From: Afipia sp. 64-13
GTDB lineage: Bacteria; Pseudomonadota; Alphaproteobacteria; Rhizobiales; Xanthobacteraceae
DNA: 50,457 nt
Reading direction: 5' to 3'
Assembly: GCA_001897755.1 (NCBI GenBank)
Contig: MKUJ01000016.1
Location: 30,637-81,093 of the forward strand
Shown: one piece after another, positions 1 through 50,457 of the stretch
How positions within the stretch are numbered: the stretch's first letter is position 1
Layout of the letters: each line of letters begins with the position of its first letter
Translations under genes and position numbers: made by a program
The notes under the pieces: generated by a model
Databases searched by the model: none
Seen by the model: only the letters and a program-made list of their open reading frames with translations
What the model was told of the DNA's origin: nothing

Positions 1-684
<684 letters not shown>

Positions 685-688
<4 letters not shown>

Positions 689-1386
689 GCCGCGCGCTCC
701 AGATGGGCGGCAAGGCCGGCGAACAGGCCGCGGCCGTCGGTGCAGCCCATGATCTCTTCGACATGGTTTTCGGGATGCGGCATCATGCCGAGCACGTTGC
801 CCTTGTCATTGACGATGCCGGCGATCGAGGCGGCGGCGCCGTTGATGTTGTGGGTGTCGCCGACCTCGCCGGCCGGCGAGCAATAGCGATAGAGCACGCG
901 GCCCTCGCCTTCGAGACGGCGGATGGTGTCCTCGTCGGCGGCGTAGTTGCCCTCGCCATGGGCGACCGGCACGCGGATCACCTGCCCGGCATTGTAGCCG
1001 CGGGTGAACGGCGTATCGGAACGCTCGACCCGCAGATGCACGTCGCGGCAGATGAATTTCAGCTTCGCATTGCGCATCAGCACGCCCGGCAGCAGACCTG
1101 ACTCGCACAGGATCTGGAAACCGTTGCAGACGCCGAGCACGAGGCCGCCCTTAGCGGCATGGGCGCGCACCGCATCCATCACCGGCGCGCGCGCGGCGAT
1201 GGCGCCGCAGCGCAGATAGTCGCCATAGGAGAAGCCGCCGGGAATGACGACGAGATCGGTGCCTTTCGGCAGTTCGGTCTCGGCATGCCAGACCATCGCG
1301 GGTTCGGTGCCGGAGACGAGCTTCAAGGTGCGCGCCATGTCGCGCTCACGGTTGATGCCCGGGAAAACGAGGACGGCAGCTTTCAT
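685..1386 (-). CDS. purQ: Phosphoribosylformylglycinamidine synthase glutaminase subunit PurQ
   Basis: A 233-aa class I glutamine amidotransferase that releases ammonia from glutamine for PurL. The N-terminus ([13 protein letters not shown]) is typical of PurQ. The nucleophile elbow is GVCNGFQ with Cys87, and the His-Glu part of the triad lies in MMPHPENH near residue 206. It begins 8 nt after purS and overlaps purL by 4 nt, so it belongs to a purSQL operon. The length matches the short PurQ form that needs PurS, not the fused enterobacterial PurL. Confidence 0.97.
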
Positions 1387-1394
1387 CGTTCGAT

Positions 1395-1637
1395 CTAGCT
1401 CAGGACTTCGACGCGGTAGTTCTCGATCACGGTGTTGGCGAGCAGCCTGTCGGCCGCGGCCTTGAGCGCGGCTTCGGCCTTGGCCTTGTCGGCGCCCTCG
1501 ACCTCGATGTCGAATACCTTGCCCTGCCGCACGCTGGCGATGCCGTCGACGCCGAGCGACTTCAACGCCCCCTCGATGGCCTTGCCCTGCGGATCAAGAA
1601 TGCCGTTCTTCAGCGTGACAGTGACGCGAGCTTTCAT
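1395..1637 (-). CDS. purS: FGAM synthase subunit PurS
   Basis: An 80-aa protein with the PurS fold sequence: [18 protein letters not shown] at the start, then a repeat of VxxVRQGKxFDIEVEG type. PurS bridges PurQ and PurL in the small-type FGAM synthase complex and helps channel ammonia. It is the first gene of the purSQL run. It is separated from purC by about 120 bp, mostly an R2 palindromic repeat, so purC may be in the same transcript. Confidence 0.95.
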
Positions 1638-1660
1638 CTGTAAAATCTGCCCTCTTTTCC

Positions 1661-1751
1661 CTCATCCTTCGAGACGCGCGCAAGAGCGCTCCTCAGGATG
1701 AGGACCTCATGGTGAGGAGCATCGCGCAGCGATGCGTCTCGAACCATGAGA
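1661..1751. repeat. R2-family palindromic repeat between purC and purS
   Basis: Two nested inverted repeats: a CCTCATCCTTCGAGACGC arm pairs with the GCTCCTCAGGATGAGG side, followed by a second copy with ATGGTGAGGAGC/CGTCTCGAACCAT. The same sequence family recurs at 3301, 8740 and 11640. It can form a strong RNA hairpin between the purC and purS reading frames. Confidence 0.8.
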
Positions 1752-1757
1752 GATAAT

Positions 1758-2525
1758 TCAGCTCTTCACCAGCACCGGGCCCGAGCCCGCCGGCCGTTCG
1801 TTCTCGATCAGGATGCCGAGACGCTTGGCGACCTCGGTGTAGGCCTCGAGCAGGCCGCCGAGATCGCGGCGGAAGCGGTCCTTATCCATCTTCTCGTTCG
1901 ACTTGATGTCCCACAGACGGCACGAGTCCGGAGAGATTTCGTCGGCAACGACGATGCGCATCATCTCGTTCTCGAACAGGCGGCCGCACTCCATCTTGAA
2001 GTCGACCAGGCGGATGCCGACTCCGAGGAACAGGCCCGACAGGAAGTCGTTGACGCGGATGGCGAGCGCCATGATGTCATCGATTTCCTGCGGCGTGGCC
2101 CAGCCGAACGCGGTGATGTGCTCTTCGGACACCATCGGATCGCCAAGCTGGTCGTTCTTGTAATAGAATTCGATGATCGAGCGCGGAAGCTGGGTGCCTT
2201 CCTCAATGCCGAGGCGCTGCGACAGCGAGCCGGCGGCGACGTTGCGCACGACGACTTCCAGCGGCACGATCTCGACCTCGCGGATCAACTGCTCGCGCAT
2301 GTTGAGGCGCTTGATGAAATGCGTCGGCACGCCGATGTCGTTCAGATGCTGAAAGATGTATTCCGAGATCCGGTTGTTGAGGACACCCTTGCCCTCGATG
2401 ATCTGGTGTTTCTTGGCATTGAACGCGGTGGCGTCGTCCTTGAAATGCTGGATCAGTGTGCCGGGTTCGGGTCCTTCGTACAGAACCTTGCCCTTGCCTT
2501 CATAAATACGACGCCGACGGCTCAT
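1758..2525 (-). CDS. purC: Phosphoribosylaminoimidazole-succinocarboxamide synthase (SAICAR synthetase)
   Basis: PurC joins CAIR and aspartate with ATP to make SAICAR in purine synthesis. The start at 2525 gives 255 aa beginning [13 protein letters not shown], the usual start in this family. An in-frame ATG ten codons upstream (2555) is possible, but homologues I remember lack that extension. ATP-binding and substrate motifs are visible: [10 protein letters not shown] near the N-terminus, [25 protein letters not shown] and [13 protein letters not shown]. It lies upstream of purS on the same strand. Confidence 0.95.
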
Positions 2526-2817
2526 GGGGATGTACCGTGTGTTGTTGAAATCCATGGAATGGAACGCTCCGGGTTACGCGATCCCGCGACGGAGCTGCCG
2601 CGAAGCCCAAAAAACGCGAAACAAATCGCGAACCTAGACTCGCAGGCAACCTAACCGATTGAGCCAGCCGATACAATGTAACCCCGGGGGTTTTACCACC
2701 TTGTTTGGTGCCCGGCCTGCGACCTTTGGGATATTGCACCGCCGGAACGGGGGCCTATATCGAGAGGCCAGCCACAAGGCTGTCCAGGGTCCCATTTTCA
2801 ACTGACGGAATAGATAT

Positions 2818-3135
2818 ATGTCCTCTTTCGACAAGCGCGAGGAAGGTTTCGAAAAGAAGTTTGCTCTCGACGAGGAACAGAAATTCAAGGCGGAGGCCCG
2901 CCGCAACAAGCTTCTGGGACTATGGGCCGCCGAACGGCTCGGCAAATCGGGCGACGAAGCCGCCGCCTACGCCAAGGAGGTGGTGGCCGCCGATTTCGAG
3001 GAAAGCGGCGATCGCGACGTGTTGAACAAGGTCGCCGGGGATCTCGCCGAAAAGGGCGTCACCCAGCAGCAGGTCCGGGTCAAGATGGACGAGTTGATGG
3101 CCACCGCCATCCAGCAGGTCAAGGCGGGGACGTAA
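2818..3135 (+). CDS. F1-ATPase zeta-subunit inhibitor family protein (DUF1476)
   Basis: A 105-aa, highly charged, mostly helical protein starting MSSFDKREEGFEKKFALDEE. This matches DUF1476, the alphaproteobacterial zeta subunit that inhibits ATP hydrolysis by F1FO-ATP synthase; the first ~20 residues form the inhibitory segment in Paracoccus. Inhibitory strength differs between alphaproteobacteria, so the role here is inferred from family membership. It stands alone, divergent from purC and away from any atp genes, with an intergenic region of about 290 bp. A weak CGGAA-type ribosome site precedes the ATG. Confidence 0.85.
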   Translation: MSSFDKREEGFEKKFALDEEQKFKAEARRNKLLGLWAAERLGKSGDEAAAYAKEVVAADFEESGDRDVLNKVAGDLAEKGVTQQQVRVKMDELMATAIQQVKAGT

Positions 3136-3200
3136 TGCCGGCCCCCATTTTGAGACCTCACTCAAAATGGGATCCGTGCAATCAGCGCATTCATTGGAAC

Positions 3201-3342
3201 CTGTCATGCCCGGCCTTGTGCCGGGCATCCACGTTTTCTTCCTCTGCCAGGTGAGACGTGGATGGCCGGGTCAAGCTCGGCCATGACGACAGAGGGCCGT
3301 ATGGTTCGAGACGCGGCCTGCGGCCGCTCCTCACCATGAGGA
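3201..3342. repeat. R1 repeat followed by R2 repeat after the zeta-subunit gene
   Basis: 3201-3293 is an R1 unit: CTGTCATGCCCGG...CCGGGCATCCACGT at one side and ACGTGGATGGCCGG...CGGCCATGACGACAG at the other, forming a long imperfect hairpin. 3301-3342 is a short R2 unit with ATGGTTCGAGACGC and CTCCTCACCAT arms. Both lie between the convergent zeta and cynS genes and may act as a bidirectional transcription end, although neither has a clear T-tract. Confidence 0.75.
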
Positions 3343-3348
3343 ACGACC

Positions 3349-3837
3349 TCACTCCTCCTTCAACCCGTATTCCATGTTGTTGCCGGTCGCGCCGTAATAT
3401 TTGTACGGCAGGAACTTGCCCGACATGGTGATCTTGACGCGGTCGCCCTTCGGGTTGGCCAGACGCTCCAACGCCATGTCGAAATCGATCGCCGACATGA
3501 TGCCGTCGCCGAACTCCTCCTCAATCAGCGCCTTCCACGCCGGACCGTTGACCATCACGAGTTCGTATAGGCGATAGATCAGCGGATCGGTCGGCGGCAT
3601 GGTCACGCCCTCACCGCGCATCGGCACCTCGTTGATCATCGCCTGCTCCACCTTCGACAGGCCGAACAGCCTGGCCGCGTTCTCCGCCTGCGGTTTGGTC
3701 AGTTTCATCTGGCCGAGGATCGCGCTGACGATCAGCACTTCGGAATGACCGCCGATCTCGGCGCAGATGTGTTTCCAGCTCCAGCCGTTCTCGCGCTTGA
3801 TATCAAGCAGCTTTTCGGTGAGGTCGGATCGTTTCAT
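3349..3837 (-). CDS. cynS: Cyanate hydratase (cyanase)
   Basis: Cyanase converts cyanate and bicarbonate to CO2 and carbamate, which decays to ammonia; it works as a decamer in the cytoplasm. From the ATG at 3837 the protein is 162 aa, close to the usual 156. The catalytic triad seen in E. coli (Arg96, Glu99, Ser122) corresponds to Arg89, Glu92 and Ser115, with identical spacing. The start is chosen because AGGAG lies 5 nt upstream and MKRSDLTEKLL is the family start; an upstream GTG at 3873 would translate the leader duplication. No cynT, cynR or transporter gene is adjacent, so the source of cyanate is not evident. Confidence 0.96.
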   Translation of the reverse strand: MKRSDLTEKLLDIKRENGWSWKHICAEIGGHSEVLIVSAILGQMKLTKPQAENAARLFGLSKVEQAMINEVPMRGEGVTMPPTDPLIYRLYELVMVNGPAWKALIEEEFGDGIMSAIDFDMALERLANPKGDRVKITMSGKFLPYKYYGATGNNMEYGLKEE

Positions 3838-3840
3838 GGT

Positions 3841-3908
3841 GGCTCCTGTGATGTTGACGTCTATCAGGAGCACATCGCGGCTCCTGTGACGTTGACATCA
3901 GTCAGGAG
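3841..3908. repeat. Imperfect 30-bp direct duplication in the cynS leader
   Basis: Two 30-bp copies, 3841-3870 and 3879-3908, differ at 4 positions and are 38 bp apart. Each copy has CTCCTG and CAGGAG at its ends, so each is also an inverted repeat. On the coding strand each copy carries the Shine-Dalgarno AGGAG with an ATG 5 nt later. The inner copy serves cynS. The outer copy serves a three-codon frame (ATG TGC TCC TGA, 3875-3864). Confidence 0.85.
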
Positions 3909-4027
3909 TAACAGCCGTGCCAGCCGGTTCGAGCGGCAACGAGCGCGACCTTGAAGCGAGAAATACCGCACGGCGCCAGCCGTTTGCGCAGCCGGCGTCG
4001 TGAAATGGGATATCAGGCAAAAACAAA

Positions 4028-4054
4028 CGCCGCGCGAAAGGTGTCACGCGGCGT
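4028..4054 (-). terminator. Rho-independent terminator of the GlcG/HbpS-like gene
   Basis: Arms ACGCCGCG (4028-4035) and CGCGGCGT (4047-4054) pair perfectly over 8 bp. Read on the minus strand, the stem is followed by TTGTTTTTG, so it should end transcription from the gene at 4095-4583. Confidence 0.75.
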
Positions 4055-4094
4055 CTCGTTCGCCGATCCGGCAAGTCCTTTCAGCGCATAAGGC

Positions 4095-4583
4095 CTATTT
4101 CAGCGCGTCGGCCACTTTGGCGATGCCCGCATTGACGCAGGCTTCGTCCTTGTCGCCTCCGGGCGCGCCCGAAGCGCCGGCCGCTCCGATCACTTCATTG
4201 CCGGCCTTGATCGGCACGCCGCCCGCCGCATAGACGGTGTTCGGGATCTGGCGCAGATAGGCCATCTTCGGATCCTCGGTCTGTTTCGCGAACTCGCCCG
4301 AGGTCATGCCGCGCGTGCGCGCGGTGTAGGCCTTGAGGCGGCTGTATTCCATGGTGTGCGGATTGGTGCCGTCACCGCGGATCTGCCCGGCGACATTGCC
4401 GGCCTTGTCGATGATGGTGACCGAGACCTTGTAGCCGTTGGCTTTGCACTGATCGATCGTGCCCTGCATGATCGCCATCGCCATGGCCATCGAGACGTTC
4501 TTCTCGACCTGCGGCGCCTGCGCGGACACCGGACCGGCCGCAAGCACCGACGCCATCAGCACACCAAACCCAAATGAACGCAT
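4095..4583 (-). CDS. Secreted GlcG/HbpS-type heme-binding family protein
   Basis: A 162-aa protein with a signal peptide (residues 1 to about 22, cleavage near VSAQA) and one GlcG/HbpS domain (old DUF336): VSVTIIDKAGNV, a YSRLKAYTA helix, and the C-terminal GGVPIKAGNEVIGAAGASGAPGG loop. Members bind heme or cobalamin-like ligands or have unknown roles, so the ligand here cannot be named. It is a single-gene transcript with its own terminator and is divergent from the TauE-type gene. Confidence 0.85.
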   Translation of the reverse strand: MRSFGFGVLMASVLAAGPVSAQAPQVEKNVSMAMAMAIMQGTIDQCKANGYKVSVTIIDKAGNVAGQIRGDGTNPHTMEYSRLKAYTARTRGMTSGEFAKQTEDPKMAYLRQIPNTVYAAGGVPIKAGNEVIGAAGASGAPGGDKDEACVNAGIAKVADALK

Positions 4584-4836
4584 GGAAAGCCTCCCCTTAT
4601 TTCTGATTTCGTTTTTGGTTCAGTTTTCAAGCAACACTTCGCCGCGGCGCTTTATTCCGCCACCCGGGATAATTCGCGAGAACCGCCCCTGGCGCAGGGA
4701 TGACACACGCAGTCATGCCAAAGCGCAAGGGCTCCGCTTGCGGGGCCAGCGGGGCTATGTTGCAGTGGGAATCAATCAACCCTCCCGCAGCGCCGGTCGG
4801 ACCTGCCGCGGCGATCAGCAGGCGACCCGCCCCCGT

Positions 4837-5589
4837 ATGTCCGCGACCATCTTCATCATCGTTCTCGGAGCCGCCATTGCCGGGTTCGTGCAGGGACTGT
4901 CCGGCTTCACCTTCGGCCTCGTCGCCACCTCGATCTGGATCTGGGTGGTCGAGCCGCAACTGATCGCGCCGATGGTGGTATTCGGCGCGATGACGGGGCA
5001 GTTACTCGCCGTCTTCACGGTGCGGCGCGGCTTCAACTGGAAGCTGTTCTGGCCCTATCTCGCCGGCGGCTTTGCCGGAATTCCCATTGGCGTCGCCATC
5101 CTGCCCCATCTCGACATGCATCTGTTCAAGACCATGCTGGGCGCGCTGCTCGCGATCTGGTGCCCGGTCATGCTGTTGTCCTCGCGCCTGCCGCCGGTCC
5201 GGGTCGGCGGCGCCCTGCTCAACGGGGTGATCGGCGTGACCGGTGGCATCATGAGCGGGTTCGGCGGCTTTTCCGGCGTGATCCCGACGCTGTGGTGCAC
5301 GCTGCGGCGCTACGACAAGGACGTCCAGCGCTCGATCATCCAGAACTTCAATCTGGCGATCCTGACCACCACCATGGCGGGCTACATCGCCTCCGGCATC
5401 GTCACGGTGAAGCTGCTGCCGACCTTCGGCCTCATCCTGCCGGCGATGCTGATCCCGACGCTGCTCGGCACCCGCGTCTATATCGGCATCAGCGAGACCG
5501 CGTTCCGACAGATCGTGCTCAGCCTGCTGACGCTCTCGGGCGTCGCCATGCTGGTGTCATCGGTGCCGCATCTGTTCGGCCGCATCTGA
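4837..5589 (+). CDS. Sulfite exporter TauE/SafE family membrane protein
   Basis: From the ATG at 4837 (MSATIFIIVLGAAIAGF) this is a 250-aa protein with about eight hydrophobic segments and the TauE family motif GFVQGLSGFTFGLV in the first repeat, echoed by GIMSGFGGFSGV in the second. The family exports sulfite, sulfoacetate or other small organic anions; the substrate here is not indicated. Longer upstream starts would add a non-hydrophobic segment unlike the family. It converges on the methyltransferase-nuclease gene, with 17 bp between the stops. Confidence 0.9.
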   Translation: MSATIFIIVLGAAIAGFVQGLSGFTFGLVATSIWIWVVEPQLIAPMVVFGAMTGQLLAVFTVRRGFNWKLFWPYLAGGFAGIPIGVAILPHLDMHLFKTMLGALLAIWCPVMLLSSRLPPVRVGGALLNGVIGVTGGIMSGFGGFSGVIPTLWCTLRRYDKDVQRSIIQNFNLAILTTTMAGYIASGIVTVKLLPTFGLILPAMLIPTLLGTRVYIGISETAFRQIVLSLLTLSGVAMLVSSVPHLFGRI

Positions 5590-5606
5590 AGCGCGCGGAC
5601 CGCCGG

Positions 5607-6791
5607 CTACGGCGCGGCGATCGCATCCAGCGCCGCGCCGAGATCGCGCTCGACCGCGGCGGCGGACAACTCCACCACCCGGTAGCCGCGCTCGCGCAGC
5701 CATTCGCCGCGACGGGCGCGGTCGCGCGCCACCACTTCGGTCTCGCCGTCATGGACCACCTCCACCGCGACGCGGCGGATGAAGGAGACGAAATCGGGGA
5801 TGTGCCGTCCCACCGGGGTCTGGCGCTTGAACTGGGCGGCGAAACGCCGGTCGGTGGTCAGCGCCTTCCACAGGATGCGCTCGGCGTCGGTCGGATTGCG
5901 CCGCAGCAGCCGGGCGAGGCCACGCACGCTGCCGCCGCTGTCCTGTCCGCCGTGGCCGTCGCCATGCTCGGCGAGCAGCGTGCGCAGCCGCTCGGCGCCG
6001 TCGCTGTCGAGCACCCCGCCCTTGGCCGGGCCCTTGCGGCCCTCGGCGATCGCCATCACCACGCCGTGCAGCGTGTGCATGTCCTGCTTGGTCGGCTCCA
6101 TCCGGGTGAAGATGTTGCGCAGATTGACCAGCATGGTGTCGCGCTTCTCCACCGGACGCAAAAACTCCACCTTGTCGAGCTCGGCGACCAGATTGTCGAA
6201 GAACGCCTGCATCTGGTGGCTGGAGGCGCGCTCGGAGCGTTCGGGCATGGCAAACGGCAGCGCGCCGCCGGTGGCCTGCTTGAACCACTCATAGCCGGTC
6301 AGCAGCACCGCCTGCGCCAGATTGAGCGAGGCGAAGGCCGGATTGACCGGAAAAGTGATGATCCGGCCGGCGAGCGACACTTCCTCGTTGGTGAGGCCCC
6401 AGCGCTCGCGGCCGAACAGGATCGCGGCGGTGCCGCCCTGCCCGATCTCTCGGATGATCTCGCCGGCCGCCGCCTCCGGCCCGACCACGGGCTTGGCCTG
6501 GTCATGGGCGCGCGCGGTGGTGGCGAACAGCAGCGAGCAGTCGGCCACCGCCGCCTCGACGCTGTCGAACAGTTCCACCGCATCGAGAATGTGATCGGCC
6601 CCGGCCGCCGCGCGCTGCGCCGCCATGTTCGGCCAACCGTCGCGCGGCTTCACCAGCCGCAGCCGCCGCAGGCCGAAATTGCCCATGGCGCGGGCGGCCA
6701 TGCCGATGTTCTCGCCGAGCTGCGGCTCCACCAGGACCACGACGGGTCCATCGGGCTGGGTGGGCGTTTTGGTCTTGTCGGTGCCCGACAT
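5607..6791 (-). CDS. TrmJ-like SPOUT RNA methyltransferase fused to a DUF559 nuclease-like domain
   Basis: From the ATG at 6791 the protein has 394 aa. The N-terminal ~240 residues form a SpoU/TrmJ methyltransferase: motif 1 NIGMAARAMGNFG, motif 2 LFGRERWGLTNEE, motif 3 SLNLAQAV. TrmJ 2'-O-methylates position 32 of tRNAs. The C-terminal ~100 residues match DUF559, a PD-(D/E)XK fold related to Vsr-type endonucleases, with LLRRNPTDAERILW, PDFV and AVEV, but the usual EVDG is replaced by EVVHDG, so catalysis is uncertain. A start at 6836 (AAGG upstream) would add 15 residues encoded by the 21-bp array. The gene stands alone. Confidence 0.88.
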   Translation of the reverse strand: MSGTDKTKTPTQPDGPVVVLVEPQLGENIGMAARAMGNFGLRRLRLVKPRDGWPNMAAQRAAAGADHILDAVELFDSVEAAVADCSLLFATTARAHDQAKPVVGPEAAAGEIIREIGQGGTAAILFGRERWGLTNEEVSLAGRIITFPVNPAFASLNLAQAVLLTGYEWFKQATGGALPFAMPERSERASSHQMQAFFDNLVAELDKVEFLRPVEKRDTMLVNLRNIFTRMEPTKQDMHTLHGVVMAIAEGRKGPAKGGVLDSDGAERLRTLLAEHGDGHGGQDSGGSVRGLARLLRRNPTDAERILWKALTTDRRFAAQFKRQTPVGRHIPDFVSFIRRVAVEVVHDGETEVVARDRARRGEWLRERGYRVVELSAAAVERDLGAALDAIAAP

Positions 6792-6796
6792 CGGCT

Positions 6797-7005
6797 CACT
6801 TTCTGAATCAACGGCTGAAGGGTGTGAATCACCCATCGAAGACCTTGATTCAAGAGGCGAGGTTTTGTGCCGGCCGCCGAGGCGGTTGATTCAAAAGCCC
6901 AGCCTTCCGATTCAGCGCCTGAAGACACTGAATCAAGCCGCGAGCGCGTTGATTCAACCGCTTAAGAGTTTGAATCAAGTCGTGAAGAATTTGATTCAAG
7001 CCGCG
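6797..7005. repeat. 21-bp-phased array of nine TTGAWTCAA/GANTC sites
   Basis: GAATC or GATTC occurs at 6805, 6826, 6847, 6888, 6909, 6930, 6951, 6972 and 6993 (first base of each). The spacings are 21, 21, 41, 21, 21, 21, 21 and 21 bp; the gap holds one degenerate 20-bp unit (6860-6879). Five sites have the full TTGATTCAA or TTGAATCAA core (6845, 6886, 6949, 6970, 6991). The flanks are weakly conserved, roughly GCCGCGAG before and AAGCCGCG after. All nine are GANTC, the CcrM methylation site. The array occupies the gap between the methyltransferase-nuclease gene and icd, next to the AT-rich stretch 7017-7085 that probably holds promoters. Confidence 0.95.
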
Positions 7006-7246
7006 GGACAGCGTTCTGAAAAAATCTCCCACGAAAATTAAATTCAACAATAAAACAAACAAGTTACGACATCGTATTGAATCGAAGGATTCCGCGTCTG
7101 GCATCGCGCCCGACGCAGCTGCCGCCAAGGCCGGTCTTGCATCGCTCTACTGCTTTGGGCTGCCTTCCGCGCTTCATGGCGCGGTGCTATAGCCGCCGGC
7201 GAATATCGTTCCCGCCGCAATTCCCCTCTCAAAAGGCACGATCCGC
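7006..7246 (+). other. icd leader / promoter region
   Basis: This stretch holds no gene that I can support. 7017-7085 is strikingly AT-rich for this genome (runs of AAAA, AATTAAATT, AATAAAACAAAC) and is the likely promoter zone for icd and perhaps the divergent methyltransferase gene. Two more GANTC sites occur at 7079 and 7088, out of phase with the array. No strong Shine-Dalgarno was seen directly before the icd ATG (sequence CAAAAGGCACGATCCGC). Confidence 0.4.
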
Positions 7247-8464
7247 ATGGCAAAAATCAAGGTAGCGAACCCCGTTGTCGAACTCGATGGCGACGAGATG
7301 ACCCGGATCATCTGGCAGTACATCAAGGACAAGCTGATCCATCCATTCCTTGACGTGAACCTCGAATATTACGACCTCGGGATGGAGCACCGCGACGCGA
7401 CCAACGATCAGGTGACCATCGACGCCGCCAACGCCATCAAGAAGCACGGCGTCGGCGTCAAATGCGCGACCATCACCCCGGACGAGGCGCGGGTGAAGGA
7501 ATTCGGCCTCAAGGAGATGTGGAAGTCGCCGAACGGCACCATCCGCAACATCCTCGGCGGCGTGATCTTCCGCGAGCCGATCATCTGCAAGAACGTGCCG
7601 CGCCTGGTCCCCGGCTGGACCAAGCCGATCATCATCGGCCGCCATGCCTATGGCGACCAGTATCGCGCGACCGATTTCAAGTTCCCGACCGCCGGCACGC
7701 TGACCATGAAGTTCGTCGGCGAGGACGGCAAGGTGATCGAGAAGGAAGTGTTCCGCGCACCGGGCTCCGGCGTCGCGATGGGCATGTACAACCTCGACGA
7801 CTCGATCAAGGACTTCGCCCGCGCCTCGTTCAACTACGGCCTGTCGCGCGGCTACCCGGTCTACCTGTCGACCAAGAACACCATCCTCAAGGTCTATGAC
7901 GGCCGCTTCAAGGACATCTTCCAGGAGATCTACGATTCCGAATTCAAGAAGGAATTCGAGGCCAAGAAGCTGACCTACGAACACCGCCTGATCGACGACA
8001 TGGTGGCCTCGGCGCTGAAATGGTCCGGCGGCTATGTCTGGGCCTGCAAGAACTACGACGGCGACGTGCAATCCGACACCGTGGCGCAGGGCTACGGCTC
8101 GCTTGGCCTGATGACCTCGGTGCTGCTGACGCCGGACGGCAAGACGGTGGAGGCCGAAGCCGCCCACGGCACCGTGACCCGCCACTACCGCGAGCACCAG
8201 AAGGGCAACGAGACCTCGACCAACTCGATCGCCTCGATCTTCGCCTGGACGCAGGGCCTCGCCCACCGCGCCAAGCTCGACAACAACGAGGAACTGGCGA
8301 AGTTCGCCAAGACGCTGGAGCGGGTCTGCGTCGAGACGGTGGAAGCCGGCTACATGACCAAGGACCTCGCGCTGCTGGTCGGCGCCGAACAGCGCTGGCT
8401 CTCGACCACCGGCTTCCTCGACAAGGTGGCGGAGAACCTGACCAAGGCGATGGCGACGACGTAA
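7247..8464 (+). CDS. icd: Isocitrate dehydrogenase, NADP-dependent
   Basis: A 405-aa homodimeric, eukaryote-like NADP isocitrate dehydrogenase that oxidises isocitrate to 2-oxoglutarate in the TCA cycle. Visible signatures: [16 protein letters not shown] at the start, [19 protein letters not shown] (substrate binding), the IDDMVA helix and [19 protein letters not shown] near the coenzyme site. The length and sequence differ from the E. coli Icd type and match the alphaproteobacterial form. It is a single-gene unit with a strong terminator. Confidence 0.97.
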
Positions 8465-8487
8465 GCCTCGCAAAACCCCTTAAAACA

Positions 8488-8516
8488 AAGGCGCGGATGA
8501 CCTCCGCGCCTTTTTT
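8488..8516 (+). terminator. Rho-independent terminator of icd
   Basis: Perfect 10-bp stem AAGGCGCGGA/TCCGCGCCTT with a 5-nt loop, running into a T-tract. It lies 24 nt after the icd stop. Confidence 0.92.
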
Positions 8517-8555
8517 GTTGCCCAGAGGCTGTCTGGTTCTGATGGAATCATCCGG

Positions 8556-8848
8556 CCGTCATGCCCGGGCTTGTCCCGGGCATCCACATCTTCCCTTGGA
8601 GATCATCAAGACGTGGATGGCCGGAATAAATCCGGCCATGACGACTTTTAGCATTACTGAGATTCTTGATCCGTACAGCCCTCAACCATCGTCATTGCGA
8701 GGCGCGATAGCGACGAAGCAATCCAGTTCTGAACTCAACCCTCATCCTGAGGAGCGGCGATTTCGCCGCATCTCGAAGGATGAGGCCCTCACGGTTAAGG
8801 CCTCATGGTTCGAGACGTCGCTTCGCTCCTCCTCACCATGAGGGGCTG
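8556..8848. repeat. Cluster of R1, R3 and R2 palindromic repeats
   Basis: The ~390-bp gap between icd and the antiporter gene contains no gene. 8556-8645 is a complete R1 unit, 8689-8727 is a half R3 unit (CGTCATTGCGAGGCG...GAAGCAATCCAG), and 8740-8848 is a double R2 unit with CCTCATCCTGAGGAGC and CATGGTTCGAGACG arms. These repeats are noncoding, share sequence with the other gaps, and end the convergent icd and antiporter transcripts. Confidence 0.8.
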
Positions 8849-8851
8849 GCA

Positions 8852-10534
8852 CTAGGACGCCAGCGGCTGCGCGCCCATGCATATCTGCGCGACCATCGCC
8901 TTGGCGATCTCGTGCTCGCCCATGATCACCGAATTGGCGCCATGGTGCTTGAGGTGGGCGATCTCCTCCTCCGAATGCGCCCGCGCGATGATCGGCACGC
9001 TGGTGCTGATCGCGCGCGCCTTGGCGACGATCTGCCCCCCCTCGAAGGCATCGGGAATCGCCACCAGGAGGCCGCGCGCGGCGGCGAGATTGGCCGCCTG
9101 CAGCATGCCCTGCGCCGCGGCATTGCCGGTGATGACGTCGACGCTCTCCTGCCGCAGCCGCTCGATGGTGCCGGGATTGTCCTCAATCACCAGCAGCGGA
9201 ACGTTGCCGGCCCGCAGCGCCCGGCCGACCACGCTGCCGACCCGGCCATAGCCGACCAGCACCACATGGTTGGTGAGGGGGGAGACCGGCAGTTCGACGC
9301 GCGGCGCGGGCTTCTCGTCCGGCGGCGCTTTCGGCGCGCCCTCCTTGTCCGCCAGCACGCGGTCGAGCAGCGCGAACCACAGCGGATTGAGCATGATGGT
9401 GATGATCGAGCCGGCCAGCACCAGATCGCGGCCGCGCTCGCTCATCAGCGACAGGCTGACGCCGAGCGCGATGAGGATGAAGGAGAACTCACCGATCTGC
9501 GCCAGACTCGCCGAGATCGTCAGCGCGGTCGAGTTGGAATAGCCGAACACCCGCACGATAGCGTAGGCCGCCAGCGATTTGCCGAACAGGATGATGAACA
9601 GCGTCGCCAGCAGCGGCAGCGGCTCCTTGATGATGATCGAGGGATCGAACAGCATGCCGACCGAGACGAAGAACAGCACCGCGAACGCATCGCGCAGCGG
9701 CAGCGTCTCGCTGGCGGCGCGCTGGCTGAGCTCGGATTCGCTGAGGATCATGCCGGCGAAGAACGCGCCCAGCGCGAACGAGACGTCGAACAGGATCGCC
9801 GCGCCGAACGCGACGCCGAGCGAGATCGCGAACACCGCGAGGCGGAACAGTTCGCGCGACCCGGTATGGGCGACGTAGTGCAGCAGCCAGGGAATGACGC
9901 GGCGACCGACCACCAGCATCAGCACCACGAAAGTCGCGACCTTGCCGAGCGTCATCGCCAGCGGCCAGGCCAGCGCCGACACATCGAGACCGCCGGCTGT
10001 CTCCCCGTTCATCAGGCCCGCCAGCGGCGGCAGCATTACCAGCGTCAGGACGCAGAAGATATCCTCGACGATCAGCCAGCCGACCGCGATGCGGCCGCGC
10101 TCGGTGTCGATCAGCCGCCGCTCCTGCATGGCGCGCAGCAGCACCACCGTGGAAGCGGTGGAGAGCGCAATGCCGAACATGATGCCCTTGCCGGTGCTCC
10201 AGCCCAGCGTCCACCCGAGCGCCCAGCCCATCACCGTCGCCGCCGTGATCTGCACCACGGCGCCGGGCAAGGCGATGGCGCGCACCGACCACAAATCCTT
10301 CAGCGAGAAATGCAGACCGACGCCGAACATCAGGAGGATGATGCCGATTTCGGCGAGCTCGTTCGCGATGTTCTGGTCCGCGACATAACCGGGGGTGAAC
10401 GGCCCCATCACCACGCCGGCAAGCAAATATCCGACCAGCGGAGAAACACGGACTCGCTGGACCAGCGCGCCGAGAATAAAAGCCAGCACAAGACCGACGA
10501 CGATCGTTGATATCAAAGGGGTATTATGATTCAT
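8852..10534 (-). CDS. YbaL/Kef-type cation:proton antiporter with C-terminal TrkA-N domain
   Basis: From the ATG at 10534 (MNHNTPLIST) this is a 560-aa CPA2-family protein close in layout to E. coli YbaL. The N-terminal ~390 residues form about 12 membrane helices (SPLVGYLLAGVVMGPFTPG, LMFGVGLHFSLKDLW, STASTVVLLRAM). A Rossmann TrkA-N domain follows (VVLVGYGRVGSVVGRAL, about residue 415 on) and would bind a nucleotide that gates ion flux. Potassium or another monovalent cation is the likely substrate, by family only. A second start 9 codons upstream is less likely. It is divergent from the universal stress gene. Confidence 0.9.
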   Translation of the reverse strand: MNHNTPLISTIVVGLVLAFILGALVQRVRVSPLVGYLLAGVVMGPFTPGYVADQNIANELAEIGIILLMFGVGLHFSLKDLWSVRAIALPGAVVQITAATVMGWALGWTLGWSTGKGIMFGIALSTASTVVLLRAMQERRLIDTERGRIAVGWLIVEDIFCVLTLVMLPPLAGLMNGETAGGLDVSALAWPLAMTLGKVATFVVLMLVVGRRVIPWLLHYVAHTGSRELFRLAVFAISLGVAFGAAILFDVSFALGAFFAGMILSESELSQRAASETLPLRDAFAVLFFVSVGMLFDPSIIIKEPLPLLATLFIILFGKSLAAYAIVRVFGYSNSTALTISASLAQIGEFSFILIALGVSLSLMSERGRDLVLAGSIITIMLNPLWFALLDRVLADKEGAPKAPPDEKPAPRVELPVSPLTNHVVLVGYGRVGSVVGRALRAGNVPLLVIEDNPGTIERLRQESVDVITGNAAAQGMLQAANLAAARGLLVAIPDAFEGGQIVAKARAISTSVPIIARAHSEEEIAHLKHHGANSVIMGEHEIAKAMVAQICMGAQPLAS

Positions 10535-10742
10535 GCGGCATTTTGTTGCATTCGCGAACAAGATGCCAGCGCGTTGTCCGGCTACCCATCGCCGCAGTCC
10601 GGGATGGCCGCCATGCGCTCATGAGGCACGGCGAATCCGTCTGGTAGGCCCGCAGGTTGATGTGCCTCAACCCGTTCTCGCCTGGACGGCGTCATGATAA
10701 TATCAGATGAATTACAGAAAATTGATCGATTGGAGGCCTCTC

Positions 10743-11576
10743 GTGATCAAGGATATCACCCTCAAGCTCGAAAACGACCCGGCTCGCGACCGCTCTCTCA
10801 ACTATGCCATATCGGTGGCGCAGGCCTGCGGCGCGCATGTGACCGGCATGGCGTTCTGCGACCCGGTCGGTTTCGCGCAATATCCGATCCCGTCGATGCC
10901 CGCATCAGTGCTTTCCAACATCACCGCCGAGAAGGCGCGCGAAGCCAGCGCCGCCATCGCGCGGTTCGAGGAAGCGGCCAAGAGCCACAAGATTTCCTTC
11001 GACCATGAAGTCGTCATGCACCGCCTGCCGCGTTCGGCGGGAGCCTTCGCCGTCAAGGCGCGCCGCTCCGACCTCAGCATCATCCAGCAGACCGAAAAAC
11101 AGGACGACGACAACGAGGCGATGATCGAAGCGGTCCTGTTCGATTCGGGACGGCCGGTACTGATCGTGCCCTACATCCAGACCGACCCGTTCAAGCTCGA
11201 TCACGTGGTGTGCTGCTGGGACGGCAGTTTCACCGCGGCGCGCGCGGTGAACGATGCCCGGCCGTTGCTGAAGCGGGCCAAGAAGGTCGAGATCCTGATC
11301 GTCGCCAACGAAAAGACCGAGGACTCGCGCCATCAGGCCAGCGGCGAGGGCATCGTCGCCCATCTTGCCCGCCACGACATCAACGCAACGCTGAAAACGC
11401 TGCAGGCGCCCGATGTCGATGTCGGCAACTCAATCCTGTCGTACATTGCCGACCAGGGCGCGGATATCATGGTGATCGGCGGCTACGGCCACTCGCGCCT
11501 GCGCGAATTCGTGCTCGGCGGCGTGACCCGCACCATCCTCGAATCCATGACCGCGCCGGTGTTCATGTCGCATTGA
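10743..11576 (+). CDS. Tandem-domain universal stress protein
   Basis: 277 aa from a GTG at 10743, chosen because GGAGG lies 8 nt upstream; an ATG 12 codons earlier is in frame but has no clear ribosome site. Two UspA domains are present, residues ~1-135 and ~145-277. The second keeps the ATP-binding pattern G-x2-G-x9-G (GGYGHSRLREFVLGG), while the first has lost it, as in many two-domain USPs. The family is induced under stress. The promoter is shared with or near the divergent antiporter gene, which suggests a common stress or ion-balance setting. Confidence 0.88.
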   Translation: MIKDITLKLENDPARDRSLNYAISVAQACGAHVTGMAFCDPVGFAQYPIPSMPASVLSNITAEKAREASAAIARFEEAAKSHKISFDHEVVMHRLPRSAGAFAVKARRSDLSIIQQTEKQDDDNEAMIEAVLFDSGRPVLIVPYIQTDPFKLDHVVCCWDGSFTAARAVNDARPLLKRAKKVEILIVANEKTEDSRHQASGEGIVAHLARHDINATLKTLQAPDVDVGNSILSYIADQGADIMVIGGYGHSRLREFVLGGVTRTILESMTAPVFMSH

Positions 11577-11599
11577 GGCGGATGACAGCGCCGGCCTCG

Positions 11600-11946
11600 T
11601 GTTTCGAGACCGCGCTTGCTCCTCTTCACCACGAGATTCGGATCCTCATCCTGAGGAGCATTGCGCAGCAATGCGTCTCGAAGGATGAGGCCCGGAATAT
11701 TACGGCCTCATCCTTCGAGACGCGGCAAAATTGCCGCTCCTCAGGATGAGGGTCGAGTCCGGCACTGGATTGCTTCGTCGGCTTTGCCTCCTCGCAATGA
11801 CGAGGATGGAAGGGGCCTGATCGCCTCAAGGCGGATTCGGATATGGACGCTACGCCCCATCGCCCTTACGTCCCGACCATCCACGTTTTTCAGGGTTGAA
11901 ATGCCGTGAAGACGTGGATGCCCGGCACAAAGGCCGGGCATGACGG
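11600..11946. repeat. R2, R3 and R1 repeat cluster between the stress gene and alaS
   Basis: The 390-bp gap holds no gene. 11600-11752 carries partial and double R2 units (CCTCATCCTGAGGAGCATTGCGCAGCAATGCG... and its mirror). 11757-11806 is half an R3 unit (CTGGATTGCTTCGTCGG...CTCGCAATGACG). 11874-11946 is half an R1 unit (CCATCCACGT...GACGTGGATGCCCGG...GGGCATGACG). It separates the convergent usp and alaS genes. Confidence 0.8.
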
Positions 11947-11966
11947 AATAAGCCAATGCGGCCGCC

Positions 11967-14630
11967 TTACGCCCCCATCGCCTTTTCGATCGCGGCGATC
12001 GCGGCATCGGCCTGCGCGCCGTTCGGCCCGCCCGCCTGCGCCATGTCCGGCCGGCCGCCGCCACCCTTGCCGCCCAGCGTCTCCGACGCCACCCGCACGA
12101 GATCGACCGCCGAGAAGCGCGAAGTGAGGTCCGGCGTGACGCCGACCACCACGCCGGCCTTGCCATCCTCGGTGACGCCGACGATGGCGACCACGCCCTG
12201 CCCGACCTTCTTCTTGGCGTCGTCGGCCAGGCTCTTGAGATCCTTCATCTCGATGCCCTGGACGGCGCGGCCGAAGAACTTCACCCCGGCCACCATGCGG
12301 GTCTCGGCGCCATTGGCGGCACCACCCGCCGACGCACCGCCGCCCATCGCCAGCTTCTTGCGCGCGTCGGACAGATCGCGCTCCAGCTTCTTGCGCTCCT
12401 CGAGCAGCGCGGCGACGCGCGCCGGCATGTCCTCGAGCGTGGTCTTGAGTTCGGACGCCGCGGTCTTGGCGACCTGAATGCTGTGATTGGCGGCCTGCCG
12501 CGCGGTGCGGCCGGTCAGCGCCTCGATGCGGCGGATGCCGGAGGCCACCGCGCTTTCATTGACCACCGAGATCAGGCCGATATCGCCGGTGCGCTTCACA
12601 TGGGTGCCGCCGCACAGTTCGACCGACCAGCCGAGCGCGTTGCCAGTACCCTTGCCCATGGATACGACGCGCACCTCGTCGCCATACTTCTCGCCGAACA
12701 GGGCGCGCGCCCCGGATTCGCGCGCATCGTCCACCCCCATCACGCGGGTGACGACCTCGCCGTTCTCCAGCACGATGTCGTTGGCGATGTCCTCGATGCG
12801 CTGCAATTCCTCCGGCGTGATCGGCTTGGTGTGCGCGAAATCGAAGCGCAGGCGCTCCGGCGCGACCAGCGAGCCACGCTGGGCAATGTGATTGCCGAGC
12901 ACGAGGCGCAGCGCCTCGTGCAACAGATGGGTCGCCGAATGGTTGGCGCGGATCGCGCCGCGCCGGGCGCGATCGACTTCGAGTTGCAGCGGCAGGCCGG
13001 TCTTGAGCGTGCCCTCCTCCACCGTGCCGAGATGGACGAACAGATCGCCCGCCTTCTTCTGGGTGTCGGTGACGCGGAAACGCACGCCCTCGCCGGTCAG
13101 CACGCCGATATCGCCGACCTGGCCGCCGGATTCGCCGTAAAACGGCGTCTGGTTCATCACCACCGCGCCGGTCTCGCCGGCCTTCAGCGTCTCGACGCTC
13201 TCGCCGTCCCTGACCAGCGCCGCCACGACGCCTTCGGCGACTTCGGTCTCGTAGCCGAGGAATTCGGTCGCGCCGAGCTGCTCGCGCAGCGGAAACCAGA
13301 CCTTCTCCGCCGCGATGTCACCCGAGCCGGCCCATGCGGCGCGCGCCTTGGCGCGCTGCTGGTCCATCGCGTCGGTGAAGGACGCGATATCGACGCCGAT
13401 GCCGCGCGTGCGCAGCGCATCCTGGGTGAGGTCGAGCGGAAAGCCATAGGTGTCGTACAGCGTGAACGCGGTCTCGCCGTCGAACATGTCGCCTTTCTTG
13501 AGATCGCGGCTCTTGTCGTCGAGGATCGACAGGCCCTTGGCCAGCGTCTTGCGGAAGCGGGTTTCCTCCAGCTTCAGCGTTTCCTCGATCAGCTTCTCGG
13601 CGCGCACCAGTTCCGGATAGGCCTGACCCATCTCGCGCACCAGCGCCCAGACGAGGCGATACATCAAGGGGTCCCTGGCGCCGAGCAACTGCGCATGGCG
13701 CATGGCGCGGCGCATGATCCGGCGCAGCACGTAGCCGCGTCCCTCGTTGGACGGCAGCACGCCGTCGGCGATCAGGAACGACGAAGCGCGCAGGTGATCG
13801 GCGATCACACGCAGCGAGGCCTGCATCGGGCCGTGCGGATCGGCGCCGGTGAGTTCGGAGGCGGCGCGGATCAGCGCAACGAACAGGTCGATCTCATAAT
13901 TGTCGTGCTTGCCCTGCAGCACCGCGGCGATGCGCTCCAGCCCCATGCCGGTGTCGATCGAGGGATGCGGCAGCGGATTGCGCACGCCGCCCGCGACCTG
14001 CTCGAACTGCATGAACACGAGATTCCATATCTCGATGAAGCGGTCGCCGTCCTCGTCCGCCGAGCCGGGAGGCCCGCCGGGAATCTTGTCGCCGTGATCG
14101 AAGAAGATTTCCGAACATGGACCGCACGGGCCGGTATCGCCCATCTGCCAGAAATTGTCCGAGGTCGCGATGCGGATGATCCGGGATTCCGGCAGGCCGG
14201 CGATCTTCTTCCACAGGTTGAAGGCCTCGTCGTCCTCCGAGAACACGGTGACCAGAAGCCGCTCCTTGGGCAGCGCGAATTCCTTGGTGATCAGGTTCCA
14301 GGCGAGCTCGATCGCGCGATCCTTGAAGTAATCGCCGAACGAGAAATTGCCGAGCATCTCGAAGAAGGTGTGGTGGCGCGCGGTGTAGCCGACATTGTCG
14401 AGGTCGTTATGCTTGCCGCCGGCGCGGACGCACTTCTGCGAGGTGGTGGCGCGCTGATAGGGGCGCCTCTCAAGACCCGTGAACACGTTCTTGAACTGCA
14501 CCATGCCCGCATTGGTGAACATCAAGGTCGGGTCGTTGCGCGGCACCAGCGGCGAGGACGCCACCTTCTCGTGGCCGTTTTTCGCGAAATAATCCAGAAA
14601 CCCCGACCTGATCTCGTTAACGCCGCTCAT
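11967..14630 (-). CDS. alaS: Alanyl-tRNA synthetase
   Basis: 887 aa from the ATG at 14630 ([15 protein letters not shown]), the usual family start; longer frames exist upstream but extend past normal AlaRS. Class II catalytic domain N-terminal ([34 protein letters not shown]), then the tRNA recognition domain, the editing domain with HSATHLLH and CGGTHV zinc/editing motifs, and a C-terminal glycine-rich C-Ala region. It charges tRNA-Ala and clears Ser/Gly misacylation. It is divergent from the gcv operon. Confidence 0.98.
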
Positions 14631-14851
14631 AACCGTCCAATCGCGCTTTGCTCGAATCCGCCGCTCCCGATGAGGGATCACGCGGCCCTGTTCCACGCCG
14701 CTTTTAGACGGGGCCCGAGAGCCTGTCCACAAAGCGGCATCCACGAAGCGGATTTAGGATCAGACGGTTGCGAGCGCACGACCCCCGATCGTCTAAATTC
14801 CGGTCGCGTTGACAGCCCCAGAATCCCGTGTTTTGCTTCGCACACGACGTC

Positions 14852-15054
14852 ACGTCGGAAGAGACCGGCCCAGCCGGCGCCGAAGGAGCAACCGCCCCGG
14901 AAACTCTCAGGCAAAAGGACCGCGTGACGGATCAAATCTGGAAAGAGATACGGCCGGGCCGACCGGCGCGGTATCCGCCGACGGGATAATACTCTCAGGC
15001 AAAAAGACAGGTGGGGCTTCTCAAGGCTGGCAGAACCTTTGGATTCAAAGGTTC
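14852..15054 (+). promoter_or_regulatory. Tandem glycine riboswitch upstream of gcvT
   Basis: Two aptamer copies are visible. Aptamer 1 (~14852-14930) has CGGAAGAGACC, GCCGAAGGAGCAA and the conserved ACTCTCAGGCAAAAGGACC. Aptamer 2 (~14935-15016) has CTGGAAAGAGA, GCCGACGGGATAA and ACTCTCAGGCAAAAAGACAG. This is the classic layout of the tandem glycine riboswitch, which turns on glycine cleavage when glycine is high. A perfect 8-bp hairpin (AACCTTTG/CAAAGGTT, ~15034-15054) follows, just before the AGGAG of gcvT (15066-15070), without a T-tract, so control of translation is more likely than termination. The rest of the gap (14631-14851) shows nothing else clear. Confidence 0.95.
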
Positions 15055-15077
15055 CCGCGGCCGTCAGGAGCCTCGAT

Positions 15078-16238
15078 ATGCCTGCGCACGCCCATGATGC
15101 CCCTGCCCTCGACCCGTTGAAGCGCGTGCCGCTGCATGCGCTGCACCTTGTCCGTGGCGGCAAGATGGTGCCGTTCGCCGGCTACGAGATGCCGGTGCAA
15201 TATGCCGCAGGCGTGCTCAAGGAGCATCTGCACACTCGCGCGGCCGCCGGCCTGTTCGACGTCTCGCATATGGGCCAGATCGCGCTGCGGCCGAAATCCG
15301 GACAGGTCGCGGACGCCGCCAGCGCGCTGGAGCGTCTCGTTCCGCAGGACATCGGCAGCATTGCGCCCGGCCGCCAGCGCTATGCGCTGTTCACCAACGC
15401 GGCGGGCGGCATTCTCGACGACCTGATGGTGGCGAATTTCGGCGATCACCTGTTTCTGGTGGTCAATGCCGCCTGCAAGGACGCCGACGAGGCGCATCTG
15501 CGCGCGCATCTTTCCGACGCTTGCACGGTCGAGCCGCTGACCGACCGCGCGCTGGTGGCGCTGCAAGGCCCCAAGGCCGCCGCCGTGCTGGCGAAGCACG
15601 CCCCGGATGTGGCGGCGATGCGTTTCATGGATGCCGGGCCGCGCCGCATTCTCGATGCCGACTGTTTCGTCTCGCGCTCCGGCTACACCGGCGAGGACGG
15701 TTTCGAGATTTCGATTCCGGCGGCCGATGCCGAGCGCGTCGTTACCACGCTGCTGGCGGATGCCGACGTGCTGCCGATCGGGCTCGGCGCGCGCGACAGC
15801 CTGCGGCTGGAAGCCGGGCTCTGCCTTTATGGCCATGACATCGACACCGCGACGACGCCGGTGGAAGCGGCGCTGGAATGGGCGGTGCAGAAAAGCCGCC
15901 GCAGCGGCGGCGCCAAGGCCGGCGGGTTTCCCGGCGCGGATGTGATCCTGCCGCAGTTCGAAAACGGCGCAGCGCGCCGCCGCGTCGGCCTGAAAGCCGA
16001 GGGCCGCGCGCCGGTGCGCGAGGGCGCACCGCTGTTTGCCGACGCGACCGCGACCGACCGGATCGGCACCGTGACCTCGGGCGGCTTCGGCCCCAGCGTC
16101 AATGGACCGGTGGCGATGGGCTATGTGCCGACCGCGCTGTCCGCCATCGACACACTCGTATTCGCGGAGGTGCGCGGCCAGCGCCTGCCGCTGCGCGTGG
16201 CCAAACTGCCGTTCGTCGCTCCCACCTATCAACGCTGA
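15078..16238 (+). CDS. gcvT: Glycine cleavage system T protein (aminomethyltransferase)
   Basis: 386 aa from the ATG at 15078, preceded by AGGAG 7 nt upstream. GcvT moves the aminomethyl carbon from the lipoyl arm of GcvH to tetrahydrofolate and releases ammonia. Recognisable blocks are MVPFAGYEMPVQY, AAGLFDVSHMGQI, SRSGYTGEDGFEIS and GARDSLRLEAGLCLYGHD. First gene of gcvTHP, under the glycine riboswitch. Confidence 0.97.
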   Translation: MPAHAHDAPALDPLKRVPLHALHLVRGGKMVPFAGYEMPVQYAAGVLKEHLHTRAAAGLFDVSHMGQIALRPKSGQVADAASALERLVPQDIGSIAPGRQRYALFTNAAGGILDDLMVANFGDHLFLVVNAACKDADEAHLRAHLSDACTVEPLTDRALVALQGPKAAAVLAKHAPDVAAMRFMDAGPRRILDADCFVSRSGYTGEDGFEISIPAADAERVVTTLLADADVLPIGLGARDSLRLEAGLCLYGHDIDTATTPVEAALEWAVQKSRRSGGAKAGGFPGADVILPQFENGAARRRVGLKAEGRAPVREGAPLFADATATDRIGTVTSGGFGPSVNGPVAMGYVPTALSAIDTLVFAEVRGQRLPLRVAKLPFVAPTYQR

Positions 16239-16247
16239 GGATTTTTC

Positions 16248-16613
16248 ATGACCACTTTGTTCACCGACGACCATGAATGGCTGCAGATCGACGGCGATGT
16301 CGCCACCATCGGCATCACCGACTTCGCCCAGACCCAGCTCGGCGACGTGGTGTTCGTCGAACTGCCCAAGGTCGGCCGCGCGCTGAAAAAGGCGGAAGCC
16401 GCCGCGACCGTCGAGAGCGTCAAGGCGGCGTCCGATGTCTACGCGCCGATCACCGGCGAGGTCGTCGCCGTCAACGACGCGGTGGTCGCCGATCCTTCGC
16501 TGGTGAACTCCGATCCCGGCAACGGCGCGTGGTTCTTCAAGCTGAAGATCGCCGACACGAGCGAGCTCGACGGCCTGATGGATGAAGCCGCCTACAAGGC
16601 GCATACGGCGTGA
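16248..16613 (+). CDS. gcvH: Glycine cleavage system H protein
   Basis: 121-aa lipoyl carrier that shuttles the aminomethyl intermediate between the P and T proteins. The lipoylated residue is Lys59 in [15 protein letters not shown]. It starts 9 nt after gcvT. No lipoate ligase or GcvL gene is present in the window. Confidence 0.98.
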
Positions 16614-16647
16614 GGCACACGTGAATCATAGGCAGACAAAAATCATC

Positions 16648-16743
16648 GTCATGGCCGGGCTTGTCCCGGCCATCCACGCCCTGATTGTTTGCCGCGCGAA
16701 AGAAGGAAGACGTGTATGCCCGGCACAAGGCCGGGCATGACGA
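16648..16743. repeat. Complete R1 repeat inside the gcv operon
   Basis: A full R1 hairpin (CGTCATGGCCGGGCTTGTCC...GGCCGGGCATGACG) fills most of the 163-bp gap between gcvH and gcvP. The transcript should fold into a stable stem between the second and third cistron. gcvP has its own AAGGA site about 6 nt before its ATG. Confidence 0.85.
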
Positions 16744-16776
16744 AAACACACAACATTGCGCTTCAAGGATAAACTC

Positions 16777-19647
16777 ATGACCGCGCATCGGTCCTCGAAC
16801 GAACCCGCCACCGACTTCGCGCGCCGGCATATCGGCCCCTCGCCGCGCGACATCGCCGCGATGCTGGAAAGCGTCGGCGCGCCCAGCATCGACGCGCTGA
16901 TCGGCGAGACGCTGCCGGCCTCGATCCGGCAGGCGAAGCCGCTCGATCTCGGCCCGGCGCTGAGCGAGACCGAGGCGCTGGCGCATATGCGCGAACTTGC
17001 CGCGCGCAACAGCGTGTTCACCTCGCTGATCGGTCAGGGCTATTCCGGCACCATTCTGCCGACCGTCATCCAGCGCAACATTCTGGAGAATCCAGCCTGG
17101 TACACCGCCTACACGCCGTATCAGCCCGAGATCAGCCAGGGCCGGCTGGAGGCGCTGTTCAATTTCCAGACCATGATCTGCGATCTGACCGGCCTCGATG
17201 TCGCCAACGCCTCGCTGCTCGACGAGGCGACCGCGGCGGCGGAAGCGATGGCGCTGGCGCATCGCTCCGCGCAGGTGAAGACGAACGCGTTCTTCGTCGA
17301 TCAGGCGGTGCATCCGCAGACGCTGGCGGTGCTGCGCACCCGCGCCGAGCCGCTCGGCTGGACGCTGATCGTCGGCGATCCGGCGCACGATCTCGACAAG
17401 GCCGAGGTGTTCGGCGCGCTGTTTCAATATCCAGGCACAGACGGCGCGGTGCGCGACCCTCGCGCCGCGATCGCCGCACTCCATGATAAAGGCAGCATCG
17501 CGATCATCGCCGCCGACCTGCTGGCGCTGACGTTGCTGGCCTCGCCCGGTGAACTCGGCGCCGACATCGCGATCGGCTCGGCGCAGCGCTTCGGCGTGCC
17601 GATGGGCTATGGCGGACCGCACGCCGCCTACATGGCGGTGAAGGATGCGCTCAAGCGCACCATGCCCGGCCGTCTCGTCGGCCTGTCGGTCGATGCGCGC
17701 GGCGCGCCGGCCTATCGCCTCGCGCTGCAGACCCGCGAGCAACACATCCGCCGCGAGAAGGCGACCTCCAACATCTGCACCGCGCAGGTGCTGCTGGCGG
17801 TGATGGCCTCGATGTATGCGGTCTATCACGGGCCCGAGGGGCTGACGCAGATCGCGCGCACCGTGCATCGCCGCACGGCGGCGCTGGCGGCGGGCCTGCG
17901 CAAGCTCGGCTTTGTCCCGACGAACGAAACCTTCTTCGACACCGTCACGGTGCAGGTGAACGCCGCGCGGCAGAACGAGATCGTGGCGCGGGCGCTGGCG
18001 GAGAAGATCAATCTGCGCGGCGGCGACGGCACGCTGTCGATCGCGCTCGACGAGACCACCACGCCCGCCATCGTCGAGGCGGTGTGGAGCGCCTTCGGCG
18101 GCAACCTCGCCTATGACGCAATCGAGCCGCAGGCGCGCGAGGCGCTGCCGCCAGAACTGGTGCGGAACAGCGCGTTCCTCACCCATCCGGTGTTCCACGC
18201 CCATCGTTCCGAGACCGAACTCTTGCGCTACATGCGCAAGCTCGCGGACCGCGACCTCGCGCTCGACCGCGCGATGATCCCGCTCGGCTCCTGCACCATG
18301 AAGCTCAACGCCACCACCGAGATGATGCCGGTGACCTGGCCGGAATTCGGCGCGCTGCATCCGTTCGTGCCCAAGGAGCAGTCCGCCGGCTATCACGCGC
18401 TGTTCAAGCGGCTGGAGGAGATGCTGATCGCCATCACCGGCTATGACGCGATCTCGCTGCAGCCGAACTCCGGCGCGCAGGGCGAATATGCCGGCCTGCT
18501 CGCGATCCGCGCCTATCACGCCTCGCGCGGCGAGCCGCAGCGCACGGTCTGCCTGATCCCTTCTTCCGCGCATGGCACCAATCCGGCCTCCGCCAGCATG
18601 GCGGGCATGGAGGTCGTGGTGGTGGCGTGCGACGCGCACGGCAACGTCGATGTGGAAGATCTGCGCAAGAAAGCCGAACAGCACGCGGGCAAGCTCGCGG
18701 CGGTGATGATCACCTATCCCTCGACGCATGGCGTGTTCGAGGAGCACATCCGCGAGATCTGCGACATCGTGCATCGGCATGGCGGGCAGGTCTATCTCGA
18801 CGGCGCCAACCTCAACGCGCAGGTCGGGTTGTCGCGGCCCGGCGATTACGGCGCCGATGTCAGCCACCTCAATCTGCACAAGACGTTCTGCATTCCGCAT
18901 GGCGGCGGCGGCCCCGGCATGGGTCCGATCGGCGTGCGCAAGCATCTCGCGCCGTTCCTGCCCGGACACATCGCGCGCGATGGCGGCGCGGCCCCGGTCG
19001 GCGCGGTCAGCGCCGCGCCCCATGGTTCGGCGTCGATCCTGGTCATCTCCTATCTCTACATCCTGATGATGGGCGGCGAAGGGCTCACGCGCGCGACGCA
19101 GATCGCGATCCTCAACGCCAATTATATCGCGCAGCGGCTCGACCCGCATTTTCCGGTGCTGTATCGCAACGAGCGCGGCCGTGTCGCGCATGAATGCATC
19201 GTCGATCCGCGCCCCTTGAAGACCTCGTGCGGCGTCACCGTGGACGACATCGCCAAGCGGCTGATCGATTACGGCTTCCACGCGCCGACCATGAGCTTCC
19301 CGGTGCCGGGCACGCTGATGATCGAGCCGACCGAATCCGAGGCGAAGGCCGAACTCGACCGGTTCTGCGAGGCGATGATCGCGATCCGCCGCGAGATCGC
19401 CGAGGTGGAGGCGAGCCGCTGGCCGATCGAGGCCTCGCCGCTGCGCAACGCGCCGCACACCGTGCACGACATCGCCGACGACGGCTGGCAGCGCCCCTAT
19501 TCGCGCGCGGACGGCTGCTTCCCCGCCGGCACCTCGCGCAACGACAAATACTGGTCGCCGGTCGGCCGCGTCGACAATGTCTATGGCGACCGCAATCTGG
19601 TCTGCTCCTGCCCGCCGGTGTCGGACTACGCGCAGGCGGCGGAGTAG
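16777..19647 (+). CDS. gcvP: Glycine dehydrogenase (P protein), homodimeric form
   Basis: 956 aa from the ATG at 16777 ([20 protein letters not shown]), chosen for the AAGGA site just upstream and the family start. GcvP is the PLP enzyme that decarboxylates glycine and loads the aminomethyl group onto GcvH. The PLP lysine is Lys702 in [16 protein letters not shown]; the N-terminal half holds the duplicated, non-catalytic fold. The single long chain contrasts with the split GcvPA/PB found in many other bacteria. The gene is followed by repeats, not a clear terminator. Confidence 0.98.
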
Positions 19648-19677
19648 CCGCGATGGAGTGAGACCGATCAATTGCGC

Positions 19678-19985
19678 CGCCATTGCGAGCCAACGGCTCC
19701 GGCCAACAGCGCGTTGACGACGCGCTATGGCGCGGCCCGATGACAGGCTCCGCGAAGCAATCCAGCTTTGAAAGCCGCAGCAAAAGCGGCAGCACTGGAT
19801 TGCTTCGTCGCGGACGCTCCCCGCAATGACGGAGCGCGACCTCACGACAAAGCGTCAGGCTGCAAGCCCTACACCCGTCATGGCCGGGCTTCACCCAGCC
19901 ATCCACGACCTTGCATCTCGACAGCGCATGGAACGTCGGAATGAGTGAAGACGTGGATGGCCGGAATAAATCCGGCCATGACGGC
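19678..19985. repeat. R3 and R1 repeats after gcvP
   Basis: The 530-bp gap between convergent gcvP and recA has no gene. 19678-19831 is a complete, interrupted R3 unit (CATTGCGAG...GAAGCAATCCAG, then CTGGATTGCTTCG...CGCAATGACGG). 19874-19985 is a complete R1 unit. The remainder holds the recA terminator and about 90 bp without a recognised feature. Confidence 0.8.
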
Positions 19986-20029
19986 TGTCATAAAGCGGTG
20001 CATGGAGAATCGCGCGGCCGAACAGTCCC

Positions 20030-20086
20030 CAAAAACAAAACGGGCGCTGGGGATGTCGGCAACTCAACATCCACAACGCCCGTTCT
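20030..20086 (-). terminator. Probable rho-independent terminator of recA
   Basis: Arms AACGGGCG and CGCCCGTT enclose an inner pair (GGATGT/ACATCC). Read on the minus strand the stem is followed by TTTGTTTTTGG. It lies about 90 bp after the recA stop. Confidence 0.8.
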
Positions 20087-20178
20087 CTTCCGAAGGCGCG
20101 GTCTGATCCAGAAGGATTCCCGTTCTTCCGGGACCGCACCGAAACTCAAGTCACGACGAACTCAAGCCTCGGAAGTCA

Positions 20179-21267
20179 TCAATCTTCCGCCGGCTCCTCG
20201 CCTTCGGCATCGCTCTCGGGCGTGCCGGCCAGGATCTGCTCGGCAAGCAGGCCGGAACTCTGCCGGATCGCAGCTTCGATCTTGGCGGTGAGATCGGGAT
20301 TGGCCTTGAGGAAGGTCTTGGCGTTCTCGCGGCCCTGACCGAGGCGCTGGCTGTCATAGGAGAACCAGGCGCCGGATTTCTCGACAATGCCGGCCTTGAC
20401 GCCGAGATCGAGGATCTCGCCCATCTTGGAGACGCCCTCGCCATACATGATGTCGAATTCGACCTGCTTGAACGGCGGGGCCAGCTTGTTCTTCACCCCC
20501 TTGACGCGGGTGGAGTTGCCGATCACCTCGTCGCGCTCCTTGATCGCGCCGATACGGCGGATGTCGAGACGGACCGAAGCATAGAATTTCAGCGCGTTGC
20601 CGCCGGTGGTGGTCTCGGGCGAGCCATACATCACACCGATCTTCATGCGGATCTGGTTGATGAAGATCACCATGGTGTGGGACTTGTTGATCGAAGCGGT
20701 CAGCTTGCGCAGCGCCTGGCTCATCAGACGCGCCTGCAGACCGGGCAGCGCATCGCCCATCTCGCCCTCGAGTTCGGCGCGCGGCACCAGCGCCGCCACC
20801 GAGTCGACGATCAGCACATCGACCGCGCCGGAGCGCACCAGCGTGTCGGCGATCTCAAGCGCCTGCTCGCCGTGGTCGGGCTGGGAAATCAAGAGGTCGT
20901 CGACATTGACGCCGAGCTTGCGGGCATAGACCGGATCGAGCGCGTGTTCGGCATCGATGAAGGCGCAGATGCCGCCCTTCTTCTGCGCCTCGGCGACGCA
21001 ATGCAGCGCCAGCGTGGTCTTGCCGGAGGATTCCGGACCGTAAATCTCGACCACCCGCCCCTTGGGCAGGCCACCGACGCCGAGCGCGATATCGAGGCCG
21101 AGCGAGCCGGACGGGATGACCTCGACGTCCATCGAACGGTCGTTCTTGCCCAGCCGCATCACGGAGCCCTTGCCGAACTGGCGCTCGATCTGGGAGAGCG
21201 CGGCCGACAGAGCCTTGGTCTTGTCCATGGAAGTTCCTTCGACGATACGCAGGGCAGCGGGTGCCAT
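20179..21267 (-). CDS. recA: Recombinase RecA
   Basis: 362 aa. ATP-dependent strand exchange protein and co-protease for LexA. Walker A is GPESSGKTT, the L2 DNA-binding loop region is [17 protein letters not shown], and the acidic tail is [12 protein letters not shown]. The ATG at 21267 has GGAG about 9 nt upstream; an internal ATG at 21228 also has AAGGA 6 nt upstream and starts at MDKTKAL. Relatives I recall keep the longer N-terminus. An alphaproteobacterial SOS box lies 114 nt upstream. alaS lies about 5.5 kb further down on the same strand, beyond the oppositely oriented gcv operon. Confidence 0.98.
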
Positions 21268-21380
21268 TGGTCATGCTCCTTATGAACGGGATTCGCCGGC
21301 CGGCAAACAGGCTTCCCAGAGGCGGCGGACCGGAATCGCGAAGGACATCCGATGGCAGTAATGTACCCTATTTGTTCCTT

Positions 21381-21395
21381 GTTCGCAATATGTTC
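21381..21395 (-). promoter_or_regulatory. LexA SOS box of recA
   Basis: GTTC-GCAATAT-GTTC fits the alphaproteobacterial LexA operator GTTC-N7-GTTC exactly (minus strand: GAAC-ATATTGC-GAAC). A third GTTC lies at 21374. It lies upstream of recA in a stretch with AT-rich promoter-like sequence. Between this box and the terminator at 21652 (about 260 bp) I see no gene. Confidence 0.88.
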
Positions 21396-21651
21396 TTTTT
21401 GGAGCTGTGCGTACCGTCCGTATTCAACCTCGGATATTCGAAGTTGATTTCGGAGGCACCCGGCCACATTTGTAAACAGCTCGGATCCGACCGGGCAGTC
21501 AGGCGGTGCAATGCTTAAGATGGTTCTTTCATCTGCCGCCCTGCTCCAACCCTTGTTCAGCGCAGATACCGCTGAGCCCCAGGACCGACCGGTCAGCAAT
21601 AGTCGGCATCGCAACGATGGCAGGGTTATCAACCGCCGCTATACAAGCCTG

Positions 21652-21679
21652 AACAAAAAGGCCGCCCCGTGGGCGGCCT
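21652..21679 (-). terminator. Rho-independent terminator of the ABC-hydrolase operon
   Basis: Stem AGGCCGCC/GGCGGCCT with a 5-nt loop; on the minus strand it is followed by TTTTTGTT. It is the first strong stop after the cysteine hydrolase gene (stop at 21846). About 165 bp of sequence without a gene separates them; a small CACCTGAAAACCAGGTG hairpin lies at 21715-21731. Confidence 0.85.
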
Positions 21680-21845
21680 CTGTTGTTCTCAAGCTCCTCG
21701 ACCTACATTTCCCCCACCTGAAAACCAGGTGACGCCGGCTCGTCGCCTCCGGCGCGGATGAGCAAATCCGCGGGTGTCCCCCGGGCGACAAGCCGGCGTC
21801 GTTGCGCACGGGCCGGTCCAGGGACCTGCGCGCAACAGGAAAAGC

Positions 21846-22649
21846 TCAGGACCGGGGCAGCGCCCGGATGATCGAGTCCGACTTGGTGACGAAGCCGAAG
21901 CCCTTCTTGACGTTGAACAGCGTCGCCGCCGTGCAGTAGTCCGGCGAGGTTGTGGCGCAGCAGTCCTCCACCATGACGCAGCCATAGCCGAGGAAATTGG
22001 CGTCGGTCAGCGAGTGCAGCACGCACTGGTCGGTGTTCACGCCGGCGAACAGGATGGTCCTGGTGCCGAGGTTGCGCAGGATGCTGTCGAGCGGCGTGTC
22101 CCAGAAGCCGCTCATGCGGTACTTGTCGACGCAGATGTCCTCCGGCAGCGGCTTGAGCTCGTCGACCACCGCGGCGGCCCAGCTATCCTTCTCCAGCACC
22201 TTGTGACCGCCCACCGGCAGCGGCTCGCCCAGGCCGATACCGACGCCGGTCCGCTTGTAGAGGTGGATCTGGTTCGGCGGCATGTTCATCAGGTCGGGCC
22301 GGTTGCCCCAGTTCACCCAGATCACCGGCACGCCCGCTTTGCGCAGGCCGGGCAGCAGCTTGCGCAGCGGCTCGATCGGCGCGCGCCCCGGCGTGAAGTC
22401 GACCCCGAGATGATGGACCCAGCCATCCTTGGCGCAAAAATCATTCTGCATGTCGATGACCACGATCGCCGTGCGATTGAGGTCCATCGTCACCGACTGA
22501 TGCTCGGCATCGACGGTGATGGGCCGCGACGGCGGCGGTTCCATCGCCATGTTCACGTTGCCATCGCTGACCAGCCATTTGTAGCCGCCGGTGCCGAGAG
22601 GCCTGACCTCGTCCTGCGCCTTCTCCGAAATTTTAGCGTTTGTCGCCAT
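21846..22649 (-). CDS. Isochorismatase-family cysteine hydrolase
   Basis: 267 aa. The Asp-Lys-Cys triad of the family is present: Asp66 (VVIDMQNDFC), Lys176 (VDKYRMSGF) and Cys209 (GVNTDQCVLHS). Such enzymes split C-N bonds in carbamoyl and amide compounds (biuret hydrolase, N-carbamoylsarcosine amidase, ureidoacrylate hydrolase). The core DFC...APIEP layout reminds me of biuret hydrolase. About 58 residues precede the first strand, longer than usual. It is the last gene of the ABC importer operon, 47 bp after the second permease, so its substrate is probably the imported compound or a product of it. The substrate is not identified. Confidence 0.85.
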   Translation of the reverse strand: MATNAKISEKAQDEVRPLGTGGYKWLVSDGNVNMAMEPPPSRPITVDAEHQSVTMDLNRTAIVVIDMQNDFCAKDGWVHHLGVDFTPGRAPIEPLRKLLPGLRKAGVPVIWVNWGNRPDLMNMPPNQIHLYKRTGVGIGLGEPLPVGGHKVLEKDSWAAAVVDELKPLPEDICVDKYRMSGFWDTPLDSILRNLGTRTILFAGVNTDQCVLHSLTDANFLGYGCVMVEDCCATTSPDYCTAATLFNVKKGFGFVTKSDSIIRALPRS

Positions 22650-22696
22650 GGACCTTCCCCTTCAATGGACTTGTGACGGTGAGAACCGCGCGGGCA

Positions 22697-23623
22697 TCAC
22701 GACGCCCCGCGCGCAAACGGTATGGTCAGCGCCGCCGGCTGGCGACTCTTGCCGACGAAGCCGGCGATCGCGATCAACGCCAGAAGATACGGCAGCAGCA
22801 GCAGCAGGGCGACGGGAACGTCGAGCTGCAGCGCCGGCACCAGGAACTGCAGCGCAGTGGCGAAGCCGAACAGCAGGCACGCGCCGAGCGTGCGCCACGG
22901 CGTCCAGCCGCCGAAGATCACCGCGGTGATGGCCAGATAGCCCGCGCCCTTGGTCATGTTCTCGGTGAAGGTGTTGCTGTCGGCGATCGACAGGAACGCG
23001 CCACCAAGCCCCGCCAGCGCGCCGGCATAGAGCACCCCGAGATAACGCGTGCGGGCGACATTGATGCCGGCCTTGTCGGCCGAGCGCGGATCCTCGCCGA
23101 CCGCGCGCACCGCGAGGCCGAACGAGGTGTATTTCAGCAGCGCCCAGGTCACCCCGACCATGAAGATGGCGAGATAAGCGAGCCAGGTCTGGTGCGACAG
23201 CGCCGGGCCGATCACCGGAATGGACGTGAGCCACGACCAGTTGAGCTGGGTGAAGCCGGGAATGGCGTCGCGCGACAGCGGCCCGAAAATCTCCCGGTAG
23301 AGGAAGGTCGTCGCACCGAGCGCCAGAATGTTGAAGCCGATGCCGACCACGAGCTGGTTGGCGCGCAACGTCACGCTCAGGATGGCCTGCACATAAGCCA
23401 CCGACACCGCGGCAATGACACCGGCCGCAAGTCCGGCCATCGGCGATCCGGTTGCCCAGGACGCCGCTGCCGCGGTGAAGGCGGAGGTCAGCATCATGCC
23501 GTCGAGGCTGAGGTTGAGAACGCCGGCCCGCTCACTGAGCATTTCGCCGGCGCCGGCGAAGATCAGGGGCACAGCGAGGCGCAGGCCCGATCCGATGAAA
23601 ACTGCGAGTTGTTCCTCGATCAT
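22697..23623 (-). CDS. ABC transporter permease, nucleoside/BMP type (second permease)
   Basis: 308-aa membrane protein of the BPD-transp-2 (branched-chain/nucleoside) permease type: about eight helices, LNLSLDGMMLTSAF near residue 35, and GANQLVVG-like RANQLVVGIGFN. It resembles YufQ/NupC. It overlaps the first permease by 4 nt (ATGA), so the two should form a heteromeric channel made from one transcript. Confidence 0.92.
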   Translation of the reverse strand: MIEEQLAVFIGSGLRLAVPLIFAGAGEMLSERAGVLNLSLDGMMLTSAFTAAAASWATGSPMAGLAAGVIAAVSVAYVQAILSVTLRANQLVVGIGFNILALGATTFLYREIFGPLSRDAIPGFTQLNWSWLTSIPVIGPALSHQTWLAYLAIFMVGVTWALLKYTSFGLAVRAVGEDPRSADKAGINVARTRYLGVLYAGALAGLGGAFLSIADSNTFTENMTKGAGYLAITAVIFGGWTPWRTLGACLLFGFATALQFLVPALQLDVPVALLLLLPYLLALIAIAGFVGKSRQPAALTIPFARGAS

Positions 23624-24732
23624 GAGTTCGGCTTTCTATTCATAAGAATGGCGGATCCGGCGATGGCGATCACGATCAGACCCTGACAGATCAAGACCAC
23701 TGCCGATGGAATATGAGCGGTGATTTCCATGTTGATGCTGCCCGAACGCAGGAAGCCGAACAGCAGCGCGCCAATCACCACACCCACGGCCGAGCCGCGC
23801 GACAACAGACCGACGACCAGGCCGTCGAAGCCGTATCCGGAGGAGAAGTCACTGGTCAGGTAATATTGCTGACCAAGGATCATGATCGCGCCGCCGAGGC
23901 CGCCAAGCGCGCCGGAAACGCCCATGGCGAGAATGATCAGCCAGCTCGCCCGCAGACCGGCGCGACGCGAGGCCATCTCGTTGAGACCGACCGCGCGCAG
24001 CTTGAGACCCAGCGCGGTGTGACGCAGCACGAACCAAACCACGATCACGGCGACGATCGCGAGCGGCAGACCGATGTGCAGCGGCGACGAGCCGTCCGCC
24101 GGGAACAGCAGCGGCAGTTTGGTCGCATCCGGGATCTCGGGGGATTCCGGCAGCGAGGAGACGTCGCTGATCGGCTTGCGCAGCAGATGGAACGACTCCA
24201 CCGACCAATACACCAAAGGCAGCGCGATGAAGGACAGCAGCAGCGTGCTGATGACTTCGTTGGTGTTGCGCTTGGCCTTCAGCACGCCGGCGAGCGCGCC
24301 CCAGCAGCCGCCGGCGAGCGCGCCGACGAACAGCGGGACAATGAAGGCGAGACCGAACGGCAAGGACCCCGCCCCGTGCAGCGCCATGGCGGTGGCGAAC
24401 ATGCCACCGATGGCGATCTGGCCTTCGCCGCCGACGTTGGTGAGGTTGGCCCGGTTCGCGAAGATGAAGCCGAGGCCGACCAGGCCGAGGCTGATGGCGC
24501 GGTTGAGCGAGGAGCCGATGTTGAAGCTGCTGCCCGCCATGCCGTCCCAGAACGCCTCGACCGCTTCCGAAACCGATCCGCCGGTGATGGCGATGATCAA
24601 CAGGCCGATCAGCAGCGCGCCGATCGTGGCGACAACCGGAACCACGACCTGCAACGGGATCGCCCCTTTCAATCCATCCGGCCAGCTCAGGCTCGAGGAT
24701 TTCACTGCAAATTCCGACTTAGACATGTTCAT
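23620..24732 (-). CDS. ABC transporter permease, nucleoside/BMP type (first permease)
   Basis: 370 aa; YufP/NupB-like, with a longer N-terminus, ANRANLTNVGGEGQIAIGG and KRNTNEVISTLLLSFIAL segments typical of this subfamily, and about ten hydrophobic helices. Its start overlaps the ATPase stop by 14 nt; an ATG two codons in is also possible. Forms the membrane part of a BMP-dependent importer with the next gene. Confidence 0.92.
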   Translation of the reverse strand: MNMSKSEFAVKSSSLSWPDGLKGAIPLQVVVPVVATIGALLIGLLIIAITGGSVSEAVEAFWDGMAGSSFNIGSSLNRAISLGLVGLGFIFANRANLTNVGGEGQIAIGGMFATAMALHGAGSLPFGLAFIVPLFVGALAGGCWGALAGVLKAKRNTNEVISTLLLSFIALPLVYWSVESFHLLRKPISDVSSLPESPEIPDATKLPLLFPADGSSPLHIGLPLAIVAVIVVWFVLRHTALGLKLRAVGLNEMASRRAGLRASWLIILAMGVSGALGGLGGAIMILGQQYYLTSDFSSGYGFDGLVVGLLSRGSAVGVVIGALLFGFLRSGSINMEITAHIPSAVVLICQGLIVIAIAGSAILMNRKPNS

Positions 24733-26278
24733 GTCCCGACATCATCGCCCCAATTGACTCTCGGCTGAATGAATCCGACGACAGCTCGCCGACAAGCTTG
24801 CCGCGGTAAATGACGGCGATGCGATCCGACACAGCGATCAGTTCTTCAAGCTCGCTGGAAATCAGGAGCACGCCCAGTCCGCTCTCGCTCGCCGCGCGGA
24901 TCCGGCTGTAGACGGCCTCGATGGCACCGACATCCAGACCTCGCGTCGGCTGCGCCGCGAGCAGGAAGATCAGAGGATCGAGCGTCAGCTCGCGGGCCAG
25001 CACGGCCTTCTGCTGATTGCCGCCGGACAATCCCGACATCGGAATCTCCGGGCCGCTCGCGCGCACGTCGAACTCGCGCATCAGCTCGCGGGCCGCCAGG
25101 CGCATCGCCGGACGATTGACGAAACCGAATTTGGTGAATTGCGAGATCGAGCCGAGGAACAGGTTCTCCTCGACCGACATCTCCTTGATGCAGGCCACCG
25201 CATGACGGTCTTCCGGCACGATGCCGACGCCGGCCGCGGTGATCTCCTCCGGCGAGCAGCCGTCGAGGTTCTTGCCGCCGGCCGAAATCGAGCCGGACGC
25301 CTGCTGCAAGAGCCCCGCGAGAATGAGACCAAGCTCGGTCTGGCCGTTGCCTTCGACGCCGGCGATGCCGACGATCTCGCCGGGCATCACCTTGAGGTTG
25401 ATGTCGTCGATACGAGTGACGCCGTCCAGATCGTTATAGGTCAGATGTGACAACTGCAACGCCGGCTCGACGGTGCGGTCCTGCGACAGCATGGAAACGA
25501 CCTTGCTGTCAGCTTCGTTCTGGTTCTCGATGCCGATCGTGGCGGCGAGAACCGATCCGGGCGAACGCACGTCGCGTCCGACCATCGAGCGGACCAGCGA
25601 CTGCATGTCCGCCCCTTCCATCTTCACCGTCTCGACGACCTTGCCCTGACGCAAGACCGTGGTGCGGTCGGCAATGCGCTTGATCTCGCCGAGCTTGTGG
25701 GTGACGAGGAGCACTGCCTTGCCGCGATCCACCAACTGGCGGCAGATCGCAAGCAATGCATCGATTTCGTCGGGCTGCAGCACGGCTGTCGGTTCATCCA
25801 GAACCAACAGCCGTGGATCGCCCAGCAGGCACTTGATGATCTCGACGCGCTGGCGCTCGCCGACCGACAAATCCTCGATGCGTACGTGCGGATCGATCCG
25901 CAGGTCGTACTCGGCCGCAAGCTCCGCCATGCGATCGATCACGATGCGCGGCTCCAGCTTCGGGCCGGAACGGCCCAACATGAGGTTCTCCGCCACCGTC
26001 ATGTTCGGCACCAGGCTGAAATGCTGGTGCACCATGACGATGCCTTTTTGGAGAGCCTCGGCCGGCCCCGCCGGGTGGAACGTCTCTCCCGCAAGGGAGA
26101 TGACGCCCGCATCCGGCTTGTGCACACCGAAAATCAGATTGCAGAGAGTCGACTTGCCGGCACCGTTTTCACCGAGAAGGCAGTGGACCTCCCCGCTCTC
26201 GACTGTGAGGCTCACATTGTCGAGAGCGGTGAACGAACCAAACCTTTTCGTCAGGCCGGACAGCTCCAGAAGCGCCAT
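24719..26278 (-). CDS. ABC transporter ATPase with two nucleotide-binding domains
   Basis: 519 aa with tandem ABC domains. Domain 1 has Walker A GENGAGKST (about residue 38), signature LSVGERQRVEI and Walker B LLVLDEP. Domain 2 has a changed Walker A, GVEGNGQTE, the signature LSGGNQQKAV, and LAAQPTRGLDV at Walker B, where the usual catalytic Glu is Gln. This asymmetry is normal for the sugar/nucleoside (CUT2/BMP) subfamily. It starts 4 nt after the BMP gene stop. Confidence 0.94.
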   Translation of the reverse strand: MALLELSGLTKRFGSFTALDNVSLTVESGEVHCLLGENGAGKSTLCNLIFGVHKPDAGVISLAGETFHPAGPAEALQKGIVMVHQHFSLVPNMTVAENLMLGRSGPKLEPRIVIDRMAELAAEYDLRIDPHVRIEDLSVGERQRVEIIKCLLGDPRLLVLDEPTAVLQPDEIDALLAICRQLVDRGKAVLLVTHKLGEIKRIADRTTVLRQGKVVETVKMEGADMQSLVRSMVGRDVRSPGSVLAATIGIENQNEADSKVVSMLSQDRTVEPALQLSHLTYNDLDGVTRIDDINLKVMPGEIVGIAGVEGNGQTELGLILAGLLQQASGSISAGGKNLDGCSPEEITAAGVGIVPEDRHAVACIKEMSVEENLFLGSISQFTKFGFVNRPAMRLAARELMREFDVRASGPEIPMSGLSGGNQQKAVLARELTLDPLIFLLAAQPTRGLDVGAIEAVYSRIRAASESGLGVLLISSELEELIAVSDRIAVIYRGKLVGELSSDSFSRESIGAMMSGHEHV

Positions 26279-26282
26279 TTGA

Positions 26283-27272
26283 TCAGCCCACCCGAACCTT
26301 GATCTTGCCGGACAACAGGTCTTCTTCCAGCTCCTTGATCTTCGACTTGATTTCCGGAGTCTCGCCGGTGCAGACGCTGATGCCGGCCGAACGCGGACCC
26401 ATCACCAGACCGAACGGCTTGTATTCGGGGTGCCAGGTGCCAGCGACCATCTGGTCGATCGCGTACTCGTACATGTAACCGATGCCGCTGGTGGTGTAGG
26501 CGATGTAGAGCGGGTTCTTCTCACCGCAATAATTGGTGTAGCTGCCAATCATCTTGGTGCCCTTCTCACGCGCCGCCTGCTCCATGCCGCGCACGCCGAG
26601 ATTGAGGATGTTGTAGTGAACGTCCGCGCCCTGCGCGATCGCCGCCAGGGTCGCTTCCTTCGCCTTCGCCACGTCGTCGAAATCGCCGGTGTAGCTCTCG
26701 ATGCACTTGACGTCGGGCTTGACGTTCTTGGCGCCGTTGCAGAATTCCTTGCCGGTGTTCACGATCGCCGGGATTTCAAGGCCGCCGACATAGCTGACCG
26801 CGCCGTTCTTCGACATCATCGCGGCAACCGCGCCGGCGATGTAACCGATCTGGGCCTGCAGCACGTCGTACTGCGCCACGTTCTCGGTCGGCTGACCGGT
26901 CGGGCCGACGATCGAGAACTTCACTTTCGGAAAGCGCTTGGCGACCTTGAGCACCGAAGCCTGGGTCTGACCGGCGCCGCCGATCACGAGGTCGTTCTTC
27001 ATCGCAAGCGTCACGAGCGCCTGCTCCATATCGGCGAACTTCACGTTCTCGATATAGGTGACCTTGATCTTCTTGCCGTAGCGCTTCTCGGCTTCCTTCA
27101 TGCCGTTGTAGCCGGATTCCATCCAGCCGTGGTCCGCCTTCGAACCCGGAATGAGAATGCCGATCTTGATGGGCTCATCCGCAGCCTTGGCGAGAGTGAA
27201 TGCACTCGCTCCGGCAATCAACGCGGCCGACAACACGCCAGCCTGCAGAACACGACGACGATTCTGAGTCAT
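26283..27272 (-). CDS. BMP-family substrate-binding lipoprotein-like protein of the ABC importer
   Basis: 329 aa with a signal peptide (MTQNRRRVLQAGVLSAALIAGASAF, cleavage near LAKAA). No lipobox Cys is evident, so it is probably periplasmic. The BMP/PnrA fold is recognisable by IGILIPGSKADHGWMESGYNG and by VVNTGKEF-like and GVRGMEQA segments. Family members bind purine nucleosides, but relatives bind other ligands, so the ligand remains unknown. First gene of the five-gene operon BMP-ATPase-permease-permease-hydrolase. Confidence 0.9.
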   Translation of the reverse strand: MTQNRRRVLQAGVLSAALIAGASAFTLAKAADEPIKIGILIPGSKADHGWMESGYNGMKEAEKRYGKKIKVTYIENVKFADMEQALVTLAMKNDLVIGGAGQTQASVLKVAKRFPKVKFSIVGPTGQPTENVAQYDVLQAQIGYIAGAVAAMMSKNGAVSYVGGLEIPAIVNTGKEFCNGAKNVKPDVKCIESYTGDFDDVAKAKEATLAAIAQGADVHYNILNLGVRGMEQAAREKGTKMIGSYTNYCGEKNPLYIAYTTSGIGYMYEYAIDQMVAGTWHPEYKPFGLVMGPRSAGISVCTGETPEIKSKIKELEEDLLSGKIKVRVG

Positions 27273-27424
27273 ACAAAAATCCCCCTGTTACGTTTCCTTG
27301 ATCTGCGACAGCCAACTCGTTCGTCGTTCGGCATTTCGACTTATGTCGATTGTGGCGCACATCTCACAGGTCGATCTAAAAACAAACTCGTTCGATTGCC
27401 TACGCGCGCAGCCGTATAGACCGA

Positions 27425-27533
27425 ATTCACATCGTGAATGTTTTTTGAAAAACGCCGCGAAAAACAGCGTTTTGCGGCGGCGCGACAATTGGCTGCATGA
27501 AAATCGGCGGGGCATAGCTCTGGTATGCCAGAG
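27425..27533. promoter_or_regulatory. Two dyad sites upstream of the BMP operon
   Basis: ATTCAC-ATC-GTGAAT (27425-27439) is a perfect 6-bp inverted repeat that also fits the LysR pattern T-N11-A. CTCTGG-TATG-CCAGAG (27518-27533) is another perfect dyad. They lie about 150 and 245 bp upstream of the BMP start, in an otherwise gene-free gap (27273-27661). The neighbouring LysR regulator is the obvious candidate binder, but this is inference. Confidence 0.4.
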
Positions 27534-27661
27534 GCGCGGCAGTGCGAACGCTCTGCACTGTCGCGGGCAGCAGCCCTCCGTTTCGCAAGCGACTCGCGCT
27601 TGCACGCAACCCTTCGTCGCAACACCGGGATGTCCGCCCCCTCGTCGCCACGGGCCGTCCA

Positions 27662-27689
27662 AACAAAAAGGCGCCCCGAAGGGCGCCTT
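27662..27689 (-). terminator. Rho-independent terminator of the fdrA-DUF1116 operon
   Basis: Perfect 9-bp stem AAGGCGCCC/GGGCGCCTT with a TTCG loop on the minus strand, followed by TTTGTTT. It lies 28 bp after the DUF1116 stop and separates this operon from the ABC importer operon. Confidence 0.92.
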
Positions 27690-27716
27690 CCTGCTGACAG
27701 CAATGTGTCGTTGCGC

Positions 27717-29165
27717 TTAGGACTTCGCTGCGCCGTCAGCCAGAGCCTGCACGGCTTCGGTGAAGCACTTCATCGGAGCCTTGACGATGCCGGCGCCGAT
27801 AATGCCCTTGCCGGCTTCCTTATGCGCGGTCGCGGTGTTGATGACCGGCCGCATGCCTTCGTCGACCACCTTGCGGACGTCGATACCGACCGGCGCGCCG
27901 ATGAAGTCGAGCGCCGGCAGCGTGAAGCCGGGATTGCGTCCGACCGTGATGAACGCCATCTCGCGCGAATAACGCAGCGCGTCCTGCGGCGTGCCGCCGA
28001 CGAACTGCACCATCGCCGGAGCGGCAGCCATGGCGAACGCGCCGAGGCCCGAGGTTTCGGTGATGGCGCTGTCGCCGATATCCGGATTGGCATCGGCTTC
28101 GCTGAAGCCCGGCAGGAACAGACCGACCGGCACGTCCGCCTTGCCAACGAACCAGCTTCCGCCAAGACCGCTGACCCGGATACCGACATTGACGCCGTTG
28201 CGGGCCATGGCGGTGACGATACTGCTGTGCGGCACGCCATGGGCTGCGTCCATGGTGGATTTGCACGCGGCCATCGACAGGCTGAGGAAGAACATGTCGT
28301 CCGCGCCGACAATCTTGACCACGTCCTGGACGATGTCCTTGGGCGTATTGGAGCCGAGCAGCGATTCCATCACCGCGCGCAGCAGCAGCAGGGTCGCCGC
28401 CGTGTTGCGGTTATGGACGTCGTCGCCCATGTGCAGCGCCTGCCCCATGATCTGCTTCAGCGGCAGGCCGCCCTCGATCCCGGCGACCGCGGTCTTGAGC
28501 GCAGGCGCCAGCACGTTCTCGATCCACTTCAGGCCGGCGATCACTTCGGGCGCGAAGGCGCCGAAGCGAAGGGTTTTCGCGCCGCCCGATTCCATCATCG
28601 GCGCGTAGCCGAAAGTACCGCCCGTCTTGTTCTCCACGACGAACAGCGGCATCGACGGCGAGATGATACCGCTCATCGGGCCGACCGCGCCGAACTCATG
28701 GCACGGCGCAAAGCGGATAGCGCCGCTGCCGGCGAGCTTCTCCGCCGCCTCCTGGGTGTCGGCCCATTTCTCGTAGAGAATGGCGCCGATCACGCCGCCG
28801 CGCATCGGGCCGCACATGTCGTCCCAGGCGATCGGCGGACCGGCGTGCAGCAGCGTGCGACCCATATCCGGCCACACCTCGGAGGCGTGCAGAACCACGT
28901 CCACCCACACGGGTTGCGCGGTGAGGATCCGCTGCAACGCCTCCTCGTTCGCGCGATCGACCAGCGAGCCGAACGCCTCCGGATCGTCCTTGTCGCCGAC
29001 GATCTGCGCAAGGCTCCAGGCCACATCCGGATTGCCGTCGCCGACCGGCTGCCACTGCAGCCGCACCAGAGGAGCCTTGGCGCTTTCGATGCCCTTGTCG
29101 AGATCGGACGCGCCGAGGCTGATGACGGAGGTTTTACGGTCAAGAAGAGAATACGCCATGGTCAT
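27717..29165 (-). CDS. DUF1116 protein (YlbE/AllG-like)
   Basis: 482 aa, full length for DUF1116. In E. coli this family (ylbE) sits next to fdrA in the allantoin locus and is reported as a subunit of oxamate carbamoyltransferase. Typical segments are WDDMCGPMRGGVIGAILYE, RFGAFAPEVIAGLKWIENVL and GDDVHNRNTAATLLLLRA. It overlaps fdrA by one base (TAATG), which indicates coupling. The usual third partner (DUF2877, YlbF) and carbamate kinase are absent here. Confidence 0.85.
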   Translation of the reverse strand: MTMAYSLLDRKTSVISLGASDLDKGIESAKAPLVRLQWQPVGDGNPDVAWSLAQIVGDKDDPEAFGSLVDRANEEALQRILTAQPVWVDVVLHASEVWPDMGRTLLHAGPPIAWDDMCGPMRGGVIGAILYEKWADTQEAAEKLAGSGAIRFAPCHEFGAVGPMSGIISPSMPLFVVENKTGGTFGYAPMMESGGAKTLRFGAFAPEVIAGLKWIENVLAPALKTAVAGIEGGLPLKQIMGQALHMGDDVHNRNTAATLLLLRAVMESLLGSNTPKDIVQDVVKIVGADDMFFLSLSMAACKSTMDAAHGVPHSSIVTAMARNGVNVGIRVSGLGGSWFVGKADVPVGLFLPGFSEADANPDIGDSAITETSGLGAFAMAAAPAMVQFVGGTPQDALRYSREMAFITVGRNPGFTLPALDFIGAPVGIDVRKVVDEGMRPVINTATAHKEAGKGIIGAGIVKAPMKCFTEAVQALADGAAKS

Positions 29166-30763
29166 TACCGGCCCTTACCCTGTTGCGCGCGACGATCCGG
29201 AGCAGCCCCGCTCGAGGCCATCCGGGTGGCGAGATCCGCTGCGATGGTCGCCGCATCGGTGCTTCCCGAGGCGAAGATCACGCCCTCCTTGGCGAGAGCC
29301 TCGGTCTGCGAAACCAGATTCTGCGGATCCTCGTCGGTGCCGCAGATGAAGCAGATGACCGGCAGTTCGCGGCCGTCCTGCGTGGCGGTGGCCTTCGCCG
29401 CGCGAATGGCCGGCGCCAGAACGCTCGCCGGATTTTCGTGGCTGCCATAGCCGAGCACCACATCGAGCACGATGCAGGCAACATCGGGATCCCTGGCTTC
29501 GCGCTGCAGACGGTCGATACGCACGCCATAGTCGATCATCGGATGCGGCCGGCCAACCGTGAACTCGTCACTGCCGAGATCGATCGCGGTATGCTCGACG
29601 CTCGTGTTCTCGTCCTTGAGCTTGAGGTCATAGTTGAGCGGGACGTTGGAATGGGCGCTGATGCCGTGGCGTTGCCAGATGACCTGCGCCTCCGAGCAGA
29701 ACGTGCCGCCCGAATAAAGACCGCGAATGAAGCGCTGCGACGGCTTCAGCCCGGCGGAGATCGCGTCGACCGTCGCGCCGGCGTGCGAAACCTCGCCGGC
29801 CACCTTGGTGCCCTTGGCGAGCGAGACGGCCTTGGCGGCCGCCTCCTGCAATGTCGCGACGCAATGGACGTTATCGCCAGACGCGGCGGGATTGCCGCCG
29901 AGGAAGCAGACCACCACCGGCTTTTTCAGCGACGCGGCCTTGGCCAGCACGCGCTGCTGCACAGCCGGCGCGGGCGGCTTGGAGATGATCGCGATCACCT
30001 TGGTGGCCTTGTCGGCAGCCAGCAGATCGAGTCCCTGCAACATCGTTGCGCCACCGATGTCGTCATACACATCGCGGCTGCCGGTTCCGATGGCATGGGA
30101 AAGCCCCTCGCCGAGGCGATGGACCTGACACATGATCTCTTGCAGGCCGGTGCCGGACGCGCCGACCAGACCCACGCCGCCGCGCCGCACCACATTGGCG
30201 AAGCCGAGCGGCACACCGTTGATCACCGCCGTACCGCAGTCCGGTCCCATGACGAGAAGGTTCTTGCGCTGCGCGACCTTCTTGAGTTCGCGCTCCTGCT
30301 CGATCGGCACGTTATCGCTGAACAGGAGAACGCTGAGACCCTGCCGCAACGCCTTCATCGCTTCGGCCGCGGCATAGGAGCCCGGCACCGAAATCAACGC
30401 CAGATCGGCCTCTTCGGCGCGCGAGACGCCGACCGCGATCGAGCGCGGCGGCAATTCGGCAGCCTGTTCGGACGAGCCCGCCTTGGGCTCCTCGCCCGCG
30501 ATCAGCGAATGAATTTCACGCTCGGCCGCGGCGATCGTTTCATCCGCACCGTCCTCCACGACGATCATGATGTCACTGGGCTGCGCCGCATCCAACTCCG
30601 GCCGCATGAGCTTGGCCTGCGCCAGAAACTCCTTGTTCGCCTTGGTCCCCATCAACAGCGTTGTGCGCTGCACGGACGTCCGCGAGACGACAAGCTGCGA
30701 AATCCTCATCAATGAAACGGAGTCTTTATAGACATTGGCCTTGATGCTGCACTTAACTTTCAT
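29165..30763 (-). CDS. fdrA: FdrA-family acyl-CoA-synthetase-like protein
   Basis: 532 aa. Has the succinyl-CoA-synthetase-like layout of FdrA: an N-terminal segment, then a CoA-binding-like core with LLVMGPDCGTAVINGVPLGF, GLVGASGTGLQE, the conserved LSHAIGTGSRDVYDDIGG (site of the phospho-His loop in succinyl-CoA synthetases) and a C-terminal flavodoxin-like part. FdrA homologues are linked to oxamate/oxalurate carbamoyl transfer in E. coli. It is divergent from the LysR gene and first in its operon; activation by that regulator is likely. Confidence 0.88.
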   Translation of the reverse strand: MKVKCSIKANVYKDSVSLMRISQLVVSRTSVQRTTLLMGTKANKEFLAQAKLMRPELDAAQPSDIMIVVEDGADETIAAAEREIHSLIAGEEPKAGSSEQAAELPPRSIAVGVSRAEEADLALISVPGSYAAAEAMKALRQGLSVLLFSDNVPIEQERELKKVAQRKNLLVMGPDCGTAVINGVPLGFANVVRRGGVGLVGASGTGLQEIMCQVHRLGEGLSHAIGTGSRDVYDDIGGATMLQGLDLLAADKATKVIAIISKPPAPAVQQRVLAKAASLKKPVVVCFLGGNPAASGDNVHCVATLQEAAAKAVSLAKGTKVAGEVSHAGATVDAISAGLKPSQRFIRGLYSGGTFCSEAQVIWQRHGISAHSNVPLNYDLKLKDENTSVEHTAIDLGSDEFTVGRPHPMIDYGVRIDRLQREARDPDVACIVLDVVLGYGSHENPASVLAPAIRAAKATATQDGRELPVICFICGTDEDPQNLVSQTEALAKEGVIFASGSTDAATIAADLATRMASSGAAPDRRAQQGKGR

Positions 30764-30796
30764 CGATCACCCCATATGAGAAAGTCGCGCACGACA

Positions 30797-30916
30797 TCAC
30801 GGCGGTGAAACGAAATCGCCGTCGCCAAGGCATCATCGTCGCTTGATCAGATCACGCGTGTCGTAATCTGCGCGATGTCATTGCAATGCCGTACCCTCAT
30901 TGATTAGAGAATGAGG
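30797..30916. promoter_or_regulatory. Inverted repeats in the fdrA-lysR intergenic region
   Basis: TCAC-GGCG-GTGA (30797-30808) lies 34 bp before fdrA and resembles the TCAC/GTGA dyad upstream of the BMP operon. CCTCATT-N8-AATGAGG (30895-30916) lies 47 bp before lysR. Both are candidate regulator sites; only the dyads themselves are seen directly. Confidence 0.4.
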
Positions 30917-30962
30917 TCACGATGTTGTCTAATACCATTTCTCCATGTAGCGTATTCGTCGC

Positions 30963-31886
30963 ATGAATATAAATTCGCTGGATCTCAACCTTCTCGTGGC
31001 GTTCGTCGCCATCGATCGCGAGCGCAACATCACGCTCGCCGCCGATCGCGTGGGCTTGAGTCAACCGGCGCTGAGCAACGCGCTGGCGCGGCTGCGCAAG
31101 ATTCTGAACGACCCGTTGTTCGTGCGTACCGTGCGCGGCATGGAACCAACGCCTTACGCCGCATCGATCGCGGAGCCGATCCGCAAGGCTTGCGAACTGA
31201 TCGACGGCGCGCTGAAGATCGACGCCAGCTTCGACGCCGCGCGTTCGTCCCGTACCTTCTCGGTCTTCATGACGGATATCGGCGAGGCCGTGATGATGCC
31301 GCGCCTGCTGCGCCATCTACAGACCATCGCGCCGAATGTCGGCATCAACATCGAGTCGATTCCACGTCGCGGCATTCAGGAATCGATGATCTCCGGTGAT
31401 GTCGATCTGGCTGTCGGCCTGTTCGAAGGATTGTCCGGCGGATTCTTCGAGCAGCTTCTCTATCGCGACGAATTCGTTTGTATCGCGAACACCGAACATC
31501 CCACGGTGAAGGACACGCTGTCTCTCCAGCAATTCTCAACCCTGCCGCACGTGGTGGTGTCATCGAGCGGCACCGCGCACGAGGTCGGGATCGAACGGAC
31601 GATCGCCAAGCAGCGCATCAAGCGCCCGGTGGCCATGACGGTCTCCCACTTCCTGACCTTGCCGGTGGTGATCTCCCAGACCGACACGATCGGGACCGTG
31701 CCGCGCAATCTCGCGCTGTCTTTCACCAACCCGACCAACATCAAGTTGCTCAAACCGCCGCTCAAGCTGCCGACGATCGACATCAAGCAGCATTGGCACG
31801 AGCGCTATCATTACGACCCCGCCAACAGGTGGTTGCGAGGCGTCTTTCTCGAACTGTTCCTCGGTCGCAAGCCGCCGAAGACTTAG
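30963..31886 (+). CDS. LysR-family transcriptional regulator
   Basis: 307 aa. N-terminal winged helix-turn-helix (LDLNLLVAFVAIDRERNITLAADRVGLSQPALSNALARL, about residues 6-45, read in parts), then the effector-binding domain. The close pattern is that of the NodD/NahR/PcpR-type subgroup. Position divergent from fdrA suggests it controls the fdrA operon and possibly the ABC-hydrolase operon. The AT-rich AAGTA/TACTT hairpin at 31901-31916 with TTT may end its transcript, weakly supported. Confidence 0.92.
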   Translation: MNINSLDLNLLVAFVAIDRERNITLAADRVGLSQPALSNALARLRKILNDPLFVRTVRGMEPTPYAASIAEPIRKACELIDGALKIDASFDAARSSRTFSVFMTDIGEAVMMPRLLRHLQTIAPNVGINIESIPRRGIQESMISGDVDLAVGLFEGLSGGFFEQLLYRDEFVCIANTEHPTVKDTLSLQQFSTLPHVVVSSSGTAHEVGIERTIAKQRIKRPVAMTVSHFLTLPVVISQTDTIGTVPRNLALSFTNPTNIKLLKPPLKLPTIDIKQHWHERYHYDPANRWLRGVFLELFLGRKPPKT

Positions 31887-31940
31887 CGCGCCACATCAAG
31901 AAGTAAACATTTACTTTTTCGAATATGCGGCGCCGGACCG

Positions 31941-32087
31941 TCAGGCGCGCCGGAGCCCGGCTCGCGACCTGCGCGGCGCGGGCATGGTGTCGTACAAATA
32001 ATTGCAGAAATAATGGCGGCCTGCGTCACGCAGCACGATATCGCGGACACCCGGCAGGCGGCCACAACGAGAACTCTGTTCTGTCAT
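31941..32087 (-). pseudogene. Possible remnant of pyroglutamyl-peptidase I (pcp)
   Basis: A 48-codon frame contains VLRDAGRHYFCNYLYDTM, which resembles the active-site Cys block of pyroglutamyl-peptidase I (pattern DAGxxxCNxxxY), with one extra residue before CN. The rest of the ~215-residue enzyme, including the Glu and His parts of the triad, is missing; the upstream sequence is unrelated and no ribosome site is seen. It may be a decayed 3' fragment or a chance resemblance. The gap 31887-32131 otherwise holds nothing. Confidence 0.3.
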
Positions 32088-32131
32088 AAGGAAAGACAAA
32101 CCCGCATCGCACGGGCCACGCGGCGAGCGCG

Positions 32132-32296
32132 TTATTTCAGGGCGGTGGCGGCCCTTCCGAGCACTGTACTGATGGAGGTGCCGACCCCCTGAATAGCAGC
32201 CACAATGGCCAGGGCGATGCCGCCCAGGACCAGCCCATATTCGACCGCGGTCGCGCCGGACTGATTAGCCAGAAAGCGCAGGACGGACTGCTTCAA
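32132..32296 (-). CDS. Flp/Fap-type pilin (Flp1 component)
   Basis: 54 aa from a TTG at 32296, chosen because GGAGG lies 5 nt upstream and family members begin MKN/MKQ; a longer TTG-started frame reaches 32326. The prepilin motif is ANQSG-ATAVEYGLVLGGIALAIVAAI, with the peptidase site after Gly and the conserved Glu and Tyr. Flp pilins build tight-adherence pili. No tad/cpa genes are in the window, so it is an isolated copy. Confidence 0.88.
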   Translation of the reverse strand: MKQSVLRFLANQSGATAVEYGLVLGGIALAIVAAIQGVGTSISTVLGRAATALK

Positions 32297-32313
32297 GTGG
32301 GCCTCCGAAATTT

Positions 32314-32337
32314 GATGAACCGCCAAGCCGGTTCATC
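32314..32337 (-). other. 9-bp hairpin in the flp leader
   Basis: GATGAACCG (32314-32322) and CGGTTCATC (32329-32337) form a perfect stem with a 6-nt loop, 7 nt before the GGAGG ribosome site. It is followed on the transcript by the flp start, not by a T-tract, so it could protect the RNA or affect initiation. Confidence 0.6.
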
Positions 32338-32459
32338 ACTATAACCTATCGCGCGAACACTAACGCGATACCAATGAACGTCCTGAACGATCCATGAAAA
32401 CCGATCGATAAACACCTATGGCATCGGTATCGGCGAAATGAGTGGAGCGGGTCGGGCCG

Positions 32460-32777
32460 TCAGCGTGGCGCGCCCTGCGCCGGATAAACCTTGACGACCG
32501 CGAACGCGCCGTCCGCCTGCCTCGCCAGATCGCAGCCATAGACCTGTTCGCGTCGCGTGCCGTCGGCATCCGCAGTGCTGAAGGCAACCGTCACCGTCAT
32601 GCTGTCATGCCCTGCGCTCGAGGCGTGCGAGCGCACGGCGAATGACGGCCCGGCCCCGATGGACGATTGGATAGCACGATCGCAGGCCGCCTCGCTGGCT
32701 GTCGGCTGAAAGTAGACGTAGTAGCCGAACACAACGATCGCGAACGCGACGATGACCGAACCGACGAACCGCGCCAT
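32460..32777 (-). CDS. Small membrane-anchored protein of unknown function
   Basis: 105 aa from the ATG at 32777. One N-terminal transmembrane helix (about residues 3-23, FVGSVIVAFAIVVFGYYVYF), then a soluble part with two cysteines (AACDRAIQ, VYGCDLAR) that may form a disulfide, and a beta-rich region (SMTVTVAFSTADADG). I do not recognise the family. Its start overlaps the stop of the preceding gene in TGATG, so the two are translated together. Confidence 0.65.
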   Translation of the reverse strand: MARFVGSVIVAFAIVVFGYYVYFQPTASEAACDRAIQSSIGAGPSFAVRSHASSAGHDSMTVTVAFSTADADGTRREQVYGCDLARQADGAFAVVKVYPAQGAPR

Positions 32778-33055
32778 CAGCGCGCGACGCCCTTTGGCTT
32801 GGCGCTCTTGGCCGCAGGCTCGGTGCGGACATCCGCCCACGGATCGTTACTGGCCTTCGGAACAACGATCTTCCTCTGCGCCTCTTTAGCGGCGCGCTCA
32901 AGGGCCTGACTGCGTTCTTTCTCTTCGGGAGACATCTGTTTTTCCGCGCCGAGCTGAAAGCCTGGAGTGAACTGCGCGCGTGCCGGCACCGTCGCGAGCA
33001 CGAACAGCGCCGCCGCGCCCGTCAGACCGACAAATCGCAAAATTCTTCCACTCAT
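32777..33055 (-). CDS. Small secreted protein of unknown function
   Basis: 92 aa from the ATG at 33055 (MSGRILRFVGLTGAAALF), with a signal peptide cleaved near ARAQF. The mature part (about 64 aa) is charged: MSPEEKERSQALERAAKEAQRK then KASNDPWADVR and a Lys/Ala-rich tail. No known family. It shares a TGATG junction with the membrane protein downstream, so both may act at the envelope. Confidence 0.65.
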   Translation of the reverse strand: MSGRILRFVGLTGAAALFVLATVPARAQFTPGFQLGAEKQMSPEEKERSQALERAAKEAQRKIVVPKASNDPWADVRTEPAAKSAKPKGVAR

Positions 33056-33306
33056 TCCGCCAAACTCCCGTTCAGATGCACCGGATTTATAGCAAAACCG
33101 AACCGCCCACTCCAAGCGGCAAGACCGCCGGAACCGCACCGCGTCGGCGCAAATCCCGTCCGTCAATGCCGCGCTCCGCGACATCTCCAGCCGGCCGGCC
33201 GGCATGGTTAAGCAACATCTAACCGGGTCCTGCGGATTTGCAGACAAACTCCAAGCGATTTTTGAAATCTCTCCGCTAGGTTCCGGCCATCGACGGATGA
33301 TGCGGG

Positions 33307-34566
33307 ATGTTTTCCCCGCACGACATGATGGGGATCAGGGACGTGCTCGAAGCCGTCAAAACCGCAGGAGGCGCGAATGGACATCGCGCCATCGGCGAGG
33401 CGCAGGCGTCATTGCCGCCGCGCGCCGCAACCGATCATGCGCCTGCGCGGCCGCAAATGCTCCGCGATGTTCCGCCGGAGTCCTGGCGGTCCCTCGCCGC
33501 CCGCGCCGCCGAGCCGAACGGCTACAATCTGCCGGACTGGGCGCTGGCGGTGGATGCCTTCTCACGCGGACGGACCGGAAATCGCGCGCTCACCGCCTGG
33601 AACGACAACGGGACCCTGATCGGCCTGATGCCCACGGTGTCGGCATGGCGCGCCTACGGATTGCCGTTGCCCGCGCTCGTCACCGCCGACGTCTATCCGC
33701 CGCTCGGCACGGTGCTGCTCGACCGCGACAAGGCCGATGAAGCCGCCGGCCGCCTGATGCGGCAGGCGCGTGCCGCCGGCGCGCGCGCGCTGATCCTGCG
33801 CGATACCCCGCTCGACGGCCCGGTGACGGCGGCCTTCACACGCGCGATGGCATGGGATGGTTTGCGCCCGCGCGTTCTGCATTCCCACGCACGCGCGTTG
33901 CTCGACGCCACGCGCGACGCCGAAGAACTTCTGCGCGAGGCGCTCGGCGCCAAGAAACTCAAGGAACTGCGGCGCCAGCGCAACCGCCTCGCCGATACCG
34001 GCGATGTGACGTTCACCATCGCCGCGACGCCCGAGAACATCGCCCCCGCCCTCGAAGTGTTCCTGCAACTGGAGGCCAGCGGCTGGAAGGCCCGGCGCGG
34101 CACCGCGCTGATCCAGGACGAAGCTCATCTCGCCTTCATCCGCCGCGCGGTGCACGACATGGCGGCGCGCGGTGAATGCGAAGTGATTTCGCTCTATGCC
34201 GGCGAGACGCCGGTCGCGGCCGCGATCGTACTGCGCCACCTCGACCGCGCCTTCTATTTCAAGCTCGGCGTCGACGAGCGCTTCGCCAAATGCTCGCCCG
34301 GCGTGCTGCTGACGCTCGAACTCACCCGCCACATGTGCGCGGACGAGCGCATCGCCAGCGTGGATTCCACCGCGATGCCCGGCCATCCGATGATCGACCC
34401 GATCTGGCGGGACCGTTTGCCGATCGGCGACGTGCTGATTCCGCTGCGGCGGCGCGACCCGCTGGTCGGCGCGATCCGTCTTGCCCTCAACCTGCGCCGG
34501 CAGATTCGCGAGCCGGCGCGCCGCATCGTTCACACCATCAGAAAAGTCCGGGAGAAGCACTCATGA
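33307..34566 (+). CDS. GNAT-family acetyltransferase (BioF2/CelD-like)
   Basis: About 419 aa. The C-terminal ~240 residues match the Acetyltransf_6/FemAB-like GNAT type: KLKELRRQRNRLADTGD, WKARRGTALIQDEAH, FYFKLGVDERFAKCSPGVLL and the final DRLPIGD block. Family members are found with polysaccharide or cell-surface genes. The start is uncertain, with ATGs at 33307, 33325 and 33328 and no strong ribosome site. Its stop overlaps the next gene by 4 nt (ATGA), so they form an operon. Confidence 0.8.
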   Translation: MFSPHDMMGIRDVLEAVKTAGGANGHRAIGEAQASLPPRAATDHAPARPQMLRDVPPESWRSLAARAAEPNGYNLPDWALAVDAFSRGRTGNRALTAWNDNGTLIGLMPTVSAWRAYGLPLPALVTADVYPPLGTVLLDRDKADEAAGRLMRQARAAGARALILRDTPLDGPVTAAFTRAMAWDGLRPRVLHSHARALLDATRDAEELLREALGAKKLKELRRQRNRLADTGDVTFTIAATPENIAPALEVFLQLEASGWKARRGTALIQDEAHLAFIRRAVHDMAARGECEVISLYAGETPVAAAIVLRHLDRAFYFKLGVDERFAKCSPGVLLTLELTRHMCADERIASVDSTAMPGHPMIDPIWRDRLPIGDVLIPLRRRDPLVGAIRLALNLRRQIREPARRIVHTIRKVREKHS

Positions 34567-35507
34567 ATGCCGCCTCGCAATTCGCACCTGTCATCACCGC
34601 CGACAGGGATGCCTTGACCAAGGACTTTCCGCTGCGTCCGTTCGCGATCCGGCACATGCTGTCCGGCCATCCGCTGCTGACGCTGCCGCGCATCGCGCAG
34701 CTTGCCGCCGAACTGCCGCGCGACCTGATCGAATACAATTCCGGCGCGGCCCAGATCAGCCAGGATCCCGACAAGGTGAAAAGCGTCGATCTCGATCCGG
34801 TCGAGGTGGTGAAGCGCATCGAAACCGCTGGCGCCTGGATGGTGCTCAAGCGCATCGAGAAATCCCCCGAATATCGCGCCATCGTCGAGGACACGCTGCT
34901 CTCGGTCGCCCGCGCCCGCGGCTTCAGCAGCCTCGAAGACGCCGGATTCTCCCAGATCGAGGGCTTCCTGTTCGTGTCGTCGCCGAACTCCACCACGCCG
35001 TTCCACATGGATGCCGAGGACAATTTCTTCGTCCAGATTCACGGTGAGAAATTCTTCCGCATCTACGACAACCAGGACGGCGGCATCGCCGACGCGGCGC
35101 AGGTCGAATACTCGACCACTCGCCATCGCAACGTGAAATACGACGAGAGCTTCCGGCCGCGCGCGGTGGAATTCCACATGTTCGACGGCGACGGCTGCTA
35201 CGTGCCCTATCAGTGGCCGCATTGGGTGCGCACCGCGGGCTCCTATTCGATCTCGATGGCGATCACCTGGAAGACGCCGGAAGTGAAGCGGCTCAACGAC
35301 CTGCATGTCGTCAACGCCATGTTGCGCAGCCTCAAGCTGCCGCAGGCGGCGCCCGGTCTGCATCCGGCATGGGACGGCGTCAAGCTCGCCGCATTCCGCG
35401 CCACCCGCGGCATCGTCGAACCGCTGCGTTCCTCGCAAACCATGCGCCGCGTTCTGCGACGCATCGCGCTCGGCAAGAACGCGAACTACTATCTCAAGAA
35501 GGCGTGA
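34563..35507 (+). CDS. Cupin-like / JmjC-type protein
   Basis: 314 aa. A probable Fe(II)/2-oxoglutarate cupin-like domain: TPFHMDAEDNFFVQIHG contains His-x-Asp, and the WPHWVRTAGSYSISMAI block supplies a second His. An HxD...H site is what this family needs, but no substrate is evident. It begins within the GNAT stop codon, so it is probably a functional partner of that acetyltransferase. Confidence 0.78.
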   Translation: MNAASQFAPVITADRDALTKDFPLRPFAIRHMLSGHPLLTLPRIAQLAAELPRDLIEYNSGAAQISQDPDKVKSVDLDPVEVVKRIETAGAWMVLKRIEKSPEYRAIVEDTLLSVARARGFSSLEDAGFSQIEGFLFVSSPNSTTPFHMDAEDNFFVQIHGEKFFRIYDNQDGGIADAAQVEYSTTRHRNVKYDESFRPRAVEFHMFDGDGCYVPYQWPHWVRTAGSYSISMAITWKTPEVKRLNDLHVVNAMLRSLKLPQAAPGLHPAWDGVKLAAFRATRGIVEPLRSSQTMRRVLRRIALGKNANYYLKKA

Positions 35508-35546
35508 GGCTTCCCGAACGGATTTGGCTTAGACGGAATCAGCAAC

Positions 35547-35676
35547 TCGTCATGCCCGGCTTTATGCCGGGCATGTTCGTTTAACCCGTCATTGCGAGGA
35601 GCGAAGCGACGAAGCAATCCAGTCGATGTCTGTGGCACAAAAAGTCTGGATTGCTTCGCTGCGCTCGCAATGACGA
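35547..35676. repeat. Half R1 and complete R3 repeat
   Basis: 35547-35579 is half of an R1 unit (CGTCATGCCCGGC...GCCGGGCATG). 35586-35676 is the clearest R3 unit: CGTCATTGCGAGGAGCGAAG...GAAGCAATCCAG opposite CTGGATTGCTTC...CTCGCAATGACG, a near-perfect inverted repeat with about 25 bp between. It separates the convergent cupin and FrnE-like genes. Confidence 0.85.
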
Positions 35677-35704
35677 GCCGCTCGCTTAATGTCCGGCAGC
35701 GCGA

Positions 35705-36367
35705 TCAGGCCGAAAGGCTGTCCATCTTCGCCGCGACCTGACGGATCGCCTCCGCGAATTGCGCGGGATCCTGCGCGCCGGAGACCGCATAGGTCCGCGC
35801 CAGCACATAAGTCGGCACGCCGGTGATGCCCATGTCGGAAGCTTCCTTCGCCTGCGCGGACACCACATCGACGTCCTCGTCGCCGGCAAGACGCACGCGA
35901 ATGCGATCGGCATCGAGCCCGACAGCGGCGGCGGCCTGCACCAGGACCTCGGTGTCGGTCAGATCGCCGCCTTCGCGGAAATAGAGATCCATCAGCCGCT
36001 GCTTCATCGCGGCAGCCTTGCCCTCCTCATCCGCCCAATGGATCAGGCGATGGCAATCGAGCGTGTTGGGCTGGCGCTTCATCATGTCCGAATTGTATTG
36101 CAGCCCTTCGGCCGCGGCCGCCTGCGCCACGCGCCCGGCGATATTCTTATAGGCCTCGACCGAGCCGAACTTGGTGGTGAGATACTGTTCGCGCGACATG
36201 CCCTCGCGCGGCACCCACGGATTGAGGAAGAACGGCCGCCAGTGCACCTCGACCGGAACATCCGGCACCAGCGCCAGCGCGGATTCCAGCCGGCGCTTGC
36301 CGATGTAGCACCATGGGCAGACCACGTCGGAGACGACATCGATCTGCAGCGGTGTGGCATTGCTCAT
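35705..36367 (-). CDS. DsbA-family oxidoreductase (FrnE-like)
   Basis: 220 aa. Thioredoxin-fold protein with the CPWC motif (VVCPWCYIGKRRLE) and the cis-Pro loop GITGVPTYVL, matching FrnE/2-hydroxychromene-isomerase-like DsbA proteins. No signal peptide, so it acts in the cytoplasm. Substrate unknown. It follows the SET gene by 76 bp on the same strand. Confidence 0.9.
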   Translation of the reverse strand: MSNATPLQIDVVSDVVCPWCYIGKRRLESALALVPDVPVEVHWRPFFLNPWVPREGMSREQYLTTKFGSVEAYKNIAGRVAQAAAAEGLQYNSDMMKRQPNTLDCHRLIHWADEEGKAAAMKQRLMDLYFREGGDLTDTEVLVQAAAAVGLDADRIRVRLAGDEDVDVVSAQAKEASDMGITGVPTYVLARTYAVSGAQDPAQFAEAIRQVAAKMDSLSA

Positions 36368-36443
36368 GAGACAGCCTCGCGGGGTTTTCCGTCAGATAGG
36401 CGCGACGGCGGCTTCCGGCAAGGCGGTCTTCCCAGCAGGCCCC

Positions 36444-37163
36444 TCAGGAGGCGCGACTCTTGCGGGCCCGGCTTTTCGCGCCGGCAGAGGTCGCGACCGA
36501 CGGGATGCGGCGGGCCTTGGTCTTGGTGACCTGACCGCTGCCACGCGCATGGGCCGCAGCACCCCGCGCAGTCACGCCTTTGGCGGATGTCGTCTTGCCT
36601 TTGGCAACGGACTTGGCGGTGGACTGGGCAGCAGAGGCTTTCTTCGCGACCTTGACCGCCTTCGCTGTCTTGCCTGCGTCCCTGGCGGCCTTCTTCTCGG
36701 CCTTCAGTTTCAGCCGCTGCTTCTCGGCCCGCGCTTCGGCGCGCAGCTTCTTGCGCTTCTTCTCGCAGGAATCGCACTTGCAGCCGATTGGCTTCAGGAA
36801 AATCTTGAAGTAGTCGGTGCCGTAATCGTAGTTGATCTCATCGCCTGGCTCGATGGGCTTGATGGCGCGGATGATGACGCGGCGCTCGCGCGAATTGACG
36901 TCGGATTCCGCGTTCGGCCGGCAGGAATGATTGATATAGCGGGCGATGTTGCGGCGGACCGAACCGTCGATGGTCCAGCGATTGTTGATCTCAAACAGGT
37001 ACTTGTTCTCGACCTCGTCGTCCTCCTTTTTCCGGGAGTCCAGAAGCGGGCCGACATAGCGGATGATCTTGGTGCCCTTCTCGATCCGCTTGGTGGCGAA
37101 CAGGCCGAGCCCGGTCTTGGAGCGTCCGATCCGATAAGGCTTCTTCGAGGAAATGACTGGCAT
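36444..37163 (-). CDS. SET-domain protein lysine methyltransferase with a basic C-terminal tail
   Basis: 239 aa. Residues 1-135 form a SET domain: GLGLFATKRIEKG, RYINHSCRPNAE (75-86, AdoMet/knot motif), GDEINYDYG (107-115), and a post-SET zinc motif with Cys128, Cys130 and Cys133 (CxCxxC). Residues ~135-239 are rich in Lys and Ala, with AKKA- and SAK-type repeats like histone H1 tails or bacterial HupN/H1-like proteins. This suggests a DNA-associated methyltransferase. The target protein is unknown. Confidence 0.88.
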   Translation of the reverse strand: MPVISSKKPYRIGRSKTGLGLFATKRIEKGTKIIRYVGPLLDSRKKEDDEVENKYLFEINNRWTIDGSVRRNIARYINHSCRPNAESDVNSRERRVIIRAIKPIEPGDEINYDYGTDYFKIFLKPIGCKCDSCEKKRKKLRAEARAEKQRLKLKAEKKAARDAGKTAKAVKVAKKASAAQSTAKSVAKGKTTSAKGVTARGAAAHARGSGQVTKTKARRIPSVATSAGAKSRARKSRAS

Positions 37164-37349
37164 GGCTCACTGACTGTGAAATCGAAAACAGCGCCGTATT
37201 AAAGCGATTCCGCAACGAATGTCTTACGTTTCCCGGCCGATGACAACGCGGGCCGCGCGTCATCCCCATCAAAACCGCGATTTGCGGCCCTGGATCCATC
37301 CGGACACGGCGGTTTCCGCAAAAAGACGGCCAAGTTCCCGGCCAGCCGT

Positions 37350-38561
37350 TCACTCCGCCGGCTGCGGCGCCGAGGCCCGGCCCCGCAATGTGACAAAGCC
37401 GAGCAGCAATGCGCCGCAGGCGCAGAGCGCGATGATCGTTACCATCGGCAGCGCGGTGCCGTCGAAAAACAGGCTGGCGATCGCGATCACCGCGCCGCCC
37501 GCAATCATCTGCAGCGTGCCGCCCAGCGCCGAGGCGATGCCGGCGATCGGGCCGTGATCGTCCAGCGCCAGCACCATGGTCGAGGGGACGACAAGGCCGA
37601 GGAACGCAAAACTCACGAACAGCAGGACCATCAGCACCGCGAGATTGTCGACGCCCGCCGCCGTGACCGCGAAATTGACCAGCGCGAGCAGCGTGTAGCA
37701 AACCACCGCGGCCATCACCATGCGCGCGATGCCGAAACGCGCACCGAGGCTGGCGGCAAACTGCGATGCCCCGATGAAGCCGATGGCGTTCACCGAAAAG
37801 GCGAGACTGTATTGCATCGGCGTCAGGCCGAAATGGCCGATATAGATGAACGATGACGAGGCCAGGAACGCGAAAAAACTCGCCATGCCGAGGCCGCCGA
37901 TGAAGGTCAGGCCCAGAAACCGCGGATGGGTCAGCAGATAGCGGAAGCCGCCGGCCACATCGGCCGCGCTGACCGGCATGCGGTCGTCCCGCTGCCGCGT
38001 CTCGGGCAGGCAGATCACGGTCATGACAAGACCGGCAATCGCGGCGATGGTGACGCCGACGAACACCGCGCGCCAGCCGAACGGCACGATCAGCGCGCTG
38101 CCGATCAACGGCGCCAGGATCGGACACACGCTGAACACCAGCATGACCAGCGACATCAGGCGCGTCGCCTCGATGCCGGTATGCAGATCGCGGATGATCG
38201 CGCGCGGAATCACCATCATCGCCGCCGCGCCGACGCCCTGCACCACCCGCAGCGCGATCAGCCAATGGATATTCGGCGCCAGCGCGCAGCCGATCGACGC
38301 GAGAATGAACAGAACAAGACCGAAATACAGCGGCGGCTTGCGCCCGGCCATGTCGGAGAGCGGGCCATAGACAAGCTGACAGACGCCGAATGCGATGAAG
38401 AACGCCATCAGCGTCATCTGGGTCGCGGCGGTGGAGGCGTTCAAATCGCTCGCGATCGACGGCAGCGCCGGAAGATACATGTCGATCGCGAACGGGCCGA
38501 CCGCCGTCAACAGACCGAGCACGATGGCGTTTCTGGCATAGCTTCTCGACGACACGATCAC
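37350..38561 (-). CDS. Bcr/CflA-type multidrug efflux MFS transporter
   Basis: 403 aa with 12 predicted membrane helices. Family signatures: GPFAIDMYLPALP in helix 1, YGPLSDMAGRKPPLYFG between helices 2 and 3, and RVVQGVGAAAMMVIPRAIIRD. Drug:proton antiport by family. Two weak hairpin-prone stretches follow the stop. The gene is not in an obvious operon with the SET gene (186 bp apart). Confidence 0.92.
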   Translation of the reverse strand: MIVSSRSYARNAIVLGLLTAVGPFAIDMYLPALPSIASDLNASTAATQMTLMAFFIAFGVCQLVYGPLSDMAGRKPPLYFGLVLFILASIGCALAPNIHWLIALRVVQGVGAAAMMVIPRAIIRDLHTGIEATRLMSLVMLVFSVCPILAPLIGSALIVPFGWRAVFVGVTIAAIAGLVMTVICLPETRQRDDRMPVSAADVAGGFRYLLTHPRFLGLTFIGGLGMASFFAFLASSSFIYIGHFGLTPMQYSLAFSVNAIGFIGASQFAASLGARFGIARMVMAAVVCYTLLALVNFAVTAAGVDNLAVLMVLLFVSFAFLGLVVPSTMVLALDDHGPIAGIASALGGTLQMIAGGAVIAIASLFFDGTALPMVTIIALCACGALLLGFVTLRGRASAPQPAE

Positions 38562-38642
38562 AATTCCATATTTGTCCGAACAAAGGGCGCGCCTTGTAAC
38601 ACATCCCTTCGAGAGGCCAAGGCGCGATCGCGTGATCGCGAT

Positions 38643-39113
38643 CTATTGTCCGTCATAGGCCCTTTGCAGCGCCGCGATATCTATCCTGGTCATCTGCATC
38701 ATCGCGGCCATGACGCGGTCGGTCGCCTTCTGATCGCCCGACAGCAGTTCCGGCAGCACCTTGGGCGCCACCTGCCAGGCGACGCCGTATTTGTCGGTGA
38801 GCCAGCCGCACGGCATGGTCTGGCCGCCAGCGGAGAGTTTCTCCCAGCGCTCGTCCAGCTCCGCCTGAGTTGCGCAGATCGTCACCAGCGAGGTCGCGAG
38901 CGAGAACGGAAATTGCGGGTTGCCGTTCAGCGCCAGCACAAGCTGGCCGTCCAGCATCGCGGTGACCGAAATCACCGCGCCTTTGGGAAACGGACCGGCC
39001 TCGTTCACCCGCGTCACCTGCTGGATCTGCGAGTTCGGAAGGATGGAAACGTAATGATTCAGCGCCTCCTCGGCTTCCGACTTGAACCACAGGCAGGGAA
39101 ACAGATTGAACAT
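38643..39113 (-). CDS. VOC-family (PhnB-like) protein
   Basis: 156 aa. PhnB/3-demethylubiquinone methyltransferase-like VOC fold: FPCLWFKSEAEEALNHYVSIL, VTAMLDGQLVLALNG, CGWLTDKYGVAWQVAPKVLPELL. Function unknown beyond the fold. Its start overlaps the SRPBCC stop by one base (TGATG). It is the last gene of the ArsR-led operon. Confidence 0.9.
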   Translation of the reverse strand: MFNLFPCLWFKSEAEEALNHYVSILPNSQIQQVTRVNEAGPFPKGAVISVTAMLDGQLVLALNGNPQFPFSLATSLVTICATQAELDERWEKLSAGGQTMPCGWLTDKYGVAWQVAPKVLPELLSGDQKATDRVMAAMMQMTRIDIAALQRAYDGQ

Positions 39114-39628
39114 CACAAACTCCAAGAGGCGTTGGTGGCCGACATCCGCGCGGCATAGTCCTCGAAGCGGTCGAAAGTCCCGGTCCAGCCCAGACCATGG
39201 CCATCGCGATCGGCAACCGAATGGAATCCGGTCTGGCGCAATGTCACCAGCGTGCCTTCCCCGGTCTCCTCGAACGTAATCTCCACCATCATGTCCACGC
39301 TGGGAAATTCGACGTATTTGTTGTTGTCCCAGGTGAAGGTGAACACCAGCCGCTGCGGCGGCACGATCTCCTTGAACACGCCATGCTGCCAGAGCGGCGA
39401 GCCGTCCTCCGCCGATTGCAGGCAATGCCGCCACTCGCCGCCGACGCGCAGGTCCATGTGCATCTCGATGGCGGGGCACATCGGCGGCCCCCACCAGTGC
39501 TTCGCATGATCGGGATCGGTCCATGCCTTCCAGACCAGATCGCGCGGCGCCTTGAAGGTGCGAGAGACGACCAGTTCCTGCTCGGCTGCAGGTAACGGGC
39601 TCGCGGATGCTGAGATATGTCGGAGCAT
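39113..39628 (-). CDS. SRPBCC (AHSA1-like) protein
   Basis: 171 aa. Ligand-binding START-like fold with the AHSA1 block: VSRTFKAPRDLVWKAWTDPDHAKHW, WGPPMC, GGEWRHCLQS and GWTGTFDRFEDY. Very similar in layout to the other SRPBCC protein at 40126-40635, so the operon looks duplicated. Ribosome site weak. Confidence 0.9.
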   Translation of the reverse strand: MLRHISASASPLPAAEQELVVSRTFKAPRDLVWKAWTDPDHAKHWWGPPMCPAIEMHMDLRVGGEWRHCLQSAEDGSPLWQHGVFKEIVPPQRLVFTFTWDNNKYVEFPSVDMMVEITFEETGEGTLVTLRQTGFHSVADRDGHGLGWTGTFDRFEDYAARMSATNASWSL

Positions 39629-39650
39629 GAAACGACTCTGTTTATGGCGA

Positions 39651-40067
39651 TTACATTTTCTTTTCGCAGTTCACCATCCACGGTGTACCGAATTTATCGA
39701 CCAGCGCACCGAAACGCAGAGCCCAGAACGTCTCCGCTATCGGCATGTTGATGGACTGTGCGCCGTCGGACAAATTCTTGAAAATACGATCGGCCTCTTC
39801 GGGCGTGTCGACGGTTAGATTGATGTCGTAGCCCTGTGGTTTGTTGTAACGGCCACCCATGGCGTCGGACGCCATGATGATCTGGCCATCGATCGACATG
39901 CGGGCATGCATGACCTTGTCCATGGCGTCGGCCGGCACCGGGCTGTCCCCGCCGGGCATATCCTTGAAATGCATCATCGCCTCGATTTTCGCGCCAAGCG
40001 CCTTCTCGTAGAATTTGAAAGCCTGTTCGCAAACGCCATCGAAAAACAGATAGGGAGCGATCTTCAT
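39651..40067 (-). CDS. VOC-family (PhnB-like) glyoxalase-fold protein
   Basis: 138 aa from the ATG at 40067, which has GGAGG 10 nt upstream. PhnB-like: MKIAPYLFFDGVCEQAFKFYE, MHARMSIDGQIIMASDA, FGALVDKFGTPWMVN. The role in small-molecule resistance or turnover is not known. Between the two SRPBCC genes in the operon. Confidence 0.92.
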   Translation of the reverse strand: MKIAPYLFFDGVCEQAFKFYEKALGAKIEAMMHFKDMPGGDSPVPADAMDKVMHARMSIDGQIIMASDAMGGRYNKPQGYDINLTVDTPEEADRIFKNLSDGAQSINMPIAETFWALRFGALVDKFGTPWMVNCEKKM

Positions 40068-40125
40068 GGATGTATCCTCCGGGTATGATTGATTGTGATT
40101 GATCGCACTGTGCAGGCGCGTTGCG

Positions 40126-40635
40126 TCACTTTTGTGTCGCGAGATAATCGTCGAGCTGATCGAAGGTGCCTCCGAAGCCCTGCTGCATCGAGCCGAACAT
40201 GCCCTCGAAGAAAGCACATTCCTCGGCGGTCGCGCGGATCGGCCGGCCCCGCAATTCGATCCGCGTCTTGCCGCCCTCATCGTGAAACGTCACCACGTTG
40301 CGGATTTCCCTGGGCCAGCTTTCGCTGAACGGCGCACGGGCAATGTCGCCAGCTTCATCCGAAAACGAATTAACGAACACGATGCGCTCGGGTTTCACCA
40401 CGTCCTCGTAGTGGAAGACGCCCCACCATTTGCAGCCTTCCTGCATCTCCATCGAGTAGTGAAACGTGCCGCCCGCACGGACATCGAGTTCCTCGACCTC
40501 GATGACGCAGCCTTTCGGCCCCCACCATTTTGCGAGGGCCTCGCGCTCCGTCCAGGCACGCCACACGATGTCACGTGGCGCATTGAAGGTGCGTGAGATG
40601 GTGAATTCCTGAGCGGTTATTTCATTTGCAGCCAT
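40126..40635 (-). CDS. SRPBCC (AHSA1-like) protein
   Basis: 169 aa, from an ATG at 40635 that overlaps the end of arsR by 14 nt. Starts MAANEITAQEFTISRTFNAPRDIVWRAW in parts, with KWWGPKGC and the closing TFDQLDDYLA. ArsR-SRPBCC pairs are common in soil alphaproteobacteria; the target ligand is unknown. Confidence 0.93.
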   Translation of the reverse strand: MAANEITAQEFTISRTFNAPRDIVWRAWTEREALAKWWGPKGCVIEVEELDVRAGGTFHYSMEMQEGCKWWGVFHYEDVVKPERIVFVNSFSDEAGDIARAPFSESWPREIRNVVTFHDEGGKTRIELRGRPIRATAEECAFFEGMFGSMQQGFGGTFDQLDDYLATQK

Positions 40636-41002
40636 TCTTGCGTCCCTTCTTTTTCGGTGCTTTCGGTCCGTCCGGCGCGGCGTCGCCCGACTGCAGCCGT
40701 TCCAGATAGGCATCGAGGCGATCGAAACTCGCCTCCCAGAATTTGCGGTAGAAATCGATCCAATTCGCCGCTTCCTTTAGCGGCGCGGCCTCCAGCTTGC
40801 ACGGCCGCCACTGCGCGTTGCGTCCGCGTGTAATCAAACCCGCCCCCTCCAGCACCTTGAGATGCTTGGAGACGGCGGGAAGACTCATCTCGAACGGCGC
40901 GGCCAGTTCGTTGACCGAGGTTTCGCCAAGCGCGAGCCGCGCCAGGATCGCCCGCCTTGTCGGGTCGGCCAGCGCCGAAAACGTGCTGGAAAGCCTGTCC
41001 AT
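40622..41002 (-). CDS. ArsR-family transcriptional repressor
   Basis: 126 aa with the ArsR winged helix: MDRLSSTFSALADPTRRAIL, NELAAPFEMSLPAVSKHLKVLEGAGLI. No Cys pair of a typical metal site is visible, and its genetic partners are SRPBCC proteins, so a small organic or stress cue is more likely than a metal. The C-terminal tail is basic (KAPKKKGRKNGCK). It probably represses its own operon through the dyad at 41018-41039. Confidence 0.92.
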   Translation of the reverse strand: MDRLSSTFSALADPTRRAILARLALGETSVNELAAPFEMSLPAVSKHLKVLEGAGLITRGRNAQWRPCKLEAAPLKEAANWIDFYRKFWEASFDRLDAYLERLQSGDAAPDGPKAPKKKGRKNGCK

Positions 41003-41017
41003 TCCGGGTTTCTCTTG

Positions 41018-41039
41018 TATTTAACCTATAAGTTAAATA
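41018..41039. promoter_or_regulatory. Probable ArsR operator
   Basis: Perfect 8-bp dyad TATTTAAC-N6-GTTAAATA, centred 26 bp upstream of the arsR start and about 110 bp upstream of the divergent GST. It is the only strong dyad in this intergenic region and fits the size of ArsR-family operators. Confidence 0.8.
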
Positions 41040-41139
41040 TCGTATGAACATCGTCGCGTCAAGGGTTATTGAGATCAGCACGGCCCGCCGTTGCATCGCC
41101 CGCGAACGGCCAGTGATTTGTCAGGAGCAGCGCTTCATC

Positions 41140-41790
41140 ATGACCATCATCATCACCGCCTTTGAACGCTCACCGGATGGAGGCAAAGGGCTGGCGCGCG
41201 ACACGCGCGTTCGCTGGGCGCTTGAGGAGGTGAACCAGCCTTACGAGGTTCGCGCCGTTTCGTTCCGCGCGATGAAGGAACCCGCGCATCTGGCGCTGCA
41301 TCCGTTCGGTCAGATTCCGACCTACGAGAACGGCGATCTCGCCCTGTTCGAAACCGGATCGATCGTCTTTCACATCGCGCAGCGCCACGCCGGCCTGCTG
41401 CCGGATGATGCCAATGCGCGAGCGCGCGCGATCACGTGGATGTTTGCCGCGCTCAACACCGTGGAGCCGCCGATTCTCGAACTCGTCACCGCCAAAATCC
41501 TGGAAGGCGACAAGTCATGGAGCGAGGAGCGCATGCCCTTGAAGGCAGATCGCATCCGCGACAGGCTGAAACAACTCTCTGTTCGTCTGGGCGATGCCGA
41601 ATGGCTCGACGGCGCGTTCAGTGCCGGCGACCTGATGATGGTGTCGGTGCTGCTGAGGCTGAAAGCGTCCGGTATTCTCGACGAATTTCGGAATCTGAGC
41701 GCCTACGTTGCCCGCGGCAAGGCGCGGCCCGCCTACAAGCGGGCCTTCGACGCTCAATTGGCGCTCAACAACGGCAAACCCGCTCCGTAA
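41140..41790 (+). CDS. Glutathione S-transferase family protein
   Basis: 216 aa from the ATG at 41140 with CAGGAG 12 nt upstream. N-terminal thioredoxin-like domain (TRVRWALEEVNQPYEV, HPFGQIPTYENGDLALFETGSI) and an all-helical C-terminal domain. Divergent from the arsR operon and possibly under the same dyad. Its stop is 3 bp from the fumarase stop. Confidence 0.92.
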   Translation: MTIIITAFERSPDGGKGLARDTRVRWALEEVNQPYEVRAVSFRAMKEPAHLALHPFGQIPTYENGDLALFETGSIVFHIAQRHAGLLPDDANARARAITWMFAALNTVEPPILELVTAKILEGDKSWSEERMPLKADRIRDRLKQLSVRLGDAEWLDGAFSAGDLMMVSVLLRLKASGILDEFRNLSAYVARGKARPAYKRAFDAQLALNNGKPAP

Positions 41791-41793
41791 CGC

Positions 41794-43446
<1,653 letters not shown>

Positions 43447-43706
43447 GGCATATCCCCTTGCGGTGGCGCGCGGACGCGCCTTGCGGTCTGGGCGCGCGCA
43501 AGCGCGCCCTGGAGCCGTTCTAATCTGTTTTCGGATAAAGGAAAGGCGTCGAAAGTCGTGCCATGCGCCTGCGACAGAGTGAGCCACGCGCGGGAATGGC
43601 TGCAAGCGTGACGTGAGCGCCAGCCCGCCCCTGCCGCTCGAGACGACAAGCACCAAATCCGGCTTGCGCAAAATCAAGGCGCGCGGTTCAATGCATGGGG
43701 GATTTC

Positions 43707-44180
43707 ATGGCACATGCTTTTCCGCATTCGCTCGTTTTGTCTTCGGCCCTGATCGCGGCGCTCGGCCTGTCGATCGTGCCGGCTCGCGCCGATCGCTGCG
43801 ACGAGCAGGCGCGCGAGCTTGCGGGCCGCATCGAAGGCCTGAAAGTCGGACGCGCCGCGGGCGGCATCATCTATCTGCAACATCCGTTGGCGACGCAGGC
43901 CTCGCTCGGCTGCTCCAGCCGCAACCGGCAGGCGGATTTCTTCGCCGCCTCCCCCGCGCGCAAGCCGCCGGCGGCCTTTGTCGAGATGGTCGCCACCGCC
44001 GCCGCGGTGATCTTCACCATTCCGCGCAAGGATGCGCTGCGCGGCGCCAACCGCTGTTTCGAACGGATCGGCATTCTGCGCGGCAAGGACATCAAGACGC
44101 GCTACCGCAAGCTCGATATCCAGTGTCAGGCGAGCAAGAGCGGTTCCAGCATCACGATCTCGCGGGAAAAAGACCAGTAA
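43707..44180 (+). CDS. Secreted protein of unknown function
   Basis: 157 aa from the ATG at 43707 (GGGGGA 4 nt upstream; an ATG four codons earlier is possible). Signal peptide to about residue 28 (IVPARA). The mature part has four cysteines (RCDEQ, GCSSRN, RCFER, QCQASK), which could form two disulfides. No family recognised; probably a periplasmic protein. Confidence 0.7.
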   Translation: MAHAFPHSLVLSSALIAALGLSIVPARADRCDEQARELAGRIEGLKVGRAAGGIIYLQHPLATQASLGCSSRNRQADFFAASPARKPPAAFVEMVATAAAVIFTIPRKDALRGANRCFERIGILRGKDIKTRYRKLDIQCQASKSGSSITISREKDQ

Positions 44181-44403
44181 GGTTACGGAAGCCACCGCCT
44201 TCGCAGGCCGAGCGATCATCGCCGCCGGCGGTGCGGCCGGCCATCGCGGACGCACGGCACGTGTTCCGGTTTGCCGGCATCAAGCGCGCCTCCCCAGAAT
44301 CGGCCCACGCCATTCGCGCCTGCGAAACACATTTCCGTGCGGCAGGAACACGCCGGTCCGCTCCTCATTGATCAGACGGGTTTCAAATTAACGGAGAGCT
44401 CTC

Positions 44404-44763
44404 ATGCGAAAGCTCATGATCGCAACATGCTGCGCGGCTCTGATGGCGGCGGTGTCCGCCGGAACCGTCAGCGCGCAAACCACCAGTCCCTCGGGACAGA
44501 ACACGATGAAGACCGACAGCACGGCGAACACGCACAGTCAGGTGCACAAAAAGAAGACAGCGAAGAAAACCAACAAGACCAAGAAAATGCATTCCAGCAT
44601 GCGCAGGTCGAACAGCGGAACGGTCGGTATGAGCCCTCCTCCGGCTCGTGAACGGCTGAACCGTAGCGGTCCCGCGCCGAGCGTGTTCGAGCCCGCCAAC
44701 AGAGGCCCGCAATGGACCGCACCGGACGTTCCGGGTGCTCCCGCCATGCCGGGATCGTACTGA
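44404..44763 (+). CDS. Lysine-rich secreted protein of unknown function
   Basis: 119 aa with a clear signal peptide (cleavage near VSAQT) and GGAGAG upstream of the ATG. The mature part is Lys-, Thr- and Ser-rich in the middle (HKKKTAKKTNKTKK) and Pro-rich at the end. It is probably natively unstructured and surface- or periplasm-located. No family recognised. Confidence 0.65.
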   Translation: MRKLMIATCCAALMAAVSAGTVSAQTTSPSGQNTMKTDSTANTHSQVHKKKTAKKTNKTKKMHSSMRRSNSGTVGMSPPPARERLNRSGPAPSVFEPANRGPQWTAPDVPGAPAMPGSY

Positions 44764-44935
44764 AGCGGCAGCTCGACCGGCCGCCGTTAAGGCAAATGCG
44801 GACCAACGGTCCGGCGCGCGTGGATTAAAGTGTGATCGAAAAGGGAGGATGGCGGCGATTGCGCCCCCACCCCCACATCCTGCGCGACGAATCCAACGAT
44901 CGACGGCGTGATATCCCCTGCCGTGTCGGACGGAC

Positions 44936-45298
44936 TTATGTCGCAGAGCACGCCTTCACATAGACCCGGCGCTGCGCGCCGCGCATCTTCTGGTCGATCG
45001 CCTGCTTCAGGCAATCGACGCGGGCCTGCGCCACGCAGAGTTGCATTTGATCCCGCGCGTCGCGATGCTTGAGATGCTTCGATGCCACCAGCTGGCGGCA
45101 GGCCTCGCGCTTGCCGACGCGCGTGGCCGGTTTGGATGCGGCGCGCGTGCCGTCGGTGGGCACGGCGTAAGCGAGCTTGGTCTGATTAATGGAAGCTGTG
45201 GTTTCCGAAACCGCGGGCAGCGGGCCCGTCTGGGCGATCGCGGCATAGATCGCGGTTGCAAACAGCGCGGCATAGATCACGGGGGTGATGAAGCGCAT
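44936..45298 (-). CDS. Small exported protein of unknown function
   Basis: 120 aa from the ATG at 45298 with GGAGG 8 nt upstream. An N-terminal signal peptide or anchor (residues 1-22) is followed by a C-terminal helical part with four Cys (EACRQL, LCVAQ, DCLKQ, ACSAT), spaced as in small disulfide-linked helical hairpins. No family recognised. Confidence 0.65.
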   Translation of the reverse strand: MRFITPVIYAALFATAIYAAIAQTGPLPAVSETTASINQTKLAYAVPTDGTRAASKPATRVGKREACRQLVASKHLKHRDARDQMQLCVAQARVDCLKQAIDQKMRGAQRRVYVKACSAT

Positions 45299-45443
45299 CG
45301 CTCCTCCGGCGTTCAAATGTCAGGCGATTCAGCCAACCAACAGACACAATGAGTCATCAATGCGGCCAAGGCAAGGCCGCAGCACGGACGGCAGGACACC
45401 TGTTCCGCCAAACCGGGCCGCGTTCCGCCAAGCTGAACCGCCC

Positions 45444-46154
45444 CTATTTATCCAGCGCCGGATAGTGACGGAAAATACCGTCGGTGTTGAAGGGAATGCG
45501 GCGCTCGCTGGCGAGATAGGCCGCAATCCTGGGCCGCGCCGCGACGCGCGCATGCAGATCTAGCAAACGCGGCGTCCTGCGCTCGAACCGCTTCATACGA
45601 TGCGGGAAGGCGTAGCGCAGCCCCTCGACGATCTGAAACAGCGACAGGTCGGCATAGGTGACACGCCGTCCCGTGAGATAAGGGCCCTGGCGCGCGATCC
45701 TGTCCTCAAAATAGCCGAGGAATTTCGGCACGCGCGATGTCCAGAATTCGCCGGCGCGGGTCCGCGCCTGCGGGCGCTGATCTTCATAATACAGCGTCGG
45801 CCCGAGCGGATGATGGGTGTCGTGAATCTCGACCACGAGATCGGCGATGGTGAGTTGCAACTGGTGAACCCACAGCCGCCCCGCTTCCGCCTTCGGCGCA
45901 AGGCCGTGCCGTGCGCCAAGATAGAGTAGGATATTGGCGACCTGCGCGATCACGAGACTGCCGGCTTTCAGAAACGGAGGCGCGAAAGGCGGCGTGTCCA
46001 GACGCCGGCTTGTCATCATCGCCATCATCCGGGCCTCGCCGGCGCCGCGCCGCGCGACATCGAGATAGTCGGCGTCCGCTTCTTCCAGCGTGAGCCGGAC
46101 ATATTCGCCCCGCCCCTGAATGGTCGGCCAGTAATAAAGCTCATAGCGCATCAT
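45444..46154 (-). CDS. Glutathione S-transferase (Sigma/Mu-like)
   Basis: 236 aa from the ATG at 46154 (or 46151). Starts MMRYELYYWPTIQGRGEYVRL, the GST N-terminal strand with the catalytic Tyr region, then an all-helical C-terminal domain. Upstream frames add 34 residues without family support. Followed by no clear terminator. Confidence 0.9.
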   Translation of the reverse strand: MMRYELYYWPTIQGRGEYVRLTLEEADADYLDVARRGAGEARMMAMMTSRRLDTPPFAPPFLKAGSLVIAQVANILLYLGARHGLAPKAEAGRLWVHQLQLTIADLVVEIHDTHHPLGPTLYYEDQRPQARTRAGEFWTSRVPKFLGYFEDRIARQGPYLTGRRVTYADLSLFQIVEGLRYAFPHRMKRFERRTPRLLDLHARVAARPRIAAYLASERRIPFNTDGIFRHYPALDK

Positions 46155-46241
46155 CGGGGTCCCGCCGCAAACACAGCCAACGGATGCCGCGCGGAACGGT
46201 TCCATGACTGCATCGCCGTTGCTCAAACGCCATGGCTCAAA

Positions 46242-46272
46242 CGAAAAGCGCCGCATCGATGATGCGGCGCTT
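46242..46272 (-). terminator. Rho-independent terminator of the Tim44-like gene
   Basis: Perfect 12-bp stem AAGCGCCGCATC/GATGCGGCGCTT with a 3-nt loop; read on the minus strand it continues TTCGTTT. It lies 24 bp after the stop of the Tim44-like gene and upstream of the GST start. Confidence 0.9.
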
Positions 46273-46295
46273 CGATCTGTCGATTGGAACGGGCG

Positions 46296-47264
46296 TCAGG
46301 CCTGCTGGATCGCCGACAGTTCCCAGTCCGCGCCGGGGCGACGGGCGAAAGTCCACACCTCGGTGACCTCCTCCGGGGTCTCGCCGCCTTCGACCAGACG
46401 ACCGGTCGCGCGATCGAGCGTCTTGTCGACCAGCCGGAAACGCAGGCCGAGCGTGGCGTAATCGGTCGGCCCCTCGCGCCAGGCTTCCGCAAGGTCGCCT
46501 TGCAAGAGCTTGACGTCCGACACCTTGTTGACGACGCCGCGTCCTTTGTTCTCCGCGAGATCCTCGCTGAAGTACGACACCATTTCCGGCGTCGCCAGCG
46601 TGTGGAGCTTCTCCACGTCCTCGTTCGACCACGCGGCCTGGATTTCGCCGAGCCGGCGCTCGAAGGTGTCGTAGTCGGCCGGCGTGATCTGCAGCGGCGG
46701 CGTGTTGGCGCCAAAGCCGAAGCCGAACCCGCTGCGCGCGTTCATCTGCGCAGTCTGAGCCTGCTGCGCGCCGGCATCAGGCATCGCGTTGGCGTAAGCC
46801 GGCGCGTTGCGACGCCGCCACCAGTTCATGGCGAACCGCACCACCAGATAGATCAGGCCGAGCTGCAGTACGAGACCAAGGATCGACGACAGGCCGCCAA
46901 GGCCGCTGAACAGGCCGCCGCCGAACAGCATGCCGAACAGACCGGCGCCGAGGAAGCCGGCGGCAAGACCACCGAGCAGCCCCGGACGACTGAACATGCC
47001 GCCCTTGGCCGCCGCGCCGGCGCTGGCCGCGCCTGCCGCCGCGCCCGGCTGGGTGATGCTGCGCTGAACCGGGGCCGCCGCATTCGGAGCCGTCGTCGTC
47101 GTCGGAGGCGCCGAATAGGTCCGCGCGCCGCGCGAGCCCATGCTGCGGCCGCCGCCGCCGCGGGCGTCAGCCGACGAGATCACCGTCATCGCCAGCGGAA
47201 GCGCCAGCGCGAGCGTGACAATGAAAATCTTGACCAAAGCGCGCATGCGCCGCGGAAACGTCAT
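46296..47264 (-). CDS. Tim44-like domain membrane protein
   Basis: 322 aa from the ATG at 47264 with GGAGG about 10 nt upstream. A signal or anchor segment at residues 7-28, a Gly/Ala/Pro-rich linker, two hydrophobic glycine-zipper-like segments (GLLGGLAAGFLGAGLFGMLFGG and the LGLVLQLGLIYLVV helix) and a C-terminal Tim44 domain (YDTFERRLGEIQAAWSNEDVEKL). Bacterial Tim44-like proteins are of uncertain role. It follows cckA after 130 bp. Confidence 0.88.
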   Translation of the reverse strand: MTFPRRMRALVKIFIVTLALALPLAMTVISSADARGGGGRSMGSRGARTYSAPPTTTTAPNAAAPVQRSITQPGAAAGAASAGAAAKGGMFSRPGLLGGLAAGFLGAGLFGMLFGGGLFSGLGGLSSILGLVLQLGLIYLVVRFAMNWWRRRNAPAYANAMPDAGAQQAQTAQMNARSGFGFGFGANTPPLQITPADYDTFERRLGEIQAAWSNEDVEKLHTLATPEMVSYFSEDLAENKGRGVVNKVSDVKLLQGDLAEAWREGPTDYATLGLRFRLVDKTLDRATGRLVEGGETPEEVTEVWTFARRPGADWELSAIQQA

Positions 47265-47394
47265 TCGAGTATTCCTCCATCCCCGCCATGGGGAAGCCGT
47301 GCCAACATGGTCACTGTTCGGCGAAAGGAAAAGCCTCGATCGCGTCAAAAAGCTGCGGCCCACAGTCGCGGCAGCCGCCATCAAACCGACAGGA

Positions 47395-49953
47395 TCAGGA
47401 AACAGTCATGGTTTCCTTCACGGTTGCGACCAATTGGCTCAGCGTGAAGGGCTTGGGCAGGAATGCGAACTGCTCGCCAGCCGGCAGACTCTTCTCGAAT
47501 GCGTCTTCCGCATAGCCCGAGACGAAGATGATCCTGAGATCCGGATTGCTCTTGCGCATCTGCGTCAGCATGGTGGGACCGTCCATCTCCGGCATCACCA
47601 CGTCGGAGACCACGAGATCGATCTGGCCGTTTTCCTGTTCCATCAGTTCCAGGGCCTCGATGCCGTTGGCAGCCTCGATCACGGTATAGCCGCGCGAGCG
47701 CAGGCCGCGCGCGTTGAGCGAGCGCAACCCGTCCTCGTCTTCCACGAGGAGAATGGTGCCCTGCCCGGTGAGGTCCGGCGCCTTCGTCTTGGCGGCGGCA
47801 AGCGGCGGCGCGTCGGGCGTGACAGGAACATCCGCCACGGCCTGCTTTTCGACGACATGGCGCGGTAGGAAGATGCTGAAGGTCGTGCCGTTGCCGGGCG
47901 CTGAATCGACATAGACGAAGCCGCCGGTCTGCTTGACGATGCCGTACACCGTCGACAGGCCAAGGCCGGTGCCCTTGCCGACTTCCTTGGTGGAGAAGAA
48001 CGGTTCGAAAATCTTGTCCACGATCTCCGGCGGAATGCCGGTGCCGGTGTCGCCGACCTCGATCCGCACATAGTCGGCGGCGGGCATGCCCTTGTGCTGC
48101 AGCCGCGCGATCTCCGCCGCCGAAACGTTTCCGGTCTTCACCGTCAGCCTGCCGCCATCGGGCATGGCGTCGCGCGCGTTGACCGCGAGATTGACGATGA
48201 CCTGCTCGAGTTGCGACAGGTCGGCCTTCACCGGCCACAGGTCGCGGCCGTGCAGCACCTCGGGCTTGATCTTCTCGCCGAGCAGGCGCTTGAGCAGCAC
48301 CGCGATGTCGGAGAGCACCTCGCCGATATCGAGCACCTGCGGGCGCAGCGTCTGCTTGCGCGAGAACGCCAGCAACTGCCGCACCAGCGCCGCCGCGCGG
48401 TTGGCGTTCTGCTTGATCTGCATGATGTCGGCGAAGGACGGATCGGTCGGCTTGTGGGCGTTGAGCAGGAAGTCGTTCGCCATCATGATGGCGGACAGCA
48501 CGTTGTTGAAGTCGTGCGCGATGCCGCCGGCAAGCTGCCCCACCGCCTGCATCTTCTGCGATTGCGCGATCTGGTTCTCCAGCGTGCGCTGGTCGGTGAT
48601 CTCCAGGAGATAGACGATCGCGGCTTCCGCATCGCGCTCGTCATGCTCGACCGAGGTGACGAAGAACTGACCCCAGCGTTCCTTCGGCCCGTCCAGCAGC
48701 ACCTCGACCGGCGGAATATCGCCATGCCCCTCGGCGGCGCGGTTGATGACCGAGGTGAGTTCGCCGCGCTCGCGCTCGGCAACCACGGCGAAGATCGACT
48801 TGTTGGCGCCGGCCGCCGGCGACAGGCCTTGCGTCAGCTTGGCGAAGCGCGCATTGGCGCGGACGATCTGGCCGGATTTGTCCACCGTCGCGATCGCCAT
48901 CGGCGTGTGGTCGAAGAAGCGCATGAAGCGCACCTCGGCGGCGCGCTGCGGATCGGCGCCCTCGTCGCGGGCGCGGTTGATGACCAGCGTGCGCGAGGCG
49001 CCCGGCACGCCGTCGGCGCCGAACGCCAGCTTGTGATAGAGCCGCACCGGCACGGTCTTGCCGCTGCGCATCCGCAGATCGAGATCGAACACCTCGGTCT
49101 TGACCTCGCCGGGCTCGGGCGTGATCGAGGCGAGCAACGCCGCGCCGTCGCCGGACACCACATCGGCGATCTTGAGACCGCCGGAGCCGATCTCCGCCAG
49201 ATCGTAGTCGAGCCAGTTGGCGAGCGTCGCGTTGACATAAACGAGCTCGCCGCCGGGTGTGGCGGAGAAGAAACCGCACGGGGCGTGGTCGAGATATTCG
49301 ATGGCGTGCTGCAGTTCCTGGAACACGTCCTCTTGGCGCTCGCGGTCGCGGGTGATGTCGGCGAGCGACCACACCGCATATTTGGTCTCGCGCCGGGTGA
49401 GCCCCAAAGGACGCACCCGCATCCGCAGCCAGCGCCCCTGCCCTTCGTCGGCGGAGGCGACGCGAACCTCCTCCTGCTGCCGCTTGCCCTCGCGCGCGGC
49501 CTTGAGCAGGCGGAACACGGCTTCGGACACATCCGGATCGCCGATGAACACCCGCTCCACCGGTCGCACGTCATGGGCGCTGGTCGCGCCGGTCAGCGCC
49601 AGATAGGCGGTGTTGGCATAGACGATGTGGCCATGCGGATCGGTGACGGCGATGCCGTCGAAGGCATGATCGGCGATCGGGCGCATGATCGGGTTTTCCG
49701 CCGCACGATCGGCAAAGCGGACGATGCCGGCGGCGAATGCGAACAGCGTGAACAGGCCGACCATCGCCAGAAGCGCCAGCAGCGCCATGATATAAGGCTG
49801 GGCCTGGGCGCGGCCGAGAGTCATGAAGCCGACCGCCGCCGCGATCACCGCGCCCGCCACCAGCAGGATCAGCAAAATGCTGCCGCCGCGCCGCCCGGCC
49901 TCGTGGGCGCCCGCGGGCATGACGTTCGGGCCAGGGTCTCGATCGGCTGTCAT
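47395..49953 (-). CDS. cckA: Hybrid sensor histidine kinase CckA
   Basis: 852 aa from the ATG at 49953 (an ATG 21 codons upstream is also open). Two N-terminal membrane helices (about residues 25-45 and 55-77), PAS domains, then the kinase core: H box [13 protein letters not shown] with His480, an ATP-binding G box, and a C-terminal receiver with Asp784 in [12 protein letters not shown]. In alphaproteobacteria CckA drives the ChpT-CtrA relay that controls cell division, flagella and ccrM. It is directly downstream of flhB. Confidence 0.95.
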
Positions 49954-50053
49954 GGTCCGTATGACCGGTAAGAGCTGTTCTTTCGCACGCCGCCCCTCAG
50001 TGCCTGAATCGGGCATTGCAAGGCAAGCGCCATCGCATTGTCATCCCGCCTCG

Positions 50054-50457
50054 TCAGAGCCGCCCCGACAGGTTGCGCCTCAGCCGCATCACGTAGCCGA
50101 TGACTTCGGCGACCGCGTGGTAGTGCTCGACCGGGATCTCGTCGTCGATCTCCACCGTGGCATGAAGCGCGCGGGCCAGCGGCACGTTCTCGACAATCGG
50201 AATGTCGTTGGCGCCCGCCACTTCCCTGATCTTGAAAGCAATCGCATCGACGCCCTTGGCGACGCAGATCGGGGCCGGCATGCCGCGCTCGTATTTGAGC
50301 GCCACCGCGTAGTGGGTCGGGTTGGTGATGACCACCGAGGCGGTGGGAACCGCGGCCATCATGCGCTTGCGCATGCGGGCGTGTCGCAGCTGGCGGATAC
50401 GGCCCTTGATATGAGGATCGCCTTCCGACTGCTTGTACTCCTCTTTGATCTCCTGCA
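50054..50457 (-). CDS. flhB: Flagellar export gate protein FlhB, C-terminal part
   Basis: The frame runs to the window edge; the N-terminal membrane domain is outside. Visible are the C-terminal cytoplasmic domain with the self-cleavage site NPTH (VVITNPTHYAVALKY) and the EEYKQSEGDP-HIKGRIRQLR linker. FlhB switches export specificity during hook and filament assembly. cckA begins 100 bp downstream on the same strand. Confidence 0.95.
   Translation of the reverse strand, partial: QEIKEEYKQSEGDPHIKGRIRQLRHARMRKRMMAAVPTASVVITNPTHYAVALKYERGMPAPICVAKGVDAIAFKIREVAGANDIPIVENVPLARALHATVEIDDEIPVEHYHAVAEVIGYVMRLRRNLSGRL

Follow-up and report, generated by a model that had tools for sequence, protein, structure and literature searches.

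A 21-bp-phased array of GANTC-bearing palindromes in the trmJ-icd neighbourhood of Afipia, and similarly phased arrays across the order: a candidate platform for a DNA-binding protein

The operators of ArgR consist of two palindromic boxes whose centres lie 21 bp apart; the REP/BIME elements of enterobacteria are extragenic palindromic repeats, often placed near gene ends and present in hundreds of copies. The array that is the subject of this report shares with the ArgR operators the placing of palindromic boxes two helical turns apart, and differs from them in the sequence of the box and in having up to nine units; unlike REP/BIME, it is represented, by profile, at one to a few places per genome. 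Its nearest working analogue is ori2 of Vibrio cholerae, in which, according to the excerpts of PMC6090056 and PMC2865523, six 12-mers separated by gaps of 10-11 bp each contain a Dam site, and to which RctB binds efficiently only when these sites are fully methylated. Both consist of short sites that return roughly every two turns of the helix, and every such site includes one for adenine methylation. V. cholerae ori2 uses GATC and Dam, its sites run head to tail, and it is an origin beside its initiator gene, whereas the array has GANTC and CcrM, palindromic cores, and none of the signs of an origin. A second comparison is with the promoters controlled by GcrA and CcrM, with which the array has in common the presence of intergenic GANTC in a CcrM-bearing bacterium. 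In such alphaproteobacteria GANTC is over-represented between genes (excerpt of PMC3973325), and in free-living Bradyrhizobium diazoefficiens 99.77% of GANTC is methylated (excerpt of PMC4840208). The top 50 GcrA peaks of Caulobacter hold 1.78 GANTC per 1-kb region, against 0.58 at random (excerpt of PMC3667746); the motif YGAKTCK has been proposed for GcrA activation in Caulobacter, and no such extended motif is reported for Brevundimonas in the excerpt of PMC7987155. GcrA peaks thus have about two GANTC per kb (PMC3667746, as excerpted), whereas the array has nine in less than 200 bp, and 21-bp phasing, its defining property, was not found in the excerpted GcrA literature (PMC3667746, PMC7987155). 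The nearest alphaproteobacterial precedent is the occlusion of GANTC by MucR, which covers these sites and keeps CcrM off, leaving them hypomethylated (excerpt of PMC5172544); in Caulobacter no consensus motif is known for MucR, according to the excerpt of PMC7987155, and the array, with an AT content of 49%, is not strongly AT-rich. Among the literature matches listed, as excerpted and with subscription papers outside their scope, no description of such a phased array was found, an absence that is not proof.

The array lies in a 50,457-nucleotide stretch of DNA (the window) from the 3.6-Mb genome of Afipia sp. 64-13 (G000). It extends over 6803..6999, with no strand assigned to it or to its parts, and is matched by the profile at G000:C16:37440-37635. 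Nine 9-bp cores are separated by 12-bp linkers (one is 32 bp long) with a weak YGAAG-like box in mid-linker. The cores are CTGAATCAA at 6803..6811 (core 1), GTGAATCAC at 6824..6832 (core 2), TTGATTCAA at 6845..6853 (core 3) and, after a 41-bp step, again at 6886..6894 (core 4), CCGATTCAG at 6907..6915 (core 5), CTGAATCAA at 6928..6936 (core 6), TTGATTCAA at 6949..6957 (core 7), TTGAATCAA at 6970..6978 (core 8) and TTGATTCAA at 6991..6999 (core 9). Within them, GAWTC starts at 6805, 6826, 6847, 6888, 6909, 6930, 6951, 6972 and 6993, the last of these ending at 6997, so that the successive spacings are 21, 21, 41, 21, 21, 21, 21 and 21 bp. An initial annotation of this DNA had listed these nine starts and spacings and counted five perfect TTGAWTCAA cores; on recheck of the sequence the former proved exact and the latter was borne out. 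Its contention that a fixed 21-bp step is not chance is also upheld: 18 of the 55 pairwise separations of the 11 local GAWTC are multiples of 21, a phasing equalled by none of 20,000 random placements. The placement of all sites on one DNA face, which it had also proposed, stands as a helical arrangement at the level of DNA, and is only approximate across the 41-bp step, which falls one base short of two periods.

The window as a whole is depleted of GANTC (109 observed, 269 expected from shuffles). The 11 GAWTC in 6701-7100 compare with 1.34 per kb over the remainder, and the array is the densest GANTC cluster of the window, just as the corresponding array is the densest in 200 kb of a complete relative (9 per 250 bp in each). 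Runs of three or more GANTC at 20-22 bp occur nowhere else in the window or in those 200 kb, apart from the relative's own array of eight. The TRF program detects just a short piece of the array (6949-7004, period 21), because the linkers differ from each other. Five further pairs of GANTC at 21 bp, an excess, occur outside arrays in 250 kb; none has the core motif, and no claim is built on them.

Two divergent genes flank the array, and the identities previously given to them, a methyltransferase-nuclease gene and icd, are confirmed. To its left, on the minus strand (5607..6791), is a trmJ-like gene encoding a SpoU/TrmJ methyltransferase fused to the nuclease-like domain DUF559, with its start codon 11 bp from core 1; to its right, on the plus strand (7247..8464), is icd, for NADP-dependent isocitrate dehydrogenase. 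DUF559-coding DNA follows trmJ in all 36 loci checked, and the fused gene therefore looks ordinary for the family. A promoter scan near the array found no sigma-70-like site. Between array and icd lies an AT-rich block of approximately 7035..7092 (limits by eye, strand not applicable; AT is 65% in 7010-7095), and the GAWTC pair at 7079 and 7088 belongs to this block, apart from the nine-core array. Similar blocks adjoin the array in relatives: one with its own GAWTC is aligned in 16 of 22 Afipia loci, is seen by eye in L017 and L018, and was not picked in L020, L024, L033 and L041. Elsewhere in the window, at 14845-14932, is a glycine riboswitch aptamer (63.1 bits).

The test set out in the initial annotation, inspection of the same gap in related genomes, shows that the 21-bp step and the cores are kept while the linkers diverge. 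Upstream DNA was available for 25 Afipia icd loci: in 22 of them it contains the array, and in L022, L036 and L038 it does not. A sequence-only profile of three units (R1), with the best 150 candidates scored per Afipia genome, matches the array in 26 of 29 genomes at E < 0.01, always in the trmJ-icd neighbourhood and at one place per genome; among these candidates, the best match away from that neighbourhood has an E-value of 0.0156. Three genomes have no profile match: G009 retains the locus with a single core left, and G002 and G023 are 84% complete and yielded no trmJ match. A strict pattern of two perfect cores has one match off the locus (G026 C12; L005, 1501-1530), with the cores 21 bp apart in what is apparently coding DNA. 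In 13 species pairs, which overlap and are not independent, so that the counts are a description and not a test, the core (TGAWTCA) is changed in 60 of 805 columns, the linkers in 399 of 1606 and downstream noncoding DNA in 761 of 3424; the cores change at about a third of the pace of the linkers. When the best matches of linkers are averaged, the array of another species scores above the rest of the linker's own array in 8 of 8 comparisons, with a margin of only 0.03 for L017-L018. The units descend by orthology; they are old, with no repeat turnover or homogenisation. The initial annotation had allowed that the array might be a minisatellite. The number of phased units does vary, from 2 (L149, L153) to 9, as a neutral minisatellite would have it, but the units have diverged within arrays, linkers match between species, cores are constrained, and one fixed locus is occupied genus-wide. 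A neutral minisatellite is barely credible on these observations.

What has been conserved is more than a methylation site. Over 153 units, in which GANTC is fixed by the way that sites were chosen, the conserved motif is TTGAWTCAA with a weak linker box near YGAAG. A or T occupies the central N of 151 of the 153, compared with 69 of 100 GANTC elsewhere in the window; in the flanks of GANTC, position -3 is T in 75% of units, position +3 is A in 93% and position +4 is A in 67%. In 16 species pairs, the 117 central columns with a site in both species comprise 100 that are the same, 16 A/T exchanges and 1 other change; other A/T columns of the same pairs became G or C in 528 of 2423. The description of the locus as an array of CcrM sites is thus correct in that every unit is GANTC, and is insufficient in that the A/T centre and bases outside GANTC are also conserved. 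CcrM needs only GANTC. The A/T centre, the flanks and the linker box are conserved and are not needed by CcrM; a second reader of the DNA is therefore the simplest account.

These same facts weigh on the proposal, raised in the initial annotation as a methylation-sensitive switch or replication-timing sensor, that GANTC is itself the working part, its density reading hemimethylation after passage of the replication fork and thereby controlling icd or trmJ through the cell cycle. The genome does carry GcrA and an ORF with the RAMA domain, which is a domain of CcrM, and from these and the B. diazoefficiens methylome it is predicted that the array units are probably methylated. The near-complete methylation in that species, the GANTC enrichment at Caulobacter GcrA peaks and the intergenic excess of GANTC in CcrM-bearing alphaproteobacteria, all cited above from excerpts, are consistent with such a switch; so are the standing of the array as the densest GANTC cluster and its position, some 27-35% of the chromosome away from parS. 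Against it, constraint extends beyond GANTC, which is all that CcrM needs. The cores are also unlike YGAKTCK, having A after GANTC in 93% of units, a weak test in view of the origin of that motif in Caulobacter and its absence from Brevundimonas in the excerpt of PMC7987155. Lastly, the array lies upstream of, and not within, a TGCTAT-like element near icd that is common to relatives (by eye). A switch of this kind is an unlikely candidate.

The resemblance to ori2 raises the further question of replication, either an origin or a timing or titration site of the datA or crtS type. Repeats at two turns, each with an adenine-methylation site and adjoining AT-rich DNA, and their restriction to a single place per Afipia genome by profile, are iteron-like, and the 12-mer array of V. 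cholerae (excerpts of PMC6090056 and PMC2865523) offers a parallel. The surroundings are not those of an origin. In the 10-kb windows to the left and to the right of the array GC skew is positive (15 of 16 over 160 kb of G007); it changes sign at parS, from which the array is far removed. Across eight genomes, one of which is in three contigs, the distance between parS and icd amounts to about 27-35% of the chromosome. Thus the array is not near the origin, nor is it at the terminus as judged by distance from parS, with the terminus assumed to lie opposite; neither location is supported. The DnaA box TTATNCACA is absent from 5.5-8.5 kb of the window, and the nearest genes to the array are trmJ, icd, an HbpS-like gene and a Na/H exchanger gene, with no initiator gene alongside. 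Little credence is given here to a replication or titration element.

The relation of the array to its two neighbours is looser than the layout in the window suggests. No array is found within about 560 bp upstream of trmJ in 10 of 27 Afipia trmJ loci; icd, which could not be located in one of these ten genomes, has the array beside it in the other nine. Two genomes have a pair of units at trmJ and lack them at icd. For Afipia birgiae, the single example examined by protein family, HlyD-type and MFS genes stand between trmJ and the array. Beyond the genus the array is shorter in the Bradyrhizobium-Tardiphaga neighbourhood; a run of at least three units lies upstream of icd in 15 of 75 non-Afipia loci, many other loci of that set have one TTGAWTCAA in the gap, and two exact 21-bp steps are present in 6 of 60 trmJ-upstream regions chosen from other genera of the family. 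Five of the 15 runs, those inspected by eye (L060, L074, L111, L115, L125), lie directly before trmJ, even where icd is distant. The array is tied to the trmJ-icd neighbourhood and not to one gene. An operator of trmJ alone or of icd alone was rejected as a general rule, as the array sits by either gene across lineages and by unrelated genes in other families.

It is in those other families that the view of the array as peculiar to one gap fails: similarly phased arrays occur at other loci across the order. The profile was run over 397 genomes with stricter filters and with the best 14 candidates scored per genome; under these terms at least 54 genomes matched at E <= 0.001, at least 49 of them outside the family. 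The Afipia search (best 150 candidates per genome) yielded eight off-locus matches at E-values of 0.1 or below, against an expectation of about three. Profile E-values, calibrated in Afipia only, may therefore be some threefold optimistic, which would mean one or two chance matches in 397. Forty-seven out-of-family places, weaker rows and second strands being left out, were examined; as the same profile had picked them, the agreement between their motif and that profile is in part circular. At least three GANTC with a neighbour at 20-22 bp are found in 33 of the 47. These 33 come from 12 other families, a number that falls to 10 on exclusion of five arrays located within long ORFs (L326, L345, L350, L363, L371); these five may be coding coincidences and are kept in the count of 33, as is L372, whose four phased sites are two separate pairs. 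The other 14 places did not reach three phased GANTC and do not enter the unit statistics. Runs of four or more are seen in 13 of the 33, with a maximum of eight. Of 90 steps, 81 are 21 bp, eight are 22 bp and one is 20 bp; a 22-bp step roughly keeps the helical phase and breaks the reading frame. Of 128 units, 119 have A or T at their centre.

These arrays sit at unrelated loci, often between convergent genes. The longest, in L339 (G050:C338:3421-6270), follows a gene for an RNA methyltransferase (PF04452) and consists of eight uninterrupted 21-bp units. Some neighbours appear at more than one locus, with linkers that differ: HpcH/HpaI next to a flavin reductase (L332, L354), Host_attach next to an alpha/beta hydrolase (L340, L365), and a gene resembling acetyl-CoA hydrolase (by Pfam in L333, and as an ORF of similar size and place in L336, L337, L349 and L359). 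A three-unit array in L343 lies between terminase and phage portal genes, and L362 has the same layout, possibly that of a gene transfer agent cluster. Phased GANTC in L345, L350 and L358 falls within a YcjX/DUF463 reading frame (by Pfam for L345, by size and eye for the others), and this may be coincidence of coding. Both neighbours have a Pfam match in 11 arrays, of which seven are convergent (two loci being counted twice in the seven), four tandem and none divergent. The position of the Afipia array between divergent starts is thus an unusual setting, and a pure promoter-operator function is therefore unlikely to be general.

Whether the units work as DNA or as transcript is a separate matter. 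A transcribed element, either a series of hairpins in the leader of the trmJ transcript or a small RNA, would be helped by a UUCR-like loop on the trmJ strand. Both strands of the array do fold better than shuffles (z -5.1 and -4.1), but palindromes fold by construction. Neighbouring core centres differ in 51 of 65 steps in 11 representatives of the Afipia clade, which makes perfect stems, whereas outside the family such centres differ in 24 of 90 steps and are the same in 66. Covariation is strong at W. Beyond it there is weak residual pairing (linker pair 12/17, p 0.0025; linker pair 13/16, p 0.016; Watson-Crick positions summed with W excluded, p 0.025; all uncorrected), and re-paired folds that retain W reach z -1.3 on the plus and -2.0 on the minus strand, but the outer stem and the centre-adjacent positions have no covariation above shuffles. 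The best Rfam match in 6700-7300 has an E-value of 0.77 and nothing relevant was found, and of the four tandem-pair arrays with both neighbours identified, two run along the genes and two against. An RNA element is, on balance, quite improbable. The alternation of A and T was dropped as a sign of pairing or of alternating orientation, since W exchanges freely (16 of 117) and alternation is absent outside the family; it is read here as lineage history in Afipia.

Twenty-one bp are also seven codons. In many species open frames cross the array on either strand, and LNQ or LIQ heptads can be read on both, as would be so if a small coiled-coil protein with the repeat L-[IN]-Q-x-[LV]-K/Q-x were encoded. 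Steps of 20, 22, 41, 43 and 44 bp break the frame, however, and no common start codon was seen (by eye); on these two grounds a coding heptad repeat was set aside. In the core, moreover, third codon positions are fixed (partly by site choice) and a second position, W, varies, and two array ORFs have no Pfam match. A coding origin of the repeat is very improbable.

In 13 Afipia genomes TTGAWTCAA occurs 200 times and is not enriched genome-wide, the palindrome of equal composition, TTCAWTGAA, occurring 305 times; therefore no ordinary regulon is visible. An apparent enrichment against a reversed control (18 copies) vanished against the composition-matched palindrome, and a TTGAWTCAA regulon was rejected. 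Isolated sites are conserved between species in four groups only, which are leads. A pair or a single TTGAWTCAA lies in AT-rich DNA (GC 0.39-0.46) near position 1200 of L257, L262, L288 and L303, one locus in four Afipia genomes, and is perhaps a MucR-like target. The 15-mer TTTGAATCAAAACGT lies upstream of an oxidoreductase-like gene (by eye) at 1200 in L255, L284 and L299, from three Afipia genomes, and again at 1200 in L286, a different locus of flagellar appearance (by eye).

The explanation favoured here, and thought somewhat better than even, is that the array is a DNA-level platform for a putative oligomeric, sequence-specific DNA-binding protein. A 9-bp palindrome, TTGAWTCAA, recurring every two helical turns would let copies of that protein bind next to each other along a single face of the helix, where they could build a cooperative filament or a wrapped complex. 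The lack of genome-wide enrichment of the core, the off-locus pair in G026, the single core left in G009 and the failure of the array to follow one gene weigh against this explanation. The phasing, the conservation of core and step, the descent of units without homogenisation and the recurrence in other families are direct observations; the protein, its cooperativity and an effect on icd or trmJ are postulated to account for them. Any such protein is probably one that the order has in common. In Afipia, a platform between trmJ and icd would be expected to set the transcription of neighbouring genes or the local state of the chromosome. Because every core holds GANTC, CcrM should methylate all of them, and occupancy may depend on methylation; a gating of binding by methylation is thus possible. 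A bolder form of the proposal is that the arrays are an order-wide class, one or a few per chromosome, on which a dedicated protein of the Hyphomicrobiales polymerises along one face with a CcrM-dependent grip, making a local boundary gated by the cell cycle. So specific a proposal is rather unlikely to hold in full; if true, the class would be the counterpart, in the world of CcrM, of methyl-gated iterons.

The arrays are short, mostly noncoding and found at different loci in several families, so that one can be excised, moved and re-phased in the laboratory. A conserved and regularly spaced set of potential CcrM sites offers a compact handle on two questions: what recognises or masks GANTC apart from GcrA and MucR, and whether control through CcrM methylation extends beyond promoters.
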